Shown here in pieces: positions 1 to 64,000 of a stretch of 64,000 nt of DNA (positions within the stretch are counted from its first letter, which is position 1; each line of letters opens with the position of its first letter). A program made the position numbers and the translations under genes. The notes below the pieces were generated by a model, which made no database searches, was not told where the DNA came from, and saw only the letters and a program-made list of their open reading frames with translations. Origin of the DNA: an uncultured Subdoligranulum sp. (lineage in GTDB: Bacteria > Bacillota > Clostridia > Oscillospirales > Ruminococcaceae); contig CALZZE010000010.1 in NCBI GenBank assembly GCA_945830575.1, forward strand, positions 1 to 64,000. Reading direction: 5' to 3'.

Positions 1-9
1 ACACACCAA

Positions 10-74
10 AACCCCTGCTTACCAGCTTGCTAAACAGGGGTTCTTTGACAGTCTGTCCGGAATTTTGATTCCGG
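10..74 (-). terminator. Tandem hairpins after the GT2 gene
   Basis: Two inverted repeats follow the glycosyltransferase stop codon on the minus strand: CCGGAAT/ATTCCGG at 57-74 with a 4-nt loop, then CAGGGGTT/AACCCCTG at 10-42 followed on the minus strand by TTTTGG. The U-run is weak, so termination is likely but not certain. Confidence 0.5.
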
Positions 75-76
75 CT

Positions 77-853
77 TCACTTCGTTCCCCACTTTTTGAA
101 ATACCGTCCCATGCTCACCAGCTGCATTTTGAACTTGCCTGCGTCCCGCATGGGGGCGCGGTGCCAAGCATGGATGGCCCGGAACTGGGGAACCAGCCAT
201 GCAGTGCCCTTCTGCAGCATTTTCTGGGTCAGGTCGGCGTCCTCCACATACATGAAGTAGTCCTCGTCAAAGCCGCCCACGGCGCGGAACACATCGGTGC
301 GCACCGCCGCAAAGCTGCCGGTGCAGAACTGGATGGGGCGGGGAACACTCAAGTCCTCGTCCTGCATGGTGTAGTGGCGGTCGGCCTTTTCAAACACGCC
401 GCCGAACCGGGGAGCCAGCTGCCGGGCCAGCAGCAGCCACGGGGTGGGCTTGCGGCGGGGCAGATGCTGGATGCGCCCGTCCGGAAAATACAGCTGGGGG
501 GTCGCCATCACTGCGCCGGGTGTGTCCAGCAGCCATCGGGCCAGCGGCTCCAGCGTGTCCTGCTCCAGCAGAATGTCCGGGTTGAGGATAAAATGCACAT
601 CGCTGTGCAGGTTTTTCAAAACAGAATTGTGGCCGCGGCCAAAGCCCACGTTTTCCGGCAGGCAGGTCACCGTCACCCGGCTGTCACCGAAATCGGTGGC
701 GGCCAGCCGCGGGCCGCAGCCGTCCGGGCTGGCATTGTCCACCACGAACAGGGTAAATTCCTTTTGTGGCGTGTGCGCCAGCACACTGCGTACCGCGGCG
801 CACACCTCGTCATAATCACAGTAGGCCACAATGCAGGCACTGATGGTCGGCAT
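77..853 (-). CDS. Glycosyltransferase family 2 (rhamnosyltransferase-like)
   Basis: A 258-residue GT-A fold glycosyltransferase, probably moving a sugar from a nucleotide donor onto an envelope glycan at the cytoplasmic membrane face. The N-terminus (SACIVAYCDYDEV, then VVDNASPDG) is the GT2 nucleotide-binding strand and loop. NVGFGRGHN and LNPDILLE (the metal-binding DXD equivalent) follow near residues 70-95. The acceptor-side motif GGFDEDYFMYVEDADL near 193-208 is typical of rhamnosyltransferase-like GT2 proteins. It lacks membrane segments. It is the last gene of the metY-metA-EAL-GT2 run, 12 bp after the EAL gene. Donor and acceptor cannot be read from sequence. Confidence 0.85.
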   Translation of the reverse strand: MPTISACIVAYCDYDEVCAAVRSVLAHTPQKEFTLFVVDNASPDGCGPRLAATDFGDSRVTVTCLPENVGFGRGHNSVLKNLHSDVHFILNPDILLEQDTLEPLARWLLDTPGAVMATPQLYFPDGRIQHLPRRKPTPWLLLARQLAPRFGGVFEKADRHYTMQDEDLSVPRPIQFCTGSFAAVRTDVFRAVGGFDEDYFMYVEDADLTQKMLQKGTAWLVPQFRAIHAWHRAPMRDAGKFKMQLVSMGRYFKKWGTK

Positions 854-865
854 GGTGTTTCTCCT

Positions 866-2542
866 TTATTTCTGCAAAAACTGGCGCTCAAATTCCTGCG
901 CCGTCACGGGGCGGCTGAACAGGAAGCCCTGCAAAAAGTCCGCGCCCGCCATGGTGGCGTACTGACGCTGGGCCTCGGTCTCGATGCCCTTCACACAAAC
1001 GTGAATTTTCAGCCGGTGGGCCAGCTCGGTGAGACTGGTGACCATCGCCTGATTCACATTGTCGGTGGTCAGGTTCTTCATCAGCGCCCGATCCAGCTTG
1101 ACCCACTGCAATGGCAGGTCGTGCAAAAGCTCCAGCGCGGCGTTGCCGGTGCCGAAATCGTCCAGCGCCACAGTGATGCCGTGGTCGTTGAGGATCCGCA
1201 GCACCTGCGCCGTGGTCTGGCGGCTGACGGTGCGGCAGCTGTGGGTCAGCTCCACACAGAGCGTGTCGCCGGACAGGCCGTACCGATCCAGCAGATGGCA
1301 CAGCGATTCCGCAAACCCGGTCTGGGCGATCTGCCGCCCGGACAGATTGACGCTGACGCCAAGCCCGGGCACAAGCTTCTGCCAGATGCGCGCCTGCTCC
1401 AGAGCGCCGCGCAGCACCCACTGACCCACCAGCAGAATATCACCGGTCTCCTCCAGAATGGGGATGATCTCCTGCACCGTCACATCGGGGAAGGCGGGAT
1501 TATACCACCGCAGCAGCGCCTCCGCCGCGGCACAGCCGCCCCGGCGGACATAGATCTGCGGCTGGAACACCAGCGAAAAATTGGCGCAGCGATTTTCCAC
1601 GTCCCGGTGCAGCGCGGCACGCAGGGTGCGGTCATGCTCCTCGGCCCGGTACATGGCGTCGGTGTAGGGGCCAAGGCCGCCGGGATGGAATTGCTTGGCC
1701 TGTTTCAGCGCGGTATTGGCGCGGGTCAGCAGGATATCCGCGCTCAGGCCATGGCTGGGGTACAGCACATAGCTGCCGGTCAGGTGCAGCGGCAGTGTTT
1801 CCTCGCCCACCGGCAGCGCCCCGGCCGTGATGTTGAACCGGGCAAACACTGCCTCCAGATCAGAAGCATTGGCGTCCCGCTGCCAGTACAGGAATTTGTC
1901 TCCCTCCATGCGGTACAGCGTGCCGGGCATTTCCAGCGCCAAAAGCCGTTCGGCCAGCGCGCGCAGCACCCGGTTGCCAAAGGCATAGCTGTAGGATTCG
2001 TTCACGCTCCCAAAGGCGTCGATGCCGAACAGCAGCAGCCCGCCCCGCACATCGGGGATGCCCAGCGCGTCCCGCAGCTGGGTGTTCAGCTCCTGCGCGG
2101 TCAGAAGGCCGGTGGTGGCATCGCACCGCGCCCCGGCGCCTAAATTGCGCAGAAATCCCGCAAACAGAGACGGCTCACCGTTTTTGTCCCGGCGCAGGCG
2201 GCCCCGGCCATGGACCCACAGATACTCGCCGTTTTTGTCCTTGATGCGAAGCTCAGTGCCGCACACATCGCTGCTCTCGCCGTTGAGCATGGCGTTCCAT
2301 GCCGCCACACAGACGGGCAGATCGGCGGGGTGGACCCGTGGTTTCAGCCGGGCAGCGGGCCGGGAAACATACTCGTCCGGAAAATCGAACAGATCCACGG
2401 CGGTGGGGCTCCAGTGGCAGTAATCCGCCTGCAGGTCCCACACAAAAAAGCACAGATCCTGTGAGCTTTCGGCAAACAGGTCAAACAGCGAGCTGCTGAG
2501 AACCGGGCTGTAAGCCGGGGTAGAAGGGGTGATGGGACTCAT
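866..2542 (-). CDS. PAS-GGDEF-EAL protein with degenerate catalytic motifs
   Basis: A 558-residue soluble protein with three domains: PAS (about 15-130), a GGDEF-type fold (about 140-290) and EAL (about 310-555). The GGDEF signature reads RMEGDKF, so diguanylate cyclase activity is unlikely. In the EAL domain EALLRW, the Asn of VSVNLSG, the first Glu of the ELTH motif, DDFGTG and the Lys of VKLD are present. However, the usual AEGVE motif reads VKGIE, placing Lys where the general-base Glu normally sits, and ELTE reads ELTH. The domain probably binds c-di-GMP or a partner rather than hydrolysing it (inference). Its start overlaps the metA stop by 4 bp (ATGA), indicating translational coupling. 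Confidence 0.85.
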   Translation of the reverse strand: MSPITPSTPAYSPVLSSSLFDLFAESSQDLCFFVWDLQADYCHWSPTAVDLFDFPDEYVSRPAARLKPRVHPADLPVCVAAWNAMLNGESSDVCGTELRIKDKNGEYLWVHGRGRLRRDKNGEPSLFAGFLRNLGAGARCDATTGLLTAQELNTQLRDALGIPDVRGGLLLFGIDAFGSVNESYSYAFGNRVLRALAERLLALEMPGTLYRMEGDKFLYWQRDANASDLEAVFARFNITAGALPVGEETLPLHLTGSYVLYPSHGLSADILLTRANTALKQAKQFHPGGLGPYTDAMYRAEEHDRTLRAALHRDVENRCANFSLVFQPQIYVRRGGCAAAEALLRWYNPAFPDVTVQEIIPILEETGDILLVGQWVLRGALEQARIWQKLVPGLGVSVNLSGRQIAQTGFAESLCHLLDRYGLSGDTLCVELTHSCRTVSRQTTAQVLRILNDHGITVALDDFGTGNAALELLHDLPLQWVKLDRALMKNLTTDNVNQAMVTSLTELAHRLKIHVCVKGIETEAQRQYATMAGADFLQGFLFSRPVTAQEFERQFLQK

Positions 2543-3480
2543 GATTTCTCCTTCGAGGGCAGCGCTTCCAGACTGCCCAGATCATAGGGCGTGTTTTGGT
2601 ACACGTAATAGTTCAGCCAGTTGGTATACAAAAGATGCGCGTGGGCGCGCCAGCGGAACAGAGGGTCCCGGTCCGGGTCATCGTCCGGGTAATAATTGAC
2701 GGGAATCTGAATGGGCTTGCCCGCCAGCACATCCCGGCGGAACTCTGCGTCCAGCGTGTACTTGTCGTATTCCGGGTGCCCCACCACAAAAATCTGGCGG
2801 CCGTTCTCGGTGGACAGCAGCATCGGCCCGGCCACATCGCTCTCGGCCAGCATGCGCAGCTCCTTGCAGGCATCGATGTCCGCCCGGTCAAGACCCGCCC
2901 ACCGGCTGTGAGGAGCGTAGAACACCTCGTCAAAGCCCCGCACCAGCGGGTTGGAGGGCCGTGTGACCCGATGCTCAAAGACGCCGAACATCTTTTTCGG
3001 CAGATGCACCTTGCGCACCCCGAAATGATAATACAGCCCGGCCAGCGCACCCCAGCACAGATGAATGGTGGAGTAGACGTTCTCCTTGCTGTAATCCATG
3101 ATGGCGCACAGCTCGTTCCAGTAATCCACGTCCTCGTAGTCCAGATCCTCGATGGGCGCACCGGTGATGATCATGCCGTCAAAACGCTGGTTTTTCACCT
3201 GATCGAAGGTCTGGTAGAAGGCCTTCATGTGCTGCTGGGGGGTGTGGGTGGTGTCGTGGGTGGCGGTCTGCAGAAAGGTCAAGTTCACCTGCAGCGGCGA
3301 GTTGGCCAGCAGCCGCGCCAGCTGGGTCTCGGTGACGATTTTGGTGGGCATCAGATTCAAAATCAGGATGCGAAGCGGGCGGATGTGCTGGCTCTCGGCC
3401 CGTTCCTCGTGCATGACAAAGACGTTTTCGCGGTAAAGCTCCTCATAGGCGGGCAGCTCCCGGGGGATGATCAACGGCAT
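2539..3480 (-). CDS. metA: Homoserine O-acetyltransferase (MetA family)
   Basis: A 313-residue full-length MetA/HTS-family enzyme that acylates homoserine for methionine synthesis. The catalytic Cys142 is in HLCWGA, and the His-Glu pair is in GHPEY near 235-237. Residue 111 is Glu (TGAPIED). In characterised family members Glu111 gives acetyl-CoA preference and Gly111 succinyl-CoA preference, so acetyl transfer is predicted. That fits the upstream O-acetylhomoserine sulfhydrylase. GGGAGG lies 8 nt before the ATG, in the 21-bp gap after metY. Confidence 0.95.
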   Translation of the reverse strand: MPLIIPRELPAYEELYRENVFVMHEERAESQHIRPLRILILNLMPTKIVTETQLARLLANSPLQVNLTFLQTATHDTTHTPQQHMKAFYQTFDQVKNQRFDGMIITGAPIEDLDYEDVDYWNELCAIMDYSKENVYSTIHLCWGALAGLYYHFGVRKVHLPKKMFGVFEHRVTRPSNPLVRGFDEVFYAPHSRWAGLDRADIDACKELRMLAESDVAGPMLLSTENGRQIFVVGHPEYDKYTLDAEFRRDVLAGKPIQIPVNYYPDDDPDRDPLFRWRAHAHLLYTNWLNYYVYQNTPYDLGSLEALPSKEKS

Positions 3481-3501
3481 GGTTCAGACCTCCCGTTCGG
3501 T

Positions 3502-4791
3502 TCAGATTTTGTCCAGCGCCTGCGCAATGTCCGCAATCAGGTCGGCCTTGTCCTCCAGACCGCAGCTCATGCGCACCAGATCCGGCTGCACGCCGGCGGC
3601 CAGCAGCTGCTCCTCGGTCATCTGGCGGTGGGTGGAGCTGGCGGGATGCAGGCAGCAGGTGCGGGCGTCCGCCACATGGGTTTCGATGGCGGCGACCTTT
3701 AGATGGCCCATGAAGGCCGCAGCCGCCTCCCGGCCGCCCTTCACGCCGAAGCTGACCACGCCGCAGGAACCGTTCGGCAGATATTTCTGCGCCGCAGCGT
3801 GGTATTTATCACCGGGCAGGCCGCAGTAATTCACATAGGCGATCTTAGGATGGCTGGCAAGGAACTCCGCCACAGCCTGCCCGTTCTCGCAGTGGCGGGC
3901 CATGCGCACATGCAGGCTTTCCAGCCCCAGATTGAGCATATAGGCGCTGACCGGGCTTTGGGTGCAGCCGAAGTCCCGCATCAGCTGGGCGGTGCATTTG
4001 GTGATAAAGGCCCCGCCCATGCCGAACCGCTCAGCATAGGTGATGCCGTGGTAGCTGTCGTCGGGGGTGGTCAGGCCGGGGAACTTGTCAGCGTGGGCCA
4101 TCCAGTCAAACCTGCCGCCGTCCACAATGGCGCCGCCCACGCAGCCGCCGTGACCGTCCATGTATTTGGTGGTGGAATGGGTGACGATGTCGGCGCCCCA
4201 CTCCAGCGGGCGGCAGTTGATGGGGGTGGCAAAGGTGTTGTCCACGATGAGCGGTACGTTGTGGCGGTGGGCCGCAGCGGCAAAGCGCTCAATGTCCAGC
4301 ACGGTCAGCGCCGGGTTGGCAATGGTCTCACCGAAAACTGCCTTGGTGTTGGGCTGGAAGGCCGCGTCCAGCTCCTCGTCGCTGGCGTCGGGGGAGACAA
4401 AGGTGGCGGTAATGCCCATCTTGGCCATGGTCACAGCGATCAGGTTGAAGGTACCGCCGTAGATGGAGGAGGAAGATACGATGTGATCCCCCGCGTTGCA
4501 GATGTTGAACAGCGCAAAGAAGTTGGCAGCCTGCCCGGAGCTGGTCAGCATGCCGGCGGTGCCGCCCTCCAGCTGGGTGATCTTGGCGGCCACATGGTCG
4601 CAGGTGGGATTGGCCAGACGGGAATAGAAGTAGCCGTCTGCCTCCAGATCAAACAGCTTGCCCATCTCGTCGGAGCTGTCATATTTAAAGGTAGTGCTTT
4701 GGATAATGGGGATTTGCCGCGGTTCGCCGTTGCCGGGCGTATAACCGCCCTGTACACAGATGGTGTTGCGGGAAAGCGTGGTATCTGCCAT
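3502..4791 (-). CDS. metY: O-acetylhomoserine aminocarboxypropyltransferase (sulfhydrylase)
   Basis: A 429-residue PLP enzyme of the Cys/Met metabolism family, making homocysteine from O-acetylhomoserine and sulfide. The PLP-binding Lys is in HSTTKYMDGHG. NPTCDH near the N-terminus, VDNTFATP and the long family length (about 430) separate it from the shorter cystathionine gamma-synthases. The start was set at 4791 because AGGAGG sits 8 nt upstream; an in-frame ATG at 4815 has no such site. It is first gene of the operon, with a strong promoter about 45 bp upstream. With metA it forms a direct-sulfhydrylation route to methionine. Confidence 0.93.
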   Translation of the reverse strand: MADTTLSRNTICVQGGYTPGNGEPRQIPIIQSTTFKYDSSDEMGKLFDLEADGYFYSRLANPTCDHVAAKITQLEGGTAGMLTSSGQAANFFALFNICNAGDHIVSSSSIYGGTFNLIAVTMAKMGITATFVSPDASDEELDAAFQPNTKAVFGETIANPALTVLDIERFAAAAHRHNVPLIVDNTFATPINCRPLEWGADIVTHSTTKYMDGHGGCVGGAIVDGGRFDWMAHADKFPGLTTPDDSYHGITYAERFGMGGAFITKCTAQLMRDFGCTQSPVSAYMLNLGLESLHVRMARHCENGQAVAEFLASHPKIAYVNYCGLPGDKYHAAAQKYLPNGSCGVVSFGVKGGREAAAAFMGHLKVAAIETHVADARTCCLHPASSTHRQMTEEQLLAAGVQPDLVRMSCGLEDKADLIADIAQALDKI

Positions 4792-4833
4792 GAGAGGATC
4801 CTCCTGAAACTGCAAAATTCTACATATATTGTT

Positions 4834-4862
4834 ATTGTACCCTGTTTTACGCGCTAAATCAA
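4834..4862 (-). promoter_or_regulatory. Promoter of the metY-metA-EAL-GT2 operon
   Basis: On the minus strand TTGATT (4857-4862), a 17-bp spacer and TACAAT (4834-4839). The predicted leader is only about 36 nt, too short for a SAM riboswitch or T-box, so any methionine control would have to be at transcription initiation. Confidence 0.8.
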
Positions 4863-4932
4863 GACGGCGTGGAAATTTTCAGCGTGTTCGCACCTTTCGG
4901 CGTGAACAAATTGTGAATCTTTGCAAAACCTC

Positions 4933-4960
4933 TTGACATTGAATGGGAATGTGGTACAAT
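4933..4960 (+). promoter_or_regulatory. clpB promoter (sigma-A type, extended -10)
   Basis: TTGACA at 4933-4938, a 16-bp spacer and TACAAT at 4955-4960 preceded by TGG (extended -10). The CIRCE element begins one base after the -10. Confidence 0.85.
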
Positions 4961-4961
4961 A

Positions 4962-4988
4962 TTAGCAGTCAGAGGTTGAGAGTGCTAA
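4962..4988 (+). promoter_or_regulatory. CIRCE operator (HrcA site) of clpB
   Basis: TTAGCAGTC, 9 nt, GAGTGCTAA. This matches the CIRCE consensus TTAGCACTC-N9-GAGTGCTAA with a single mismatch in the left arm. It covers the expected transcription start of clpB, so HrcA repression relieved by heat is expected. A leader of about 118 nt follows to the ATG. Confidence 0.93.
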
Positions 4989-5106
4989 TTTAGCTTAGAC
5001 CCGGCGGAAACCGCATGAAAATACGGAAAACCAAGCCGGTCAGCATCCGAAAGCCGCTGTTTGCTAATAGATTGTATAGTATCTGCAAAATAAGGGAGGT
5101 ACTTGT

Positions 5107-7719
5107 ATGAACATGAATCAAATGACACAGAAAACCATCGAGGCCATCCAGAACGCCCAGCGCCTCGCGGTGGAATATGCCAATCAGGCCATCGAGCAGG
5201 AGCATCTGCTGGCGGCGCTGGCCCGGCAGGATAACGGGCTGATCGCCCAGCTGCTCACCAGAATGAACGTGGATCCGAACGCCTTTGCGCAGGCGGCCCT
5301 GCAAAAGGTGGAGGCGCTGCCCCGGGTGACCGGTTCGGGACGCGACCCGGAAAAGGTCTACATCTCCAACGAGATGGATCAGGCTTTCAACGCCGCTGAG
5401 AGTCAGGCCGGACGGATGAAGGACGACTATATCAGTGTGGAGCACATCTTCTTGGGGATGCTCCAGCGCCCCGGCCGGGCGGCGGGAGAACTATTCCGAC
5501 AGTTCGGCATCACCGAGGAAAAATTCATGGCCCAGCTTTCCGCGGTGCGCGGCAACCAGCGGGTCACCACCGACAACCCGGAATCCACCTACGATGCGCT
5601 GAAAAAATACGGGCAGGATCTGGTGGAGATGGCCCGCGCCAACAAGCTGGACCCAGTCATCGGCCGTGACAGCGAGATCCGCAACGTCATCCGCATCCTC
5701 TCCCGTAAGCGCAAAAACAACCCCGTGCTCATCGGTGAGGCGGGCGTTGGCAAGACCGCCATTGCCGAGGGCCTTGCCCAGCGTATCGTGCGGGGGGATG
5801 TGCCGGAAAACCTCAAGGACCGCACCATTTTCAGTCTGGACATGGGTGCGCTGGTGGCGGGCGCAAAGTACCGCGGCGAGTTTGAGGAACGGCTGAAATC
5901 CGTCCTCAACGAAGTGAAAAAGAGCGAAGGCAAGATCATTCTTTTCATTGATGAGCTGCACACCATCGTGGGCGCGGGCAAGACGGACGGCGCCATGGAC
6001 GCGGGCAACCTGCTTAAGCCCATGCTGGCGCGGGGCGAACTGCACTGCATCGGCGCCACCACGCTGGACGAATACCGGGAGTATATTGAGAAGGATCCGG
6101 CGCTGGAGCGTCGTTTCCAGCCGGTCACCGTCAACGAGCCTACGGTGGAGGACACCATTTCCATCCTGCGCGGCCTGAAAGAACGGTACGAGGTATACCA
6201 CGGCGTGAAAATTCAGGACGGCGCGCTCATTGCTGCGGCCACCCTGTCCGACCGCTATATCACCGACCGGTTCCTGCCGGACAAGGCCATCGACCTTGTG
6301 GACGAGGCCTGCGCCATGGTCAAGACCGAGCTGGATTCCATGCCCGCCGAGCTGGACGATCTGAACCACCGCATCACCCAGCTGCAAATCGAGGAGGCCT
6401 CCTTGAAAAAGGAGACCGATGAGCTGTCCCGCCAGCGCCTGGCCGCGCTGGAAAAGGAAATGGCCGAGCTGCGGGATGAGTTCAACTCCAAGAAAGCCCA
6501 GTGGGAGAACGAGAAAAACGCCATCGGCAAGGTGCAGAGCCTGCGCGCTGAGGTGGAGTCCACCAAGGCGGAGATCGAGAAGGCCACCCGCACCGGCGAC
6601 TACGCCAAAGCCGGCGAACTGCAATACGGCAAGCTGCCCAGCCTACAAAAGGAACTGGAGGAGCAGGAACGCTTTGCCGCTGAGAAAAAGGAGTCCAGCC
6701 TGCTGCGCGACCGGGTCACCGACGAGGAGATCGCCCGCATTGTGGCCCGCTGGACCGGCATCCCGGTGGAAAAGCTGGTGGAGGGCGAGCGAGAAAAGCT
6801 GCTGCGCCTGCCTGATGTGCTGCATCAGCGGGTCATCGGTCAGGACGAGGCGGTGCAAAAGGTGGCGGACGCCATCCTGCGCTCCCGCGCCGGCATCGCC
6901 AACCCCAACCGTCCCATCGGCAGCTTCCTGTTCCTTGGCCCCACCGGCGTGGGCAAGACCGAGCTGGCGAAGGCGCTGGCGCAGGCCCTGTTTGACGATG
7001 AAAAGAACCTCATCCGCATCGATATGACGGAATATATGGAGAAGTTCAGCGTCAGCCGCCTCATCGGCGCGCCTCCGGGATACGTGGGCTACGAGGAGGG
7101 CGGCCAGCTGACCGAGGCTGTCCGCCGCCGTCCTTACAGCGTGGTGCTGTTCGATGAGGTGGAGAAGGCCCACCCGGATGTGTTCAACATCCTGCTGCAG
7201 GTGCTGGACGATGGCCGCATCACCGACAGTCAGGGACGCACGGTGGACTTCAAGAACACCGTCATCATCCTCACCTCCAACCTTGGCTCCGACCTGATTC
7301 TGGAGGATCTGGAGAGGAACCGCGCCGAGGGACGCAACGAGCTGTCCGATACCGCCCGCGGGCAGATCGACAGCCTGCTCAAGCGGCAGTTCCGGCCGGA
7401 ATTCCTCAACCGTCTGGACGACATCGTCTACTACAAGAGCCTGACCAAGGAGGAAATCGGCTCCATCGTGGAGCTGATGCTCACCGACCTGCGCCGCCGT
7501 CTGGCGGATAAGCAGCTGGGTCTGACTGTCACCGACGCGGCCAAAACCGCTATCATTGAGGGCGGTTACGACCCCATCTACGGTGCGCGGCCCCTCAAGC
7601 GGTATATTCAGGCACATGTGGAAACCATGATCGCCAAGGAAATCATTGCCGGCGCGCACACGGCGGGGGACACCCTCACCGTGGACGCCGACGAAAACGG
7701 CCATCTGCTGCTACGATAA
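5107..7719 (+). CDS. clpB: ATP-dependent disaggregase ClpB
   Basis: An 870-residue AAA+ chaperone that, with DnaK, pulls polypeptides out of aggregates in the cytoplasm. Domains are the N-domain repeats (about 1-150), NBD1 with Walker A GEAGVGKT at 210-217 and Walker B FIDELHT near 283, the long coiled-coil M domain (about 400-530) that distinguishes ClpB from ClpC, and NBD2 with Walker A GPTGVGKT at 611-618. The C-terminal [10 protein letters not shown] sensor-2 segment is intact. GGGAGG lies 7 nt before the ATG. It is transcribed alone from a CIRCE-controlled promoter. Confidence 0.98.
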
Positions 7720-7731
7720 CTGCGTAACGAG

Positions 7732-7759
7732 CGCCCCCGGAGGAAAACCTCCGGGGGCG
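7732..7759 (+). terminator. Hairpin after clpB (first twin)
   Basis: Perfect 12-bp stem CGCCCCCGGAGG/CCTCCGGGGGCG with an AAAA loop. It lacks a downstream T-run. The same stem recurs at 7936-7961. Confidence 0.6.
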
Positions 7760-7808
7760 TCAGACTGTCAAAAAAGTCCAATCACAACGAAAAACCTTGC
7801 CATCATTC

Positions 7809-7905
7809 GTAGGGGCGGGACATGTCCCGCCCGAAAAACGTGGCCTTACAACGATGTTTCTTGTTTGGCAGCGTACCACGGGGCGTCGAGGACGCCGCCC
7901 CCTAC
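7809..7905. repeat. MITE-like intergenic repeat
   Basis: Begins GTAGGGGCGG and ends CCGCCCCCTAC, near-perfect inverted ends around 97 bp that contain two inner hairpins (GGGGCGGGACATGTCCCGCCC and GGCGTCGAGGACGCC cores). There is no ORF inside. It looks like the dispersed small repeats seen in Oscillospiraceae genomes (family assignment from memory, not searched). Confidence 0.5.
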
Positions 7906-7935
7906 AGTTGCAAATGCAGTTTTTTCGACAAGCTG

Positions 7936-7965
7936 CGCCCCCGGAGGAACCTCCGGGGGCGTTTT
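7936..7965. terminator. Hairpin between clpB and the GNAT gene (second twin)
   Basis: CGCCCCCGGAGG/CCTCCGGGGGCG with a 2-nt loop and then TTTT on the plus strand, a good rho-independent terminator. It lies between the convergent clpB and acetyltransferase genes and duplicates the stem at 7732-7759. Confidence 0.7.
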
Positions 7966-7970
7966 GTCAG

Positions 7971-8513
7971 TCAGGTTTGGTCAGTCAAAAGATATTCCAG
8001 CTGGCAGTCGCAGGGTTCGGCGGCGGTGTGGGCGGGGTCATATTCCTCCGCCTCCACGCAGCCCATTTTTCTGTAAAATGCCTGACTCTCCACAGCGGAA
8101 TGGGCGGAAATATACAGCTTTTGTCCGCCCTGTCCGGCGGCCCAGCGGGCGGCGGACAGAAACAGCACCGCGCCGATGCCCTGCCCCCGCAATTCCTGCG
8201 AGACATGCAGGCTGGATAAGTCCCGGTACTGCCCGCGGCTGCCCAACGGCCCGGCCTCCACCGAGACAAAGCCTTTCAGAATCCCGTTCTGAAAAGCGCC
8301 GTACACAAAACCGCCCTGTGCCAGCGTGCGGCGCAGACAGTCCACCAGTGCGGCGTAGTCGGTTTCGTTCCAGTCGTCCACAAAAGGCACATCCCGAATC
8401 ACCCATGCGCCGTCCACCTTGCGCCAGCAGCGGGTGACCTCCTGCCGCCGGACAAACCCGGCAAACAGCGCCCGGTCAAGCTCCTGCCGACAGATACTCC
8501 GGTATTTTGTCAC
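7971..8513 (-). CDS. GNAT family N-acetyltransferase
   Basis: A 180-residue single-domain acetyltransferase. Motif A reads ELRGQGIGAVLF near residues 109-120, binding the acetyl-CoA pyrophosphate. YISAHSAVESQAFYRKMGC is the C-terminal motif-B region. The substrate is not recognisable. The start is GTG and overlaps the stop of the upstream acetyltransferase as GTGA, so the two genes are translationally coupled. Confidence 0.8.
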   Translation of the reverse strand: MTKYRSICRQELDRALFAGFVRRQEVTRCWRKVDGAWVIRDVPFVDDWNETDYAALVDCLRRTLAQGGFVYGAFQNGILKGFVSVEAGPLGSRGQYRDLSSLHVSQELRGQGIGAVLFLSAARWAAGQGGQKLYISAHSAVESQAFYRKMGCVEAEEYDPAHTAAEPCDCQLEYLLTDQT

Positions 8514-8959
8514 GGCAGAACCCTCACCAGCTCCACTTCCGCCCCGTCCCGCATGCCGGTGGGGGAAAAGCCAAGGCTTTCGTACAGGCGCAGCGCGGCG
8601 GTGTTGCGTTCGTGGCAGGTCATGGCCACGCGGGGACTGTCCCCGAAGGGCTTTGCGGCAATGTAGGCCAGCACCTGTTCCATGGCCGCCCGGCCAAAGC
8701 CCCGGTGCTGGTATTGGGCATCAATCATCAGATGCCACACATCGTATTCCGGCACGTCATAGTCGTAAATGACCATCACATAGCCCACCATGATGTCACC
8801 GTCATAGATGCCGAAGGGGATACACTGGTTCCGGTAAACATAGGCCTGTGCCAGGCTGCGGATGGGGGAGGAGACAAACGCCTCCTGACCGGGGGCCAGT
8901 TCCAGATGAAATGCGTCAAGGAAATTGTGTTCGTTGATTGGTCGTAAGGTCACGTTCAT
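8510..8959 (-). CDS. GNAT acetyltransferase, spermidine acetyltransferase (BltD-like)
   Basis: A 149-residue GNAT protein. YDVWHLMIDAQYQHRGFGRAA gives the beta-4 strand and motif A (Q-x2-G-x-G). MTCHERNTAALRLYESLGF is the typical motif-B end. The polar N-terminus and VGYVMVIYDYD strand resemble polyamine N-acetyltransferases of the BltD/PaiA group; substrate assignment is inference. AAAGGAG lies 6 nt before the ATG. It is first of a two-gene unit with the following GNAT gene. Confidence 0.75.
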   Translation of the reverse strand: MNVTLRPINEHNFLDAFHLELAPGQEAFVSSPIRSLAQAYVYRNQCIPFGIYDGDIMVGYVMVIYDYDVPEYDVWHLMIDAQYQHRGFGRAAMEQVLAYIAAKPFGDSPRVAMTCHERNTAALRLYESLGFSPTGMRDGAEVELVRVLP

Positions 8960-9037
8960 ACATGGCTCCTTTGGTCATTGAGAAAAAACGGACGATATTT
9001 TTCATCATGACCACCCCCTTTCATGAATGAGAACGTT

Positions 9038-9997
9038 TTATTTCAGCCGCTGGTCGGTGCCGAAGAACTTGAACATTTTGCAGTTTCCCAGCATCCGGCT
9101 GGCGACCTTCTCGGTATAGCGGGTGATGAACACCTGCTGGTCGGTGATGTTGGTGGTGTAAATGGTGGGGCGGTGGGTGAGCATCCGGGTATTGATCAGC
9201 TCATACAGCGCGCTGATGGTAACCGCCGACAAAAACTCGGTTCCCAGATCGTCTAAAATCAGCAGGTCGGCCTCCTTGCAGGCGGTCAGCCATTCCTCAT
9301 CGGCGTCGCGGTCAAACTGCTCCCGGCCAAGGCGTGTCATCAGCGCGGCGGAGCTGGTGTACAGCACATCGTGGCCGCCGTCCAGCACCGCATCCGCAAT
9401 GGCCAGCGCCAGATGGGTCTTGCCCAGCCCGGCGGTGCCCATGAACAGCAGATTGCGGCTCTGGCTGCTGAACTTTTCGGCGTACTTCCGGCAAAATTCC
9501 AGCAGCTGAGCCATGTAATCCCGGGTGGGGCGGCCCAGCTCCGGCTCCACGGCGGCGGGGTAGCGGTTCACGTCAAAGGTGCTGAATTTGCACAGCCCCA
9601 GCGGCGATGCCTGATTGATCTCTTCCCGGCGCAGCGTGCGGGCAACCTCCTCCACGCAGGTGCAGGTCTTGCCGTTCACGATGCCGGTGTCCCGGCATTC
9701 GGGACAGGTGAAGGACGGCTCAAAATCGCCCCGCCGGTATCCGGCGGCGCGGGCGGTATCCGTCACGGCGGCGTCCGCCTGCTCCAGTCTGGCGCGGGCC
9801 TCCTCCAGATTCCCGCCGGCCGCTGCCAGCCGCGCCAGCGCAAGACCAGCGTGCATGTGGGCGTCATCGGCCGCGGAAATCTCCGGATGTGCCGCGTAGG
9901 CGGCGCGCCGGGCGTTTTCCGCCTGCGTCACCGCCTGCTGGCGGCGGGCAGCCACCACCCGCTGTGCCTGCCGGAACAATTCATCCCTTGTGCGCAT
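9038..9997 (-). CDS. DnaC/DnaI-like helicase loader ATPase
   Basis: A 319-residue AAA+ ATPase likely loading the replicative helicase. The N-terminal half is helical and charged, followed by a Cys cluster (FTCPECRDTG, then CTC near residues 98-113) that could bind zinc. The ATPase domain has Walker A GTAGLGKTH near 187-195 and Walker B LLILDDLGTE near 243. It resembles DnaC/DnaI/IstB ATPases. No transposase is nearby and it sits 3 bp after a DnaD-like gene, which supports a primosome role over an IS21 helper. Confidence 0.85.
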   Translation of the reverse strand: MRTRDELFRQAQRVVAARRQQAVTQAENARRAAYAAHPEISAADDAHMHAGLALARLAAAGGNLEEARARLEQADAAVTDTARAAGYRRGDFEPSFTCPECRDTGIVNGKTCTCVEEVARTLRREEINQASPLGLCKFSTFDVNRYPAAVEPELGRPTRDYMAQLLEFCRKYAEKFSSQSRNLLFMGTAGLGKTHLALAIADAVLDGGHDVLYTSSAALMTRLGREQFDRDADEEWLTACKEADLLILDDLGTEFLSAVTISALYELINTRMLTHRPTIYTTNITDQQVFITRYTEKVASRMLGNCKMFKFFGTDQRLK

Positions 9998-10000
9998 CCG

Positions 10001-10909
10001 TCATCCCTCCGTGTCGTCATCAAATACCGCATTCCAGTCGCGGTTGAACAGGTCTTTTTGGGGCGCCGGTGCGGGGGAGCCGGCCCGGCTGGTGTTCAGA
10101 ATGTTGCTGCCGGTCAGCTGGCCCTGCCCGCGGGCGGCGGCCAGCGTGGTGATGCCCTGCGCCCGCCAGGAACGCAGAATGCCGTCCACGTACCGCACGG
10201 TGCGGTGCTTGTCCGCATGGAGCAGCGCTTCCTCGATCATGTCGGCGGCGTAGTGCCATTCCTCGTGCCAGCGGACGATGGCACCCCGCTCCCATTTTGT
10301 CAGCGCGGTCGCGGCCACACCGAACAGCGCGGCGGTCTCGGCAAACCAGCCTTCCCGCAGTTGAATCTGTTTCAGGTGCCGCTCGGCATCCTCGCCGGTC
10401 TCGATGCCGTCGCTGCGCCAGTTGGCCAGCTCCCGGCTCACGGCGGCAACGGTGTGCCGACCCTGCCGGGCGACCTCGGCACAGCAGAGCAAAATCACAT
10501 CCGGTTTCCAGCCGTCCTCCAGATACAGTGTCACCAGCCGCAGCATCTCGCCCCGGCCCAGCGCTTTGCCCAGAGCGGTCTGGGCCTCCTCGCACAGAAC
10601 CGCCACATAGGGGTCAGTGAGGCTGGACAAATCGATTTTGCTGGCCTTCTGTTCCTCGGTCTGCGGAGCAGGGGAGCGCCGCTCCGCTGTCAGCAGTCCC
10701 GCGCCCGCCCAGAACTGCAAAGCGCGGCGGGCCGCCTCCACGCTGGGAAGTGCCAGCGCTTTGGCGAGCGTTTTGGGGTCGGTCTCGCCGGTTTGCAGGC
10801 AGTACAGCGCCACGCGCACCGCGTCGCCCTCCGCCTGCTGCAAATGGCTGAAAATCAGCTGCGGCACCGACACGGTGTCACCCTGCAATTCTGCCAGCTT
10901 GTACCCCAT
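10001..10909 (-). CDS. DnaD-domain replication initiation protein
   Basis: A 302-residue protein with an N-terminal winged-helix part (about 10-85) and a DnaD/DnaB helical domain: ALGRGEMLRLVTLYLEDGWKPDVI near 115-140 and a second copy-like stretch near 205-255 (KWER, HYAADMIEEAL, YVDGILRSWRAQGI). The YVDGIL-W element is the hallmark of DnaD C-terminal domains that bind DNA. It is followed within 3 bp by the DnaC-like ATPase, the usual Firmicutes arrangement for the DnaA-dependent primosome. Confidence 0.88.
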   Translation of the reverse strand: MGYKLAELQGDTVSVPQLIFSHLQQAEGDAVRVALYCLQTGETDPKTLAKALALPSVEAARRALQFWAGAGLLTAERRSPAPQTEEQKASKIDLSSLTDPYVAVLCEEAQTALGKALGRGEMLRLVTLYLEDGWKPDVILLCCAEVARQGRHTVAAVSRELANWRSDGIETGEDAERHLKQIQLREGWFAETAALFGVAATALTKWERGAIVRWHEEWHYAADMIEEALLHADKHRTVRYVDGILRSWRAQGITTLAAARGQGQLTGSNILNTSRAGSPAPAPQKDLFNRDWNAVFDDDTEG

Positions 10910-11022
10910 GCCTACAAACCCCCAATTTACAATGTGATTTCATTATATCACCTTTTTCCGGGGGTGTAAACCACAAAAAATATTGACCAAATTTTGGGGC
11001 TGAGTTTTGGAGGATTCGCACA

Positions 11023-11051
11023 TTGCGCCAAATCGAAAATTGCCGTATGAT
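11023..11051 (+). promoter_or_regulatory. Promoter of the phosphoribosyltransferase gene
   Basis: TTGCGC (11023-11028), 17-bp spacer, TATGAT (11046-11051). The leader to the ATG is about 26 nt and contains GGAGGGGG. Confidence 0.55.
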
Positions 11052-11083
11052 AATAAGATAAGAAATAGAAGGAGGGGGTTCCC

Positions 11084-11722
11084 ATGGCAATGAACCTTGT
11101 CAAACTGCCCACCAGCAAAGAAAATCTTCTGCTCCGCGTGGCCAAGGGGCACTACGCCACCAGCCACAGCCACATCAATTATTATATTGATGTCACCATT
11201 CCCAAGTCCCGCCTGTCGGAGGCTCGCGCTGTGGCGGCGGAGCTGGTTTCCAGCTACAAATCCACCACTGTGGTGGATACCATTCTGTGTTTGGACGGCA
11301 CCGAGGTCATTGGCGCGTGCATGGCCAGCGAACTGACCAAGGCCGGCTACATGAACATGAACGCCCACCAGACCATCTATGTGGTCACGCCGGAGCATAC
11401 CAGCGGTAGCCAGCTGCTCTTCCGTGAGAATACCTCCCCCATGATTTCCGGCAAGCATGTGCTGGTGCTGGCGGCGTCCGTCACCACCGGCTACACCGCG
11501 CAGGCCGCCATCGAGGCCGTGAAGTATTACGGCGGCGAGGTGGTGGGTCTGGCGGCCATCTTCGCCACCGTGCAGGAGTGCGAGGGGTATCCCATCGCCA
11601 GCATCTTTGACCCCAACGACCTGCCGGATTACCAGAGCTACGATTCCCATTCCTGCCCGTGGTGCAAGCAGGGCAAGAAAATCGATGCGCTGGTCAACAG
11701 CTTTGGGTATTCCAGCCTGTAA
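11084..11722 (+). CDS. Phosphoribosyltransferase-like protein (orotate PRTase-like)
   Basis: A 212-residue type I PRTase-fold protein. The hydrophobic strand and loop expected to bind PRPP reads VLVLAASVTTGYT near residues 126-138: the TTG and following Thr of the usual DDVxTTG motif are kept but both acidic residues are Ala. The C-terminus has a Cys-x2-Cys pair (SCPWCKQG). It resembles proteins annotated as orotate phosphoribosyltransferase in gut Clostridia, yet no pyr genes are adjacent. It may be a PRPP-binding regulator or an enzyme with altered chemistry (inference). The gene is single, followed by a tRNA gene. Confidence 0.7.
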   Translation: MAMNLVKLPTSKENLLLRVAKGHYATSHSHINYYIDVTIPKSRLSEARAVAAELVSSYKSTTVVDTILCLDGTEVIGACMASELTKAGYMNMNAHQTIYVVTPEHTSGSQLLFRENTSPMISGKHVLVLAASVTTGYTAQAAIEAVKYYGGEVVGLAAIFATVQECEGYPIASIFDPNDLPDYQSYDSHSCPWCKQGKKIDALVNSFGYSSL

Positions 11723-11726
11723 GGTC

Positions 11727-11755
11727 TTGACAATCGCTGCCTGCGCGGTTATAAT
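11727..11755 (+). promoter_or_regulatory. tRNA-Gly promoter
   Basis: A perfect consensus: TTGACA (11727-11732), 17-bp spacer, TATAAT (11750-11755). The tRNA begins 12 nt after the -10. Confidence 0.92.
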
Positions 11756-11767
11756 AAGTAGTACCGC

Positions 11768-11842
11768 GCAGGTGTCGTACAACGGCCAGTACATCAGCCT
11801 TCCAAGCTGAGGACGAGGGTTCGACTCCCTTCACCTGCTCCA
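11768..11842 (+). tRNA. tRNA-Gly (anticodon TCC)
   Basis: Acceptor stem GCAGGTG (11768-11774) pairs with CACCTGC (11832-11838), followed by discriminator T and an encoded CCA. The anticodon loop CTTCCAA lies between CAGC and GCTG arms. The T-arm contains GGTTCGACTCC. Reads GGA and, by wobble, other glycine codons. Confidence 0.95.
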
Positions 11843-11848
11843 AAAACA

Positions 11849-11887
11849 AACCCCTTCGGCGTATCCCGCCGGAGGGGTTCACTTTTT
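11849..11887 (+). terminator. Terminator of the tRNA-Gly gene
   Basis: Stem AACCCC...GGGGTT with an inner CGGCG/CGCCG helix, followed by CACTTTTT. Confidence 0.75.
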
Positions 11888-11893
11888 GGATTG

Positions 11894-11916
11894 CGAACAG
11901 TCCAGCGGACTGTTCG
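11894..11916. repeat. Perfect inverted repeat downstream of tRNA-Gly
   Basis: CGAACAGTCC, AGC, GGACTGTTCG: 10-bp perfect arms. It lies between the tRNA terminator and a partial copy of the tRNA 3' end. No T-run follows, so it is not an obvious terminator. Confidence 0.6.
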
Positions 11917-11935
11917 TTAGCCCGCGGGAGACTGT

Positions 11936-11957
11936 CCTTCACCTGTTCCAAAAACAA
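11936..11957 (+). repeat. Partial duplication of the tRNA-Gly 3' end
   Basis: CCTTCACCTG, then TTCCAAAAACAA, repeats 11828-11849 (T-stem end, acceptor strand, CCA and 7 bases beyond) with one mismatch in 22. Copies are 108 bp apart. There is no matching 5' half, so it is not a second tRNA. Confidence 0.75.
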
Positions 11958-11985
11958 GCAGCCCCCGGCGCCATGCCGGGGGCTG
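11951..11985 (-). terminator. Terminator of putP
   Basis: CAGCCCCCGGC/GCCGGGGGCTG stem (11959-11985). Read on the minus strand it is followed by CTTGTTTTTGG. It lies 17 bp after the putP stop codon. Confidence 0.75.
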
Positions 11986-12001
11986 TGCTGTGCGCAGAGT
12001 G

Positions 12002-13525
12002 TTATTTTGCCTGTTCAAATTCCGCCACGATGGAGGCATCAGGGGCGGGGGTCAGCAGACTGACAATGACACAGGCGGCCAGCGAGGCGAGGAAGGCGGG
12101 CAGCAGCTCATAAATGTTCCACACACCGCCCAAAGGCCGCACCAGATATTTCCAGATAAAGACCACCGCGCCGCCGACCACCATACCGGCCAGCGCGCCC
12201 TGCCAGTTGCTCCGCTTCCAGAACAGAGCGCAGAGCATCACCGCGCCGAATGCGCCGCCGAATCCGGCCCACGCAAAGCTGACGATGCCGAACACGCTGG
12301 AGTTGGGGTCACGGGCCAGCAGCACGCCGATGACGCTGACGCCCAGAATGGTCAGACGGGCAGCCATCAGGCTCTGCTTTTCGGTGAGCTTGAGATGCAG
12401 GAAATCCTGCAGAATGTTCTGGGACACGCTGGACGCGGCCGCCAGCATCTGGCTGTCGGCGGTGGACATGGTGGCGGCCAGAATACCGGCCAGAATCACA
12501 CCGGCCACCAGCGCGAACAACGGGCCGCTCTGGCTGATAAGCCCCGCGATGCGGACAATGACGGTCTCGGAGGCGGAGCCTTCCAACGTTTCCAGCGCGC
12601 CCGCGTTGGTCATGCCAAGGCCGACCACGCCGATGAAAATGGCCACGCTCATGGCGATGACCACCCATACCGAGGCGATGCGGCGGGACAGCACCAGCTT
12701 TTTCTCATCCTCGATGGCCATAAACCGCAGAAGGATGTGGGGCATTCCGAAATAGCCAAGACCCCACGCCAGCGTGGACAGGACCGTGACGGGGCCATAC
12801 CCGGCGGCGCTGCCGGTGCCCACGTCATAGGTGGCGGCCATGCTCAGGTAGCCGGGCAGGGCGCGGGCGTTTTCCATCACCGCATCCAGACCCCCGGCGG
12901 CGCTGACGCCGTAGCCCACCACCACGATGAGTGCCATGGTCATGACGATGCTCTGGATCATGTCGGTGGTGGAGACCGCCTTAAAGCCGCCCATGATGGT
13001 GTAGCCCACGATGACCAGCGCCGAGATGACCATGGCCCACAGGTAATCCACCCCGAACAGACTGTTGAACAGTTTGCCGCAGGCCGCAAAGCCGGAGGCG
13101 GTGTAGGGAATGAAAAACACGATGATGACCAGCGCCGCGATGGCGTCCAGCAGGTTGTTTTTGTCGTGGTAACGCTTGGAATAGAACTCCGGCACTGTGA
13201 TGGCATCCAGATTGGCGGAGTAGCGCCGCAACCGCCGGGCCACAAAATACCAGTTCAGCCAGGTGCCCGCTGCCAGACCAATGGCGGTCCAGGCGGCGTC
13301 ACAGATGCCGCTTAAGTAGGCCACGCCGGGCAGACCCATCAACAGCCAGCTGGACATGTCGCTGGCTTCGGCGCTCATGGCGGTGACAAGCGGCCCCATC
13401 TTGCGCCCTCCCAGATAGAAGTCGGTGGAGTTCTCGTTGGTTTTGCTGAACACGAAACCGATGGTCAGCATTGCCAGCAGATACACCACGATGGCCGCAA
13501 TGATACAGAAATTGATCGTTGACAT
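12002..13525 (-). CDS. putP: Sodium/proline symporter (SSS family)
   Basis: A 507-residue integral membrane transporter with about 13 predicted membrane helices, importing proline with sodium. The N-terminal region TDFYLGGRKMGP and SAEASDMSSWLLMGLPG near residues 33-65 is the PutP sodium/substrate-binding signature; the length is as expected. The start at 13525 is chosen because GAGGG lies 6 nt upstream and the promoter -10 lies outside it; a longer frame to 13603 would start in the -35. It stands alone between the tRNA and an ABC operon. Confidence 0.9.
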   Translation of the reverse strand: MSTINFCIIAAIVVYLLAMLTIGFVFSKTNENSTDFYLGGRKMGPLVTAMSAEASDMSSWLLMGLPGVAYLSGICDAAWTAIGLAAGTWLNWYFVARRLRRYSANLDAITVPEFYSKRYHDKNNLLDAIAALVIIVFFIPYTASGFAACGKLFNSLFGVDYLWAMVISALVIVGYTIMGGFKAVSTTDMIQSIVMTMALIVVVGYGVSAAGGLDAVMENARALPGYLSMAATYDVGTGSAAGYGPVTVLSTLAWGLGYFGMPHILLRFMAIEDEKKLVLSRRIASVWVVIAMSVAIFIGVVGLGMTNAGALETLEGSASETVIVRIAGLISQSGPLFALVAGVILAGILAATMSTADSQMLAAASSVSQNILQDFLHLKLTEKQSLMAARLTILGVSVIGVLLARDPNSSVFGIVSFAWAGFGGAFGAVMLCALFWKRSNWQGALAGMVVGGAVVFIWKYLVRPLGGVWNIYELLPAFLASLAACVIVSLLTPAPDASIVAEFEQAK

Positions 13526-13542
13526 AAAATCCCTCACTTTCC

Positions 13543-13559
13543 GCATACCCCTCGTATGC
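13543..13559. promoter_or_regulatory. Inverted repeat in the putP leader
   Basis: GCATAC, 5 nt, GTATGC, located between the putP -10 and its ribosome site. It could be an operator just downstream of the start point or a short leader hairpin. No regulator is identified. Confidence 0.35.
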
Positions 13560-13574
13560 AAAAATATACAAAAT

Positions 13575-13603
13575 ATTGTAGCATATGACAGGGATAAATG
13601 CAA
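13575..13603 (-). promoter_or_regulatory. putP promoter
   Basis: On the minus strand TTGCAT (13598-13603), 17-bp spacer, TACAAT (13575-13580). The leader is about 45 nt. Confidence 0.8.
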
Positions 13604-13643
13604 GAGAGCAGGGGAGAAAAATGAAAAAATTATGAATGATTAT

Positions 13644-14312
13644 TCAAAATTCTTTCCGGTCATAGATGCCGACGGAGATTTGCCAGCTGACGATGTAGAT
13701 CATCAGGGAGACGGCAAACACGCCAAATAGCAGCAGAACGCCCTGACGGTCGCTCATACCGGCAAACAGCTGGCCCACCACAGCGCCGGTCTGCGTGTTC
13801 TGGGCGAAACGCCAGGCCAGAAAGCATACCATCGCCAGCGCACACATGACGCCCAGCACGGCGGTACGGGCCTTGGTCGCGCCCATTTTGAAGGAGAGGG
13901 GAAACGCGATGGCGTAGTACAGCAGCACCGTGGCCAGCGCGGACAGAGAGCCTGCCAGATGCTCCGCTGTCACCGAGGAGGCCAGCTGGCCGCGGAAGGC
14001 GGAGGTGACGGTGAGCAGGAGCATTGCCAGCAGCGTTCCGGTGCCCATGAACCCCAACCCCAGCAGATATTTGGCGGCCACCGCCTGCCGGGGCGTGACG
14101 GGCAGCGTGTGGCCGTACATGTCCCAATGGCTGTATTCGTCAAAGCTCAATGTGCTGACGGCGTACATTCCCATCAGAAAAATGATGGCGTACAGCAGGG
14201 CGGGAATATCGCCCGCCACGGCGCAGACGGTGTAGATCACCAGCACCAGCGAGGCGTTTTTCTTGTAGCTGGAAACGATGGAGATAAAATCCTTGTACAA
14301 AAGGCCTTTCAT
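13644..14312 (-). CDS. ABC transporter permease (ABC-2 type)
   Basis: A 222-residue membrane protein with six predicted helices (about 20-55, 85-110, 120-145, 150-170, 190-215). The N-terminal MKGLLYKDFISIVSSYKK and the LSFDEYSHWDMYGHTLPVT loop are typical of ABC-2 permeases paired with YtrA-type regulators. Its start overlaps the stop of the ATPase gene by 4 bp (ATGA). Substrate is unknown; relatives act in peptide-antibiotic resistance or envelope stress. Confidence 0.8.
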   Translation of the reverse strand: MKGLLYKDFISIVSSYKKNASLVLVIYTVCAVAGDIPALLYAIIFLMGMYAVSTLSFDEYSHWDMYGHTLPVTPRQAVAAKYLLGLGFMGTGTLLAMLLLTVTSAFRGQLASSVTAEHLAGSLSALATVLLYYAIAFPLSFKMGATKARTAVLGVMCALAMVCFLAWRFAQNTQTGAVVGQLFAGMSDRQGVLLLFGVFAVSLMIYIVSWQISVGIYDRKEF

Positions 14313-15169
14313 TGTGTGTCCCTCCCACTGTAAAAGCGCATGATGTCGTCGATTTTGGCCGGGTCCAACACCGCGCCGGGCAGCGCAGCAGCCACGGCGG
14401 CACGACCCTTCACAAGGCTTTCGCAGCCAAATGCGGTGCGGCGGGTGTGGATGACGCAGTTCTCGGCCAGACGCTGCAAATCGGCCTCGCCGCAGCGGAG
14501 GATGCCGTATTCCTGCATCAGGTCATCTTTGTTTTCGTGGAACAGCAGCTTTCCGTGGTGCAGATAGGCGATGGAATCCGCCGCCTGTTCCAGATCGGCG
14601 GTGATATGGCTGCTCATCAGGATGCTGTGGTTTTCATCCTGAATAAAATCCAGAAACAGGTCCAGCAGCTCGCCCCGCACCACCGGGTCCAGCCCGGAGG
14701 TGGCCTCGTCCAGCACCAGCAGCGCGGGATGGTGGGCCAGCGCGCCGGCAAGGCTCAGCTTCATCCGCATACCGCGGCTGAGTTCCTTCATCCGTTTGTC
14801 GCGGGGGAGGGAAAACCGGTGCAGATAGCTGTCAAAGGCCGCGGCGTCCCACCGGGAGCCAAACACCCCCGCCAGCGCACGGCCCACCTGCCGTCCGGTC
14901 AGGTTCTCGTAAAAATAGGCGTCCTCGAACACCACGCCCAGCTCCGCCCGGGCGCTGACATCCTGCGGTGAGTCGCCCAGCAGCGCGATGGTGCCGCCGT
15001 CCGGGCGGTTGACGCCGCACAGCATTTTGAGCAGCGTGGTTTTGCCCGCGCCGTTTTCCCCCACAAGCCCCACGATGCTGCCCGCGGGAATTTCCAAATT
15101 CACAGGTCCCAGCGTAAAATCCGGGTACTGCTTCACAACGCCGCACAGAGCGGCCGCCAGTTTGCTCAT
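14309..15169 (-). CDS. ABC transporter ATP-binding protein
   Basis: A 286-residue nucleotide-binding subunit partnering the adjacent permease. Walker A is GENGAGKTT near residue 42. The signature LSRGMRMKLSLAG replaces the usual LSGGQ with LSRGM, common in ABC-2 exporters. Walker B is LLVLDEATSGLDP, followed by the switch His in SSHI. The start at 15169 has GGGAGG upstream and overlaps the GntR stop (ATGA); an in-frame ATG at 15205 lies inside gntR. Confidence 0.9.
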   Translation of the reverse strand: MSKLAAALCGVVKQYPDFTLGPVNLEIPAGSIVGLVGENGAGKTTLLKMLCGVNRPDGGTIALLGDSPQDVSARAELGVVFEDAYFYENLTGRQVGRALAGVFGSRWDAAAFDSYLHRFSLPRDKRMKELSRGMRMKLSLAGALAHHPALLVLDEATSGLDPVVRGELLDLFLDFIQDENHSILMSSHITADLEQAADSIAYLHHGKLLFHENKDDLMQEYGILRCGEADLQRLAENCVIHTRRTAFGCESLVKGRAAVAAALPGAVLDPAKIDDIMRFYSGRDTQ

Positions 15170-15543
15170 ACCTGTTCCTCCCATAAAAGCCGAAGTGTTT
15201 CGCATACCTCGTCGTAGCCGATGCCGCCCAGTCGGGCAGCGTCCACCGCGCCCTGCAGTTGGGCCTCCACCCGGCGCAGCGTTTCCTCCCGCAGCAGGGC
15301 GGGATTCTGCGCCGCCACAAAGCTGCCCCGGCCCGGCACCGTGGTGATGAACCCACCGGCCTCCAGTTCCTCATAGGCGCGCTTGGTGGTGATGACGCTG
15401 ATGCGCAGTTCCTTTGCCAAAAGACGGATGCTGGGCAGGGCGTCGCCCTGACGCAGCGTGCCGGACAGGATCTGCTGTTCGATCTGCCGCGTGATCTGCG
15501 CGTAGATCGGTTCCTGCCCGGAATTTGAAATGAGAATCTCCAT
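15166..15543 (-). CDS. GntR family regulator (YtrA subfamily)
   Basis: A 125-residue regulator with an N-terminal winged helix (PIYAQITRQIEQQILSG to GRGSFV, residues 12-77) and a short helical tail, the YtrA subfamily plan. Such proteins usually repress their own operon, here gntR-ABC ATPase-permease. The promoter is overlapped by repeated TATATAC/GTATATA elements that suit a dimeric GntR protein. Confidence 0.9.
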   Translation of the reverse strand: MEILISNSGQEPIYAQITRQIEQQILSGTLRQGDALPSIRLLAKELRISVITTKRAYEELEAGGFITTVPGRGSFVAAQNPALLREETLRRVEAQLQGAVDAARLGGIGYDEVCETLRLLWEEQV

Positions 15544-15576
15544 AAAAACCTCACGAACTGTACATATTCGATAGAT

Positions 15577-15607
15577 ACAGTATATACACAGTATATACAG
15601 TTGTCAA
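15577..15607 (-). promoter_or_regulatory. gntR-ABC operon promoter with overlapping operator repeats
   Basis: On the minus strand TTGACA (15602-15607), 17-bp spacer, TATACT (15579-15584). The spacer and -10 consist of two copies of ACTGTATATACTGT-like sequence 14-15 bp apart, giving several overlapping dyads of GTATA/TATAC. Autorepression by the GntR protein is inferred. Confidence 0.75.
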
Positions 15608-15615
15608 CCCCTTTG

Positions 15616-15648
15616 GACAAAAAAATCCCGCCCAAGCGGGCGGGACTG
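15616..15648 (-). terminator. Terminator of the Lrp-family gene
   Basis: GTCCCGCC...GGCGGGAT stem; on the minus strand it is followed by TTTTTTTG. Confidence 0.8.
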
Positions 15649-15651
15649 CCA

Positions 15652-16092
15652 TTATTCGGTTTCCAGCGGCACACCCCGATGCTCCACGGGGGTGGAAAAC
15701 ACGATTTGGGTGCGGGTACGGCCAAACTGCTGCAAATGGTTGATGAACTGGTCCAATTCCTGCGTGGTGCCGAACAAAACCTCAATGAGCATGCTGTAAT
15801 CCCCGGTGACGCAGCAGCACTCCACCACATGGGGACAGCTCTCGATGTAGGGGTAAAACTCCGGCTTACGGGAGGGGTCCATGTCCAGATTGATGAAGGC
15901 CTTCACCATGTAGCCCAGCTTGGGAGCGTCGATCTGCGCCTGATACCCGGTGAGTACACCGGAGCTTTCCAGCCGGGCGATGCGGGCGGACACGGCGGGG
16001 GAGGAGAGGAACACCTTGTCGGCAATCTCTTTCAGCGGCGCTCTGGCGTTCGTTTGCAGGATGTCAATGATTTTGCGGTCGATATGATCCAT
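15652..16092 (-). CDS. Lrp/AsnC family transcriptional regulator
   Basis: A 146-residue regulator. Residues 1-60 form the AsnC-type HTH (MDHIDRKIIDILQTNARAPL, then VFLSSPAVSARIARLESSGVL). Residues 65-140 are the RAM ligand-binding domain with the VTGDYSMLIEV strand. It probably senses an amino acid. The start at 16092 has GGAGG 7 nt upstream. It is monocistronic with its own terminator, so its target is not evident from context. Confidence 0.9.
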   Translation of the reverse strand: MDHIDRKIIDILQTNARAPLKEIADKVFLSSPAVSARIARLESSGVLTGYQAQIDAPKLGYMVKAFINLDMDPSRKPEFYPYIESCPHVVECCCVTGDYSMLIEVLFGTTQELDQFINHLQQFGRTRTQIVFSTPVEHRGVPLETE

Positions 16093-16177
16093 GGTATGCC
16101 TCCACTTTATTCTGAAAAGCATTGTACCACAGAAAAAACGGAAAGTAAAGCGAACGGCAAAAGAATCTTAAGATGGC

Positions 16178-17506
16178 TCATGGATACTGAGGGATGTCCG
16201 GGAAGGCGAGACGTGCGCTGAACCGTCCGCTGGGACTGTACATTTCAAAATGACAATGATTGCCGAAGGAATATCCTGTGTTGCCCACATAGCCGATGAT
16301 CTGTCCCTGTGTGACGGTGTCGCCCTGCGCTACGGCAAGGCCGGACATGTGCCCGTAGAGTGTTTTCCAGCCGCCGCCATGGTCAATGATGACATAGTTG
16401 CCGTAGCTGTAAGGGTGGTTGTGCCATCCGGCGGTGGTAACGGTGCCGTTCGCTGCCGCGTAGATGGGAGTGCCATAGGGGGCGGCAATGTCGGCGCCGT
16501 AATGACCGCTGCCCATCCATCGGCTGACCTGCCGGTATTCCGGTACGGGCCACAGAAAGCTGTGCCCCTGATACTGCACCAGCATGCCGTCCTTCAACCG
16601 GGTGCCGCGCAGGATCTGTTCGTTCACCGAGGCCTGAACCAGTTGGACGTCCACCGTGACGGTCTGCACCGGACTTCCATCCAAATAGATGGTGTCCTGT
16701 GTGATCTCCTGCTCACCGGGACTGCCTTCCCGCAGACGCTTTGTTTCGCCGTAGGCAAGCTCCGCCGTGTCCAGATATTCGGTGGAAAAAGGGACGGCCT
16801 CCCGAAAACTGCTGCGCACCACGGCCTGCACCTCAAACAGAGAAGAATCAGAAAGAACATCCTCCCAGCGGGAAAGGGAATCCGGCAGAAATACGCCATC
16901 TACCAGCCGGAGGTCATGCACAAATTCCGCTCTTGCGCCCGGAGGCGCGGTGGCCAGTGCGGACTGTTTCAAAAAGGCCATTCTCATCCGCAGATGCTCC
17001 CCCTCGCCGCAGATCGTCCGGAGAACCCCATCTACATAGACGGCGGTGCCCTCGCACAGGGAATCAGCACTGGCACGCAGAATGGCGTCTGCCATCTGGC
17101 TTTCGGTCATGGGGGTGCCGCCCTGCACCAGCGTGAAGGTGGGCCACACCTCCAGATGGAGATCAGAGCTGGCGATGCGGCTCTGTACATCCTCCCGCGC
17201 GGCATCAAAGACCTGCTCGGATGTTACACAGCCCACATTCTGCCCATTTACCTGAACGGACAGCAGAAATGGCTGCGCCAGCGTGCGGCGCACCAGCAGC
17301 ACAAGCCCCAGTGCCGCCAGCCCCGGCAGGAGCAAAGACCGGAGACGCAGATGCCGGAGCTGCAAACACAGCCGCAATGGCGGACGCAGCAGCGCCCCGG
17401 CCAGCATACGGGCCGTATCCCGCAGAAGCCGCCACAGCCGCAGAGCGGTGTATTCCACAAAAAAGCCGGTCTGGTAACAGATTTCTCCCAAAAGCCGGAT
17501 CGTCAT
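16178..17506 (-). CDS. Membrane-anchored M23 (LytM) peptidase with G5-like domain
   Basis: A 442-residue protein, one membrane helix (about 57-75) with an Arg-rich cytoplasmic stub, an outer linker, a G5-like region (about 225-305, FREAVPFSTEYLDT to TVDVQLV) and a C-terminal M23 domain (about 325-430). Zinc and catalytic residues are intact: His and Asp of HYGAD, LYGHM, and the HxH of NHCHFEM. It should cut peptide cross-links in peptidoglycan, or bind them. The plan resembles SpoIIQ-type or VanY-linked G5/LytM proteins. Last gene of the BlaI operon; 4-bp overlap with the preceding gene. Confidence 0.85.
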   Translation of the reverse strand: MTIRLLGEICYQTGFFVEYTALRLWRLLRDTARMLAGALLRPPLRLCLQLRHLRLRSLLLPGLAALGLVLLVRRTLAQPFLLSVQVNGQNVGCVTSEQVFDAAREDVQSRIASSDLHLEVWPTFTLVQGGTPMTESQMADAILRASADSLCEGTAVYVDGVLRTICGEGEHLRMRMAFLKQSALATAPPGARAEFVHDLRLVDGVFLPDSLSRWEDVLSDSSLFEVQAVVRSSFREAVPFSTEYLDTAELAYGETKRLREGSPGEQEITQDTIYLDGSPVQTVTVDVQLVQASVNEQILRGTRLKDGMLVQYQGHSFLWPVPEYRQVSRWMGSGHYGADIAAPYGTPIYAAANGTVTTAGWHNHPYSYGNYVIIDHGGGWKTLYGHMSGLAVAQGDTVTQGQIIGYVGNTGYSFGNHCHFEMYSPSGRFSARLAFPDIPQYP

Positions 17507-18732
17507 ACCGGAATCATCCTCAGCGCATCGGTGCGCACGCCGTCAATGCGAAGCTCCAGATGTAAATGATAGCCGCCGTTTTTGCCGCGCACATCGCCGG
17601 TGTTGCCCACATAGCCGATGAGCTGCCCCTTGCTGACAACGCTGCCCGCCGAAACGCAAAAGCTCTGCATGTGGGCATACAGTGTGTCGTAGCGGTGCCC
17701 GTCGTCCGCGGTGCCGTGACTCAGCTGCACCACGTTGCCGTAGCTGGGGCGGGCGGCGGCCAGACTTACCACCCCGTCCGCCGCCGCGTAGATGGGCGTG
17801 CCGCCAGGGGCGGCCAGGTCGGTGCCGTTGTGGCCGCTGCCGTCAATGGCGTCCGGCGCACCGAACCGGCAGGTGATGGCGGTGTAGCTTTGCAGCACAG
17901 GCCCAAAATCCAAACTGCAATGCAGATCCGGCGTGGTGTATTTCCGGCTCTGGGCACGGGCGTAAGCGTCCAACGCGGCGGATGCCTGCTGGTAGGCGGC
18001 TTTGGCCTGCTCGGTCACGGCGGCCTGTGCCAGCGCGGCGGCCTGCTGCTCGCTCAGCGTCTCGTTGGCCTGCTGCAAAGCCTGTGCCAGCTGATTTTGT
18101 GTCTCGGTCAGCTCGATTTGCCGGCTTTCCAGTGCGGCGCGGGCGTTCTCCGCCTGTCTGGCGGCGTCCTCCGCTTGCTGCTGCTGCCGTACCAGCGCGG
18201 TGGTTTGCTCGTCCAATTCTGACAGAACAGCGCTGTTTTTGGCACTCATCTGCCGCAGTACGCTGGCAAAACTCAACAGCTGGTACAGATTGTTGGCCTG
18301 CGCCAGCAGCGCGATGCCTCCGCCGCCGTCCAGCCGCTGCATGGCGGCCATCTGCGTTTTGCACCGGGCCAGTGCGTCCGCATATTCCGCCTGTTTGGCA
18401 GCCAGCGCCCGGCGGGCGGCGTCCTCGGTGGCCAGCGCCTCGCTCAGCCGGGTCTGGGCCTGCTGGAGTGCATCGGTCACCTCGGCCAGCTGCGCTTGCA
18501 GCTCCCCGGCGCGGCCCTCCAGTTGGGTGATGCGCTGCTCGGTATCCTTTTGACGGCCTTGCAATTCCTCCAAGGCGTTTTGCTCCTGCTCATACTGGCT
18601 TTTGGCGCTGCTGAGCGTGCCGGAAAGCCGGTCTTTCTGCTCGTCTGCGGCAGCCGCAGGGGCAAAAAGGGTGCAAAAAAGCAGCCCCGCCGCCAACAGG
18701 AATGCGGCGGGACGCAAAAACGTGTGTTTCAT
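17503..18732 (-). CDS. EnvC-like secreted coiled-coil M23 peptidase
   Basis: A 409-residue exported protein. Residues 1-29 are a signal peptide ending AAAADEQ. Residues 33-260 are an Ala/Gln/Glu-rich coiled coil, and residues 300-405 an M23 domain with HNGTD, YAHM and HLHLE, so the catalytic set is complete. In EnvC/CwlO-type proteins the coiled coil gates the hydrolase through an FtsEX-like partner; no ftsEX is adjacent. It starts 3 bp after the M56-M23 gene and overlaps the next by ATGA. Confidence 0.87.
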   Translation of the reverse strand: MKHTFLRPAAFLLAAGLLFCTLFAPAAAADEQKDRLSGTLSSAKSQYEQEQNALEELQGRQKDTEQRITQLEGRAGELQAQLAEVTDALQQAQTRLSEALATEDAARRALAAKQAEYADALARCKTQMAAMQRLDGGGGIALLAQANNLYQLLSFASVLRQMSAKNSAVLSELDEQTTALVRQQQQAEDAARQAENARAALESRQIELTETQNQLAQALQQANETLSEQQAAALAQAAVTEQAKAAYQQASAALDAYARAQSRKYTTPDLHCSLDFGPVLQSYTAITCRFGAPDAIDGSGHNGTDLAAPGGTPIYAAADGVVSLAAARPSYGNVVQLSHGTADDGHRYDTLYAHMQSFCVSAGSVVSKGQLIGYVGNTGDVRGKNGGYHLHLELRIDGVRTDALRMIPV

Positions 18733-18735
18733 GGA

Positions 18736-20184
18736 TTACGAAATGGTTTCTCTGGCCAGCAGCGCGGCGGCCTGTTCTTCGGTGAGCGGCAGGGGAGCCG
18801 TGCCGTCTGCCTCCCGTGTGAACCAGCGGGGCGGCAGGACCTGCCCGTCGCGCCGAACTTCAAAATGCAGGTGGTTGCCGGTGGACATGCCGGTGCTGCC
18901 CACTCCGCCGATGATTTGTCCGCGGGTCACCGGGTCGCCTTCTTTTACGATAGGTTCTTCCGCCAGATGGGCGTATAAGGTCTGCCATGTGGCGCCGTCG
19001 GGAGTGGTCCCATGGTCGATCATCACATAATATCCAAAGGAATAGTGGTACTCTGCGATCACCACCGTGCCGTCTGCGGCGGCATGAACCTCCGTTCCGT
19101 GGTCGGCGGCATAGTCATCCCCTCTATGGTCCTTCGCCATATAACGGGAAATGTACTTGAAGTCCGGGACAGGGCAGGAAAAATACCCGCTCATATCCAT
19201 CAGCGTCTGTTCCGGTGTAGGGGTGGAAACCGGCGTGGGGGAAGGTGTTGGCTCCGGTACGGAGACCACTTCCTCCACCGCAGGGGCGGGCGGAGCTGCC
19301 TCAGGGCGCACCATGCAGGCGGTGGCGCACAGGGCGGTCACAACAGCGCAGGCCGCCAGTGCAGCCCGGCCGGGGCGGTGATACCGCAAAAGATGTGCCA
19401 CCCGCCGCCGCACGCCGCCCTGCCCAAAGGACAGACTGCCAGGCACAGAGCTGCCCCGCACTGCAAATTGCAGCAGGGTCTCCCCGTAGGCGGCTCGCTG
19501 GCGGGCGGTGCGGCTGTGGACTGCCGCCTCGTCACAGGCGTCCTCCATGCAACGCTCGAACTGGCGAAAGGCCAGCCATGCCGCCGGATTGAACCAGTGC
19601 AGGCAGGCCACCGCGTAAAACAGCGGCTTGGTGAGGGTGTCGCCCCGGCGGATGTGGGTCTGCTCATGGCACAGCACGGCGGCGCGGGCCTCGCCGGTAA
19701 GGCTGTCCGGCAAAAAGATGCGGGGATGCACCACGCCCAGCGTAAAGGGCACCGGCACGCCGCCGTAGCAGCCGTCCGGCCCTTTGCAGGCGGTGGCCAC
19801 GCTGTGCCGCAGTCCGGCGTACCTCCACGCCGCCCGCACTGCCAAAAACACCGCGCCTGCCAGCCATACGACAAAAACCACTGTGGCCCAGTCCATCCCG
19901 GCGGTTTTCTGCACCGGCGCAGCGGTGCTTGGTGTCGTCAAGGCAGGGGAGAATTCCCGCACCGCCGTGTCCAGCCGGAGCAGCGGTTCACTTTGGGGGC
20001 GGGGCACCGTCACACGGAGCCCCTGCGGCCACACGTAACGCACTGCCACCGCCAGCCACAGCCAGCAGAGCCACCGGCCGGGCGTGCCCAGCCGCCGCAA
20101 CATCCCGCAGACAGCCCATACGCCCACCGCCGATACACTGCCCCACAGGCTGGCCCGGAGCAGCCAAACAACAAATTGCGTCAC
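18736..20184 (-). CDS. BlaR1-type M56 sensor protease fused to an M23 domain
   Basis: A 482-residue membrane protein. Helices near 5-27, 38-55 and 100-120 lead into an M56 metalloprotease domain with HEQTH at 173-177 and the downstream ED-A-CDEAAV segment at 214-222. A last helix lies at 274-291. A Pro/Thr-rich linker (about 296-325) then joins a C-terminal M23 domain (about 335-450) with His353, Asp357, His406, His438 and His440, the full LytM set. BlaR1/MecR1 carry a penicillin-binding domain at this outer position instead. The M56 domain is predicted to relieve repression by the BlaI protein encoded 3 bp upstream. Confidence 0.9.
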   Translation of the reverse strand: MTQFVVWLLRASLWGSVSAVGVWAVCGMLRRLGTPGRWLCWLWLAVAVRYVWPQGLRVTVPRPQSEPLLRLDTAVREFSPALTTPSTAAPVQKTAGMDWATVVFVVWLAGAVFLAVRAAWRYAGLRHSVATACKGPDGCYGGVPVPFTLGVVHPRIFLPDSLTGEARAAVLCHEQTHIRRGDTLTKPLFYAVACLHWFNPAAWLAFRQFERCMEDACDEAAVHSRTARQRAAYGETLLQFAVRGSSVPGSLSFGQGGVRRRVAHLLRYHRPGRAALAACAVVTALCATACMVRPEAAPPAPAVEEVVSVPEPTPSPTPVSTPTPEQTLMDMSGYFSCPVPDFKYISRYMAKDHRGDDYAADHGTEVHAAADGTVVIAEYHYSFGYYVMIDHGTTPDGATWQTLYAHLAEEPIVKEGDPVTRGQIIGGVGSTGMSTGNHLHFEVRRDGQVLPPRWFTREADGTAPLPLTEEQAAALLARETIS

Positions 20185-20187
20185 GAC

Positions 20188-20553
20188 TCATTCCTCCCGT
20201 TCGGCCTCGTCCAGCAGGGCGCGGATGGCGGCGGCCTCCTTCCGGCTGATGGGTTTGCTGTTCAAAAAGGCGGCCACGAACCGGGGCAGACTGCCGCCGA
20301 AGGTCCTGTCCACCACGGCGGCGCTTTCCGCCTGCTGCACTTCGTCCCGCTTGACGAGCGCGGTCACCACGCCGCCCTCGTTTTGCAGAATCCCACGCTC
20401 ACACAGCTTTTTCAGCACGGTGTAGGCGGTGCTTTTTTTCCAGCCCAGCTCCTTGTCTGCCAGTGCGGCCAGCTGCCCGCTGCCCAGCGGCTCATGGTCC
20501 CACACAAGGCCGGCAAAACGGTATTCTCCCTCCGCCAGACGAATCTCTTTCAT
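20188..20553 (-). CDS. BlaI/MecI/CopY family repressor
   Basis: A 121-residue repressor: winged helix at residues 5-75 (EYRFAGLVWDHEPLGSGQLA, KKSTAYTVLKKLCERGIL, EGGVVTALVKRDEVQQAES) and a helical dimerisation tail where BlaI relatives are cleaved. It heads the four-gene operon BlaI, M56-M23, EnvC-like, G5-M23. Its promoter holds two dyads, consistent with autorepression. Confidence 0.92.
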   Translation of the reverse strand: MKEIRLAEGEYRFAGLVWDHEPLGSGQLAALADKELGWKKSTAYTVLKKLCERGILQNEGGVVTALVKRDEVQQAESAAVVDRTFGGSLPRFVAAFLNSKPISRKEAAAIRALLDEAEREE

Positions 20554-20569
20554 TATGCATATCTCCTTG

Positions 20570-20585
20570 GTCTACTGCGATAGAC
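20570..20585. promoter_or_regulatory. Proximal BlaI operator dyad
   Basis: GTCTAC-TGCG-ATAGAC, arms matching at 5 of 6 positions. It lies in the leader between the -10 and the ribosome site, 28 bp from the other dyad centre. Confidence 0.6.
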
Positions 20586-20596
20586 TTTCTATCGAT

Positions 20597-20625
20597 AGTC
20601 TATCACAATAGACCAAGAATGTCAA
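20597..20625 (-). promoter_or_regulatory. Promoter and distal operator of the BlaI/M56-M23 operon
   Basis: On the minus strand TTGACA (20620-20625), 17-bp spacer, TAGACT (20597-20602). A perfect dyad GTCTAT-CACA-ATAGAC (20598-20613) covers the -10 and part of the spacer, a position that would block RNA polymerase when bound. Confidence 0.8.
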
Positions 20626-20628
20626 GAG

Positions 20629-20660
20629 AAATCCGCCCCTGTTTTGGCAGGGGCGGATTT
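20629..20660 (-). terminator. Terminator of the alpha-glucoside operon
   Basis: Perfect 13-bp stem AAATCCGCCCCTG/CAGGGGCGGATTT with a 6-nt loop. It ends 4 bp from the -35 of the BlaI operon, insulating the two. Confidence 0.82.
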
Positions 20661-20675
20661 CGCAGGGAAGGGGGA

Positions 20676-22055
20676 TTAGTGCAATTCAGGCCAGTATTCC
20701 TTGTTGGCCTCGATCATGTCGTCCAGAATGGCTTTTGCCACGTTCATGCTGGGGACGGTCTTGTTGAGGGTGAAGGCCTGCAGAACCTTCTCATAGCTGC
20801 CCTCAATGCAGCCCTGCACCAGCAGCTTTTCGCTGTTGACCTGCTGCATCATCAGACCCTGCTGGAACAGGGGGATGGGCTTCTGCGTGATGACCTCGGG
20901 ACCGTTCTTGCCGATGTAGGCGGGCACCTCCACCATGGCATCGTAAGGCATGTTGGGGATGCAGCCGCGGTTCTCGGTGATGACGAGGAACCGGGCCTTG
21001 GTGTCGTTTTTCAGCGCAATGGCCAGATCTGCGATCCAGTCGCCATGGCTGCCGGCGTAGAACACCTTCTCGTCGATCTCGCCGGTGGCAAGGTACTTGT
21101 CGATGCCGTCAAACAGGTTCTTTTCGCGGGTCTCCATGACCTCGTTGGCGCGGGTGTGGGTGGGATCGGAGTGCTCCACGAACTCCTTGCACTGGAGATA
21201 GTAGTTCAGATAGGTGTTGGGCAGCATCTCGGGGAAGTTCTCCATGATCTCATAGACGCCCTTCCACACATAGTACCAGCTGCCACGGGTGTGACGGTTG
21301 CCCTCGGCGCCGGTGCCCTTGTTCTGCACGCCCACGCCCAGCGCGGCCTTGTCCTTCAGGTAGGCGTCCGGCAGCAGGATCTGGTGCTCCTTGATGTACT
21401 CGCGCAGGGGACCCAGCAGATCCTGACCCTTGTACTCGATGGAGGTGAACCAGCCGAAATGATTCAGGCCAAAGTAATCGTAAACGATCTCCTTTTTGTC
21501 CTTGATGTTCATGGCGGCGGCCACCACATCGATGATGGCGATGGGCATGTCGCAGATGTTGATGATGCGGGCGTTGGGGCGCAGCACGCGGCAGGCCTCC
21601 GACACGATGGCAGCGGGATTGGAGTAGTTGAGGATCCAGTGGTCCGGCTTGGCGTACTTCTCGGCGTCGTCGATGACCTTCATCATGGGGAAGATGGTGC
21701 GCATGCCGTACGCCATGCCGCCGCAGCCGCAGGTCTCCTGACCCACGCAGCCGTGCTTGAGGGGAATCTTTTCGTCCTGCTCCCGCATGGCATACTTGCC
21801 CACACGCATCTGGGCGAAGATGAAGGAGGCGTCTTTATAAGCGGTCTCGGGGTCGTTGGTGTTGATGAGTTTGATGCCGCACTTCAGATCTTCGTGCAGG
21901 ATCCAGTCCACCACCACGGCGACCTTGTCCTGACGCTCTTTATCAATGTCAAACAGACGGATCTCGGTGACGTCCAGTTCCTCCCGGCGCAGGGCAATGG
22001 ATTTGACGATGCCCGGCGTGAAAGTGCTGCCGCCGCCAACAATGGTAATGATCAT
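20676..22055 (-). CDS. 6-phospho-alpha-glucosidase (GH4)
   Basis: A 459-residue NAD- and metal-dependent glycosidase of family GH4 that splits 6-phosphorylated alpha-glucosides such as maltose-6-phosphate in the cytoplasm. The Rossmann start VGGGSTFTPG is at residues 6-15. The active-site motif at 168-171 is CDMP, the form found in alpha-specific enzymes (MalH/GlvA), whereas beta-specific members carry CNIP or CNVP. GLNHFGW supplies the metal-binding His199. It lies 19 bp after the PTS gene, forming a licT-PTS-GH4 unit. Confidence 0.93.
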   Translation of the reverse strand: MIITIVGGGSTFTPGIVKSIALRREELDVTEIRLFDIDKERQDKVAVVVDWILHEDLKCGIKLINTNDPETAYKDASFIFAQMRVGKYAMREQDEKIPLKHGCVGQETCGCGGMAYGMRTIFPMMKVIDDAEKYAKPDHWILNYSNPAAIVSEACRVLRPNARIINICDMPIAIIDVVAAAMNIKDKKEIVYDYFGLNHFGWFTSIEYKGQDLLGPLREYIKEHQILLPDAYLKDKAALGVGVQNKGTGAEGNRHTRGSWYYVWKGVYEIMENFPEMLPNTYLNYYLQCKEFVEHSDPTHTRANEVMETREKNLFDGIDKYLATGEIDEKVFYAGSHGDWIADLAIALKNDTKARFLVITENRGCIPNMPYDAMVEVPAYIGKNGPEVITQKPIPLFQQGLMMQQVNSEKLLVQGCIEGSYEKVLQAFTLNKTVPSMNVAKAILDDMIEANKEYWPELH

Positions 22056-22074
22056 GGTTTGGTTCCTCGCTTTC

Positions 22075-23652
22075 TTACATGGTTTGCAAAACTTGTTCGA
22101 CCTCGCGTTTTACATCGGCCACCTGCAGGCCGTAAATGATCTGCAGGTCATTGCCTTTTTTCACGATGCCGCTGTTGGGAACTTTGTTGATGAGCGTCTC
22201 GTCAATGAGGGAAACGTCCTTCACGTTGACGCGCAGACGGGTGATGCAGTTTTCCAGCGTGTTGATGTTGCCTTTGCCGCCAAGACCCTGAATGACGCTC
22301 ACGATGCCGTCGCTGTTCTGCGGCTTGGCGGCCGCTTTGACAGGCTCAGACTGGGGCTGGGGCGCTGCGGAGGCGGGGGCGGGCTCGCTCTCCCGGCCGG
22401 GGGTGTGGTAGTTGAATTTCTTGATGAGGAAGGTGAACACCACAAAGTACACCACGATCTGCACAAGACCAAGCACCCACATCAGCCACATCCGCTGCGT
22501 TTTGTCGGCGTTGGCCAGATTGGTCAGGATGCTGCTCAGCAGGTTGCCGTTCCACAGCGCGATGACGCCGAACACCTTGAGAAGGGCCATGAACAGGCCG
22601 GCGATGACGGAGTGGAGGAAGTACAGCAGCGGCGCCGCAAAGATGAACATGAAGTCGATGGGCTCGGTGATGCTGGACAGGCAGGCGGTGATGACCAGAG
22701 GAATGATGGTGGTGGCGGTCTTTTTGCGGTTTTCGGGATAGGCAGTGTAGATAAAGGCCGCACCGATGCCGAAGTAGCCGAACATCTTGGTGAAACCGAT
22801 GGAGGTGTAGTAAATGCTCTCGGAGAACTGCTCCACGGGCAGGTTCATCTCCGCCATGACGATGGGGTAAGCGCCCACCACGGTGGTCTCACCCAGCTGC
22901 AGCACGCCGCCCAGATCGGAGAACTGGAAGGGGGTGTACACCAGATGGTGCAGGCCGGTGGGCAGCAGCAGACGCTCCAGGAATCCGTACAGGAAGATGC
23001 CAAAGGCGCCGGTGCTCTTGATGAGGCCGCCCAACGCGCTGATCCAGCCCTGCACCACAGGCCAGACGGTGTTGCTGACCAGCGCAAACAGGATGGCGGT
23101 GAACAGCAGCCAGATGTAGGAATAGTTGGCGCCGGAGAAGATCTGCAAGGCGCCCTTGAACCGCTTCTGGCTGGTGCGGTTGAAGATCCATCCCACGATG
23201 CAGCCCAGAATGATGCCGCCGAACACGCTCATGTCCACGCACTGGATGCCGAGGATCTTGCTCTGGCCGGTGCCGATGAGGCCCAGCAGGGGACGCTCCT
23301 CTGCCAGCTGGTCGGTGACGGTCAGCAGCGTGTTGGAGCTGATGAGGTACATCAGATAGGTCATCAGGCCCAGCAGCGCGGCTTTGTGCTTGTCATTTTT
23401 GGCCAGAGCAGCGGGGATGCCCACCACAAACACCACCGCCAGATTGTTGATGATGGCCATGGCGGCGTTGTAAATGAGCTTGCCGAGAACCTGGATCGGC
23501 CCCCACTGCAGGAAGGGAAGAAAACCGATAATGGTGCTGTTGGTGAGCAGAACACCGACAACGATCAGGATGCCTGCCGCCGACAAATACATCAGCGGCT
23601 GCACCATCGCTTTGGAGAAGGTCTCCAGAGCGCCTGTGATTTTTTGTTTCAT
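22075..23652 (-). CDS. PTS alpha-glucoside transporter subunit IICB (GlvC/MalB type)
   Basis: A 525-residue phosphotransferase permease. The N-terminal EIIC domain (about 1-425) has about ten helices and the glucose-superfamily signature around GLHHLVYTPF. A Pro/Ala-rich linker (about 430-455) leads to the EIIB domain with the phosphorylated Cys in ENCITRLRV. There is no EIIA domain, so a separate EIIA-Glc must serve it. Pairing with the GH4 gene indicates uptake of maltose-like or other alpha-glucosides. AAAAGGAG precedes the ATG and directly abuts a repeat element (23671-23749). Confidence 0.93.
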   Translation of the reverse strand: MKQKITGALETFSKAMVQPLMYLSAAGILIVVGVLLTNSTIIGFLPFLQWGPIQVLGKLIYNAAMAIINNLAVVFVVGIPAALAKNDKHKAALLGLMTYLMYLISSNTLLTVTDQLAEERPLLGLIGTGQSKILGIQCVDMSVFGGIILGCIVGWIFNRTSQKRFKGALQIFSGANYSYIWLLFTAILFALVSNTVWPVVQGWISALGGLIKSTGAFGIFLYGFLERLLLPTGLHHLVYTPFQFSDLGGVLQLGETTVVGAYPIVMAEMNLPVEQFSESIYYTSIGFTKMFGYFGIGAAFIYTAYPENRKKTATTIIPLVITACLSSITEPIDFMFIFAAPLLYFLHSVIAGLFMALLKVFGVIALWNGNLLSSILTNLANADKTQRMWLMWVLGLVQIVVYFVVFTFLIKKFNYHTPGRESEPAPASAAPQPQSEPVKAAAKPQNSDGIVSVIQGLGGKGNINTLENCITRLRVNVKDVSLIDETLINKVPNSGIVKKGNDLQIIYGLQVADVKREVEQVLQTM

Positions 23653-23670
23653 CGTTTGTACTCCTTTTCT

Positions 23671-23749
23671 GGCAACACCGCCTCATTCTACGTGCCGCAG
23701 CCGTCGGAGCGGTGCGTAAGGCGTCAGCCGTGAATTATGCGGGATTGCC
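23671..23749. repeat. MITE-like element, short copy A
   Basis: 79 bp with imperfect terminal inverted repeats (GGCAACACCGC at one end, GCGGGATTGCC at the other). The segments CATTCTACGTGCCG and GTGAATTATGCGG match a longer copy at 37526-37697, of which this looks like an internal-deletion form. It sits in the licT-PTS gap, next to the PTS ribosome site. Confidence 0.65.
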
Positions 23750-23818
23750 CTATAAATAGCCGGTGTATCTGCGCTGCGCGCTCCGCGCAAAGGCACCGGT
23801 CAGCAACAAAAGGAAGGG

Positions 23819-24634
23819 TCAAAGGACCTGATTCAGATGCACCAGCAGATAGACCTCCTCCTGCCGGTTGAGGGATTCCTGAAAATTCTGCCGGACAAAT
23901 TCATTCAGCCAGTCCAGACAGTCCCGGTGGCGGGGATGCCGGGCAATGAGATAGCCGTACATGGTGTCCATGTCGGTATCCTCCCAGCGCTGGTGATTGA
24001 GCACCCGCTGGGCCAGAAATTTCAGATGGGTGGTCAGACGCATGATCTCAAGGCCGGTCTCGTCCAGCGTGATGCCGTAGGTGTCCTTGATGATATCCAG
24101 CGAACCCTTGACGAATTTCAGAATATTATACGCGGCGCCCCGGTCCATCGAGATGGTCACCAGATGCAGCGCGATGTAGCCGGCCTCGTCCTTGGGCAGC
24201 CGGACGCCGCAGCGGCGCTCGATGATGGCAAGCGCCTGCTCGCCCAGCGCAAATTCCCGGGGATACAGCAGCCGGGTCTCGGCCAGCATCAGATTGGGCA
24301 GGAGGATGCCGGTCTGGAAACGCTCGATGGCGAAACCGATATGGTCAATGAGGGAAATGGTGGCCTGATTGCTCAGCTCCAGACCGGCGTCCCCGGCTTG
24401 ACGGATGATCTCCTCCGCGGCGCTCATCACATCGGGGCGCACATCCTGCAGCATCTCCAGAAACTTGGTCTGCATTTCGGTCTGCACATAGTAGACTTTC
24501 TCAATGCGGCTTTCATCGATCTCGCTGCCGGGGCGTTTGGCAAAGCCGATCCCGTTGCCCAGCAGGATCGCCTCCCGGCCGTCCGAGGTGATGGCAGACA
24601 CGGCGTTGTTATTGAATATCTTGATGGATCGCAT
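23819..24634 (-). CDS. licT: Transcription antiterminator, LicT/BglG family
   Basis: A 271-residue RNA-binding antiterminator: co-antiterminator domain at 1-56 (MRSIKIFNNNAVSA, GNGIGFAKR) and two PTS regulation domains (about 65-165, 172-271) with His residues in LIDHIGFAIERF, YIALHLV and the C-terminal LVHLN. PTS phosphorylation of these domains would couple activity to sugar uptake. The start at 24634 follows a leader that itself carries an RNA antiterminator site, so licT controls its own transcript and, by read-through, the PTS and GH4 genes. Confidence 0.92.
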   Translation of the reverse strand: MRSIKIFNNNAVSAITSDGREAILLGNGIGFAKRPGSEIDESRIEKVYYVQTEMQTKFLEMLQDVRPDVMSAAEEIIRQAGDAGLELSNQATISLIDHIGFAIERFQTGILLPNLMLAETRLLYPREFALGEQALAIIERRCGVRLPKDEAGYIALHLVTISMDRGAAYNILKFVKGSLDIIKDTYGITLDETGLEIMRLTTHLKFLAQRVLNHQRWEDTDMDTMYGYLIARHPRHRDCLDWLNEFVRQNFQESLNRQEEVYLLVHLNQVL

Positions 24635-24650
24635 ACATACACCAACCTGC

Positions 24651-24712
24651 AAGCAAAAGAAAAAGGCACGAATTCCCAAAAATCGGAATGAACCGACCTT
24701 GAAACTCATGCC
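24651..24712 (-). terminator. Conditional terminator in the licT leader
   Basis: On the minus strand GGCATGAGTT pairs fully (with G-U pairs) with AATTCGTGCC and is followed by TTTTTCTTTT. An inner TCGG/CCGA helix lies in the loop. The 5' arm overlaps the 3' part of the RAT site, the standard mutually exclusive arrangement. Confidence 0.78.
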
Positions 24713-24732
24713 TGATTAAACAGTAACACGTG
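24705..24732 (-). promoter_or_regulatory. RAT (ribonucleic antiterminator) site for LicT
   Basis: The minus strand carries GTGTTACTG and, after 7 nt, CAGGCATGAG, closely following bgl/lic-type RAT sequences (GTTACTG ... CAGGCA). Binding of LicT here would stabilise the RAT hairpin and prevent the overlapping terminator at 24651-24712. Confidence 0.82.
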
Positions 24733-24753
24733 AATAATTTATGAATTTTCTCT

Positions 24754-24783
24754 ATTATACTGGAAACGCCGGAGCTTTGTCAA
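24754..24783 (-). promoter_or_regulatory. licT promoter
   Basis: TTGACA (24778-24783), 18-bp spacer, TATAAT (24754-24759) on the minus strand, about 20 bp upstream of the RAT site. Confidence 0.85.
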
Positions 24784-24842
24784 CAGGCGAACCGCACAAA
24801 AAAGCAATTTGGACTTGTGGAAATTGTACAAAGAAAAGCGGG

Positions 24843-26189
24843 TCAGATCACCTCATGCTCCATCCATTTGCCGCGGATAAAGCGGATGCCAAAGCACAGA
24901 CAGCGGCAGATCCAATCGATGAACATGCCGAACCACACGCCGGTCAGGCCCATGTGCAGCTGCAATACAAAGAAATAGCTCAGCACCACCCGGAAGGTCC
25001 ACATGCTCACGATGCTCACCAGCATGGTGAATTTGGCGTCGCCGCCGCTGCGCAGGGCGTTGGGCAGCGTAAAGCTGCCCGCCCAGAAGAACACACTGAA
25101 CACGCTGAACCACCGCACCACCGTCACGCACATGGCCAGCGCCTCGGCGGACAGGCTGAACCAGCCCGCCACGGCGGGGATGACCAAAAGCAGCACCGCG
25201 TTGGTTACCAGCAGCCCCGCCGCGGCGATACCCAGCAGCAGCCATGCGTAATGCTTTGCCTGCTTTTTGTCGCCCGCGCCAAGGCAGCGCCCCACCACCG
25301 GGATCATGGCCAGACTCATGGTGTTGCCGGGGATGTTCGCCATGGTGGACACGGTGCCCGCCACCGCGTTGGCGGCGATGGCCGCGGTGCCAAGCGTGGA
25401 GGTCAGCGAGCTGACGCAGAGTTTGCCGATCTGGAACATGCCGTTTTCCAGCCCGGAGGGAACGCCGATGGCAAGGATGCGGCCCGCCAGCTCCCGCCGG
25501 GGCAGCAGGTCGGCGAGTTCGGACACCCGCAGCGGGTTTTCCATCTGCTGCTGCTGAACCAGCACCCACACGGCGGCAACCACCCGGCCGAACAGAGTGG
25601 CCAGCGCCGCGCCCAGCACGCCGAGGCCAAAGCCGTAGATGAGCAGTGCGTTGCCGCCGATGTTGATGACGTTCATCACAAGGCTGGCCCGCATGCTCAC
25701 CTTGCTGTTGCCCTGCGCCCGGAACAGCGCCGCGCCCGCGCTGTACAGCCCCATGAAGGGGTAGGACACTGCGCTGATGATGAAATAGATTTGGGAGAAG
25801 GCCATCACATCTTCGTCAATGGAACCGAACACGCCCCGCAGAATGACCCGCGACAGCACAATGCACACCACCATGGCCGCGCCGGTGGCAATGCCCACCA
25901 CGCTGAACAGCTGGGCGGCGCTGCGGCGGGCGTTGTCCCCGTCCTGACGGCCCAGATACTGGCTGGCCACCACCGCGCCGCCGGAGGCCAGCGCGGCGAG
26001 AATTTGCAGAATCAGAATGTTCAGGCTGTCCACCAGACTGACGCTGGACACGGCAGCCTCGCCCACGCCGGACACCATCAGGGTATCCGCCATGCCCATG
26101 CTCACGCTCAGAAACTGCTCCAGCAGCAGCGGCCAGATCAGCGTCACCAGCTGACGGCGGGTGAACATGGGTGCTTTTGTATCGGTCAT
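24843..26189 (-). CDS. MATE family efflux transporter
   Basis: A 448-residue transporter with 12 predicted helices in two similar halves, exporting cationic drugs or metabolites with Na+ or H+. The start MFTRRQLVTLIWPLLLEQFL and the loops GGAVVASQYLGRQD and GVPSGLENGMFQIG are typical MATE features at the expected spacing. No regulator is adjacent; it has its own promoter. Confidence 0.9.
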   Translation of the reverse strand: MTDTKAPMFTRRQLVTLIWPLLLEQFLSVSMGMADTLMVSGVGEAAVSSVSLVDSLNILILQILAALASGGAVVASQYLGRQDGDNARRSAAQLFSVVGIATGAAMVVCIVLSRVILRGVFGSIDEDVMAFSQIYFIISAVSYPFMGLYSAGAALFRAQGNSKVSMRASLVMNVINIGGNALLIYGFGLGVLGAALATLFGRVVAAVWVLVQQQQMENPLRVSELADLLPRRELAGRILAIGVPSGLENGMFQIGKLCVSSLTSTLGTAAIAANAVAGTVSTMANIPGNTMSLAMIPVVGRCLGAGDKKQAKHYAWLLLGIAAAGLLVTNAVLLLVIPAVAGWFSLSAEALAMCVTVVRWFSVFSVFFWAGSFTLPNALRSGGDAKFTMLVSIVSMWTFRVVLSYFFVLQLHMGLTGVWFGMFIDWICRCLCFGIRFIRGKWMEHEVI

Positions 26190-26241
26190 CGTGCCCCTCT
26201 CCCTTCACTTTCAAATGCGCAATATCTGCACAAACGCACAT

Positions 26242-26270
26242 ATTATAAAACGCTTGCAGGGAAAAGTCAA
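26242..26270 (-). promoter_or_regulatory. MATE gene promoter
   Basis: TTGACT (26265-26270), 17-bp spacer, TATAAT (26242-26247) on the minus strand. Confidence 0.8.
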
Positions 26271-26309
26271 GGTGTCCCGCACAAAAGGGCAGAAAAGGCC
26301 GGTCACAGG

Positions 26310-26789
26310 TCAAAAAGTGCGCGGCAGAGGCGGATTCCCCTCCAAAGTCAGCAAAAATTGCTTGGTTTCGGACCCGCAGGCAAAGCCGCCCAGCCGTCCG
26401 CCTGCCGCCACCACCCGATGGCAGGGCACGAACAGCAGCACCGGGTTGCGGTGACAGGCCATGCCCACCGCACGGCTGGCCCGGGGACTGCCCACCGCGG
26501 CGGCGATCTCCGCATAGGTGCGGGTCTCGCCGTAGGGAATTTCACGCAGCGCCTCCCACACCCGGCGCTGAAAGGGCGTGCCGCGCAGGCACAGCGGCAC
26601 GGTGAATTCCCGCCGCGTCCCTGCAAAATAGTCCGCCAGCTCCGTTGCAGCCTGCTCCAGCAGGGCAGAGGACTCTCCCTGTTCCGGCAGGCGGTTGTCC
26701 CGCAGCAGCTCCGCGCCGCACAGGCCATGCGGCTCCGCCGTCAGGCGCAGCACGCCCAGCGGCGTGGAGAGTTCTGTTGTCTGCGTCAT
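26310..26789 (-). CDS. ogt: Methylated-DNA-[protein]-cysteine S-methyltransferase
   Basis: A 159-residue suicide repair protein that takes alkyl groups from O6-alkylguanine onto Cys123 in VPCHRVV. FQRRVWEALREIPYGETRTY is the DNA-binding helix-turn-helix region and RAVGMACHRNP the family loop before the active site. The start at 26789 has GAGGTG 6 nt upstream; a longer frame would pass through the promoter. It lacks an Ada regulatory domain. Confidence 0.93.
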   Translation of the reverse strand: MTQTTELSTPLGVLRLTAEPHGLCGAELLRDNRLPEQGESSALLEQAATELADYFAGTRREFTVPLCLRGTPFQRRVWEALREIPYGETRTYAEIAAAVGSPRASRAVGMACHRNPVLLFVPCHRVVAAGGRLGGFACGSETKQFLLTLEGNPPLPRTF

Positions 26790-26809
26790 ACGCTCACCTC
26801 GCTGGTTCC

Positions 26810-26838
26810 AGTATACACAAAAGCGCCGCTGTCTGCAA
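26810..26838 (-). promoter_or_regulatory. ogt promoter
   Basis: TTGCAG (26833-26838), 17-bp spacer, TATACT (26810-26815) on the minus strand. Confidence 0.65.
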
Positions 26839-26892
26839 CCGGGCATACCCGGCGGCGGTGCGGCATAGGCTGGGGCAGGGAGGGGGTGGGCC

Positions 26893-28920
26893 ATGAACAA
26901 ACGCATCATCACGCCGCAGCAGGACCGCCACATGCGGCGCCGCACCCGGCTGGTGGCGGCGGTGCTGGCGCTGGTCTGCTTTGGCGGACTGCTGGTGCGG
27001 CTGTACCGGCTGCAAATTGTGGACCCGGACGGCTACGCGGCCCGCGCCGCCGACCAGCAGCTGCGGGACACAAGACTGCCCGCCGCACGGGGCGAAATTT
27101 ATGCTGCGGACGGCACCGTGCTGGCCACCAGCGAGACCTGCTGGACCATCCGGGCCTCCCCGCGGGAACTGGCCGATGAGCTGGTACAGCCGGCGGCGCA
27201 GGCGCTCTCGGAAATACTGGACATTGATTATGAGCAGACACTGGCAAAATTCAGCCAGCGCAGCTCCAACGACTGCCTGCTGTCCCGCCGAGTGGACCGT
27301 CAGAAAGCGGACGCAGTGCGGAGCTGGTGTGAGGGAAACGGCGCGGCGGGCATTCAGATTCGGCAGGACACCAAACGGGTCTATCCGGAGGGACAGTTTC
27401 TCGGCGGCGTGCTGGGCTTTACCGACGTGGACAATCAGGGACTTTGGGGGCTGGAACTGCAATATGATGACGTGCTCACCGGGCAGGACGGCCGGGTGCT
27501 CACCGCCAAAAATGCCTGGGGGTACGACATGCCCACCCATTACAGCACACTGGTGGAGGCGGTGCCCGGCAGCAGTCTGACGCTGACCATCGACGCAAAC
27601 ATCCAGCACTGGCTGGAAAGCGCCCTTTCCGCCGCTGTGCAGGAGCATAAGGTGGCCGCCCGGGCGGTGGGCATCGTGATGGAGGTGAACACCGGCGCGG
27701 TGCTGGCCATGTCCAGCCAGCCGGACTACGACCCCAACACGCCCCGCATCCTCATTGATGAAACCGTGCGGGCGCAGGTGAACGCCCTCTCCGGCGAGGA
27801 ACGCAGCGCCGCTTTGCAGACTGCCCAGCAGACCCAGTGGCGCAACAAGGCCATCAGCGACTTGTATGAGCCGGGCAGTGTGTTCAAGCTTATCACCGCC
27901 TCCGCCGCACTGGACACCGGCGTCTGCACCCGGGACAGCCGTTTTACCTGCGCGGGAAAAATCAGCGTGGCAGGCACCACCTTCCGCTGTGCCAACGGGC
28001 ACATCCATGGTCTTGAAACCTTCGCACAGGGACTGGCGGTATCCTGCAATCCCTGCTTTATTCAGATCGGCGCACGGCTGGGAAAGGAAAACTTCTGCCG
28101 GTATTTTGAGGCATTCGGTCTGCGCGCCGCCACCGGCATCGACCTGCCCGGCGAGATCAAACGCAGCGAATACTACACCGTGGAAAAGATGGGGCCTGTG
28201 GAGCTGGCCAGCTGTTCTTTCGGACAGAGCAGCAAGGTCAGCTATCTGCAAATGCTCACGGCGGTGTGCGCGGTGGTGAACGGCGGGCGGCTGATGCAGC
28301 CCTATGTGGTGGACACCATCACCGCGCCGGACGGCACCTTGCAGCAAAAGACCCGGCCCACCATGGTGCGGCAGGTCATCAGCGAGGCAACCTCCGCCAC
28401 CATGCGGGAGCTGATGGAAGGCGTGGTGGGTGTAGGCACCGGCAAAAATGCCGCGGTGCCGGGCTACCGGGTGGGCGGCAAAAGCGGCACCAGTCAAAAG
28501 CTGGACAGCGAAAACGAGCGCGCCCGCATCGCCAGCTTTGTGGCGGTGGCTCCCATTGACGACCCGAAAATCGCGGTGCTGGTCTGTCTGGACGAACCCC
28601 ACAGCTGGACCACCAGCGGCGGCGCGCTGTCCGCCCCGGTGTGTGCCGAGGCACTTGCCAAGGTGCTGCCCTATCTGGGCATCGAGCCGCAATACACCGA
28701 GGAGGAGCAGAAAAAGCTGTTCACCACCGTGCCGGATGTCACCGGCTGGCGGACGGCGGCCGCGGAGCTGAAGCTCCGCGAATACACCCTTGCGGCCGGC
28801 GTGTGCGGAACAGGGGAGCGGGTCACCAGCCAGTACCCGCTGGCGGGAACCACCGTGCGGCGGGATTCCGTCATCGTGCTGGACACCACCGGCAGCTACG
28901 ACCCCACCGCCGAAGAATGA
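26893..28920 (+). CDS. PASTA-domain penicillin-binding protein (class B, SpoVD/PBP2-like)
   Basis: A 675-residue class B transpeptidase. It has one N-terminal helix (19-38), a dimerisation domain (about 50-220), and a transpeptidase domain with SVFK at 329-332 (Ser329 nucleophile), SCN at 384-386 and KSGT at 530-533. One C-terminal PASTA repeat lies at about 610-665 (VPDVTGW start). It cross-links peptidoglycan outside the membrane. The single PASTA and lack of a dcw cluster nearby fit a SpoVD-like or accessory PBP2; sporulation use is not proven. Confidence 0.92.
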   Translation: MNKRIITPQQDRHMRRRTRLVAAVLALVCFGGLLVRLYRLQIVDPDGYAARAADQQLRDTRLPAARGEIYAADGTVLATSETCWTIRASPRELADELVQPAAQALSEILDIDYEQTLAKFSQRSSNDCLLSRRVDRQKADAVRSWCEGNGAAGIQIRQDTKRVYPEGQFLGGVLGFTDVDNQGLWGLELQYDDVLTGQDGRVLTAKNAWGYDMPTHYSTLVEAVPGSSLTLTIDANIQHWLESALSAAVQEHKVAARAVGIVMEVNTGAVLAMSSQPDYDPNTPRILIDETVRAQVNALSGEERSAALQTAQQTQWRNKAISDLYEPGSVFKLITASAALDTGVCTRDSRFTCAGKISVAGTTFRCANGHIHGLETFAQGLAVSCNPCFIQIGARLGKENFCRYFEAFGLRAATGIDLPGEIKRSEYYTVEKMGPVELASCSFGQSSKVSYLQMLTAVCAVVNGGRLMQPYVVDTITAPDGTLQQKTRPTMVRQVISEATSATMRELMEGVVGVGTGKNAAVPGYRVGGKSGTSQKLDSENERARIASFVAVAPIDDPKIAVLVCLDEPHSWTTSGGALSAPVCAEALAKVLPYLGIEPQYTEEEQKKLFTTVPDVTGWRTAAAELKLREYTLAAGVCGTGERVTSQYPLAGTTVRRDSVIVLDTTGSYDPTAEE

Positions 28921-28923
28921 TAC

Positions 28924-28953
28924 TTGCAAACGATCCCCGCCATGGGGTACAAT
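28924..28953 (+). promoter_or_regulatory. sfsA promoter
   Basis: TTGCAA (28924-28929), 18-bp spacer, TACAAT (28948-28953), starting just after the PBP stop codon. Confidence 0.65.
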
Positions 28954-28972
28954 GGTGGGGGAGGGAAACGCT

Positions 28973-29665
28973 ATGGAATACCATGATATCCGGGAGGCGG
29001 TGTTTGTCAGCCGTCCCAACCGGTTCATCGCCAATGTGACGCTGCCGGACGGCACGCCGGTGCGCGCCCACGTAAAAAACACCGGGCGATGCGCCGAGCT
29101 GCTGGTGCCGGGGGCGCGGGTCTGGCTGGAATATTCCCCAAATCCGGCCCGCAGCACGCCCTGTGATCTGGTGGCGGTGCAGAAGGGGGAACTGCTGATC
29201 AATATGGACTCCGCCGCCCCCAACACGGCGGCAGGGGAGTGGCTGGCGGCGGGAGGCCTCGGCCCGGTGGAGGGGCTGCGCCCGGAGTACAAACTGGGGG
29301 AATCCCGCTTTGACTTTTACGCCATGCAGCAGGGCCGCCCGCTGCTGGTGGAGGTGAAGGGCTGCACGCTGGAGCAGAACGGAGTGGCCCGGTTCCCCGA
29401 CGCGCCCACGCTGCGGGGGCTCAAGCATGTGCGGGAGCTGATCTGTCTGGCCGGAGAGGGATACCGCTGCTGCGTGCTCATCGTCATTCAGATGAAAGGG
29501 GTACACACCTTCTGCCCCAACTGGCAGACCCACCGGAACTTCGGTCTTGCGCTGCGGCAGGCTGCGGACGCCGGGGTGGAGGTGCGGGCCGTGGACTGCC
29601 GCGTCACGCCGGTTTCCATGACCGTGGATGCATCGGTGCCGGTGGATCTGGCCCTGCCGGAATAA
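28973..29665 (+). CDS. sfsA: SfsA family protein (sugar fermentation stimulation / nuclease-like)
   Basis: A 230-residue SfsA protein. RFIANV and HVKNTGRCAELLVPGA are the N-terminal OB-like part; GESRFDFY, LLVEVKGCTLE and GVARFPDAPTLRGLKH carry the PD-(D/E)XK-like acidic and Lys residues of the nuclease-fold half. The family's biological role is unsettled (DNA binding and nuclease activity reported). The start is the ATG at 28973, the first methionine of the conserved region. Confidence 0.93.
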   Translation: MEYHDIREAVFVSRPNRFIANVTLPDGTPVRAHVKNTGRCAELLVPGARVWLEYSPNPARSTPCDLVAVQKGELLINMDSAAPNTAAGEWLAAGGLGPVEGLRPEYKLGESRFDFYAMQQGRPLLVEVKGCTLEQNGVARFPDAPTLRGLKHVRELICLAGEGYRCCVLIVIQMKGVHTFCPNWQTHRNFGLALRQAADAGVEVRAVDCRVTPVSMTVDASVPVDLALPE

Positions 29666-29672
29666 TGCAGAA

Positions 29673-29700
29673 ACGCCCCCGCCGAAGCCGGCGGGGGCGT
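29673..29700. terminator. Shared terminator of sfsA and rpsF-ssb-rpsR
   Basis: ACGCCCCCGCC/GGCGGGGGCGT stem with a short loop between convergent genes. The minus-strand side has TTTC after the stem; the plus side has no T-run. Confidence 0.6.
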
Positions 29701-29713
29701 GGTGCAGTTACAA

Positions 29714-29956
29714 TTAGTCGCTCACGTAGGGCATCAGAGCCATGTGGCGGGCGCGCTTGATGGCGACCGTCAGCTCGCGCTGATGGAACGCGCAGGTGCC
29801 GGTGACGCGGCGGGGAATGATCTTCGCACGCTCACTGACGTACTTGCGCAGACGGGGCAGATCCTTGTAATCGATGCGGTCGATGCGATCCACGCAGAAG
29901 GAGCAAACCTTCTTGCGGCCGCGATGCATCGGACGGGAAGAACGATCCATAGCCAT
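29714..29956 (-). CDS. rpsR: 30S ribosomal protein S18
   Basis: An 80-residue S18: basic N-terminus [13 protein letters not shown] with a Cys-x2-Cys pair, [23 protein letters not shown] core and the end [20 protein letters not shown]. The extra Cys in GTCAFH suggests a zinc-binding (C+) form. AAGGAGG is 8 nt before the ATG. Third gene of the rpsF-ssb-rpsR operon. Confidence 0.97.
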
Positions 29957-29999
29957 TGCTGGAAACCTCCTTATCAGATTCGATTCCGTTTCAAAAATC

Positions 30000-30479
30000 T
30001 CAGAACGGCAGGTCGCCTTCGTCCTCGATCAGGGCAAAGTCCTCGTTGCTGCCAGCGGAATAGCTGGGGGCGGGGGCAGCCTGAACAGCGGGACGGGCAT
30101 TGTAGTCTGCCGCGGGAGCGGACGCCATGGCGGGCGCTCCCATACCGTTGGTGTTGGAAGACTTCGGGCCGGCAAAGTTGACATTGTTTGCCACGATCTC
30201 AATGGCAACCCGGTTGTTGCCGTTCTTGTCCTGATACTGACGGCTCTGCAGACGGCCGTCCACCAGAATCATGCTGCCCTTCTGGAAATACCGGCAGACA
30301 AACTCCGCGGTACGATCCCAGGCAACAATGTCAAACCAGTCCGCCTGGCTCTGACCGTTGGCGTCCTTGCGGCCGCGGTCGCAGCCGATGCGGAAGGAGG
30401 CAACATTCTTGCCGGTGGTGGTCTGACGGAGCTGAGGGTCCGCCGCAAGGCGGCCCTGCAAAACAACAACATTCAACAT
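30000..30479 (-). CDS. ssb: Single-stranded DNA-binding protein
   Basis: A 159-residue SSB with an OB fold at 1-105 ([50 protein letters not shown]), a Pro/Ala/Ser-rich linker and the acidic protein-interaction tail ending EDEGDLPF. It protects ssDNA and recruits replication and repair proteins. It sits between rpsF and rpsR, the standard bacterial order. Confidence 0.97.
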
Positions 30480-30497
30480 AGCCTTAGAAATCCTCTC

Positions 30498-30785
30498 TTA
30501 CTCCTCGTCCTCGGCAATAATCATGCTGCGGAGAACGCCTTCAGTGATCTTGTAAACGCGATCCAGCTCCGCAGGAAACTCGGGAGCGCTGGTGAACTTG
30601 ATCACCGTGTACACACCTTCGGTCTGCTTGTTGATGGGATACGCAAGACGGCGCTTGCCCCAATCGTCAACAGAATCGATCGTGCCATTGGCCTCGATCA
30701 GGGACTTGAACTTGCCGATCAGAGCGGCGGAAGCCTCCTCGTCGAGGGTGGCGGTGGTAACCATCATGGTTTCGTACTTAGCCAT
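30498..30785 (-). CDS. rpsF: 30S ribosomal protein S6
   Basis: A 95-residue S6: MAKYETMMVTTATLDEEA, KRRLAYPINKQTEGVYTVIKF and the acidic end AEDEE. The start at 30785 is fixed by AAGGAGGTG 9 nt upstream. First gene of the operon, whose leader of about 75 nt contains two hairpins and may bind S6:S18 (see leader feature). Confidence 0.97.
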   Translation of the reverse strand: MAKYETMMVTTATLDEEASAALIGKFKSLIEANGTIDSVDDWGKRRLAYPINKQTEGVYTVIKFTSAPEFPAELDRVYKITEGVLRSMIIAEDEE

Positions 30786-30860
30786 ATTCTGTGCACCTCC
30801 TTTTGGACTTATGGCCCTCCCTCTCAGGAGAGGGCAAGGATAACTGTGTGATTCACACAG
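30786..30860 (-). promoter_or_regulatory. rpsF leader with two hairpins
   Basis: On the minus strand CTGTGTG/CACACAG-type stem (CTGTGTG AAT CACACAG, overlapping ends) and then CCCTC-TCCTGA-GAGGG. Ribosomal leaders here often bind S6:S18, but the known conserved motif was not recognised, so autoregulation is only a possibility. Confidence 0.4.
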
Positions 30861-30866
30861 CAATTT

Positions 30867-30896
30867 ATTATAGCAAATCAAACGGCGGAATGTCAA
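30867..30896 (-). promoter_or_regulatory. rpsF-ssb-rpsR promoter
   Basis: TTGACA (30891-30896), 18-bp spacer, TATAAT (30867-30872) on the minus strand. Confidence 0.87.
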
Positions 30897-30925
30897 GCGG
30901 GAATTTCAAAAATCTTGGCAAGAAA

Positions 30926-32503
30926 TCACACTTTTTTGAATCCGGCCTTCTCCATGAACCGCACAAAGGCGGCCTGCCCGGCCTCGTCCTGCTTGAACAC
31001 GCCGGCATTTTCCAGCACGTGGCTGAACACGATGCCAATCTCCTTTTTCACCACCTCGTTGGCGGTCTCCGGCTTCAGGGCGGTGCCGTACTGGGCGATG
31101 AGCGCGTCGATCCAGTCGGCATGGATGGCCAGCGGGCTGCCGGGCTGGCGGCTGGTGTTTTCGGCCCTGCCGCACAGGATGTCCCCGATGGCGGCGCCCT
31201 GCTCCTTTAAGCGGGCGGGCAGGATGGCGAGACCCATGACCTCGATGAGGCCGATGTTTTCCTTTTTAATGTTGTGGTATTCCTTGTGGGGGTGGAAGAT
31301 GCCGTCGGGGAATTCCTCGCTGGTGCGGTTGTTGCGCAGCGCCAGATCGAGAATGTAGCCGTCCTTTTCATCGTAGTGCAGGATGGGGGTGACGGTGTTG
31401 TGGGGCGTGTCGCCGGTGTGGGAGAAGATGCCCGCCGCCTCATCATCGTATTTGCGCCAGGCGGACAGGATGTTGTTGGCCACATTCTGCACCTGCTGGC
31501 TGCTGCGGCCCACCAGACGCACCGCCGACACCGGCCAGTTCAGGATGCCCGCCTTCACGCCGGGGTAGCGGGCGTCCGCCATGGCGATGGACACACCGGC
31601 CTTCTGCATGGGGAACACATACCGGCCGCCCTGGAAATGGCTGTGACTCAGGATGCTGCCGCCCACAATGGGAAGGTCGGCGTTGGAGCCGCAGGTGTAA
31701 TGGGGGAACTGGGCCACAAAGTCAAAAATCTGGGCGATGGTATTTTTATCCATCTCCATGGGCTTGTGCTCGTCATTGAGCATGATGCAGTGCTCATGGA
31801 AATAGGCATAGGGGCTGTACTGCAGGTAGAAGGTTTCCCCGGCCAGATTCATGGGGACGATGCGGTGGGTCTGGCGGGCCGGGAAGTTGATGCGCCCGGC
31901 ATAACCGATGTTCTCCTTGCAGAGCATGCAGGCGGGGTATCCGGCCTGGGGCTGCAGGCGCTCCATGGCGATGACCTTGGGGTCTTTTTCCGGCTTGGTC
32001 AGGTTGATGGTGATTTCCAGATCGCCGTAGGCGGTGGGGGTGGTCCACTGGATGTTCTTGGCGATCTGGGCGGTGCGGATGTAGTTGGTGACAACGCACA
32101 GGTCATAGAACCAGTCGGTGGCCGCCTGCGGGCCTTTCTTGGCGTAGAGCTTCTGGAATTTTTTGCAGACCTCGCTCTCCCGGGGCATCAGCGCACCCAT
32201 CAGGCGGGTCTCAAAGTTGATGCGGAACTGGGGTACATCGCCGTCCAAAAGACCTTTGCGGGCGGCCAGCTCCACCATCTCGTCCAGCAGGCCTGCGGGG
32301 ATGGCCAAATCCTCTTTGGGCGGTTTCTGGTTGGACGGTTCGCTGAGGGCCAGCAGGTCCAGCAGGGTATTGCGTGCCACGATGTCGTCCAGCTCTTTGA
32401 TGAGCTTGTGTTTGCGCCCAAAACGGATGAGCCGCTCCACATCCAGCGCCAGCGCGGCATCGATCTGCTCCGGGGTCATGGGAATGGTGTCCAGTTTTGC
32501 CAT
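30926..32503 (-). CDS. galT: Galactose-1-phosphate uridylyltransferase (class 2 GalT)
   Basis: A 525-residue Leloir-pathway enzyme exchanging UMP between UDP-glucose and galactose-1-phosphate. The length and the sequences GYPACMLCKENIGYAGR, QYSPYAYFHEHCIMLNDEH and the active-site SHSHFQGG near residue 325 mark the long Firmicutes class 2 GalT rather than the 350-residue class. The start at 32503 has AGGAGG 10 nt upstream. A sugar nucleotidyltransferase gene precedes it, but a terminator lies between them. galK is 13 kb away. Confidence 0.94.
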   Translation of the reverse strand: MAKLDTIPMTPEQIDAALALDVERLIRFGRKHKLIKELDDIVARNTLLDLLALSEPSNQKPPKEDLAIPAGLLDEMVELAARKGLLDGDVPQFRINFETRLMGALMPRESEVCKKFQKLYAKKGPQAATDWFYDLCVVTNYIRTAQIAKNIQWTTPTAYGDLEITINLTKPEKDPKVIAMERLQPQAGYPACMLCKENIGYAGRINFPARQTHRIVPMNLAGETFYLQYSPYAYFHEHCIMLNDEHKPMEMDKNTIAQIFDFVAQFPHYTCGSNADLPIVGGSILSHSHFQGGRYVFPMQKAGVSIAMADARYPGVKAGILNWPVSAVRLVGRSSQQVQNVANNILSAWRKYDDEAAGIFSHTGDTPHNTVTPILHYDEKDGYILDLALRNNRTSEEFPDGIFHPHKEYHNIKKENIGLIEVMGLAILPARLKEQGAAIGDILCGRAENTSRQPGSPLAIHADWIDALIAQYGTALKPETANEVVKKEIGIVFSHVLENAGVFKQDEAGQAAFVRFMEKAGFKKV

Positions 32504-32613
32504 AATCGTACAACCTCCTGCAAATTTTCTGTTGTATTCAGCATACCGCGTCCGGGCGAAAAAAACAAGCGGTTTGCGTATCACAATTTTGCGGTTTTGT
32601 TGCCTGTTGCCCA

Positions 32614-32644
32614 TAAAAAAAGGCGCGGCTCCGGCAGCCGCGCC
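32614..32644 (-). terminator. Terminator of the nucleotidyltransferase gene
   Basis: GGCGCGGCT/AGCCGCGCC stem; on the minus strand followed by TTTTTTTATGG. Confidence 0.85.
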
Positions 32645-32653
32645 CTCAAGGAA

Positions 32654-33586
32654 TTATTTCTTCAAATCAGCAAACAGATCCTGTCCGTACACACCGTCCG
32701 CCACCAACTTGGCAAAGCTCTCGATGACCACCGGCTTGTCCTCGGCGTAGGTCACGCCGAACCACTTGTCGTTGGTGGGCAGCACCTTGACGCTTACCGT
32801 GCCCTTCTGCAGCAGTTCGTCGATGTAGATGGGCAGCAGATACTCCGCCTTCAGCGGGTTGGCAGCAGCCGCACCGGCAAAGAACTCCACAAAGCCCTTG
32901 TCCAGCAGGTCCACAAATTCCGGCGTCAGACCCCACATGTTCATGCTGACCAGACTTTCCGGGTCGATGGCCTTGCCGCCGGCCTGCGCACCGCCCTCGG
33001 CGGTCTTTTCAATGCCGGAGGTCTCGTCCACGCCGGTGAGATACCCCTCGGCGCTCATGCGGCAGACGCCGCGGGTCACTGCGCCGTTGTCGCTCAGGGT
33101 GTTTTTCAGCACAAAGCCCGCCATGCTCAGCGCGCCCGGCGCATCGGGGGAGTAGCCCTGCAAAAAGTCATGCAGCTTGACAAAAGCCTCCTTGCCGTAA
33201 TAGTCATCGGCGTTGATGACGGCAAAAGGCTCCTGCAAAATGCCCTTGCAGGCCAGAACCGCCTGCCCGGTGCCCCAGGGCTTGGTGCGGCCCTCCGGCA
33301 GGCTGACGCCCTCCGGCAGCGCGTCCAGCGCCTGATAGGCGTAGGCGATCTCCACACCCAGCTCGGTGCAGGTCTTTTCGATGCGGTTGCCGATGGCCTC
33401 ACGGAACGCGTCCTCGATGTCCTTGCGGATGATGAACACGATCTTGTTGAACCCGGCCTCGATGGCATCATGGATGGAAAAATCCATGATGATCTCGCCG
33501 TTGGGTCCGACAGCGGCCAGCTGTTTGATACCGCCGCCGAACCGGGAACCGATGCCGGCAGCCATGATGACCAAAGCAGTTTTCAT
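32654..33586 (-). CDS. Sugar nucleotidyltransferase-like protein
   Basis: A 310-residue GT-A fold nucleotidyltransferase. ALVIMAAGIGSRFGG is the G-x-G-S/T-R nucleotide-binding start, although the usual Lys position is reached through GIKQLAAVGPNGE. PWGTGQAVLACK and VINADDYYG give the metal-binding region. The substrate may be a hexose-1-phosphate and UTP, which fits its place before galT (inference). Of two in-frame ATGs, that at 33586 is chosen because AGGAGG directly touches the upstream one but lies 6 nt from this one. Confidence 0.8.
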   Translation of the reverse strand: MKTALVIMAAGIGSRFGGGIKQLAAVGPNGEIIMDFSIHDAIEAGFNKIVFIIRKDIEDAFREAIGNRIEKTCTELGVEIAYAYQALDALPEGVSLPEGRTKPWGTGQAVLACKGILQEPFAVINADDYYGKEAFVKLHDFLQGYSPDAPGALSMAGFVLKNTLSDNGAVTRGVCRMSAEGYLTGVDETSGIEKTAEGGAQAGGKAIDPESLVSMNMWGLTPEFVDLLDKGFVEFFAGAAAANPLKAEYLLPIYIDELLQKGTVSVKVLPTNDKWFGVTYAEDKPVVIESFAKLVADGVYGQDLFADLKK

Positions 33587-33638
33587 AAACATCCTCCTAA
33601 GAATGATGATCGCAGGTTCCGCCTGCGGAAATCCATGG

Positions 33639-34640
33639 TTACAGGAACAAACGCAGCATGGCGTTGATGTTCGGCCCCATCAGGGGGAACAGAAGGGCCG
33701 ACACCGCAGCATTGATGCCGAAATACAGCAAAATGCCCGGCACGCTGGTGCCGCCCTGCAGCACCAGCGCGGTGGTGCGGTCCTGTCCCTCCGGCAGGCG
33801 GCTGCTGATGGCCCGGATGCGCTGGGCGGCGGTCTGCTTGTACCAGTACACCGCAAACAGGCTCATGACGATTTTCAGCGCGATGCCCGCAACGTAGCAT
33901 ACATTCATGGCGGTGGGCAGCCAGTTCAAGTCAGCGCCGGACAGCAGGGGCGCGCCGGTGACATGCAGGCAGTAGATATAGGTGGGAACCGAGAACAGGG
34001 TCTCCAGCACAAAAAACAGTGCGCCCTGCTTCCACATTTTGCGCCAGAAGAAGTACAGCGGGCCGAACAGGAAGGCGGAGAAGGAGACTGTCGCCCTGCG
34101 GCCGGTCTCGCTCATGCGGAAAAACTGCATCAGGTAGTACATGCTGGAACGGCCCACAAAGCTGGCCCAGTCCCGGACCTTGATGCCGTCGATGGGATCC
34201 TCCGGCCCCACCTCCTTGCGGTAGATGCCGCCGTCCCGGCCGGTGGAGTAGCCCTCCAGATGGGGTTCCCGGCCGCGCTGCTCATCGTAGCTCTGGCGGG
34301 GCTGCGGGCCTCGGGCGTAGATGGGGGTGGCGGTTTCCCCGGAACGGGGCGGCTCCCCCTGATGCAGCGGCACGCCGCAGTGCTCGCACCGCTGCGCGCC
34401 GGGAGTGTTGTGGGTGCCGCAGTTGGGGCACACCGCGTCCTGTGCGTCGGCGCTGTCCCCGGCGGGTTCGGGATGCCACTCAAAGCCGGCGGCGTGCTCC
34501 GCCTGATGCAGGCAGACGCCGGTTTTCTGCCAGCATTCCCGATGGTAGGGGGTGCCGCAGTCCGGGCAGACCACCACATCGTCGCCGTCCTTGAATTTTT
34601 CACCGCAGACGGGGCAGGTATTGCCAATATATAAAGCCAT
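33639..34640 (-). CDS. RING/zinc-ribbon protein with DUF2628-like membrane domain
   Basis: A 333-residue protein. Residues 8-45 hold a prokaryotic RING-type cluster (CPVCGEKF, CPDCGTPYHRECW), and residues 70-92 a zinc ribbon (CPNCGTHN, CEHCGVPL). A Pro/Arg-rich linker leads to a membrane domain (about 165-333) with four helices around the FGPLYFFWRKMWKQGA motif typical of DUF2628. The function is unknown; such proteins may sense or scaffold at the membrane. Confidence 0.75.
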   Translation of the reverse strand: MALYIGNTCPVCGEKFKDGDDVVVCPDCGTPYHRECWQKTGVCLHQAEHAAGFEWHPEPAGDSADAQDAVCPNCGTHNTPGAQRCEHCGVPLHQGEPPRSGETATPIYARGPQPRQSYDEQRGREPHLEGYSTGRDGGIYRKEVGPEDPIDGIKVRDWASFVGRSSMYYLMQFFRMSETGRRATVSFSAFLFGPLYFFWRKMWKQGALFFVLETLFSVPTYIYCLHVTGAPLLSGADLNWLPTAMNVCYVAGIALKIVMSLFAVYWYKQTAAQRIRAISSRLPEGQDRTTALVLQGGTSVPGILLYFGINAAVSALLFPLMGPNINAMLRLFL

Positions 34641-34708
34641 TCAAAAGCCTCCATAATCAGGAATTGGTTCAATTATAGCGCATGGGAACGGGAAAAGCAA
34701 AGAAATTT

Positions 34709-35245
34709 CTATGAATTCTCTGCCGCAGCGCCGGATTCCTCCCGCCGGATGGCGGCGAAGCACTGCTCCAGATAAATTTTGTGAGCCACCGCAATGGTGG
34801 TGGTGCGCAGCATGATTTTTTCGCCGGTGGCGTCCTCCTCAATGGAGCACATGCTTTTTTTCAGGCCGAACACCACATCAATGGCCTCCCGCAGCTCGGT
34901 GCGGAAATACCCGTAAGCGATCTCGCTGGGATAGCTCTGCCGCTGCATGGTGAACAGCAGCTTGATGTTTTCCATGCTCATCACACTTTTGGCCACCGCA
35001 ATGAACAGCAGCGAGGCGATCTGCTCCCGGTCATACTGCTTGCGCACCGGGTTGGACACCAGCCCCTTTTTCACATAGTTGCTCACCATGGAGGGGGTGA
35101 TCTCCGCGCCCAGCGGCACCAGAAACTCATTCAAATATTTGACGGTCTGCTCCAGATACAATCCCACATTGGGGATTTCCTGATAGCCGGGCAGACGGAA
35201 CTGCTGTGCCTCCCGGGCCAGCAGCGCTTGGATCTGTCGGTTCAT
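34709..35245 (-). CDS. DUF1836 domain protein (putative MerR-like DNA-binding)
   Basis: A 178-residue DUF1836 protein with a predicted helix-turn-helix (EITPSMVSNYVKKGLVSNPVR, then YDREQIASLLFIAVAKSVMSM) resembling the MerR wing. The start at 35245 has GAGG 7 nt upstream. It is divergent from degV. Likely a regulator with unknown target. Confidence 0.75.
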   Translation of the reverse strand: MNRQIQALLAREAQQFRLPGYQEIPNVGLYLEQTVKYLNEFLVPLGAEITPSMVSNYVKKGLVSNPVRKQYDREQIASLLFIAVAKSVMSMENIKLLFTMQRQSYPSEIAYGYFRTELREAIDVVFGLKKSMCSIEEDATGEKIMLRTTTIAVAHKIYLEQCFAAIRREESGAAAENS

Positions 35246-35342
35246 GCAAAGCCTCACAAAAAGCATAGGAATATTGTATGTATTATAACACAATTCCCGG
35301 AAGTGTCAATGCAGGTTGCAGTGACAAGTTTTTGAAAAACTG

Positions 35343-35370
35343 TTGACAAGATATAATAAAATGGTATAAT
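35343..35370 (+). promoter_or_regulatory. degV promoter
   Basis: TTGACA (35343-35348), 16-bp spacer, TATAAT (35365-35370) preceded by TGG (extended -10). A hairpin CGGTTTT-CAA-AAAACCG follows at about 35381-35397 in the leader. Confidence 0.85.
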
Positions 35371-35430
35371 GCCCTTAGAACGGTTTTCAAAAAACCGATT
35401 ATGAGAAGCGAAAAAACAGGAGCATGCTGT

Positions 35431-36255
35431 ATGAACTGGAAAATCGTGGCGGATTCCTCCGCCAACCTGTTGGCCGAGGCCAGCGTGGCCTCGGTGCCGC
35501 TGCGCATCATGGTGGGAGAGCGGGAGTTTGTGGATGACACGGCGCTGGATGTGCCCGCGTTTCTGGACGCGCTGTACCGGCACAAGGGCCGCAGCAGCAC
35601 GGCCTGTCCCGGCATCGGGGACTGGCTGGCCGCCTTTGAGGGGGCAGACGCCGTGTTTGCCGTCACTATCACAGGCGCGCTGTCCGGCAGCTGCAACGCG
35701 GCGCGTCTGGCGGGGGAGCAGTATGAAAAGGAGCATCCCGGCACGAAGGTGTATGTGCTGGATTCCCTGTCCACCGGCCCCGAGATGCGGCTGCTGACCC
35801 GGCGCATCCGGATGCAGCTGGAGCAGGGTGAACAGCCGGAGCAGGTCTGGCAGGACGTACAGCATTACGCCGGCCATACCCGGCTTCTGTTTTCGCTGGG
35901 GTCGCTGCACAATCTGGCTCAGAACGGCCGGGTCAATCCGGCGGTGGCCGCGGCGGCGGGGCTGCTGGGCATCCGCGTGGTGGGGCAGGCCAGCGACAAA
36001 GGCGAGTTGGACCCGCTGCACAAATGCCGGGGCGAGGCCCGGGCGCTGGAGACCATCGTGAAGGAGATGACCGGCCGGGGCTACCGGGGCGGCCGGGTAC
36101 ATATCGACCACTGTGAAAACGAGGACGGCGCGCACCGCCTGTGCCAGCTGCTGCGCCAGCGGTACCCCGGCTGTGAGCCGACGGTGGGGCTGTGCGGGGG
36201 ACTGTGCAGCTACTACGAGGAGCGGGGCGGCCTGCTGGTGGGCTACGAAATCTGA
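35431..36255 (+). CDS. DegV family protein
   Basis: A 274-residue DegV-family protein, a fold that binds fatty acids and often hands them to fatty-acid kinase. MNWKIVADSSANLL begins the fold; ITGALSGSCNAARLA carries the ligand-contact Ser; YVLDSLSTGPEM and the end GPE/CGGLCSYYEERGGLLVGYE follow. The start at 35431 has AGGAG 9 nt upstream. No FakA-like gene is adjacent. Confidence 0.87.
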   Translation: MNWKIVADSSANLLAEASVASVPLRIMVGEREFVDDTALDVPAFLDALYRHKGRSSTACPGIGDWLAAFEGADAVFAVTITGALSGSCNAARLAGEQYEKEHPGTKVYVLDSLSTGPEMRLLTRRIRMQLEQGEQPEQVWQDVQHYAGHTRLLFSLGSLHNLAQNGRVNPAVAAAAGLLGIRVVGQASDKGELDPLHKCRGEARALETIVKEMTGRGYRGGRVHIDHCENEDGAHRLCQLLRQRYPGCEPTVGLCGGLCSYYEERGGLLVGYEI

Positions 36256-36271
36256 AAAGTTCAAAAACTTC

Positions 36272-36300
36272 TTTACAACGCGGCAGATTTGCATTATACT
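36272..36300 (+). promoter_or_regulatory. prfB promoter
   Basis: TTTACA (36272-36277), 17-bp spacer, TATACT (36295-36300). Confidence 0.7.
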
Positions 36301-36336
36301 AATATTATGTGATTTTGTGCCAAGGGGTAAGGAATT

Positions 36337-37458
36337 ATGATTACGATAGACGAACTGAAAATGAAACTGGGCGGCTTTGAGACCGCGGTCAAGGATTTGC
36401 GGGACGCCCTTTCCATTGAGGCCAGCGAAAAGCGCGTGGCCGAGCTGGAGCATCAGATGACCATGCCCGGCTTTTTTGACGATCAGGAAAAGAGCCAGAA
36501 GGTCTACGCCGAGATGAGCGACCTGAAGGGCAAGCTGGAGCGCTACAACAAGCTGAGCACCCAGTACGAGGAGGCCCAGACCCTGCTGGAGATGCTGGAG
36601 GAGGAGAACGACCCCGCCCTCATCCCGGAAGGGGAGGAGGCCGTGGACGGCGTGGAGAAGGCCATTGACGAGCTGCAGCTGATGACCATGCTCAACGGTG
36701 AGTACGACCATGCCAACGCCATTCTGACCTTCCACGCGGGAACCGGCGGCACCGAGGCGCAGGACTGGGCGGATATGCTGCTGCGCATGTACAAGCGCTG
36801 GGCGGACGCCCATGGTTACGCCGTGGAGATTCTGGACGTGCTGGACGGCGACGAGGCCGGCATCAAGTCCGCCTCCATGATGGTGAAGGGCGCCAACGCC
36901 TACGGCATGCTGAAAAGCGAGAATGGCGTGCATCGTCTGGTGCGCATCAGCCCCTTTGACGCCAACGCCCGCCGCCAGACCAGCTTTGCCAGTCTGGAAG
37001 TCATGCCCGAACTGGACAACAACATCAAAATCGAGATCAATCCGGCGGACATTGAAATGCAGGTCTACCGTTCCAGCGGCGCGGGCGGCCAGCACATCAA
37101 CAAGACCTCCTCCGCGGTGCGCCTCATCCATAAGCCTACCGGCATCGTGACGGCCTGCCAGACCCAGCGCAGCCAGCTGCAGAACCGGGAATACGCCATG
37201 GAGATGATGAAGGCCAAGCTGTACCAGATCGCGCTGCAGCAACACAAGGAGAAGATCGATGATATCAAGGGCGTGCAGAACGAGATTGCTTGGGGTCATC
37301 AGATCCGCAGCTATGTGTTCATGCCCTACACGTTGGTGAAGGATCACCGCACCAACTTTGAAAACGGCAACGTGCAGGCCGTCATGGACGGCGATCTGGA
37401 CGGATTCATCTATGCCTATCTGAAAGCCAGCTCCCGCGGAGAACTGGAGGAAGTCTGA
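36337..37458 (+). CDS. prfB: Peptide chain release factor 2
   Basis: A 373-residue class I release factor that reads UAA and UGA. The codon-recognition motif SPF is in RISPFDANARRQTSF, and the GGQ motif that triggers peptidyl-tRNA hydrolysis is at 250-252 (SSGAGGQHIN). The frame is continuous from the ATG, so the common in-frame UGA autoregulatory frameshift near codon 25 is absent. A strong terminator follows. Confidence 0.97.
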   Translation: MITIDELKMKLGGFETAVKDLRDALSIEASEKRVAELEHQMTMPGFFDDQEKSQKVYAEMSDLKGKLERYNKLSTQYEEAQTLLEMLEEENDPALIPEGEEAVDGVEKAIDELQLMTMLNGEYDHANAILTFHAGTGGTEAQDWADMLLRMYKRWADAHGYAVEILDVLDGDEAGIKSASMMVKGANAYGMLKSENGVHRLVRISPFDANARRQTSFASLEVMPELDNNIKIEINPADIEMQVYRSSGAGGQHINKTSSAVRLIHKPTGIVTACQTQRSQLQNREYAMEMMKAKLYQIALQQHKEKIDDIKGVQNEIAWGHQIRSYVFMPYTLVKDHRTNFENGNVQAVMDGDLDGFIYAYLKASSRGELEEV

Positions 37459-37463
37459 CAATA

Positions 37464-37501
37464 GCACCCGGCAGAATTTTTTGCCGGGTGCATTATTTTT
37501 T
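37464..37501 (+). terminator. prfB terminator
   Basis: GCACCCGGCA/TGCCGGGTGC 10-bp stem followed by ATTATTTTTT. Confidence 0.92.
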
Positions 37502-37525
37502 CATATTTATTCGTTATCCTATTAA

Positions 37526-37697
37526 GGCACCACCGCATAATTCTACGTGCCGATATGGCGGGCGAGGTGTGCCAGCTGCTAAGCAAAAAGCGCAGATAAT
37601 ACTTTGTGTATTATCGAGCATTTTTGCAACGCAGATGGTGCGCATCACCCGTCAGAGCGGCGCGGAAGGCATCCGCCGTGAATTTTGCAGTGGCGCC
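37526..37697. repeat. MITE-like element, long copy B
   Basis: 172 bp with terminal inverted repeats GGCACCACCGCATAATTC and (reversed) GGCGCCACTGCAAAATTC, about 15 of 18 matching. Its left 29 bp and right 45 bp match copy A at 23671-23749 in the same orientation; the middle contains GATAATACTTTGTGTATTATC, a strong hairpin. There is no coding capacity for a transposase. It ends about 10 bp before the ribosome site of the P-type ATPase gene. Confidence 0.7.
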
Positions 37698-37727
37698 TCA
37701 AAGAAAGCAGAAAGGAAACGAATCGCC

Positions 37728-40073
37728 ATGACAACACAGGGACCCATCACTGGCCTGACTGCGGAGGAGGTGGAGCGCCGCCGCGCCGCCGGGCAGACCA
37801 ACCAGCCGCCCCATTCCGCCACCAAGACGGTGGGGGAGATCGTGCGGGACAACGTCTGTACCTATTTCAATCTGGTATTTCTTCTGCTGGCGATGGCGCT
37901 GGCCATGGTCGGCTCCTATGCCAACATGACCTTTTTGGGCGTTGTGGTGTGCAACACCGTCATCGGCATCGTCCAGCAGCTGCGCAGCAAAAAGGCGGTG
38001 GATGAGCTGACCCTTGTGGCTGCCCGGCGGGTGCGCTGCCTGCGGGCAGGCCGGTGGGAGGAAGTGCTGTCCGATGACCTTGTGAAAGACGATGTGGTGG
38101 AGTTTGGCTCCGGCGACCAGATCTGTGCCGACGCGGTGATTCTGGAAGGCCACGCCCACGCCAACGAGGCGCTCATCACCGGCGAGGAACGGGCGGTGCC
38201 CAAGGGGCCGGGGGAGGAGCTGCGCTCCGGCAGCTTTCTGATGAACGGCCAATGCGTGGCAAGGCTCACCGCAGTGGGGGCGGACAGCTATGCCCATCGG
38301 CTCACCGCCGCCGCCCAGACGGACGGCCACCGGGTCGCCAAGGGCGAAATGATGCGCTCGCTGGATCGGCTCATCCGTTTGATCGGCATCGCGCTGGTGC
38401 CGCTGGGCGCGGTGCTGTTCTATAAACAGTATAAGCTGCTGGCCATGACGCCGCGCACCTCGGTGGAGGGTGCGGTGGCGGCGCTGGTGGGCATGATCCC
38501 GGAAGGGCTGTACCTGCTCACCAGCGTGGCGCTGGCCGTGAGCATGATCCGGCTGACCCGCCGGCGCGTGCTGGCGCAGGACATGAACTGCATTGAAACG
38601 CTGGCCCGGGTGGATGTGCTCTGCGTGGATAAGACCGGCACCATCACCGAGGCGGCCATGCAGGCGGATGACCCGGTCATTCTGGATGAAACCGCCCCGG
38701 TGGCGGAGGCGCTGCGGGAATATTATACCGGCACCGCCCCGGACAACGAGACCGCCCGCGCCCTCTGCGCCCGGTTTGGGGGAGAAACCGCCCGGTGGAA
38801 CCGCACCGGGGAAATTCCCTTCAACTCTGCCTACAAATACAGCGCTGTGGCCTTTGAGGGGCAGGGCGTCTGGGTGGTGGGCGCGCCGGAGTTTGTGGCG
38901 GGGGAGCGCGCCGCCGAATTGCAGGACAAGACAGGCCCGCTGCTGGACGAGGGCCGCCGCGTGCTGCTGCTGGCCCGTCTGGAGGGGGAACTGCCCGCTC
39001 AGCCCGGCCCGCTGGACGCCGCCGGACTGCATTTTGCGGCGCTGCTGCCGCTGCAAAACAAGATTCGGGACACCGCCCCGGAAACCTTTGCTTATTTTGC
39101 AAAGCAGGGGGTGGCTGTCAAGGTCATTTCCGGTGACAATCCCCGGGCGGTCAGTCATGTGGCACAGACGGCGGGCATCCACAACGCGGAGCAGTACGTG
39201 GACGCCTCCACCCTCACCACAGAGGAGGCACTGGCGGAGGCAGCCGGGCGCTACACGGTGTTTGGCCGGGTCACGCCGGAGCAGAAACGCAAGCTGATTC
39301 ATGCGATGCAGACCCAAAAGCACACTGTTGCCATGACCGGCGACGGCGTCAACGATGTGCTGGCTCTCAAAGATGCCGACTGCGGCATCGCCATGGCCTC
39401 CGGCGCGCAGGCCGCCAGTCAGGTGGCCCAGCTGGTGCTGCTGGATTCGGATTTTTCCGCCCTGCCGCAGGTGGTGGCGGAGGGACGCCGCGTCATCAAC
39501 AACATCCAGCATTCGGCGGCGCTGTATCTGGTCAAAAACATTTTCAGCTTTTCCCTCAGCGTGGCCATGCTGTTTCTGACGATGCCGTTTCCCTTTCAGC
39601 CGCTGCATCTCACGCTGGTATCGGCGGTCACCATCGGCATCCCGTCCTTTGTGCTGGCGCTGGAACCCAGCCACCGGCAGGTGCGGGGAAAATTCCTGCA
39701 CAACGTGCTGCGGGCGGCGGCTCCCGGCGGCCTGACGGACTTTGTGCTGATTTTGCTGGCGGAGGGCTTTGCCGCGGCCTTTGGCCTGTCCGCCAGCCAG
39801 CTGTCCACCGTCAGCACGGTGATTTTGCTTTGCACCGGCCTGATGGTGCTGTGGGAGCTGTGCCATCCCTTCACGATGCTGCACAAGATCCTGTGGGGGT
39901 CCATGGCGGCGCTGGCGGTCATCGGCCTTGTGGCGCTGGCGCCGGTGCTGGGCCTTGCCGCGCCGGATTTGGGTACCACGCTGGTCATCGTGGTGCTGGC
40001 GGCGCTCATCCCCCAGACCATGCGGGGCATTTCCCGCCTGCTGAACAGCGCTGCCATGCGAAAATTCCGGTGA
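37728..40073 (+). CDS. P-type cation-transporting ATPase (CtpE-like)
   Basis: A 781-residue P-type ATPase with about 10 helices. The phosphorylated Asp is in DKTGTIT near 304, with MTGDGVNDVLALKDAD in the hinge near 532-548 and IPEG in the transmembrane ion path. The actuator motif is TGEE rather than TGES. The overall plan matches CtpE-like ATPases, proposed to move Ca2+; the ion is inferred. The start at 37728 opens the conserved cytoplasmic region; the frame extends upstream only through repeat copy B. AGGAAA lies about 11 nt upstream, a weak site. Confidence 0.87.
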   Translation: MTTQGPITGLTAEEVERRRAAGQTNQPPHSATKTVGEIVRDNVCTYFNLVFLLLAMALAMVGSYANMTFLGVVVCNTVIGIVQQLRSKKAVDELTLVAARRVRCLRAGRWEEVLSDDLVKDDVVEFGSGDQICADAVILEGHAHANEALITGEERAVPKGPGEELRSGSFLMNGQCVARLTAVGADSYAHRLTAAAQTDGHRVAKGEMMRSLDRLIRLIGIALVPLGAVLFYKQYKLLAMTPRTSVEGAVAALVGMIPEGLYLLTSVALAVSMIRLTRRRVLAQDMNCIETLARVDVLCVDKTGTITEAAMQADDPVILDETAPVAEALREYYTGTAPDNETARALCARFGGETARWNRTGEIPFNSAYKYSAVAFEGQGVWVVGAPEFVAGERAAELQDKTGPLLDEGRRVLLLARLEGELPAQPGPLDAAGLHFAALLPLQNKIRDTAPETFAYFAKQGVAVKVISGDNPRAVSHVAQTAGIHNAEQYVDASTLTTEEALAEAAGRYTVFGRVTPEQKRKLIHAMQTQKHTVAMTGDGVNDVLALKDADCGIAMASGAQAASQVAQLVLLDSDFSALPQVVAEGRRVINNIQHSAALYLVKNIFSFSLSVAMLFLTMPFPFQPLHLTLVSAVTIGIPSFVLALEPSHRQVRGKFLHNVLRAAAPGGLTDFVLILLAEGFAAAFGLSASQLSTVSTVILLCTGLMVLWELCHPFTMLHKILWGSMAALAVIGLVALAPVLGLAAPDLGTTLVIVVLAALIPQTMRGISRLLNSAAMRKFR

Positions 40074-40083
40074 AAACGGCCGG

Positions 40084-40506
40084 TCATTCCTCTGGTATCT
40101 GAATCCCGCTGACCCGGTCCAGCGGAATGGCCTGCCCTTCCCGCAGAAAAAGCGTCCGTTCATTCAAATCCAGCCGCCGCACATGCCCTTCCACGGTGCG
40201 GTACGCGCCGCCGCTTTTCCGCCCGTCCGGCTCAAAAACCGTCAGGCATACCCGCGGCTGGCTTCCTGCCTGCAGCTGCGCCCGGATCTGCTGCATGCAG
40301 GCGTCCAGCGCGGCTGTCTCGTCCTCCGCCAGCGTCAGTTGGCGGTCGGTCAGCCGGGCGGTCTCCGCGATGGCGTCCTCGTAACCGGTCAGTGCCGCAA
40401 AGGGGCTGAACTGGGCGGCCCGGTCCTGCCGGCTCATGGGCGGATGCACGGCGGATATGTGGTGGGGCAGGTGCAGGATGCCTTCGTATTGAGAAAAATC
40501 AGCCAT
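40084..40506 (-). CDS. YolD-like protein
   Basis: A 140-residue protein of the YolD-like family: the conserved MSRQDRAAQFSPFAALTGY near residues 24-42, then a helical stretch and a C-terminal beta-rich part. In Firmicutes YolD genes sit beside UvrX/DinB polymerases, as here, 5 bp after the polymerase gene, and probably assist SOS mutagenesis; no activity is established. Confidence 0.8.
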   Translation of the reverse strand: MADFSQYEGILHLPHHISAVHPPMSRQDRAAQFSPFAALTGYEDAIAETARLTDRQLTLAEDETAALDACMQQIRAQLQAGSQPRVCLTVFEPDGRKSGGAYRTVEGHVRRLDLNERTLFLREGQAIPLDRVSGIQIPEE

Positions 40507-40511
40507 GACGT

Positions 40512-42068
40512 TTACGCCTTGTGCCCGCCGATTTGCCCGTTGCGGGCGATGGTGGTGGCGTCCTCCTGTAAGTCCATGCCCTTCACAAGGGCGTTTTTTC
40601 CGAACTTTTTCTTGATGTGCAGGGTGGCCTGCTGGATGCGGTCCTCCCGCTCCAGACGGGCCTGCTCCTCGGCGCGCTGGCGCTCCAGCCCGGCATAATC
40701 GGTGAACAGGTCCAGCTGCTCCACTGCGGGGGCCTGCGCCTGTTCTGTACCGCGCACCACATGGGCCGCCACGATGTTCAGCCGCCGCACCAGCAGCGCC
40801 GGATCAACGATGCGGTCAAACAGCGCCATGGCCGCCTCGGTGATGCGCCTGGCAGAGCGGGTCTGTCTGCCAAGATTCTGCGTGCTGTGGGCGTGTTTGG
40901 GGACCCGGCGGCCATAGCGGTCGGTGGTGATGGGGCCGGTGTAATGGATGGACGGGTTAGTCAGGCTCTCCACATCGTAGCCCACGGTCAGGATGATCTG
41001 GTCGGTCACGAGGCCCTTTTCCACCAGATCGAGCACCAGCAGGTCGGTCATTTCCCGCACCACCAGCCTTGCTTTTTCAAAGGAATAGGCGGCAGTGAGC
41101 ACCTGCCCGGACCCCAGCGAGTTGCTCTGCGGCCGGTAGGCGTGGATGTCCGCGATGGTACACGGCTCCCAGCCCCAGGCGTGGTCAATGAGCAGTTCGG
41201 CGTTGACGCCGAAGGTCTTGTACAGCAGCTCTTCGCTGTAATATTCCGATGGCCGGCCCAGCGAGCAGAGCGCTATATCGCCCATGGTGTACAGACCCAG
41301 CTTTTGCAGCCGCCGGGCATAGCCGGGGCCGACCCGCCAGAAATCCGTCAGCGGGGTGTGGGTCCACAAAGTACGGCGGTAGCTTTGCTCGTCCAGCTCG
41401 GCGATGCGCGCCCCGTTTTTGTCCGCAGGAACGTGCTTGGCCACGATGTCCATGGCCACCTTGGCAAGGTACAGGTTGGTGCCGATGCCCGCGGTGGCGG
41501 TGATGCCGGTCTCGTACAGGACCCTGCGCAGAATGTTGGTCACCAGCTCCCGGGCGCTCATACGATAGAGCGGCAGATAGGCGGTCAGGTCCAGAAACAC
41601 CTCGTCGATGGAGTAAACGTGCATATCCTCCGGCGCCACATAGTCCAGATAAATCTGGTAGATGCGGGTGCTGTATTCCATGTAGGTCGCCATCCGGGGC
41701 GGCGCAATGATGTACCCCAGCGCAAGGGAAGGGTCGCGGGCCAGCTGTGCGGCGTCGGTGCAGGCATCGCCCAGCTGCCAGCTGCCGTTTTCGCCCCGCA
41801 CCGCCAGGTTCCGGCGGATGGCGGCATTCAGCCGCTGCTGGTTGACCTGCCGTACCCGCTGCACCACCTCAAACAGCCGGGGACGTCCGGGAATGCCGTG
41901 GGCCTTCAGGGCGGGGGAGACCGCAAGGCAGATGGTTTTTTCGCTGCGGGAGGCGTCCGCCACCACCAGATGGGTGGTCATGGGGTCCAGCTCCCGGGTG
42001 ATGCATTCCACCGAGGCGTAAAAGGATTTCAGGTCAATAGCGGCGTAGACACGCTGCTGTTCCGGCAT
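40512..42068 (-). CDS. Y-family DNA polymerase (UvrX/UmuC-like)
   Basis: A 518-residue translesion polymerase. YAAIDLKSFYASVE holds the first catalytic Asp and steric-gate region; YSIDEVFLDLT holds the SIDE-type Asp-Glu pair; a helix-hairpin-helix follows near DFWRVGPGYARRLQKLGL. The little-finger region ends with QLDLF, a beta-clamp-binding motif near residue 451. Length and the YolD partner fit the UvrX group of Firmicutes and plasmids. It is the middle gene of a three-gene cassette. Confidence 0.92.
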   Translation of the reverse strand: MPEQQRVYAAIDLKSFYASVECITRELDPMTTHLVVADASRSEKTICLAVSPALKAHGIPGRPRLFEVVQRVRQVNQQRLNAAIRRNLAVRGENGSWQLGDACTDAAQLARDPSLALGYIIAPPRMATYMEYSTRIYQIYLDYVAPEDMHVYSIDEVFLDLTAYLPLYRMSARELVTNILRRVLYETGITATAGIGTNLYLAKVAMDIVAKHVPADKNGARIAELDEQSYRRTLWTHTPLTDFWRVGPGYARRLQKLGLYTMGDIALCSLGRPSEYYSEELLYKTFGVNAELLIDHAWGWEPCTIADIHAYRPQSNSLGSGQVLTAAYSFEKARLVVREMTDLLVLDLVEKGLVTDQIILTVGYDVESLTNPSIHYTGPITTDRYGRRVPKHAHSTQNLGRQTRSARRITEAAMALFDRIVDPALLVRRLNIVAAHVVRGTEQAQAPAVEQLDLFTDYAGLERQRAEEQARLEREDRIQQATLHIKKKFGKNALVKGMDLQEDATTIARNGQIGGHKA

Positions 42069-42089
42069 ACTTCTGCGCCTCCTTTGGCT

Positions 42090-42377
42090 TTATTCCACAT
42101 CCTTTTCCACAAACCACCGGCCAAGACAGCCGGTAAACCGGGGGTCGGTGCGCTCAAAAAACAGGCGCTTTTCCTCGCCGCGAATGCGCACCGTGTAGCA
42201 GTCCCCGTGACAGCTGCTGTGCATGGCCGAGGCAGGCCGGAAGGACAGCACCTCCTCAATGGGAAAGACTCTGCCGTCCTGCCACAGAATGGAGCAGGGC
42301 TGCATATACCCGATGGCGTCAAACAGGGAGACAACTTTTACATAAACCCGATGGGGCGCACAGGCGTTGGTATCCAT
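42090..42377 (-). CDS. Small conserved-looking protein upstream of the Y-family polymerase
   Basis: A 95-residue protein, not recognised. It is beta-rich by eye (HRVYVKVVSLFDAIGYM, YTVRIRGEEKRLFFE, GRWFVEKD), with 5 Cys and no membrane segment. It starts the cassette 21 bp before the polymerase and lies behind a promoter with a palindrome, so it is probably SOS-induced with it. GAGGAAA lies 9 nt before the ATG. Confidence 0.65.
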   Translation of the reverse strand: MDTNACAPHRVYVKVVSLFDAIGYMQPCSILWQDGRVFPIEEVLSFRPASAMHSSCHGDCYTVRIRGEEKRLFFERTDPRFTGCLGRWFVEKDVE

Positions 42378-42410
42378 GGCAGACAATTTCCTCCATGACA
42401 GCGGCGGGCA
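42378..42410 (-). other. Leader of the polymerase cassette
   Basis: Short untranslated leader between the palindrome and the ATG; only the GAGGAAA ribosome site is seen. Confidence 0.4.
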
Positions 42411-42425
42411 ACAACGAAACGTTGT
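42411..42425. promoter_or_regulatory. Palindrome in the polymerase-cassette promoter
   Basis: ACAACG-AAA-CGTTGT, 6-bp perfect arms, just downstream of the -10. It is a candidate operator for a damage-response repressor, though it does not match the Bacillus-type LexA box GAAC-N4-GTTC closely. Confidence 0.5.
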
Positions 42426-42438
42426 ATGATGTGCCTTT

Positions 42439-42467
42439 ATGATACCACATAAGGTTGTAAAATGCAA
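42439..42467 (-). promoter_or_regulatory. Promoter of the Y-polymerase cassette
   Basis: TTGCAT (42462-42467), 17-bp spacer, TATCAT (42439-42444) preceded by TGG, on the minus strand. Confidence 0.75.
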
Positions 42468-42507
42468 GAGCTGTACGAAAAAATCCGGGCGGTTTTGCAA
42501 CAGCAAT

Positions 42508-42775
42508 GCCCCCGGCGTTTGTGCCGGGGGCGGTGTTCACAAGCGCGGTCAATGACCGCGATGCCTGTCGCGTTTCTTTTGCTGTTTCAAAAATCACTTC
42601 AAAATCCCTGACATCTAATCCACTCACTCAATTTGCGTTATCTAATCCGAGGTTACAACCTGACACACATTTTCGCAGTAGATATGTTTCCATATAAAAC
42701 AACCGAGCTTTTTCAAAAGTCTGGCTTCAGATCCAAACTTCCGAAAAAGCCCGGAAATACGCCACTTTCTGGCAC
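42508..42775. other. Intergenic stretch of lower GC downstream of rlmD
   Basis: It begins with a hairpin GCCCCCGGC/GCCGGGGGC (42508-42531), without an adjacent T-run, then GCGGTC/GACCGC at about 42555-42569. The following 200 bp is clearly more AT-rich than its surroundings. No ORF with a ribosome site, RNA gene or terminal repeat was recognised. Confidence 0.4.
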
Positions 42776-44134
42776 TTATTTATCTTTTCTTGACATCAAT
42801 ACTACGCACTCGACATGCTTTGTCCGTGGGAACAGATCCACCGGCTGGACGGGGCCAAGGGCATACTCCCGCTCCGCCAGAAAACGGGCGTCACGGGCGG
42901 CGGTGGCGGCGTTGCAGCTTACCATCACGATGGTGCGGGGGGACATCTCCACCAGAGCGTGCAGCGTGGCGGCATCGCAGCCCTTGCGGGGCGGGTCCAC
43001 CACGATGACATCGGGGCGAAGGCCCTGCGCGGCCAGTCTGGCGGCGGCCTGTCCCGCGTCCATGCACCAGAATTCCGCGTCCACGCCAAGACGGGCGGCG
43101 GTGGCTCTGGCACCTTCCACGGCCTGCGGAACAACCTCCACGCCCACCAGCCGGCAGCCCGGCGTGCGGCGCACCATGGAAAGCCCGATGGTGCCCATGC
43201 CGCAGTACAGGTCCAGCAGCACATCACCGGGACGCAGCGCGGCCTGCTCCCGCACCTTTTCGTACAGCAGCTCGGCGGCAGGGGTGTTCACCTGATAAAA
43301 TTCGTGTACCCCCATGGCGATGGGCACCCCGGCCAGCGTGTCCTCAATGACGCCGGGGCCCAGCACGGTGCGGGTCTCCCGGCCCAGAATCACGTTGGTG
43401 CGGGCGGTGTTGCGGTTCACAAGCACGGTGGTCAGAGCAAATTCCCGGGCCAGCGTTTCGCAGATGGCCTGCTCTTTGGGCAGCGAACCGCCGTTCACCA
43501 CAAAGCACAGAAGCCGCTGGCCGCTGTGCCAGCCCTGCCGCAGATACAGATGGCGCACCAGCCCCTTGCCGGTCTCCTCGTCGTAGGCGGTGGCTCCTGC
43601 ATCGGAGAGCAGCGCACAGGCGCGGGCGGCGGCCGCGTTCATCCAGTCCGGCTGCAAACGGCAGTCGGGGCAGGGGACCAGCCGGTGGCTGCGTCCCGCG
43701 TAAAACCCGGTGCAGAGCCGTCCGTCCGGCCCGGTTCCCACCGGCAGCTGTACCTTGTTGCGGTAACGGTCGGTCTGCTGCGCACCCAGCACCGGCAGCA
43801 CCGGCACGTCCAGCCCGCCCAGACGGGCAAAGGCATCCCGAACAAACTGCGTTTTGGCCTCGCACTCCGCCTCATAGCGCAGATGCCGCAGCCCGCAGCC
43901 GCCGCAGGGGCCTGCCACCGGGCAGTCCGGCTCCACACGGCCGGGGCCGGGTTCCAGCAGCTTCTCCAGACGCCCGAAGGCGTAATGCTTCAGCACCTTG
44001 ACGATGCGCACCTCCGCCTTGTCTCCGGGAGCGGCGCCCGGCACAAAAACGGCCTGACCCTCCACATGGGTCACGCCGCTGCCGTCATTGCTGAGAGATT
44101 CGATCAAAACCGTTACAAGCTGATTTTTTGTCAT
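42776..44134 (-). CDS. rlmD: 23S rRNA (uracil-1939-C5)-methyltransferase, RlmD family
   Basis: A 452-residue RNA m5U methyltransferase (TrmA/RlmD family). A TRAM domain spans about 1-60. An iron-sulfur Cys set follows (DCPVAGPCGGCGLRH near 69-83). The SAM site is LDLYCGMGTIGLS, VVDPPRKGC comes later, and the catalytic Cys is in MVSCNAAT near 405. Firmicutes relatives vary in target (U747/U1939), so the exact site is inferred. Its start overlaps the AraC stop by 4 bp, an unusual coupling of a regulator and an rRNA enzyme. Confidence 0.88.
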   Translation of the reverse strand: MTKNQLVTVLIESLSNDGSGVTHVEGQAVFVPGAAPGDKAEVRIVKVLKHYAFGRLEKLLEPGPGRVEPDCPVAGPCGGCGLRHLRYEAECEAKTQFVRDAFARLGGLDVPVLPVLGAQQTDRYRNKVQLPVGTGPDGRLCTGFYAGRSHRLVPCPDCRLQPDWMNAAAARACALLSDAGATAYDEETGKGLVRHLYLRQGWHSGQRLLCFVVNGGSLPKEQAICETLAREFALTTVLVNRNTARTNVILGRETRTVLGPGVIEDTLAGVPIAMGVHEFYQVNTPAAELLYEKVREQAALRPGDVLLDLYCGMGTIGLSMVRRTPGCRLVGVEVVPQAVEGARATAARLGVDAEFWCMDAGQAAARLAAQGLRPDVIVVDPPRKGCDAATLHALVEMSPRTIVMVSCNAATAARDARFLAEREYALGPVQPVDLFPRTKHVECVVLMSRKDK

Positions 44135-44982
44135 GAATGTTCCTTTTCCAACGTGGCGGCGTATTTGCTGGGCGGAATGCCCTTTACCTTCTTAAATACC
44201 CGCGAGAAATAAAACTGGTCAAAAAAGCCCACCGAGACCGCAATCTCTGCGATGGACAGATTGGTGCTTTTCAGAAGGCTGCACGCCTCGGAAATGCGGT
44301 AGTTCGTCAGATAATCAATGGGGCTTTGGCCCACATTGCTCATAAACACCCGGTACAGGTGGCTGCGGCTGACGCCCACCGCCTTGGCAATGTCGTCCAC
44401 CGAAATGTCGTGGGAATAGTTGAACTGGATGTACTTGATGGCCGCCAGCACGTACTGGCTGGAGGAGGAGCCGGGGCTGGGCATGATGTCCCGCGCCTCC
44501 TTCATCAGGTGGGCCATGAAGATATACAGATAGCCGGTCATCAGAGCCTCGCACTGAGGCTCCGGCCCCCGGGATTCGTATATTTTGAACAGCGCGTCCC
44601 GGATCATCTGCGGATCCTTGCAGCGGTGCACCGGCCGCGCATCGGTGAAGGGAGCCGCCTGTACCAGCTTGTTGGCGCAGGCCCCGTTGAAGCCCACCCA
44701 GTAATACTCCCACGGGTCGGTCTCATCCGCCGCGTAGGTGATGAGCTGGTTGGGCTTGGCCAGAAACAGATCGCCCGGCTGAAGCGGGAAGGACACCCCG
44801 CCCACCTGATACAGCCCCCGCCCGGCCACCACCAGATGGATGAGGTAATGGTCCCGCACACCGGGCCCCCAGGTGTAGCCCGGCTGGCAGCATTCATGAC
44901 CGCAGTTAAAGATGGAAAGCTCCACATTATCGGTGTAGCTTTGCTTGTAGCTCTGTTTGGAAATGGTCTCGGTGTTTTCCAT
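44131..44982 (-). CDS. AraC family transcriptional regulator
   Basis: A 283-residue regulator with an N-terminal cupin sensor (about 20-165; HLVVAGRGLYQVGG, PGDLFLAKPN) and a C-terminal double helix-turn-helix (about 185-283; ISVDDIAKAVGVSRSHLYRVF and ISEACSLLKSTNLSIAEIA, ending FKKVKGIPPSKYA). It resembles sugar-responsive MsmR/RafR-like regulators. It is divergent from galK, which is its likely target (inference). Confidence 0.88.
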   Translation of the reverse strand: MENTETISKQSYKQSYTDNVELSIFNCGHECCQPGYTWGPGVRDHYLIHLVVAGRGLYQVGGVSFPLQPGDLFLAKPNQLITYAADETDPWEYYWVGFNGACANKLVQAAPFTDARPVHRCKDPQMIRDALFKIYESRGPEPQCEALMTGYLYIFMAHLMKEARDIMPSPGSSSSQYVLAAIKYIQFNYSHDISVDDIAKAVGVSRSHLYRVFMSNVGQSPIDYLTNYRISEACSLLKSTNLSIAEIAVSVGFFDQFYFSRVFKKVKGIPPSKYAATLEKEHS

Positions 44983-45071
44983 GCGAAACTCCTTGATACG
45001 GCAAATTGAAGAACTACCGGTATTATAACAAGAAATTCATCAAAAGTCCATAAAAGCGCGGAAAAAAAGTG

Positions 45072-45099
45072 TTTACTTCCTGCAAAAATTTGTTATACT
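45072..45099 (+). promoter_or_regulatory. galK promoter
   Basis: TTTACT (45072-45077), 16-bp spacer, TATACT (45094-45099). The roughly 90-nt leader contains AACCGC/GCGGTT repeats. The AraC gene diverges upstream with its own -10, TATAAT near 45021-45026. Confidence 0.6.
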
Positions 45100-45197
45100 G
45101 AAAGTAACGAAAACCGCATGGTCGCGCGGTTCGTCATAACTGCCAAAAGAAGTGCGGTTTATTTGTGCATGATTACATAAGAAAGGTGAATGGAACG

Positions 45198-46505
45198 ATG
45201 GCAACCACAATGCAGCTGAAAAAGCAGATTCAGGAAGGCGTGTATGACGCCGCATTTTCCGCCCTGTACGGGTCGGATCCCGCCACGCTGGCAGCCCAGC
45301 GGGAGCGGTACAGCACTCTGGTGGACCGGTTCGCGGAGGAGTACGGCGCTGACCGGGAAGTGCGTCTGTATTCCGCCCCTGGCCGCACCGAGATCGGCGG
45401 CAACCACACCGACCACAACAACGGCGTGGTGATGGCCGCCGCCGTCAATCTGGACGTTGTGGCCGTGGTGTCCCCCAACGAGGACAACGTGGTGCGGGTC
45501 AAGTCCTACGGCTTTGACAAGATCGACGATGTGGACCTGAGCATCCTGACTCCCCAGAAACGCGAGATGGAACATTCCGCGGGCCTCATCCGCGGCGTGG
45601 CGGCCGGCTTTGTGGAGGCCGGCGGCAAGGTGGGCGGCTTTGACGCCTACACCACCAGCGACGTGCTGCGCGGCTCCGGCCTGTCCAGCTCGGCGGCGTT
45701 CGAGGTGTGCATGGGCGCGATCTTCCGCGGCGAGTACAATGATAATGACATGGAGAAATTCTCTCAGGTCAAGATCGCCCAGATCGGCCAGTACGCCGAG
45801 AACGTGTTCTTCGGCAAGCCCTGCGGCCTGATGGACCAGACCGCCTGCGCCGTGGGCAGCGCCATCACCATCGACTTCAAGGACCCGGCGAACCCGGTGG
45901 TGGGCACCGCCAAGTTCGATCTGGCCACCCACAATTTTGCGCTGTGCATCAGCGATACCAAGGGCAGCCATGCCGACCTGACCGATGACTACGCCGCCAT
46001 CCGCCGTGAGATGGAGAGCGTGGCGGAGCAGTTCGGCAAGCCGGTGCTGCGCGAGGTGGACGAGCAGGAATTCCTGAAAGCCATTCCGACCCTGCGCCGC
46101 AAGGTGGGCGACCGCGCCGTTGTGCGCGCCATCCACTTCTACAATGACTGCCGCCGTGCCGCCGACCTGTGCGCCGCCATCCGGGATGACCGGTTTGAGG
46201 AGTTCCTCCAGCTGGTCATTGAGGGCGGTCATTCCAGCTTTGAGTTTAACCAGAACGCCTACTCCATCAAGAACCCGCAGGAGCAGGGCGTGCCTCTGGC
46301 GCTGGCCATCAGCCAGAAGGTGCTAAAAGGTCGTGGCGCATGGCGTTTGCAGGGCGGCGGTTTCGCCGGCACCATTCAGGCGTTCGTGCCCATGGATCTG
46401 CTGGAGGAGTACCGCGCCGCCATCGACGCTCTGTTTGGTGAGGGCAGCTGCCATGTGCTCAGCGTGCGCAACTACGGCGCCGTGCCTGTGACTCCCGACA
46501 TGTAA
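45198..46505 (+). CDS. galK: Galactokinase
   Basis: A 435-residue GHMP kinase phosphorylating galactose at C1. The galactokinase signature GRTEIGGNHTDHNNG is near residue 57, the GHMP ATP loop is VLRGSGLSSSAAFEV near 155, and the C-terminal motif is LQGGGFAGTIQAF. The start at 45198 has AAGGTG about 11 nt upstream; an in-frame ATG at 45165 has no site. Gal-1-P made here would feed galT at 31 kb. Confidence 0.94.
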   Translation: MATTMQLKKQIQEGVYDAAFSALYGSDPATLAAQRERYSTLVDRFAEEYGADREVRLYSAPGRTEIGGNHTDHNNGVVMAAAVNLDVVAVVSPNEDNVVRVKSYGFDKIDDVDLSILTPQKREMEHSAGLIRGVAAGFVEAGGKVGGFDAYTTSDVLRGSGLSSSAAFEVCMGAIFRGEYNDNDMEKFSQVKIAQIGQYAENVFFGKPCGLMDQTACAVGSAITIDFKDPANPVVGTAKFDLATHNFALCISDTKGSHADLTDDYAAIRREMESVAEQFGKPVLREVDEQEFLKAIPTLRRKVGDRAVVRAIHFYNDCRRAADLCAAIRDDRFEEFLQLVIEGGHSSFEFNQNAYSIKNPQEQGVPLALAISQKVLKGRGAWRLQGGGFAGTIQAFVPMDLLEEYRAAIDALFGEGSCHVLSVRNYGAVPVTPDM

Positions 46506-46522
46506 TTGCTTATCAAAATCAG

Positions 46523-46562
46523 AACCGCCGCCCCGGTCCAAACGCCGGGGCGGCGGTTTTCA
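46523..46562. terminator. Bidirectional terminator between galK and coaX
   Basis: ACCGCCGCCCCGG/CCGGGGCGGCGGT, 13-bp stem with T-rich sequence on both sides (TTTTC on the plus side, CTGATTTT on the minus side). Confidence 0.88.
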
Positions 46563-47324
46563 GTGATTTTTCTCGTATAACAAAGCCAGACCTTTTAGTA
46601 ATAAATCGCCGTCACATACCACCTCGCGGCGGCAGCAGGGGGTGATGCAGGGGGCCAGCCCGCCGGTGGCCACCACCGTCAGCGGCTTGCCAAGCTCAGC
46701 CTCCACCCGGTCGGCCAGCCCGTCCAGCATGGCGGCGGTGCCGAAAATCGCGCCGTTGTTCAGGCACTCCACCGTGTTGCGGCCCACCAGATGGGCCGGC
46801 GGCTCCGGCGAGATGGGCGGCAGCTGCGCCGTGCCCGCGCTGATGGCCCGCAGACTGGTCTGCACGCCGGGAACGATGAACCCGCCCAGAAACACACCGC
46901 CCTCCCCGATGACGTTGTAGGTGGTGGCGGTGCCCAGGTCCACCGTCAGGCAGGGCAGGGGATACAGCGCCGCTGCGGCGGCCGCGTCCGCGATGCGGTC
47001 CCGCCCCACGCGGGCCGGCTCCGTCACCGCAAAGGTCAGGCCGGTGTCCAGCTCGTGACTTACCACCAGCGCCTCCCGCCCGGTCAGGCGCTGGCAGGCG
47101 TCCGCCAGCGTGGCGGTCAGCCCCGGCACCACACTGCACACAATGACCCCCTCGCATCCCGATGGGGTCACGCCGAGACGCTCCAGCAAAAAGCGCAGCT
47201 CGGCGGCGTATTCGTCCCGGGTGCAGCGGGGACGGGTCACCATGCGGGTGGTAAAGCGTACGGTGCGCCCTTCCAGCCCACCGATGCAGATGTTGGAATT
47301 GCCAATGTCCACAGCAAGTACCAT
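46560..47324 (-). CDS. coaX: Type III pantothenate kinase
   Basis: A 254-residue CoaX of the ASKHA fold, the first step of CoA synthesis. LAVDIGNSNICIGG is the phosphate-1 motif, GRDRIADAAAA and CLTVDLGTATTYNVIG the central motifs, and FIVPGVQTSLRAI the substrate loop. GAGG lies 7 nt before the ATG. It is divergent from coaBC, so two CoA steps share one intergenic region. Confidence 0.96.
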   Translation of the reverse strand: MVLAVDIGNSNICIGGLEGRTVRFTTRMVTRPRCTRDEYAAELRFLLERLGVTPSGCEGVIVCSVVPGLTATLADACQRLTGREALVVSHELDTGLTFAVTEPARVGRDRIADAAAAAALYPLPCLTVDLGTATTYNVIGEGGVFLGGFIVPGVQTSLRAISAGTAQLPPISPEPPAHLVGRNTVECLNNGAIFGTAAMLDGLADRVEAELGKPLTVVATGGLAPCITPCCRREVVCDGDLLLKGLALLYEKNH

Positions 47325-47353
47325 AGTGTGTCCTCACATTGTTGTTTTGACCC

Positions 47354-47382
47354 ATTATACCACCTGAAACAGCAAATTACAA
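47354..47382 (-). promoter_or_regulatory. coaX promoter
   Basis: TTGTAA (47377-47382), 17-bp spacer, TATAAT (47354-47359) with TGG before the -10, on the minus strand. It is back to back with the coaBC promoter, the two -35 boxes 2 bp apart. Confidence 0.82.
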
Positions 47383-47384
47383 CA

Positions 47385-47413
47385 TTGACGCGGGCACGCC
47401 GAACCGGTATAAT
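47385..47413 (+). promoter_or_regulatory. coaBC promoter
   Basis: TTGACG (47385-47390), 17-bp spacer, TATAAT (47408-47413). Confidence 0.87.
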
Positions 47414-47432
47414 GAAACACGAGGTGAAAACT

Positions 47433-48647
47433 ATGAATCTGACCGGAAAAACCGTTGTGCTGGGTATCACCGGCGGCATTGCAGCCTACAAAATGCCCAA
47501 TGTGGCCCACGCGCTGGTAAAAATGGGGGCGGATGTGCATGTGCTGATGACGAAAAACGCCACCCAGTTCATCACCCCGCTGGTATTTGAAACGCTGACA
47601 AACCGGCGCTGCATCGTGGATACCTTTGACCGCAACTTCCAGTACGATGTGGCGCATATTTCGCTGGCCAACGCGGCGGATGCGCTGCTCATCGCCCCGG
47701 CCACCGCCAACGTGCTGGCCAAGCTGGCCCACGGGCTGGCGGATGATATGCTCACCACCGTCACGCTGGCGGCCACCTGCCCCAAGCTGGTGGCACCTGC
47801 CATGAACACCCACATGCTGGAAAATCCCATCACGCAGGACAATCTGAAAACGCTGGCGGGCTACGGGTTCACCGTCATTCCCTCTGGTTCCGGGATGCTG
47901 GCCTGCGGCGATGTGGGCAGCGGCCGCCTGCCGGAGGAATCCGTGCTGGTGGATTATGTGGTACGGGCGCTGGCAGGACCCAAGGATTTGACCGGCAGAC
48001 GGGTGGTGGTCTCGGCGGGGGCCACGCAGGAGCCGATGGACCCGGTGCGGTATATCACCAACCACTCCACGGGGAAAATGGGTTACGCGGTGGCCCGGGC
48101 CTGTATGCTGCGGGGTGCGGACGTCACGCTGCTCACCGCCAATACGGGGCTGCCCCCGGTGCCTTTTGTGAAAACGGTGCCCTTCACCACCGCCGCCGAC
48201 CTGTTTGAGGCAGTCAAAACCCATGCGGTGGAGCATCCCGCCGACGCGCTGGTGATGGCCGCCGCCGTGGCGGATTACCGCCCCGTCACCGTGGCCGGGG
48301 ACAAGATGAAAAAGAAGGACGGCGACCTGACGCTGCCGCTGGAGCGCACACAGGATATCCTTGGCTGGGTGGGAGAGCACAAGCCGGAGGGACTTTTCGT
48401 TTGTGGATTTTCCATGGAGACCCGCGACCTTGTTGAGAATTCCGCCGCCAAGCTGCGCAAAAAGAAGATGGACCTCATCGTTGCAAACAACCTGAAGGTG
48501 CCCGGCGCGGGCTTTGGGGTGGATACCAATGTGGTGACGCTCATTGATGGGCAGGGGATGCAGGAACTGCCCCTGCAAAGCAAGGACGCGGTGGCCATGC
48601 ACATTGCTGACCGCATTGCCGGCGCATTGCACAAAAATAATTCGTGA
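47433..48647 (+). CDS. coaBC: Bifunctional phosphopantothenoylcysteine decarboxylase / phosphopantothenate-cysteine ligase
   Basis: A 404-residue fusion. The CoaC flavoprotein half (1-185) has GITGGIAAYK, the active-site His in YDVAHISLANAAD, PAMNTHM and the redox Cys in GMLACGDVGSGRL. The CoaB half (190-400) has SAGATQEPMDPVRYITNHSTGKMG and the Lys-rich KMKKKDG loop. The start is the ATG at 47433 with GAGGTG upstream. Confidence 0.97.
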   Translation: MNLTGKTVVLGITGGIAAYKMPNVAHALVKMGADVHVLMTKNATQFITPLVFETLTNRRCIVDTFDRNFQYDVAHISLANAADALLIAPATANVLAKLAHGLADDMLTTVTLAATCPKLVAPAMNTHMLENPITQDNLKTLAGYGFTVIPSGSGMLACGDVGSGRLPEESVLVDYVVRALAGPKDLTGRRVVVSAGATQEPMDPVRYITNHSTGKMGYAVARACMLRGADVTLLTANTGLPPVPFVKTVPFTTAADLFEAVKTHAVEHPADALVMAAAVADYRPVTVAGDKMKKKDGDLTLPLERTQDILGWVGEHKPEGLFVCGFSMETRDLVENSAAKLRKKKMDLIVANNLKVPGAGFGVDTNVVTLIDGQGMQELPLQSKDAVAMHIADRIAGALHKNNS

Positions 48648-48657
48648 TTTTTGGCGC

Positions 48658-48687
48658 CCGCCCCGCGAGAAGTTCGCGGGGCGGGCC
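48658..48687 (+). terminator. Hairpin after coaBC
   Basis: GCCCGCCCCGCGA/TCGCGGGGCGGGC stem, 13 bp, without a T-run, ending at the -35 of the next promoter. Confidence 0.5.
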
Positions 48688-48716
48688 TTGACAGCTATAT
48701 TCTACAAGTGTAGAAT
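48688..48716 (+). promoter_or_regulatory. Promoter of the second M56-BlaI operon
   Basis: TTGACA (48688-48693), 17-bp spacer, TAGAAT (48711-48716). Confidence 0.87.
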
Positions 48717-48720
48717 ATAG
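48695..48720. promoter_or_regulatory. Primary BlaI operator (perfect palindrome)
   Basis: CTATATTCTACA, AG, TGTAGAATATAG: 12-bp perfect arms around TACA-N2-TGTA, the BlaI/MecI/CopY core. It covers the spacer and the -10. Confidence 0.9.
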
Positions 48721-48725
48721 CCAAG

Positions 48726-48741
48726 TTCTACAAACGTAGAA
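48726..48741. promoter_or_regulatory. Secondary BlaI operator
   Basis: TTCTAC-AAAC-GTAGAA, centred 26 bp downstream of the primary operator and overlapping the start of the ribosome site. Confidence 0.75.
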
Positions 48742-48753
48742 GGAGAGAAGCGT

Positions 48754-50739
48754 ATGAAAGTGTTTCTGGACTGGCTGGCTCCCGCCGGGGTGCAGTCGCT
48801 GTTTGTCAGCTGGGCCGTGCAGGGGGCATTGCTGGGGCTTTGCGTGCTGGCAGGGCTGGCTGTGTCCGGCAGGGTGCGGAAAGCCTTCGGCTTTGGCTGG
48901 CTGTGCCGGCAATGGCTTTTGATGGCGCTGCTGTTTCTGGTGCCTGTTCAGCAGGCGGCGCAGATGCTTTCCGCCACCGCGCTGGAACCGCTTTTCATCA
49001 TTCTCCGCCATGGGCGTTCCTCCGCCGTGACGGTCACGGTGCCGCCGCAGCTCACCCATTCGGTTTCCATCGGCTCCGGGGCCGCCGCGCAGACCGTCAT
49101 TCCGCAGACGGCGCCCGTTCATGCGGCGGTGCTGCCCAGCCCGCTGCAATGGGGGACGGCGCTGTGGCTGTGCGGTCTGGCGCTGGTGCTGGCGTGGAAC
49201 CTGACGTCCTATTGCGTGTGGCGGCACAGGGCGCTGCGCAATGCCGCCCCGCCGGATGCGGGCTGGCTCTGCGAAGGCATGACTGTCCTTGCCACGCCCG
49301 CGGTGCAGGGGCCGGTGCTGGCGGGAATGTTCCGTCCGGTGCTGCTGGTGCCGCCCGGTCCCGCCCCGGCGGGAGCCGCTTACATGCTGGCCCATGAACA
49401 GGCCCATCTGCGCCGCCATGATGTGGCCTTCAAGCTGATGCTGATGCTGGTGTGCGCGGTGCACTGGTACAATCCGGCGGTCTGGCTGCTGCAAAGCCGT
49501 GCCTCCCGCGACATCGAGGCCGCCTGTGACGCTGCCGTGCTGCAGAACCAGTCCAACGACTACCGCGCCGCCTATGCGGACGCGCTGCTGGAGGCGGTGC
49601 GCCAGAGCCGCGGCCCGGTGCTGACCAGCTGCTTTGCTCTGAACAAACACCAGCTCAAGGCGCGGCTTGCGGCGCTGTGGGACACGGAACCCAAGCTGAG
49701 GGGGCGGCTGAATCTGGCGCTGGTGGGATACATCTGTCTTTCCCTCTGTTTGCTGGTGGCCTGCCAGACGCAGGCAGATTCGGAACCCACCGAGGAGGAG
49801 CTGAAAAGCAGCGCCCTCATGCTGGCCATGGAGCCTGTGCAGGTGCCGCAGGACGCGGAACCGGAACAACTGGCGATTCTGGCCGCCGCGCAGTTTGTGC
49901 GGGAACCTCTTGTGAACAATATCCGCAGCGACACGGAGCACACCATGGGGATGTATCAGGATTATCCGGGCATGGTCAGCCAGCTGGCGGACCCGGACGG
50001 GGAAATCGCGGAGATGCTGGATTCTTCCACGCTGCTGGTGGACACTCCCGAAGGCTACAAGACCATCCGGGAATGTCTCGCCATGCCGGGGTATTATCTG
50101 GTCAAGGTCAGCTATACCATCTACTACACGCCGGAGACCCTGTATCTTGGCCCCCAGTACAGCGACGGTGCCAGCCGGAAATATATTCTGGTCTGCGTAA
50201 ACGGGGAGCAGCCTGCCTGTCTGGACTTTGCACCGCCCTCTTCCGATGACAGCGCGCCCACGGAACCCACCCAGACCTCTGAGGCCAAAGCGCTGCGGTT
50301 ATCCACGCGACAATACCTGATGCTGGAGCATCAGACTAAAGCGTTGTACCGCGCCGGAATCGGGAACTTCACCAGCCCCAAAGACTGGACGGATGCGGAG
50401 CTGACCCGGTATCTGTACTATCGCAGCCGGGATTATCTGGGAGACTGCGACCAAATGGCCGCTAACCTGATGCTGACGGTGGACTTTACCGCAGAAGATG
50501 ACTGGTCACACAACGCCCGGTTCCTGTCACTGGAGTGGAGCGGTGTGGAGCAAACGGTCTGGGCGCAGTGCAACAGCGAACCATGGCCCGAGCCGCAGTC
50601 CATCCGGTACACCGCCAACGGTGACGGCACCATCACCGCGCAGACCGACCGGGCGCGGTATACCTTCCGGGTCTACAACGGCGGCGGCATCGACTGGTCG
50701 GCCCGCACATACTGCATCGGAGGGGAGGCCGTCTCATGA
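48754..50739 (+). CDS. M56 family BlaR1-like protease with a large unknown outer domain
   Basis: A 661-residue membrane protein with helices near 15-37, 53-72, 132-155 and 320-337. The M56 domain has HEQAH at 214-218 and DIEAACDAAV at 253-262, so the zinc site is intact. After the last helix comes LLVACQTQ, resembling a lipobox, and then about 320 residues outside the membrane with no recognised sensor motif: no penicillin-binding SxxK/KTG set and no M23 motif. It should relieve the co-encoded BlaI in response to an unknown envelope signal. Stop and blaI start overlap (ATGA). Confidence 0.85.
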   Translation: MKVFLDWLAPAGVQSLFVSWAVQGALLGLCVLAGLAVSGRVRKAFGFGWLCRQWLLMALLFLVPVQQAAQMLSATALEPLFIILRHGRSSAVTVTVPPQLTHSVSIGSGAAAQTVIPQTAPVHAAVLPSPLQWGTALWLCGLALVLAWNLTSYCVWRHRALRNAAPPDAGWLCEGMTVLATPAVQGPVLAGMFRPVLLVPPGPAPAGAAYMLAHEQAHLRRHDVAFKLMLMLVCAVHWYNPAVWLLQSRASRDIEAACDAAVLQNQSNDYRAAYADALLEAVRQSRGPVLTSCFALNKHQLKARLAALWDTEPKLRGRLNLALVGYICLSLCLLVACQTQADSEPTEEELKSSALMLAMEPVQVPQDAEPEQLAILAAAQFVREPLVNNIRSDTEHTMGMYQDYPGMVSQLADPDGEIAEMLDSSTLLVDTPEGYKTIRECLAMPGYYLVKVSYTIYYTPETLYLGPQYSDGASRKYILVCVNGEQPACLDFAPPSSDDSAPTEPTQTSEAKALRLSTRQYLMLEHQTKALYRAGIGNFTSPKDWTDAELTRYLYYRSRDYLGDCDQMAANLMLTVDFTAEDDWSHNARFLSLEWSGVEQTVWAQCNSEPWPEPQSIRYTANGDGTITAQTDRARYTFRVYNGGGIDWSARTYCIGGEAVS

Positions 50740-51122
50740 ATCAGATTGCACGCCTGCCCGACGCGGAACTGGAGGTGATGAACGCCCTCTGGGCCGCCGG
50801 AGAACCCCTGACCCGCCCGGAACTGGAACAGCGCCTTGCCCACAAGGGCTGGGCGGCCACCACATTGCTGGCGCTGCTGACCCGTCTGGAGGAAAAGGGC
50901 TTTGTGACCCGGCACAAGCAGGGCCGCGGCTACCTGTACGCGGCGTCGGTGCCCCGCAGGGAATACGCCAAAACCGAGGGCCGCACGGCGCTGGGGCGGA
51001 TGTTCGGTGGCAGCGCCAAAAACCTGGTGGCGGCGCTGGCGGAGACAGACGCTCTTACTGACGCGGACATTGACGAACTGAGCGACTATCTGGAACAGCT
51101 CAAACGGCGGCACCAAACATAA
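50736..51122 (+). CDS. BlaI family repressor (second copy)
   Basis: A 128-residue BlaI/MecI repressor: winged helix in residues 5-75 (LPDAELEVMNALWAAGEPL, TTLLALLTRLEEKGFVTRHKQGRGYLY) and a helical tail (ALGRMFGGSAKNLVAALAE) where proteolysis normally occurs. It follows its protease gene by ATGA overlap, the reverse of the order at 18.7-20.6 kb. The two operators 5' of the operon are its likely sites. Confidence 0.93.
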   Translation: MNQIARLPDAELEVMNALWAAGEPLTRPELEQRLAHKGWAATTLLALLTRLEEKGFVTRHKQGRGYLYAASVPRREYAKTEGRTALGRMFGGSAKNLVAALAETDALTDADIDELSDYLEQLKRRHQT

Positions 51123-51140
51123 ATCTTCATCCCTTTTCAT

Positions 51141-51162
51141 AAAATGGGTTGTACCATTTTTT
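51141..51162 (+). terminator. Weak terminator between blaI and asnB
   Basis: AAAATGG, 6 nt, CCATTTTTT. It ends 1-2 bp before the asnB ribosome site, so it may only attenuate read-through into asnB. Confidence 0.5.
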
Positions 51163-51176
51163 GAGGAGGGATTTTT

Positions 51177-53018
51177 ATGTGCGGCATAGCCGGACAGATC
51201 GCACGGGACCCCGAGACCATCCGTGCCCATTATCACCATTACTGCGCCATGCAGCAAAGCCTTGCCCGGCGGGGTCCGGATCAGCGGGGCCTGTACATCA
51301 GCGGGCAGGCGGCGCTCATCCATGCGCGGCTTGCGGTGGTGGATATCGAGGGCGGGCAGCAGCCCATGCTGCTGGAGTACAAAGAAGAACAGTACGCCCT
51401 TGTGTACAACGGCGAGCTGTACAACACCCCCGAGCTGCGGGCGGCGCTGGCGGCACGGGGACACCGCTTCACGGGGCACAGCGACACCGAGGTGCTGCTG
51501 CACGCCTACGCCGAGTGGGGCGAGTGCTGTGTGGAGCGTCTCAACGGCATCTTTGCCTTTGCGGTGTGGGCGGCCAAGGCAAAAACGCTGTTTCTGGCCC
51601 GAGACCGCTGCGGCGTCAAGCCGCTGTTTTTTGCGCAGGCGGAAAACAGTCTGATTTTCGGCAGCGAGCTGAAAACGCTGCTCTGTCACCCGGCGGTGCC
51701 GCCGCGGGTGGACAAAAACGGTCTGGCGGAGATTCTTCTGCTTGGCCCGGGCCGCATGCCGGGCAGCGGTGTGTTCCACAACGTGAAGGAACTGCTGCCC
51801 GGCCAGTGCGCCGTGTTTGAGCCGGACACCGGCCGCCTTACCACGCGGCTGTACTGGCAGCTCACCGACCATGAACACGGCGACAGCTTTCCCGCCACGG
51901 TGGCCCGGGTGCGGGATCTGGTGCTGGACGCCATCCAGCGGCAGCTGGTGGCGGATGTGCCGGTGGCGACCTTTTTGTCCGGCGGGCTGGATTCCAGCAT
52001 CATCTCGGCGGTGGCGGACCGGCAGTTTGCCGCAAGGGGAGAGCAGCTGCAAACCTTTTCGGTGGGGTATCAGGACAACAAAAAATTCTTCCGCACCGGC
52101 AAATTCCAGCCGGGCGCCGACGCGCCGTACATCCGAAAAATGAACGAAAGCCTGCACGCCCACCATCACTGGATCACGCTGGATTCGCTGGCGCTGGTGC
52201 CGGCGCTGTACGAAGCGGTGAACGCCCGTGACCTGCCCGGCATGGCGGATGTGGATTCCTCCTTGCTGCTGTTCTGCCGCCAGATCAAGCCCCACGCCAC
52301 GGTGGTGCTGTCCGGCGAATGCGCCGATGAGATTTTCGGCGGCTACCCGTGGTACCGGGACAAGGCCATCCGGGAGCGGGAGGGGTTCCCATGGGCGCAG
52401 AATACCGCCTACCGGGCGTCCTTTTTGCAGCCCGGCGTGCTGGGCGACATCGACCCCGCCCGATTCGTGGACGAACAATACCGCGAGACGCTGTCCCGAA
52501 CCAGCATCCGCCCGGGTTTAAGTCCCTTGGAGCGCCGCCAGCGGCAGATGGTGTCGCTGAATTTCCACTGGTTCATGCAGACGCTGCTGGACCGCAAAGA
52601 CCGCATGAGCATGTACAGCGGGCTGGAGGTGCGGGTGCCGTTCTGCGATTACCGTATTGCGGAGTATCTCTACGCCGTACCGTGGGAGTACAAGGACTAC
52701 GGCGGGCAGGAGAAGGGACTGCTGCGGCAGGCCATGCGGGGCTTTTTGCCGCAGGAGGTTCTGTACCGCCGCAAAAGTCCCTATCCCAAGACATGGAACC
52801 CGGCGTATCTGGCGGCGGTGTCGGTGGAGCTGAAAAAACTGCTGGCCGACCCGGAGGCCCCCGTGCTGCGCCTTGCCCGGCGGGAGGCACTGGAGGGCCT
52901 TTTGCACACCGATGACCCCCAGCCCTGGTACGGCCAGCTGATGACCACACCCCAGACCATTGCATGGTGGTTACAGGTCAACTACTGGATGAAAAAGTAT
53001 CAGGTAGAGCTGGTCTGA
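51177..53018 (+). CDS. asnB: Asparagine synthase (glutamine-hydrolysing)
   Basis: A 613-residue AsnB. Cys2 is the N-terminal nucleophile of the glutaminase domain (MCGIAGQIA; RRGPDQRG; YNGELYN; SDTEVLLHAY). The synthetase domain has the PP-loop SGGLDSS near 264 and GECADEIFGGY near 381. The amidotransferase half makes ammonia for asparagine from aspartate and ATP. No separate promoter was recognised; it has AGGAGGG and a strong terminator. Confidence 0.95.
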   Translation: MCGIAGQIARDPETIRAHYHHYCAMQQSLARRGPDQRGLYISGQAALIHARLAVVDIEGGQQPMLLEYKEEQYALVYNGELYNTPELRAALAARGHRFTGHSDTEVLLHAYAEWGECCVERLNGIFAFAVWAAKAKTLFLARDRCGVKPLFFAQAENSLIFGSELKTLLCHPAVPPRVDKNGLAEILLLGPGRMPGSGVFHNVKELLPGQCAVFEPDTGRLTTRLYWQLTDHEHGDSFPATVARVRDLVLDAIQRQLVADVPVATFLSGGLDSSIISAVADRQFAARGEQLQTFSVGYQDNKKFFRTGKFQPGADAPYIRKMNESLHAHHHWITLDSLALVPALYEAVNARDLPGMADVDSSLLLFCRQIKPHATVVLSGECADEIFGGYPWYRDKAIREREGFPWAQNTAYRASFLQPGVLGDIDPARFVDEQYRETLSRTSIRPGLSPLERRQRQMVSLNFHWFMQTLLDRKDRMSMYSGLEVRVPFCDYRIAEYLYAVPWEYKDYGGQEKGLLRQAMRGFLPQEVLYRRKSPYPKTWNPAYLAAVSVELKKLLADPEAPVLRLARREALEGLLHTDDPQPWYGQLMTTPQTIAWWLQVNYWMKKYQVELV

Positions 53019-53024
53019 ATCTGA

Positions 53025-53059
53025 AAAGCGCTGATGCCGTGTGCGTCGGCGCTTTTTTA
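53025..53059 (+). terminator. asnB terminator
   Basis: AAAAGCGC/GCGCTTTT outer stem with TTTTTT run; a TGATGCC/GTCG inner structure fills the loop. Confidence 0.8.
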
Positions 53060-53172
53060 GCGAACATTGTCTTTCACCGAATTGTCTTGGCATTTTCAAG
53101 GAATCTCCTCAAATTTTTCACAAATGCCGACTATAATAAAAAACAAATTTGCGAGAAGAGGAGTGCAGGGCT

Positions 53173-54150
53173 TTGATCGAAGTGGAGCATCTGACAAAGC
53201 GATACGGCGCCCACACCGCGGTGGACGACATCAGCTTTACCGTGGAGGACGGCTGTATCTACGGCCTGCTTGGCCCCAACGGCGCGGGCAAATCCACCAC
53301 CATGAATATCCTGACCGGGTATCTGTCCGCCACGGCGGGCACCGTGAAGGTGGCGGGGTATGACATTACGGAGGAACCGCTGGAGGCCAAAAAGGCCATC
53401 GGATATCTTCCGGAGCAGCCCCCGCTGTATCCGGAAATGACGGTGCAGGAATACCTGCTGTTCGTGGCAGAGCTGAAAGGCGTGAAGCACAAAAAAGACC
53501 GCGCGGCCATGGTGGAGACGGCCATGGGCCGCACCGGGCTGCAGCCCATGCAAAACCGGCTCATCCGCAATCTGTCCAAGGGCTACCGCCAGCGGGTGGG
53601 CATCGCCGCCGCGTTTCTGGGAGAACCGAAGGTCATCATTCTGGACGAACCCACGGTGGGCCTTGACCCGGCACAGGTCATCGAGATCCGCGGCCTCATC
53701 CGCGATCTGGGCAGGACTCACACGGTCATTCTGTCCAGCCATATCCTCAGCGAGGTGCAGACCGTCTGTGACCGGGTGCTCATCATCTCCGCCGGAAAGC
53801 TGGCAGCGCAGGGCACGCCGGAGGAACTGGCCAGCCAGCTTGCTGCGCGGGGGACTTTGTCCGCCACCGCAAAAGGCAGCCGGGAGGAAATTCTGGCCGC
53901 CGCGGAGCAGGTGGAGGGCCTGACCGACCTGCACATCACCGCCGAGAAGGGCGGCAAGGTCAGCTTTACCGCCGTCTGTGAGGGCGGCAGCGACCTGCGG
54001 GGCGAGCTGTCGCTGGCTCTGGCGAAGGCGGGCTGCCCGGTGTTGTCCCTTTCGGCGGACAGCATGAGTCTGGAGGATGTGTTCCTGCAGCTCACCGAAT
54101 CCAACGACCAAAAGGAGGTGACCGACCATGCTGGCGATCCTCAAGCGTGA
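53173..54150 (+). CDS. ABC transporter ATP-binding protein (GldA-like)
   Basis: A 325-residue nucleotide-binding subunit. Walker A is GPNGAGKST, the signature LSKGYRQRVGIA, Walker B VIILDEPTVGLDP, and the switch His in SSHIL. A C-terminal extension (about 215-310) resembles GldA/CcmA-type exporters. The start is taken as TTG at 53173, with GAGGAG 8 nt upstream; another TTG at 53149 has no ribosome site. First gene of an operon with a permease, a GldG-like protein and a DUF4340 protein. Confidence 0.88.
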   Translation: MIEVEHLTKRYGAHTAVDDISFTVEDGCIYGLLGPNGAGKSTTMNILTGYLSATAGTVKVAGYDITEEPLEAKKAIGYLPEQPPLYPEMTVQEYLLFVAELKGVKHKKDRAAMVETAMGRTGLQPMQNRLIRNLSKGYRQRVGIAAAFLGEPKVIILDEPTVGLDPAQVIEIRGLIRDLGRTHTVILSSHILSEVQTVCDRVLIISAGKLAAQGTPEELASQLAARGTLSATAKGSREEILAAAEQVEGLTDLHITAEKGGKVSFTAVCEGGSDLRGELSLALAKAGCPVLSLSADSMSLEDVFLQLTESNDQKEVTDHAGDPQA

Positions 54151-54991
54151 AACCAAAAGCTACTTTACCGGCATGATCGGGTACGTGGTGGTGGCGGTGT
54201 TTCTGGCCGTGCTGGGGCTGTACTTCACCAACCAGAACCTGATGTTTGCCTCCTCGGATTTCGGGGGCGTTTTGTACACCTGTACCATTTTGCTGCTGTT
54301 TCTGCTCCCGGCGCTGTCCATGCGCAGCTTTGCCGAGGAACGCCGTGCCAAAACCGACCAGCTGCTGCTCACCAGCCCGGTGAGCATCCCCGGCATCGTG
54401 CTGGGCAAATTCCTCGCCCAGATGGCGGTGTTCTGCGTGCCGCTGCTGGCGGCGGCCGTTATGCCGCTCATCCTCACCGCCTTTGGCCGGGTCAATCTGG
54501 TTGGGGCCTATGCCTCGCTGCTGGGGTTTGTGCTGCTGGGCGCGGCCTGCATCAGCATCGGCACCTTCCTGTCCTCCCTGACAGAAAACCAGATCATCGC
54601 CTATCTTGCCACCTTCGGCGTGCTGCTGGTCTGCTATCTGATGAACGGCATCCGTTCCATGTTCACCTCCGGCAGCCTGCTGGCCTTTCTCGTGTTCACA
54701 GCGGTGCTGCTCATCGCCGCTATTCTGGTGGGTGTCACCTGCAAAAGCCTTGTGGCCGGGGCGGGAACCTTCTTTGCGGGCGTGGCGGCGCTGTTCGTGC
54801 TGTTCACGGTGCGCCCGGCGTGGCTGCTGTCCGCCTTCAACGCGGTGCTGTCGGCGCTGGCGCTGTTCGACCCCTTCACCAACATCGTCAGCGGCATGTT
54901 CAGCCTGACGGCGATGCTGTATTATCTCTCCGTCACGGCGCTGTTCCTGTTCCTCACCGGGCAGACGCTGGAACGGCGGCGCTGGAACTGA
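54128..54991 (+). CDS. ABC-2 permease (GldF-like)
   Basis: A 287-residue membrane protein with seven predicted helices, several close to residues 15-35, 50-65, 95-120, 130-155, 163-178 and 190-215. MLAILKRETKSYFTGMIGYVV and SMRSFAEERRAKTDQLLLTSPVS are typical GldF/ABC-2 signatures. It overlaps the ATPase gene by 23 bp. Substrate is unknown. Confidence 0.85.
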   Translation: MLAILKRETKSYFTGMIGYVVVAVFLAVLGLYFTNQNLMFASSDFGGVLYTCTILLLFLLPALSMRSFAEERRAKTDQLLLTSPVSIPGIVLGKFLAQMAVFCVPLLAAAVMPLILTAFGRVNLVGAYASLLGFVLLGAACISIGTFLSSLTENQIIAYLATFGVLLVCYLMNGIRSMFTSGSLLAFLVFTAVLLIAAILVGVTCKSLVAGAGTFFAGVAALFVLFTVRPAWLLSAFNAVLSALALFDPFTNIVSGMFSLTAMLYYLSVTALFLFLTGQTLERRRWN

Positions 54992-55003
54992 GGGGGTGGA
55001 GCT

Positions 55004-56428
55004 ATGAAATTGCCGAATCTGAAAAAACGACCCGCCAATGCCCGTGCGCTGCACAACGGCGCGTATGCTGCCGTGCTGACGGCGGCGGTGCTGGCGGCGG
55101 TCATCCTGCTCAATCTGGTGGTGCAGGCGCTGCCCACCAAATTCACGGAATTTGACATCTCCACCGGAGGCATGTTCACCCTGTCGGACACCACCAAAGA
55201 CCTGCTCCGGGGCCTGCCGCAGGAGGTGCAGGTATACTACCTGGCCCAGACCGGCGACGAGGACGGCAACGTGACCCGCCTGCTGGACCGCTACGCCGAT
55301 GAATCCGGCCGGTTCCGGTGGGAGCAGCGGGACCCGGTGCTGTATCCCACCTTCGCCCAGAAATACACCGATGCCTCCACGGGCAGTCTGGTGGTGACCA
55401 GCGGCGAAAAATACAAGGTGGTGGACTACAACAGCCTGTATGAAATGGACTGGGAAAGCTACTATACCACCGGCAGCATGGACTATTCCTTCAAGGCGGA
55501 AAACGCCGTCACCACCGCGGTGGCGGAGGTCATCCGCACCAACACCTACCGGCTGTGCCAGCTGACCGGCCACGGGGAGACCGCCCTTTCCTCCGACTAT
55601 ACCGAGACGCTGCAAAACAGCGGCATCGAGGTCAGCGAGCTGAGCCTTGTCACCGCCGGGGGCGTGCCGGAGGATACGGCAGCGGTGCTTATCAACGCGC
55701 CCCAGACCGACCTCACCGACAGCGAGGCGGACACGCTGCGGCAGTATCTGCAAAACGGGGGCAGTCTGCTGGCGGCCACCGACCTGACGGTGGACACGCC
55801 CCGTCTGGACGCGCTGCTGGCCGAGGCGGGCCTGACGCGGCAGGAGGGCCTGCTGGTGGAGACCGATGCGGGCCACTACGCCTACGGCTATTCCGGCACC
55901 TATCTGCTGCCGGAAGTGACCGCCAGCGCCGTCACCGCCGGGGTGAACAGCGGCATGTACGTGTTCGCCCCCATTGCGCAGGGAGTCCTGTACGACGAGG
56001 ACAACACCGAATGGGAATACACCGGCCTGTTGTCCACCAGCGCATCCGCCTACGCCATGGCGGGCTATGCCGACGCGGTGCAGCCTGAAAAGGCCGACAC
56101 CGACCCGGAAGGGGCTTTCGATGTGGCGGTTGCCGCCGAAAACACCGGCACCGGGGCCAAGGTGGTGTGGGCTGGCTGCGCGAATCTTTTGTCCGCCAGC
56201 ATGAATCAGGCGGTGGCCGGGGGCAACGCCCAGTTTCTGGGCAGCGTGGCCAACTGGTTCACCGGCGAGGAAAACGCCGCCGTCATTGAGGGCCGCAGCA
56301 TGAGCGCCGAAAGCCTGACGGTGCCCTCCGGCTCCATCGTGGGTCTGGGGGTGCTGTTCACCATCCTGCTGCCGGTGGCGCTGGTGGTGCTGGGCATCGT
56401 GGTGTGCGTCATCCGCCGCCGCAAATAA
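55004..56428 (+). CDS. GldG-like auxiliary protein of the ABC transporter
   Basis: A 474-residue protein with one helix at each end (about 20-43 and 445-468) and a large outer part. FDISTGGMFTLSDTTKDLL near residues 51-69 is the GldG/DUF4350-type entry segment. The rest contains Rossmann-like stretches (CQLTGHGE, VLINAPQTDLTDSEADTLRQ). It lies 12 bp after the permease. In Bacteroidetes GldAFG is tied to gliding; in Clostridia the role is unknown. Confidence 0.78.
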   Translation: MKLPNLKKRPANARALHNGAYAAVLTAAVLAAVILLNLVVQALPTKFTEFDISTGGMFTLSDTTKDLLRGLPQEVQVYYLAQTGDEDGNVTRLLDRYADESGRFRWEQRDPVLYPTFAQKYTDASTGSLVVTSGEKYKVVDYNSLYEMDWESYYTTGSMDYSFKAENAVTTAVAEVIRTNTYRLCQLTGHGETALSSDYTETLQNSGIEVSELSLVTAGGVPEDTAAVLINAPQTDLTDSEADTLRQYLQNGGSLLAATDLTVDTPRLDALLAEAGLTRQEGLLVETDAGHYAYGYSGTYLLPEVTASAVTAGVNSGMYVFAPIAQGVLYDEDNTEWEYTGLLSTSASAYAMAGYADAVQPEKADTDPEGAFDVAVAAENTGTGAKVVWAGCANLLSASMNQAVAGGNAQFLGSVANWFTGEENAAVIEGRSMSAESLTVPSGSIVGLGVLFTILLPVALVVLGIVVCVIRRRK

Positions 56429-56442
56429 TAAAGGAGCGTTCC

Positions 56443-57438
56443 ATGAACAAAAAGAAAATGCTGCCGCTGGCCGCCGCGGCGGGAGCCATCCTGCTGCTGG
56501 GCGGCGCGCTGGCGGCGCTGAAACGCACCGCTGCCGAGCCGGAGACCGGCATCGCGCTGTGGAGCATCACCGACCCGGACGAGATCTCCTATTCCGGCAA
56601 CGGGCTGGAGGTGACGCTGCAAAAGGGCCGGGAAGGGGGCTGGATGCTGCAAAGCGACCCCACGCTGCCGCTGAACCAGACCACCGTGGACACGCTGGCA
56701 CAGAACGCCGCCGCACTGACAGCCCAGCGCAAGCTGACAGGGGAGGAACTGACCGGCCTGCCGGACCGCCAGCAGAATCCGCTGATGGTGTTTTCCCTTG
56801 CCTCCGGCGAGGACAGCGAGACACTGACGGTGGACAGCAAAAACGATATGGCGGGGATTTATTACGTCTATGACGGGGAAGGCTCGGTCTATACCGTGGA
56901 CACGGCGGCGGTGGAGGCGCTGCTCAAAACGCCCGCCGCCCTGTACCAGCCCCAGAGCCTGACAGACCACACGGCGGAGGAGGTGACCGCCATGACGGTG
57001 AACGGTGTGGGCTTTACCAAATCGGAGGATGTCTGGACACTGGACGGAGACCCGGATTACGCGCTGGATCAGGACGCGGTGAACAAGATGGCGCGCACCG
57101 TCTGCGAATTGCAGACCAAATGGACCATCACCGCCCCGGAGCCGGAGGAAACGTACGGCCTGGACAGCGCCGATGTGGCGGTTCTGCTCACCTTTGCGGA
57201 CGGCACCGAACTCCACGTGGAATTCGGTGCGCTGAAACCGGAGGATAACACGGTATGTTATCTGAAGGCCGGCACCTTGCCGGGGCAGGTGCAGGAGGTC
57301 AGCGCCGAGCATCGCGGCGCCTACGTTTTTACAAAGGAGACGCTGGCGGCGCCGGAGGAGACCCCCGAGACCGCCACAGATGACATCATTGCCGAAAACC
57401 CGGTGGGCGGCATCAACGATTACGCCGACAGCAAGTAG
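56443..57438 (+). CDS. DUF4340 domain protein
   Basis: A 331-residue exported protein with an N-terminal helix (7-25) as anchor and a beta-rich outer domain: GGWMLQSDPTLPLNQTTVDTL near 63-83 and a second similar repeat KSEDVWTLDGDPDYALDQDAV near 195-215, the pattern of DUF4340 tandem units. The family is nearly always linked to GldG-type transporters, as here. Function is unknown. Confidence 0.8.
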   Translation: MNKKKMLPLAAAAGAILLLGGALAALKRTAAEPETGIALWSITDPDEISYSGNGLEVTLQKGREGGWMLQSDPTLPLNQTTVDTLAQNAAALTAQRKLTGEELTGLPDRQQNPLMVFSLASGEDSETLTVDSKNDMAGIYYVYDGEGSVYTVDTAAVEALLKTPAALYQPQSLTDHTAEEVTAMTVNGVGFTKSEDVWTLDGDPDYALDQDAVNKMARTVCELQTKWTITAPEPEETYGLDSADVAVLLTFADGTELHVEFGALKPEDNTVCYLKAGTLPGQVQEVSAEHRGAYVFTKETLAAPEETPETATDDIIAENPVGGINDYADSK

Positions 57439-57443
57439 TTGTC

Positions 57444-57485
57444 AAAAATCCTTTTCCCCTGTATAATGGGGAAAAGGATTTTTTT
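57444..57485 (+). terminator. Terminator of the ABC/GldG operon
   Basis: AAAAATCCTTTTCCCC/GGGGAAAAGGATTTTT, 16-bp perfect stem with an 8-nt loop and T-run. Confidence 0.93.
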
Positions 57486-57503
57486 GAACAGGAGGGAACC
57501 GCC

Positions 57504-58664
57504 ATGAAAAAACTGGTGCTGCTTTTGGCGCTGGCGCTGTCCCTGTGCGCCTGCGGTGCGCCCGCGCCGTCACAGACGCCGGCGGAAACGCCGGCAGAGA
57601 CCCCGCCCGCCAACACCCAGCCAACCGACCCGCTGGCCGGCCTGACGCTGCGCCAAAAGGTGGGGCAGCTGTTCCTTGTACGCCCGGATTCGCTGGACTT
57701 CACCCAAACGCAGGAGCAGATCAACGATGCCAAAGCGGAGGGTGTGACCGCTGTCAACGGGGAACTGCTGGCGGCGCTGGAACAGTACCCGGTGGGCGGC
57801 ATCGCGGTGTTTGGCAAGAACATCCAAAGCCCGGAACAGCTGCGGCAGTTCACCGCCGACTGGAGCGCGGCGGGGGATATCCCGCTGTTTCTGGCGGTGG
57901 ACGAGGAGGGCGGCCGGGTGGCGCGCCTTGCCAACAGCGAGGGCTTTGCCCTGCCCCAATACGAGAGCGCCGCCGCCACCGTGGACGCGGGGGAGATGGG
58001 GCGTGAGATCGGGGCGTATCTGAAGGAGTACGGATTCAATGTGGACTTTGCTCCCGTGGCGGATGTGAACTCCAACCCGGACAACCCGGTCATCGGCACC
58101 CGCGCGTTCTCGGACGATGCACAGCAGGTCAGACAGCAGGCCGCCGCCATGGCTGCGGGGCTCTGGGAAAATGGGATCCTGCCGGTCTACAAGCATTTCC
58201 CCGGCCACGGCGATACCGCCGAGGACAGCCACAGCCAGCTGGCCTCCACCCACAAAACGCTGGAGCAGATGCGGGCGGTGGAATGGCTGCCCTATGCGGA
58301 CCAGACGCTTCCCGCCGTCATGGTGGGGCACATTGCTGCCCCGGAGGCGGGCGTGGACGGCCCTGCGTCCCTGTCCAGAACGGCGGTGACGGACTGGCTG
58401 CGGGGCGAGTTGGGCCATGAGGGCCTTGTCATCACGGATTCGCTGGCCATGGACGCCATCGCGGCGGCCTACACCCCGGCGGAGGCCGCCGTGCAGGCCA
58501 TCGAGGCGGGCGTGGACATCCTGCTGATGCCAAACGGGTTACAGGAGGCTTTTGACGGCGTTGTGGAGGCGGTGGAAAGCGGCCGCATCCCCGAAAGCCG
58601 CATTGATGAAAGCGTGCGCCGGATACTGGAAACCAAACGGCAGCTGGGACTTTTAGAGGAGTAA
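57504..58664 (+). CDS. GH3 beta-N-acetylhexosaminidase lipoprotein (NagZ-like)
   Basis: A 386-residue family 3 glycoside hydrolase that removes N-acetylglucosamine from muropeptides or other glycans. The lipobox LCAC at 14-17 (acylated Cys17) and a Pro/Thr linker anchor it outside the membrane. KHFPGHGDTAEDSH near 227-240 is the NagZ His-Asp loop that supplies the acid/base His; the nucleophile Asp is in ITDSLAMDAI. The second GH3 domain is absent, as in other NagZ forms. The terminator before it makes expression partly separate from the ABC operon. Confidence 0.93.
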   Translation: MKKLVLLLALALSLCACGAPAPSQTPAETPAETPPANTQPTDPLAGLTLRQKVGQLFLVRPDSLDFTQTQEQINDAKAEGVTAVNGELLAALEQYPVGGIAVFGKNIQSPEQLRQFTADWSAAGDIPLFLAVDEEGGRVARLANSEGFALPQYESAAATVDAGEMGREIGAYLKEYGFNVDFAPVADVNSNPDNPVIGTRAFSDDAQQVRQQAAAMAAGLWENGILPVYKHFPGHGDTAEDSHSQLASTHKTLEQMRAVEWLPYADQTLPAVMVGHIAAPEAGVDGPASLSRTAVTDWLRGELGHEGLVITDSLAMDAIAAAYTPAEAAVQAIEAGVDILLMPNGLQEAFDGVVEAVESGRIPESRIDESVRRILETKRQLGLLEE

Positions 58665-58667
58665 GGT

Positions 58668-59699
58668 ATGGACAAGATTTGGGCCGTGAACGGCCTGTTT
58701 TACGCCCAGCGGCTGTCGGGCATCCAGCGGTATTCCGCGGAACTGCTCCGGGCGCTGGATGAACTCATCGAGCCGGGCCGGGTGGAGGTGGTGCTGCCGC
58801 CGGACGCGACCGTGCCGGAATTTCACAACATCAAGGCAGTGCGCTTTGGCAGCCGCACCGGGATGCTGTGGGAGCAGCTGGACTATCCCCGCTATCTCAA
58901 ACAGTACAAGCGCGAGGGGCTGTGTACCTGCAATGTCATTCCGCTGGCGGGATTTCATGGCATGGCGGTGGTGCATGATGTATGCTACCGCGCCCGCCCG
59001 GATTTTTACCGGGATGCCCGCGGCCGGGCCAGTGCGCTGTGGCACCGCCTGCAATACCGGGCCATCGCCGCAAAGGCGGATACCATCGTCACGGTGTCGG
59101 CGTTTTCCCGCTCGGAACTGACCCGCTATTACGGCATCCCCGCCGACAAGATGGCGGTCATTCCCAATGCGTGGCAGCACATGGAACGGGTGCAGACGGA
59201 CGAAGGCATTTTTGAAAAACAGCCCCGTCTGCGGCGAGGAGAATACTATTTTTCCATGGCAAATCTTCTGAAAAACAAGAACTTCCCGTGGGTGCTGGCC
59301 GCCGCCCGCCGCAAGCCGGAGGCGGTGTTTGCCATCGCCGGGGGCGGCAGTCTGCAAAGCCTGCCGGGGGCCGGCCTGCCCAATGTGGTGTATCTTGGCT
59401 ATGTGTCGGACGGGGAGGCCAAAGCGCTGATGGCACACTGCAAGGCGTTCCTGTTCCCGACCCTCTATGAGGGGTTTGGCATCCCGCCGCTGGAGGCCAT
59501 CGCCTGCGGCGCGCCGGCCGTCTGCGTCAGCGATACCCCCTGCATGCGGGAGGTCTACGGGGACAACGCCGCCTACATCGACCTTGCCGCCAATCAGGGC
59601 GATGTGGATGCCATCCCGCCCGCCAAGCGCCCCGCTGCCGAGGTGCTGGACCGCTATTCCTGGCACAAAAGCGCCCAAAAGCTGGCACAGCTCTTATAA
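58668..59699 (+). CDS. Glycosyltransferase family 4
   Basis: A 343-residue GT-B enzyme. The N-terminal half has LSGIQRYSAELLRAL, the C-terminal half AIAGGGSLQSL and the donor-binding PTLYEGFGIPPLEA (E-x7-E pattern) near 264-277. It probably adds a hexose or mannose to a lipid-linked or surface glycan. It lies 3 bp after the GH3 gene, so both may be one transcript. Confidence 0.88.
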   Translation: MDKIWAVNGLFYAQRLSGIQRYSAELLRALDELIEPGRVEVVLPPDATVPEFHNIKAVRFGSRTGMLWEQLDYPRYLKQYKREGLCTCNVIPLAGFHGMAVVHDVCYRARPDFYRDARGRASALWHRLQYRAIAAKADTIVTVSAFSRSELTRYYGIPADKMAVIPNAWQHMERVQTDEGIFEKQPRLRRGEYYFSMANLLKNKNFPWVLAAARRKPEAVFAIAGGGSLQSLPGAGLPNVVYLGYVSDGEAKALMAHCKAFLFPTLYEGFGIPPLEAIACGAPAVCVSDTPCMREVYGDNAAYIDLAANQGDVDAIPPAKRPAAEVLDRYSWHKSAQKLAQLL

Positions 59700-59700
59700 C

Positions 59701-59736
59701 GCAAAAGGGAACCGCATCGAAACGGTTCCCTTTTGC
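59701..59736. terminator. Bidirectional terminator of GT4 and comM remnant
   Basis: GCAAAAGGGAACCG/CGGTTCCCTTTTGC, 14-bp perfect stem between convergent genes. Confidence 0.88.
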
Positions 59737-59742
59737 TGTCTG

Positions 59743-60624
59743 TTATGCCGAAACGCCCCGGTCGAGGCACCGGTACAGCAGCGCCTCCATCATGGCGGCC
59801 TGTCCGATGACCTCCTCGCCCGCCAGATCGGCGATGGTGCGTGCCACCCGCAAAATGCGGTCATAGGCGCGGGCGCTGTAGCCCATCTGCTCAAAAGCGG
59901 CTTTCAGAACCATCTGGGCGGCCGCATCGGTGCGGCACCAGCGGCGGATGGCGCTGCCGGGCAGCTGGGCGTTGCATCGTACACCGGGCAGGGCTTTGTA
60001 GCGCTCCTGCTGGACGGCCCGCGCCCGGCAGACCCGCTCCCGGATGGCCTCGGTGGACTCGCCGCCGCTATCCGCAGCCAGTTCGTTGTATTCCACCGGC
60101 TTGACCTGCACGTGCAGGTCGATGCGGTCCAGAAGCGGTCCCGAAATGCGCTGCCGGTACCGCTCCACCGCGCTGGGCATACAGGTGCAGGGGCGGGTGG
60201 GGTGCCCCAGATATCCGCATTTGCAGGGGTTCATGGCGGCTACCAGCATGAACCGGCTGGGATAGGTGGCCGAGCCGTGAACACGGCTCACCGTCACGTG
60301 GCCGTCCTCAATGGGCTGGCGCAGCACCTCCAGCGTATCCCTGGAGAACTCCGGCAATTCGTCCAGAAACAGCACACCGTTGTCCGCAAGGCTCACCTCG
60401 CCGGGGCGGGGATTGGTGCCGCCGCCCGCCATGGCCGCCGTGCTGACGCTGTGGTGGGGACTGCGGAAGGGCCGCTGGGTGATCAGCCCCTGCCCGCCCC
60501 GGATCAATCCCGCCACCGAATAGATGGCGGTGGTCTCCAGAGCCTCCTCGTCATTCATGGGCGGCAGAATGCCCGGCAGCCGCTTGGCCAGCATGCTTTT
60601 GCCGGTCCCCGGCGGGGCGGTGCG
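59743..60624 (-). pseudogene. comM/YifB Mg-chelatase-like ATPase, 5' end cut off
   Basis: The frame contains the C-terminal part of a ComM/YifB AAA+ protein. It can be read upstream through Walker A (PPGTGKS at 60595-60615) to R and T codons, then meets TAG at 60625-60627. The remaining part has GEVSLADNGVLFLDELPEF (Walker B), SATYPSRFMLVAAMNPCKCG and RISGPLLDRIDLH, all intact. About 200 N-terminal residues are missing. The break coincides with the end of the mobile element, so the other half should lie at its far end, outside the window. An internal ATG at 60594 is unlikely to give an active protein. Confidence 0.87.
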
Positions 60625-60635
60625 CTAATAGTATG
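60619..60635. mobile_element. Junction of integrated element with comM (att site)
   Basis: comM coding sequence is continuous up to about 60624; beyond it the sequence no longer encodes ComM. The recombinase stop is at 60636. The crossover probably falls at or next to 60616-60626, inside the codons just before Walker A. Exact core bases cannot be fixed without the other end. Confidence 0.7.
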
Positions 60636-62042
60636 TTACGGTAAAAAAATAACGTCGAGGTCAAACTGGCCGTAACCGGCGCACTTTACCACAATATGGT
60701 CTATAACAGACGCCCAGAGCGTGTGGCGCTCCTGCGGCGACAGCGTGGCGTATATGCTGCGGAAATCACCGGCCAGGAGCTGCCGCAGTGGCTCCAGATC
60801 GCGTCCGGCGCTCTGGCTCTGCTGTGCGGCCTGGGCCGCCTCCTGCTGCCGGATCAGCGCCTGGTACTTTTCGTCGTAGGCCGCGCGGTCTATCATGCCG
60901 TCCACATACAAGTCCTGGAGGCGGGACAGTTTCCGCTGGATCGTGCCTACGTCCACCACGGCGCGCCGCCGCTGGGCCTCCTGTACGTCAAACTGCGCTA
61001 TGTAGGCGTCCAGCTGCGGCTGGATGTGATCCAGCAGCCAATCCTCCAGGCGTGGCTCCCAGGGGGTAGACTTCCACGTGCAGCGGTGGTCGACCCAGTG
61101 CTGGCTGCAACGGTAGCGGAGATACACGCGATTAAATTTATAATCTTTTTGGGGGTAGGCTTTGAGAGTGCAGCCGCAGACAGGACAGCGCAGCAGGCCG
61201 GAAAAAACGTACTGGTGGACGCTTTGCCGCGTATGACCGGCGGACTGCCTCGTCAGAATTTCCTGGACGCGGCGGAACTGTTCCGGGGATATGATGGCCT
61301 GGCAGTATGACTTGTTGCCGCGATACTCACCACAGTATAAACTGTTGCGCAGCATGTTGCGGATTGTATTATAGGGCAAATCAACGCCGAAGCGATCCAG
61401 CAGCCAAAAGCGGGTATCCCGCGTGCTGGTGGTGCTTTCGTAGTGGTCAAACATACCGCGCACCACGTCGGCCTCGTCCTCTATGACATGGACGCGGTGA
61501 TCCTTTGTTTCAAGTCCGAAAGGGAGAGAGTGGCTGCCGTAGATCGCGCCGCCGTTCTTTACCCGTTCCGAAAATACAAACTTTATTCTGTCCGCCGTTC
61601 TGTCGCTTTCATCCTGGGCGACGGACAGGCGGATATTTAAGTTTAACCGCCCGTTCGTCGTGCTGGTGTCGTAGTCCTCCAGGATCGCTTTCCAGTTTGT
61701 CCCGGCAGCCTCCAGTACGTCCTGGACGCGGTAGTATTCCCGCACGCTGCGGAACCACCTGTCCAGCTTGATAAAAAGCACATAGTCCACGCCGCCAGCC
61801 TTTACGGCCTCAAGTACGCGCAGCAGCCCGGGCCGCCGACGTATCTCTTTGCGAGCGCTCACGCCGTCGTCGCTGTACTCTGCTACGATCTGGCACTGGA
61901 ACGTGTCGCAGAACTCCCGCAGCGCCTCCCGCTGCGCGCCAAGGCTGTAACCGTGCCGGGCCTGTTCGTCCGTGGAAACGCGAATATACAGGACAACGCG
62001 GGCACGGAACCAGGCATAATTTTGTGGGTTTCCATATAGCAT
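60636..62042 (-). CDS. Large serine recombinase (integrase)
   Basis: A 468-residue site-specific recombinase. The resolvase domain (about 15-160) has the catalytic Ser23 in YIRVSTDEQ, then GYSLGAQREAL and DYVLFIKLDRWFRS. The recombinase domain (about 190-290) is followed by a zinc ribbon (LRCPVCGCTL ... RCSQHWVDHRC), a coiled coil (about 365-410) and a short tail. It is probably responsible for insertion into comM. The start at 62042 has GGGG 8 nt upstream; a GTG 9 bp earlier is possible. Its 3' end faces the junction. Confidence 0.93.
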   Translation of the reverse strand: MLYGNPQNYAWFRARVVLYIRVSTDEQARHGYSLGAQREALREFCDTFQCQIVAEYSDDGVSARKEIRRRPGLLRVLEAVKAGGVDYVLFIKLDRWFRSVREYYRVQDVLEAAGTNWKAILEDYDTSTTNGRLNLNIRLSVAQDESDRTADRIKFVFSERVKNGGAIYGSHSLPFGLETKDHRVHVIEDEADVVRGMFDHYESTTSTRDTRFWLLDRFGVDLPYNTIRNMLRNSLYCGEYRGNKSYCQAIISPEQFRRVQEILTRQSAGHTRQSVHQYVFSGLLRCPVCGCTLKAYPQKDYKFNRVYLRYRCSQHWVDHRCTWKSTPWEPRLEDWLLDHIQPQLDAYIAQFDVQEAQRRRAVVDVGTIQRKLSRLQDLYVDGMIDRAAYDEKYQALIRQQEAAQAAQQSQSAGRDLEPLRQLLAGDFRSIYATLSPQERHTLWASVIDHIVVKCAGYGQFDLDVIFLP

Positions 62043-62097
62043 AAAAAACACCCCGAGAAATTGTACAAAGGTACTATGCCGCGCGGCGTTTTTGTGC

Positions 62098-62103
62098 TAT
62101 ACT
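62098..62103 (+). promoter_or_regulatory. Extended -10 before the first XRE gene
   Basis: TGC-TATACT, with no good -35. GTACAAAGGTAC, a short dyad, lies at about 62063-62074 between this promoter and the recombinase gene. Confidence 0.4.
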
Positions 62104-62125
62104 TTCTGCTGTGAGGGCGTGAAGT

Positions 62126-62404
62126 ATGGCACAAAAGCCGTGCAGCGCGTTCTTTGGCCGTTCCCGTGCGCCAACACGGGGGCGGCCGTTTTTGCAGGGG
62201 GCAATGGTGCGTGTATATGTGTGGGAGGCCCGCCAGGCTGCCGGGCTGACGCTCCAACAGCTGGAGAATAAAACCGGGATAAGCCGCAGCACCTTAAACC
62301 GCATTGAAAACGGCCAGATTGTGCCGCGCCTGGATCAGCTGGAGGCCATAGCCTCCGCAACAAATACGCGGATCACCGCCCTATTTGACAGCCCTTTGAA
62401 GTAA
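62126..62404 (+). CDS. XRE family helix-turn-helix protein
   Basis: A 92-residue regulator with a Cro/CI-type HTH at about 28-88 (EARQAAGLTLQQLENKTGIS, STLNRIENGQIVPRLDQLEAIA). The first ATG has GAGGG 7 nt upstream. A second ATG at 62204 would give a compact 66-residue HTH protein, and its upstream sequence is also purine-rich, so the start is uncertain. It is divergent from the recombinase and may control it. Confidence 0.82.
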   Translation: MAQKPCSAFFGRSRAPTRGRPFLQGAMVRVYVWEARQAAGLTLQQLENKTGISRSTLNRIENGQIVPRLDQLEAIASATNTRITALFDSPLK

Positions 62405-62446
62405 GTATGAACCACGCGCAGCCAAAAGGCAAGCCACGCCGGGGCT

Positions 62447-62466
62447 ATTTCTCAATATTGAGAAAT
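62447..62466. promoter_or_regulatory. Perfect 20-bp palindrome upstream of the small ORF
   Basis: ATTTCTCAAT joined to ATTGAGAAAT, 10-bp perfect arms with no spacer. It ends 14 bp before a -35 box. Likely an operator for one of the element's regulators. Confidence 0.75.
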
Positions 62467-62480
62467 GACCGCCAAAACCA

Positions 62481-62509
62481 TTGCGCCGCCGCTCCACCCG
62501 GCGTATAGT
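62481..62509 (+). promoter_or_regulatory. Promoter of the small ORF
   Basis: TTGCGC (62481-62486), 17-bp spacer, TATAGT (62504-62509). Confidence 0.65.
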
Positions 62510-62531
62510 CGAATAAAGGAGGCGACGTCCC

Positions 62532-62642
62532 ATGAACGAGGAAAGATACTGGCGGGCCATTAAGGCGATGCTGAAAAATGCAGATGCAGACATACTGCGA
62601 AGGGTGTACAATTTTGTGCAGCAGATTGTGCTGCGAAGGTAA
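62532..62642 (+). CDS. 36-residue small protein in the mobile element
   Basis: A short ORF beginning MNEERYWRAIKAMLKN and ending FVQQIVLRR. GGAGG lies 10 nt before the ATG and it has its own promoter and terminator, so it is probably expressed. It is predicted to be one or two amphipathic helices (ADADILRRVYNFVQQIV). Similar short helical proteins occur in Clostridia integrative elements (from memory); function is unknown. Confidence 0.65.
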   Translation: MNEERYWRAIKAMLKNADADILRRVYNFVQQIVLRR

Positions 62643-62646
62643 GAAG

Positions 62647-62690
62647 AAGGGCGGCGACCATAAGGTGGCCGCCCTTATTCTTATTTTTTT
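62647..62690 (+). terminator. Terminator of the small ORF
   Basis: AAGGGCGGC/GCCGCCCTT stem with T-rich tail ATTCTTATTTTTTT. Confidence 0.82.
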
Positions 62691-63331
62691 CTCAACACCA
62701 AAATTTCAATGTTGCATCCATAGTTCGAAGAATCGCCGCCGGTAATTTGCTTTACAGAAGCGTATGTTATCAAGTCTGGGGGCAAATCGAAAATCACGTG
62801 CGCAATTTCAGCGGAAAGATTACCAAGTTGATTGCCGGAACCGTCGGAAACAGAGAAGGCGGGAGAACCACGATAGGAGAAGTAATCGAGTTCAAGCGGA
62901 TCACCGGGAGAGCAACAAGCAATGTTTTCTTGACGGCTTGATCCGTCGGAATTGCGATACGTGACACCAACAACCTTAGTGCGGATAGTTTTAACGACGT
63001 TGTAATCGTCAAAGTAAAACGGATCGCCATTCGATAGATAACCATCGGGAACAGGCATAGAGGGAAGATCGGCGTCCGGGGCGGCGTCGAGCGTCGCGGG
63101 AGCGTCGGGAGCGGGGGCGGGCTTATCTTGCGGCGCTGGCGGCGCAGATTTCACTAATCCGGGGAATAAATTTAACAGACAGCCGATAATTAAATAACCG
63201 CACACAGGCATTATAATGATACGGATTAGTAAAGGGAGCGCTAAAGAAACGAGCGCCATTAAAATTAAAAAAATGATAAAAAACAAGTATGACATACGTG
63301 TAGGGGGCTTATTATTTTTGCTTTTTCCCAT
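62681..63331 (-). CDS. Membrane protein with HIRAN-like C-terminal domain
   Basis: A 216-residue protein. Two adjacent helices (about 10-32 and 33-54) precede a Pro/Ala/Asp-rich linker (about 58-90). The C-terminal part (about 105-216) has KVVGVTYRNSDGSSRQ, CSPGDPLELDYF, GNQLGNLSAEIAHVI and YGCNIEI, the strand pattern of HIRAN-type domains. HIRAN domains are linked with DNA-end binding in helicases, but here the domain is membrane-tethered. The start at 63331 has AGGTGG 8 nt upstream; a GTG at 63343 lies inside that site. Domain call is moderate. Confidence 0.6.
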   Translation of the reverse strand: MGKSKNNKPPTRMSYLFFIIFLILMALVSLALPLLIRIIIMPVCGYLIIGCLLNLFPGLVKSAPPAPQDKPAPAPDAPATLDAAPDADLPSMPVPDGYLSNGDPFYFDDYNVVKTIRTKVVGVTYRNSDGSSRQENIACCSPGDPLELDYFSYRGSPAFSVSDGSGNQLGNLSAEIAHVIFDLPPDLITYASVKQITGGDSSNYGCNIEILVLRKK

Positions 63332-63377
63332 AAAAAGTTCCACCTTTCAGCGCCCGGCGGGGCGCGTTTTTTATTTG

Positions 63378-63782
63378 TTACGCAGTCCCGGAAACAACAC
63401 CACGTTTTTCCCCAGTATCCACCGGGTAAAACTGCTCTACCAGAGTTTCGATGGCCGAGCGATGGACGGGGGACAGGGAGCGCAGCTTGCGCAGCAGCTC
63501 CAGCTCTGAATTTGTGGGCGGGGCGTCCTCTCCCAAAAATTTAGGGAATTCGCAGCACGAAGCATTTGAAACGCAGGAGGCTGCAAAACTGTCTTGAAAC
63601 AAGAAATTAGGGGTAACGTTGAGCGCGTCAAAAATTCGGAGCATTACATCTTCCTTCGGACTGCTAACACCGTTTTCGTAATTACAGACAGAAGATTTTG
63701 TAACATTCAACCTTTTTGCAAGTTCAAGCTGGGTTAATCCGGCGGCCTCACGAGCCTGCCTCAAACGATCCGCAAAAGTCAT
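63378..63782 (-). CDS. XRE family repressor (CI-like)
   Basis: A 134-residue regulator: HTH at residues 1-60 (MTFADRLRQAREAAGLTQLE, AKRLNVTKSSVCNYENG, EDVMLRIFDALNVTPNFLF) and a C-terminal helical segment (SELELLRKLRSLSPVHRSAIETLVEQF) typical of Firmicutes phage/ICE repressors. GGAGGG lies 7 nt before the ATG. It faces a divergent gene across three evenly spaced operators and is the likely immunity repressor of the element. Confidence 0.9.
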   Translation of the reverse strand: MTFADRLRQAREAAGLTQLELAKRLNVTKSSVCNYENGVSSPKEDVMLRIFDALNVTPNFLFQDSFAASCVSNASCCEFPKFLGEDAPPTNSELELLRKLRSLSPVHRSAIETLVEQFYPVDTGEKRGVVSGTA

Positions 63783-63802
63783 TTGTCATCCCTCCTACTA
63801 CT

Positions 63803-63830
63803 ATTATATGAAACAATGTATAAAAGTCAA
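63803..63830 (-). promoter_or_regulatory. Repressor gene promoter
   Basis: TTGACT (63825-63830), 16-bp spacer, TATAAT (63803-63808) on the minus strand. Confidence 0.75.
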
Positions 63831-63840
63831 GATAAAAGTA

Positions 63841-63911
63841 CAAGAAACTTGAAATTTTATCTTGACAGTTCAAGATTCTTGTGATAATATTATGGCAGTT
63901 CAAGAAACTTG
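63841..63911. promoter_or_regulatory. Operator array O1-O3 of the element
   Basis: CAAGAAACTTG at 63841-63851, CAAGATTCTTG at 63871-63881 and CAAGAAACTTG at 63901-63911. Each is a CAAG-N3-CTTG dyad and the centres are exactly 30 bp apart. O2 lies between the -35 and -10 of the rightward promoter, O3 just after it, and O1 just upstream of the leftward -35. Confidence 0.85.
63862..63890 (+). promoter_or_regulatory. Rightward early promoter
   Basis: TTGACA (63862-63867), 17-bp spacer containing operator O2, TAATAT (63885-63890). Confidence 0.75.
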
Positions 63912-63939
63912 TACTTAACACGGAACGGAGGAAAATAAA

Positions 63940-64000
63940 ATGACGGCGACAGAAAAAATTTACGACGTTATCAAAAAGGGAAACCTAAAACAGTCTGCCG
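63940..64000 (+). CDS. Start of an early gene of the element (truncated by the window)
   Basis: Twenty codons are visible from ATG at 63940 (MTATEKIYDVIKKGN, then LKQSA), preceded by GGAGG 8 nt upstream. It is divergent from the repressor and under the operator array, the position of a Cro-like or excision/replication gene. Too little is present to name it. Confidence 0.6.
   Translation, partial: MTATEKIYDVIKKGNLKQSA

What the first reader, a model, noticed from the sequence alone, without database searches (positions are those of the whole stretch)
16178..20625. BlaI/M56 signalling operon whose sensor carries a LytM (M23) domain and which includes two more LytM proteins
Four tightly coupled genes (gaps 3, 3 and -4 bp): BlaI repressor, M56 protease with a C-terminal M23 domain, EnvC-like M23 protein, G5-M23 protein. 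In BlaR1/MecR1 the outer domain binds beta-lactams; here that place is taken by a peptidoglycan-peptidase fold with its full set of metal ligands (His353, Asp357, His406, His438, His440). Inference: the protein monitors or binds uncross-linked or damaged stem peptides and lifts BlaI repression to raise hydrolase production, a self-contained wall-remodelling circuit.
Basis: partly seen in the sequence, partly recalled or inferred. Interest (0 to 1): 0.82.

Follow-up and report, generated by a model that had tools for sequence, protein, structure and literature searches.

The report
Wall-enzyme-headed sensor controlling wall enzymes
In gut bacteria of the genus Gemmiger, a relative of the penicillin-sensing receptor carries a cell-wall-cutting enzyme domain in place of the penicillin-binding part and sits in a small conserved gene circuit with two wall-cutting enzymes, which suggests that the cell uses a spare copy of the cutting enzyme to gauge how much cutting its wall needs.

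Summary
In detail: BlaI repressor, M56-M23 membrane protein, coiled-coil M23 hydrolase (CC_M23) and G5-M23 hydrolase, in one operon behind a promoter with two operator dyads. The fusion is real: 41 distinct M56-M23 proteins were found, 40 with BlaI upstream; the model matches BlaR1 over residues 4-260 and M23 peptidases over 324-477. One correction: only H353, D357 and H440 are zinc ligands; H406 and H438 are catalytic.

Two new results support a hydrolase-control circuit. (1) Regulon: where the hydrolase genes lie outside the BlaI operon in Gemmiger genomes with the sensor, all 17 stand-alone units (8 CC_M23, 9 G5_M23) carry the same operator; in the window's assembly the exact operator occurs nowhere else. 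(2) Sensor: catalytic His438 is lost in 18 of 41 sensors (at least 12 changes on the tree), 15 of them keeping the zinc triad; 10 of 11 complete tandem-M23 sensors pair one complete domain with one lacking a single catalytic His. The matching laboratory mutant (Pgp3 H247A) traps peptidoglycan peptides.

Most likely the M23 domain binds hydrolase substrate and relieves BlaI repression; ligand and BlaI cleavage are inferred. One review mentions the domain pair without function. New variant of the BlaR1/BlaI kind.

The parts
20633..20656 (-). G+C-rich hairpin between the upstream gene (20676-22055) and the promoter; probable terminator insulating the operon
   Evidence: read; 8-bp arms; terminator-like 20650-20633
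20597..20625 (-). promoter TTGACA - 17 nt - TAGACT
   Evidence: 10 of 12 consensus positions; similar layout visible at relatives' promoters
20598..20613 (-). operator dyad 1, GTCTATTGTGATAGAC, overlapping spacer and -10
   Evidence: only two exact GTCTA-N4-6-TAGAC places in the assembly, this one and the next
20570..20585 (-). operator dyad 2, GTCTATCGCAGTAGAC, just downstream of the promoter
20188..20553 (-). BlaI-family winged-helix repressor, 121 aa
   Evidence: PF03965 E 3.6e-18; only PDB sequence match at E 0.01 is 1sd4 penicillinase repressor, E 8.7e-5
18736..20184 (-). M56-M23 membrane sensor/antirepressor, 482 aa
19315..20184 (-). transmembrane + M56 part of the sensor (residues 1-290, HEQTH at 173, invariant E214)
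   Evidence: profile A2 matches BlaR1 8exp over profile positions 7-295
18835..19131 (-). extracellular M23 domain of the sensor (about residues 352-450), Zn ligands H353 D357 H440, catalytic H406 H438
   Evidence: outside location inferred from BlaR1
17503..18732 (-). CC_M23: exported (inferred from its start) coiled-coil M23 hydrolase, 409 aa, complete active site; regulon member
16178..17506 (-). G5_M23: G5 + M23 hydrolase, probably membrane-anchored, 442 aa, complete active site; regulon member

Best explanation
It is a BlaR1/BlaI-type signalling circuit that controls peptidoglycan hydrolases. BlaI sits on two GTCTAY-N4-RTAGAC dyads at the promoter and represses its own operon and, in related species, separate units for the two M23 hydrolases (the shared operator is shown by comparative genomics; binding and repression are inferred). 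The M56 part is the membrane-embedded protease that, as in BlaR1, would cleave BlaI when the outer domain is engaged (inferred from homology). The outer domain is an M23 endopeptidase fold used as receptor: it docks the same stem-peptide or cross-bridge substrate that the hydrolases cut, so that accumulating uncut substrate turns hydrolase synthesis up and well-trimmed wall turns it down (inferred). In many relatives this receptor has lost one catalytic histidine and looks like a binding-only trap; in tandem forms one domain stays complete and the other does not, as if one reads and the other clears or resets. The window's own receptor keeps all catalytic residues, so it may both read and slowly cut its ligand, much as the BlaR1 sensor is a beta-lactamase fold with slow turnover.
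For: Operon and fusion; BlaI upstream (gap at most 218 bases) of 40 of 41 M56-M23 proteins, the exception being a tandem second copy. Operator within 1 mismatch at the BlaI promoter in 23 of 24 Gemmiger operons (the other starts at a contig end), and in L060, L099 and L109. Regulon: 8 of 8 stand-alone CC_M23 units in genomes with M56-M23 carry it, each as a pair, and 9 of 9 stand-alone G5_M23 units carry it with 0-1 mismatch (8, G003); chance rate about 0.03 per 450 nt at up to 2 mismatches by mononucleotide shuffle. Stand-alone CC_M23 in two genomes without M56-M23 (G012, G026) lacks it. Full-length G5_M23 occurs in 20 of 24 genomes with M56-M23 and 1 of 11 without, Fisher p 5e-5. Receptor: H438 lost in 18 of 41 sensors, against 0 of 33 other M23 domains scored at that position; at least 12 changes of that state on the M56 tree; zinc triad kept in 15 of the 18; 10 of 11 complete tandem sensors have exactly one complete domain. 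The natural Ala of a tandem sensor aligns with the engineered Ala of Pgp3 H247A, which was solved with a pentapeptide and a tetra-tri peptide (PMC6978369, passages). Weak support: in L066 and L104 the sensor's M23 groups with the M23 gene next door. Structure.
Against: No ligand, binding or induction data exist. The window's own domain and 22 of 41 first M23 domains keep the full catalytic set, so 'binding only' cannot be general. BlaI cleavage is unproven: the residue before the conserved Phe is Ala (76 of 88 aligned BlaI rows of all loci) where S. aureus BlaI has Asn (the Asn-Phe cleavage site is recalled). G013 has the operator at CC_M23 without a detected M56-M23 (83% complete). Only two genomes serve as the 'no sensor, no operator' control. 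CC_M23 co-occurs with the sensor only weakly (20 of 24 against 4 of 11), and 4 sensor genomes lack each hydrolase. Several distant M56-M23 loci have no M23 gene next door. Species are related, so the Fisher values overstate independence. The sign of the response (more substrate = more hydrolase) is a guess.
Confidence: 0.62

Rival explanations
1. The M23 domain works mainly as a membrane-tethered hydrolase; the M56/BlaI part senses something else (membrane or turgor strain, a cytoplasmic muropeptide acting on BlaI), and the M23 domain is cargo or output rather than receptor.
For: The window's domain keeps all five residues; 30 of 41 proteins keep at least one complete M23. A peptidoglycan dipeptide is reported to bind BlaI/MecI directly (PMC3305447, abstract).
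Against: 11 of 41 proteins have no complete M23 domain yet keep the fusion. H438 changed state at least 12 times, which is not expected for an enzyme under selection for cutting.
Confidence: 0.17
2. The M23 fold serves as a protein-protein sensor of the division machinery, like EnvC or other degenerate LytM domains, and reports divisome or amidase state rather than wall chemistry.
For: Members without a complete M23 site are in most cases involved in protein-protein interactions (PMC9662197, passage); 8 of 41 sensors carry a tail of 143-182 residues after M23 that reads to the eye as coiled coil (no coiled-coil program was run).
Against: Domains that lost H438 keep the zinc triad in 15 of 18 cases, which suggests that the metal site and its groove are still used.
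Confidence: 0.1
3. The zinc site itself is the sensor: the M23 domain reports extracellular zinc and the circuit adjusts zinc-dependent hydrolases to supply.
For: The zinc triad is complete in 37 of 41 first domains; a BlaI-like/BlaR1-like pair, PetR/PetP, responds to copper in a cyanobacterium (PMC7896320, passages).
Against: The window operon holds no zinc-transport gene; neighbours in relatives were checked only against a short query set. Y404 and H406, outside the metal triad, are invariant in the 30 sequences.
Confidence: 0.05
4. It is an ordinary beta-lactam resistance system in which the outer domain merely anchors the protein to the wall.
For: BlaI and the M56 part are homologous to the resistance pair.
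Against: No penicillin-binding or beta-lactamase family is listed for the protein, and the exact operator occurs in the assembly only at this promoter (also at up to 1 mismatch of a tighter pattern). Weaker sites elsewhere are not excluded.
Confidence: 0.04

Closest known systems
BlaR1-BlaI / MecR1-MecI beta-lactam sensing system
   Different: Sensor domain is an M23 endopeptidase fold, not a class D beta-lactamase fold; the operator marks peptidoglycan hydrolases; operator is GTCTAY-N4-RTAGAC
M56 + M23 domain combination mentioned in the M23 review PMC9662197
   Same: The review says that proteins with M23 plus another catalytic domain, M56 among them, were under 1% of hits (passage)
   Different: In the passages read: no operon, partner repressor, operator, regulon, tandem forms or residue loss
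C. difficile CD630_23900-23880 (BlaI-like, BlaR-like, putative PG hydrolase)
   Same: An uncharacterised BlaI-BlaR system cotranscribed with a predicted peptidoglycan hydrolase (PMC9210968, passages)
   Different: The passages give no domain make-up for the BlaR-like protein and no operator; its sequence was not examined here
PetR-PetP of Synechocystis
   Same: BlaI-like factor and BlaR1-like protease with a signal other than beta-lactams (PMC7896320, passages)
   Different: Copper signal and photosynthetic electron carriers; no M23 domain mentioned in the passages read
WalRK
   Same: Controls wall hydrolases; in B. subtilis peptidoglycan hydrolysis products are implicated in its regulation (PMC9210968, passage)
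   Different: Two-component system; no hydrolase-fold receptor (recalled)
Pgp3 of Campylobacter jejuni (M23 peptidase, H247A substrate trap)
   Same: Best PDB sequence match of a tandem sensor's first M23 domain; the natural Ala lies at the engineered H247A position
   Different: A free enzyme; the loss there is a laboratory mutation

Membership tests
BlaR1/MecR1 beta-lactam sensor | M56 zinc-protease part with HExxH and a downstream Glu, membrane-embedded | tested here: met
BlaR1/MecR1 beta-lactam sensor | BlaI/MecI repressor encoded beside it | tested here: met
   40 of 41 M56-M23 proteins
BlaR1/MecR1 beta-lactam sensor | C-terminal penicillin-binding (class D beta-lactamase-like) sensor domain | tested here: not met
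   The place holds PF01551 Peptidase_M23 and an M23 fold in the model; no transpeptidase or beta-lactamase family is listed
BlaR1/MecR1 beta-lactam sensor | Controls beta-lactamase or PBP2a | tested here: inconclusive
   Exact operator occurs in the assembly only at this promoter; in relatives it marks M23 hydrolase genes. Weaker sites and expression were not tested
BlaR1/MecR1 beta-lactam sensor | Proteolytic inactivation of BlaI | not testable with these tools
   Phe at the recalled P1' position in 76 of 88 aligned rows, but Ala, not Asn, before it in 76 of 88
BlaI repressor family | Penicillinase_R winged-helix domain | tested here: met
   PF03965 66.4 bits against a cut-off of 22.6
BlaI repressor family | Dyad operators at its own promoter | tested here: met
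   conserved dyad within 1 mismatch in 23 of 24 Gemmiger operons; DNA binding itself not tested
M23 peptidoglycan peptidases | H(x)nD and HxH motifs with zinc triad | tested here: met
   window H353, D357, H440 and the two catalytic His; 37 of 41 sensors keep the triad in the first domain
M23 peptidoglycan peptidases | Hydrolysis of peptidoglycan peptides | not testable with these tools
   no assay; residues complete in the window protein, no complete domain in 11 of 41
EnvC-type amidase activators (for CC_M23) | Degenerate LytM active site | tested here: not met
   CC_M23 of the window reads HDHHH at the five positions
EnvC-type amidase activators (for CC_M23) | Binding to FtsX and activation of amidases | not tested
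   no interaction data

The most novel reading that the evidence does not exclude
A peptidoglycan hydrolase has been turned into the receptor that governs hydrolases of its own family: the M56-M23 protein gauges hydrolase demand by docking uncut substrate in an M23 groove whose turnover has been disabled, many times over, by natural loss of the one histidine that crystallographers mutate to trap substrate. Tandem receptors keep one reading and one cutting domain. To my knowledge this would be the second case, after BlaR1, in which a wall-related enzyme fold became the sensor of an M56 antirepressor, and the first M56/BlaI circuit shown to serve housekeeping wall turnover.
Probability: 0.5. Interest if true: 0.84.

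Novelty: new variant of a known kind. Interest (0 to 1): 0.74.

Why it matters
How bacteria match wall cutting to wall growth is a long-standing question, and few receptors that read the wall directly are known. This circuit offers one small enough to rebuild in a laboratory strain, with a named operator, two outputs and a receptor whose natural variants already seem to separate binding from cutting. It also changes how M56/BlaI pairs in gut Clostridia should be read: annotation as beta-lactam resistance would probably be wrong here.

Tried and rejected
Frameshift or assembly artefact at the M56-M23 join: rejected, 41 distinct proteins share it. Wider regulon: an exact operator search of ten genomes (own; nine relatives) gave, besides sensor operons and hydrolase units, two matches with other core letters (G004:C1:2156773 and G012:C1:167712), not followed up; G008 had none. 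A 3-mismatch search of the own genome gave 60 matches against 191 for its reversed control and was not interpreted beyond the first rows. Origin of the sensor's and the second M23 domain: the M23 tree (83 rows, 97 columns, quick method) has 32 of 80 inner branches open; L066 (support 81) and L104 (with its neighbour and L137, support 92) are suggestive only, and the window's sensor M23 has no starred placement. Distribution: in 196 genomes of the class a hit that starts in M56 and ends past position 450 of 493 was listed only for the own genome and twice for G287 (both next to BlaI; these two are not among the 41), with a contig-edge case in G172; the match list was cut and split hits would be missed, so this is a lower bound. 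A link to the recalled budding habit of Gemmiger found no support in a paper listing. The statement that the circuit is not in print rests on listings, open-licence papers only.

Limits and failed controls: Fisher values ignore kinship. The G5_M23 paralogue control is mostly empty: 7 of 9 loci had under 10 bases upstream, the other 2 had no site. In one search the start of G003 was misplaced by a partial alignment and corrected; one search read some loci in the wrong orientation and is not used. Neighbour genes in relatives were labelled only with window-derived queries and session-made profiles, so other functions there are unread. Rows dropped before counts: identical M56-M23 sequences merged to 41; CC_M23 hits under about 48% identity and partial G5_M23 hits were treated as paralogues.
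Full report
OBSERVATION. The window lies in a Gemmiger genome: same-genus genomes have contigs whose lengths equal those of named Gemmiger contigs (for example G006:C53, 228,754 bases, and NZ_FUYF01000004.1, G. formicilis ATCC 27749). H353, D357 and H440 are zinc ligands; H406 and H438 are catalytic, by the motif description in PMC9662197 (passages). A hairpin precedes the promoter, which is TTGACA-17-TAGACT.

CONSERVATION. Of 35 Gemmiger genomes, 24 (own plus 23 of 34) hold M56-M23; G008, G012 and G025, over 90% complete, do not. Among loci, 41 distinct M56-M23 proteins were counted after merging identical ones. BlaI lies upstream of 40, gap at most 218 bases.

OPERATOR AND REGULON. The dyad GTCTAY-N4-RTAGAC was taken from BlaI promoters; within 1 mismatch it is at 23 of 24 Gemmiger BlaI promoters, the remaining one starting at a contig end. 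In the own assembly the form GTCTA-N4-6-TAGAC occurs at two places, both at this promoter, against 18 per strand for the reversed control pattern. The independent test is on hydrolase genes outside the operon. Of 24 CC_M23 orthologues, 12 lie behind the sensor (and the window). Eight stand alone in genomes with M56-M23, and all 8 carry a pair of sites within 170 bases of the aligned start. Four are in genomes without a detected M56-M23: G013 (83% complete) carries a pair, G012 and G026 have none, G031 has too little upstream sequence. Of six CC_M23 paralogues one has a 2-mismatch site at -330, five none. Of 21 full-length G5_M23 orthologues, 3 lie in the BlaI operon, 9 follow CC_M23 in a separate unit (coordinates) and 9 stand alone; all 9 have a site with 0-1 mismatch (8, G003). 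A mononucleotide shuffle gives about 0.03 such sites per 450 nt at up to 2 mismatches. The G5 paralogue control was mostly empty. Sensor present against absent, operator at stand-alone units: 17 of 17 against 0 of 2, p 0.006, or against 1 of 3 with G013, p 0.016. G5_M23 is in 20 of 24 genomes with M56-M23 and 1 of 11 without (p 5e-5); at 90% completeness or more, 15 of 16 and 0 of 3 (p 0.004). For CC_M23 the comparison is weaker: 20 of 24 and 4 of 11 (p 0.015), and 15 of 16 and 1 of 3 (p 0.05). Kinship is ignored in these values. I take the shared operator of the sensor operon and two M23 hydrolases as shown by comparative genomics; binding by BlaI is not shown.

THE RECEPTOR DOMAIN. Reading the five residues in each M23 domain: zinc triad complete in the first domain in 37 of 41; H438 replaced in 18 of 41 (A, G, S, L, Q, C or N), 15 of these with the triad intact; at least one complete M23 in 30 of 41. 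Other M23 domains in the same neighbourhoods: 20 of 22 complete; the 12 others of the own genome: 9 complete; at the H438 position no replacement in the 33 that could be scored, one being a gap. The M56 tree needs at least 12 changes of the H438 state; the direction is not given by that count and some rows sit on long branches. Tandem M23 sensors: 12 rows; L049 is cut by a contig end; of the 11 complete, 10 have exactly one complete domain (8 lost H438 in the first, 2 lost H406 in the second) and L109 has none. The 10 fall into a small number of clades, so they are not 10 independent cases. In Pgp3 the H247A mutant was used because wild-type crystals turned the substrates over, and it was solved with a pentapeptide and a tetra-tri peptide (PMC6978369, passages); the natural Ala of the G. 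formicilis sensor (L037) aligns with that Ala, and the mutant chains outscore the wild type in the sequence search (62.1 against 59.2 bits). In L066 and L104 the sensor M23 groups with the adjacent M23 gene (modest support; 51% over 211 and 50% over 109 residues), so a receptor may at times have been copied from its target; the window's own sensor does not show this.

MECHANISM. Shown: architecture, operon, conserved operator on three gene units, repeated loss of one catalytic residue. Inferred from BlaR1 biology (PMC7593790, passages, which also notes much slower turnover in BlaR1/MecR1 sensors than in beta-lactamases): the engaged outer domain activates the M56 part, which cuts BlaI. Inferred here: the ligand is M23 substrate, and more of it means more hydrolase. 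A cytoplasmic peptidoglycan dipeptide could act on BlaI as well (PMC3305447, abstract).

NOVELTY. The domain pair is mentioned without function in PMC9662197 (passages). A BlaI-BlaR system cotranscribed with a predicted hydrolase is called uncharacterised in C. difficile (PMC9210968, passages), and PetR/PetP shows a non-beta-lactam signal (PMC7896320, passages). Listings gave no description of the circuit; only open-licence papers are covered. I file it as a new variant of the BlaR1/BlaI kind: it works like BlaR1/BlaI, but is not a member of the beta-lactam sensor family, because the defining sensor domain was tested and is not met.

Noticed in passing
window 48754-51122 (+): A second M56/BlaI pair, M56 first (661 aa, no M23 match), BlaI after it; its promoter carries TTCTACAAGTGTAGAA and TTCTACAAACGTAGAA dyads, a different operator from the one studied.
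   Followed up: partly
G000:C1:107186-107530 (L005, L163): A third BlaI-family gene of the genome with no M56 match near it, close to an integrase-like gene, with TACA/TGTA-like letters upstream.
   Followed up: partly
window 15652-16122 (-): An Lrp/AsnC-type regulator gene follows the operon in the window and in many Gemmiger relatives; it has its own promoter-like site at 16149-16121.
   Followed up: no
L041:7591-9537, L042 to L048: One Gemmiger clade has sensors with a 143-182 residue tail after M23 that reads as coiled coil; in this clade CC_M23 stands apart from the operon or was not found.
   Followed up: partly
L041:6030-7559 and L043:5556-6755: A second M56 gene directly behind the sensor gene: one with M23 lacking H438, one with no M23.
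   Followed up: no
L066:5889-7829 (-): A sensor whose outer part is G5 + M23, 51% identical over 211 residues to the G5-M23 protein encoded next to it.
   Followed up: partly
L062, L063, L064, L065 upstream of BlaI: Distant M56-M23 operons have other operator-like letters (TACA/TGTA-like or GTTACATGTGTAAC types), so the operator seems to drift with its BlaI.
   Followed up: no
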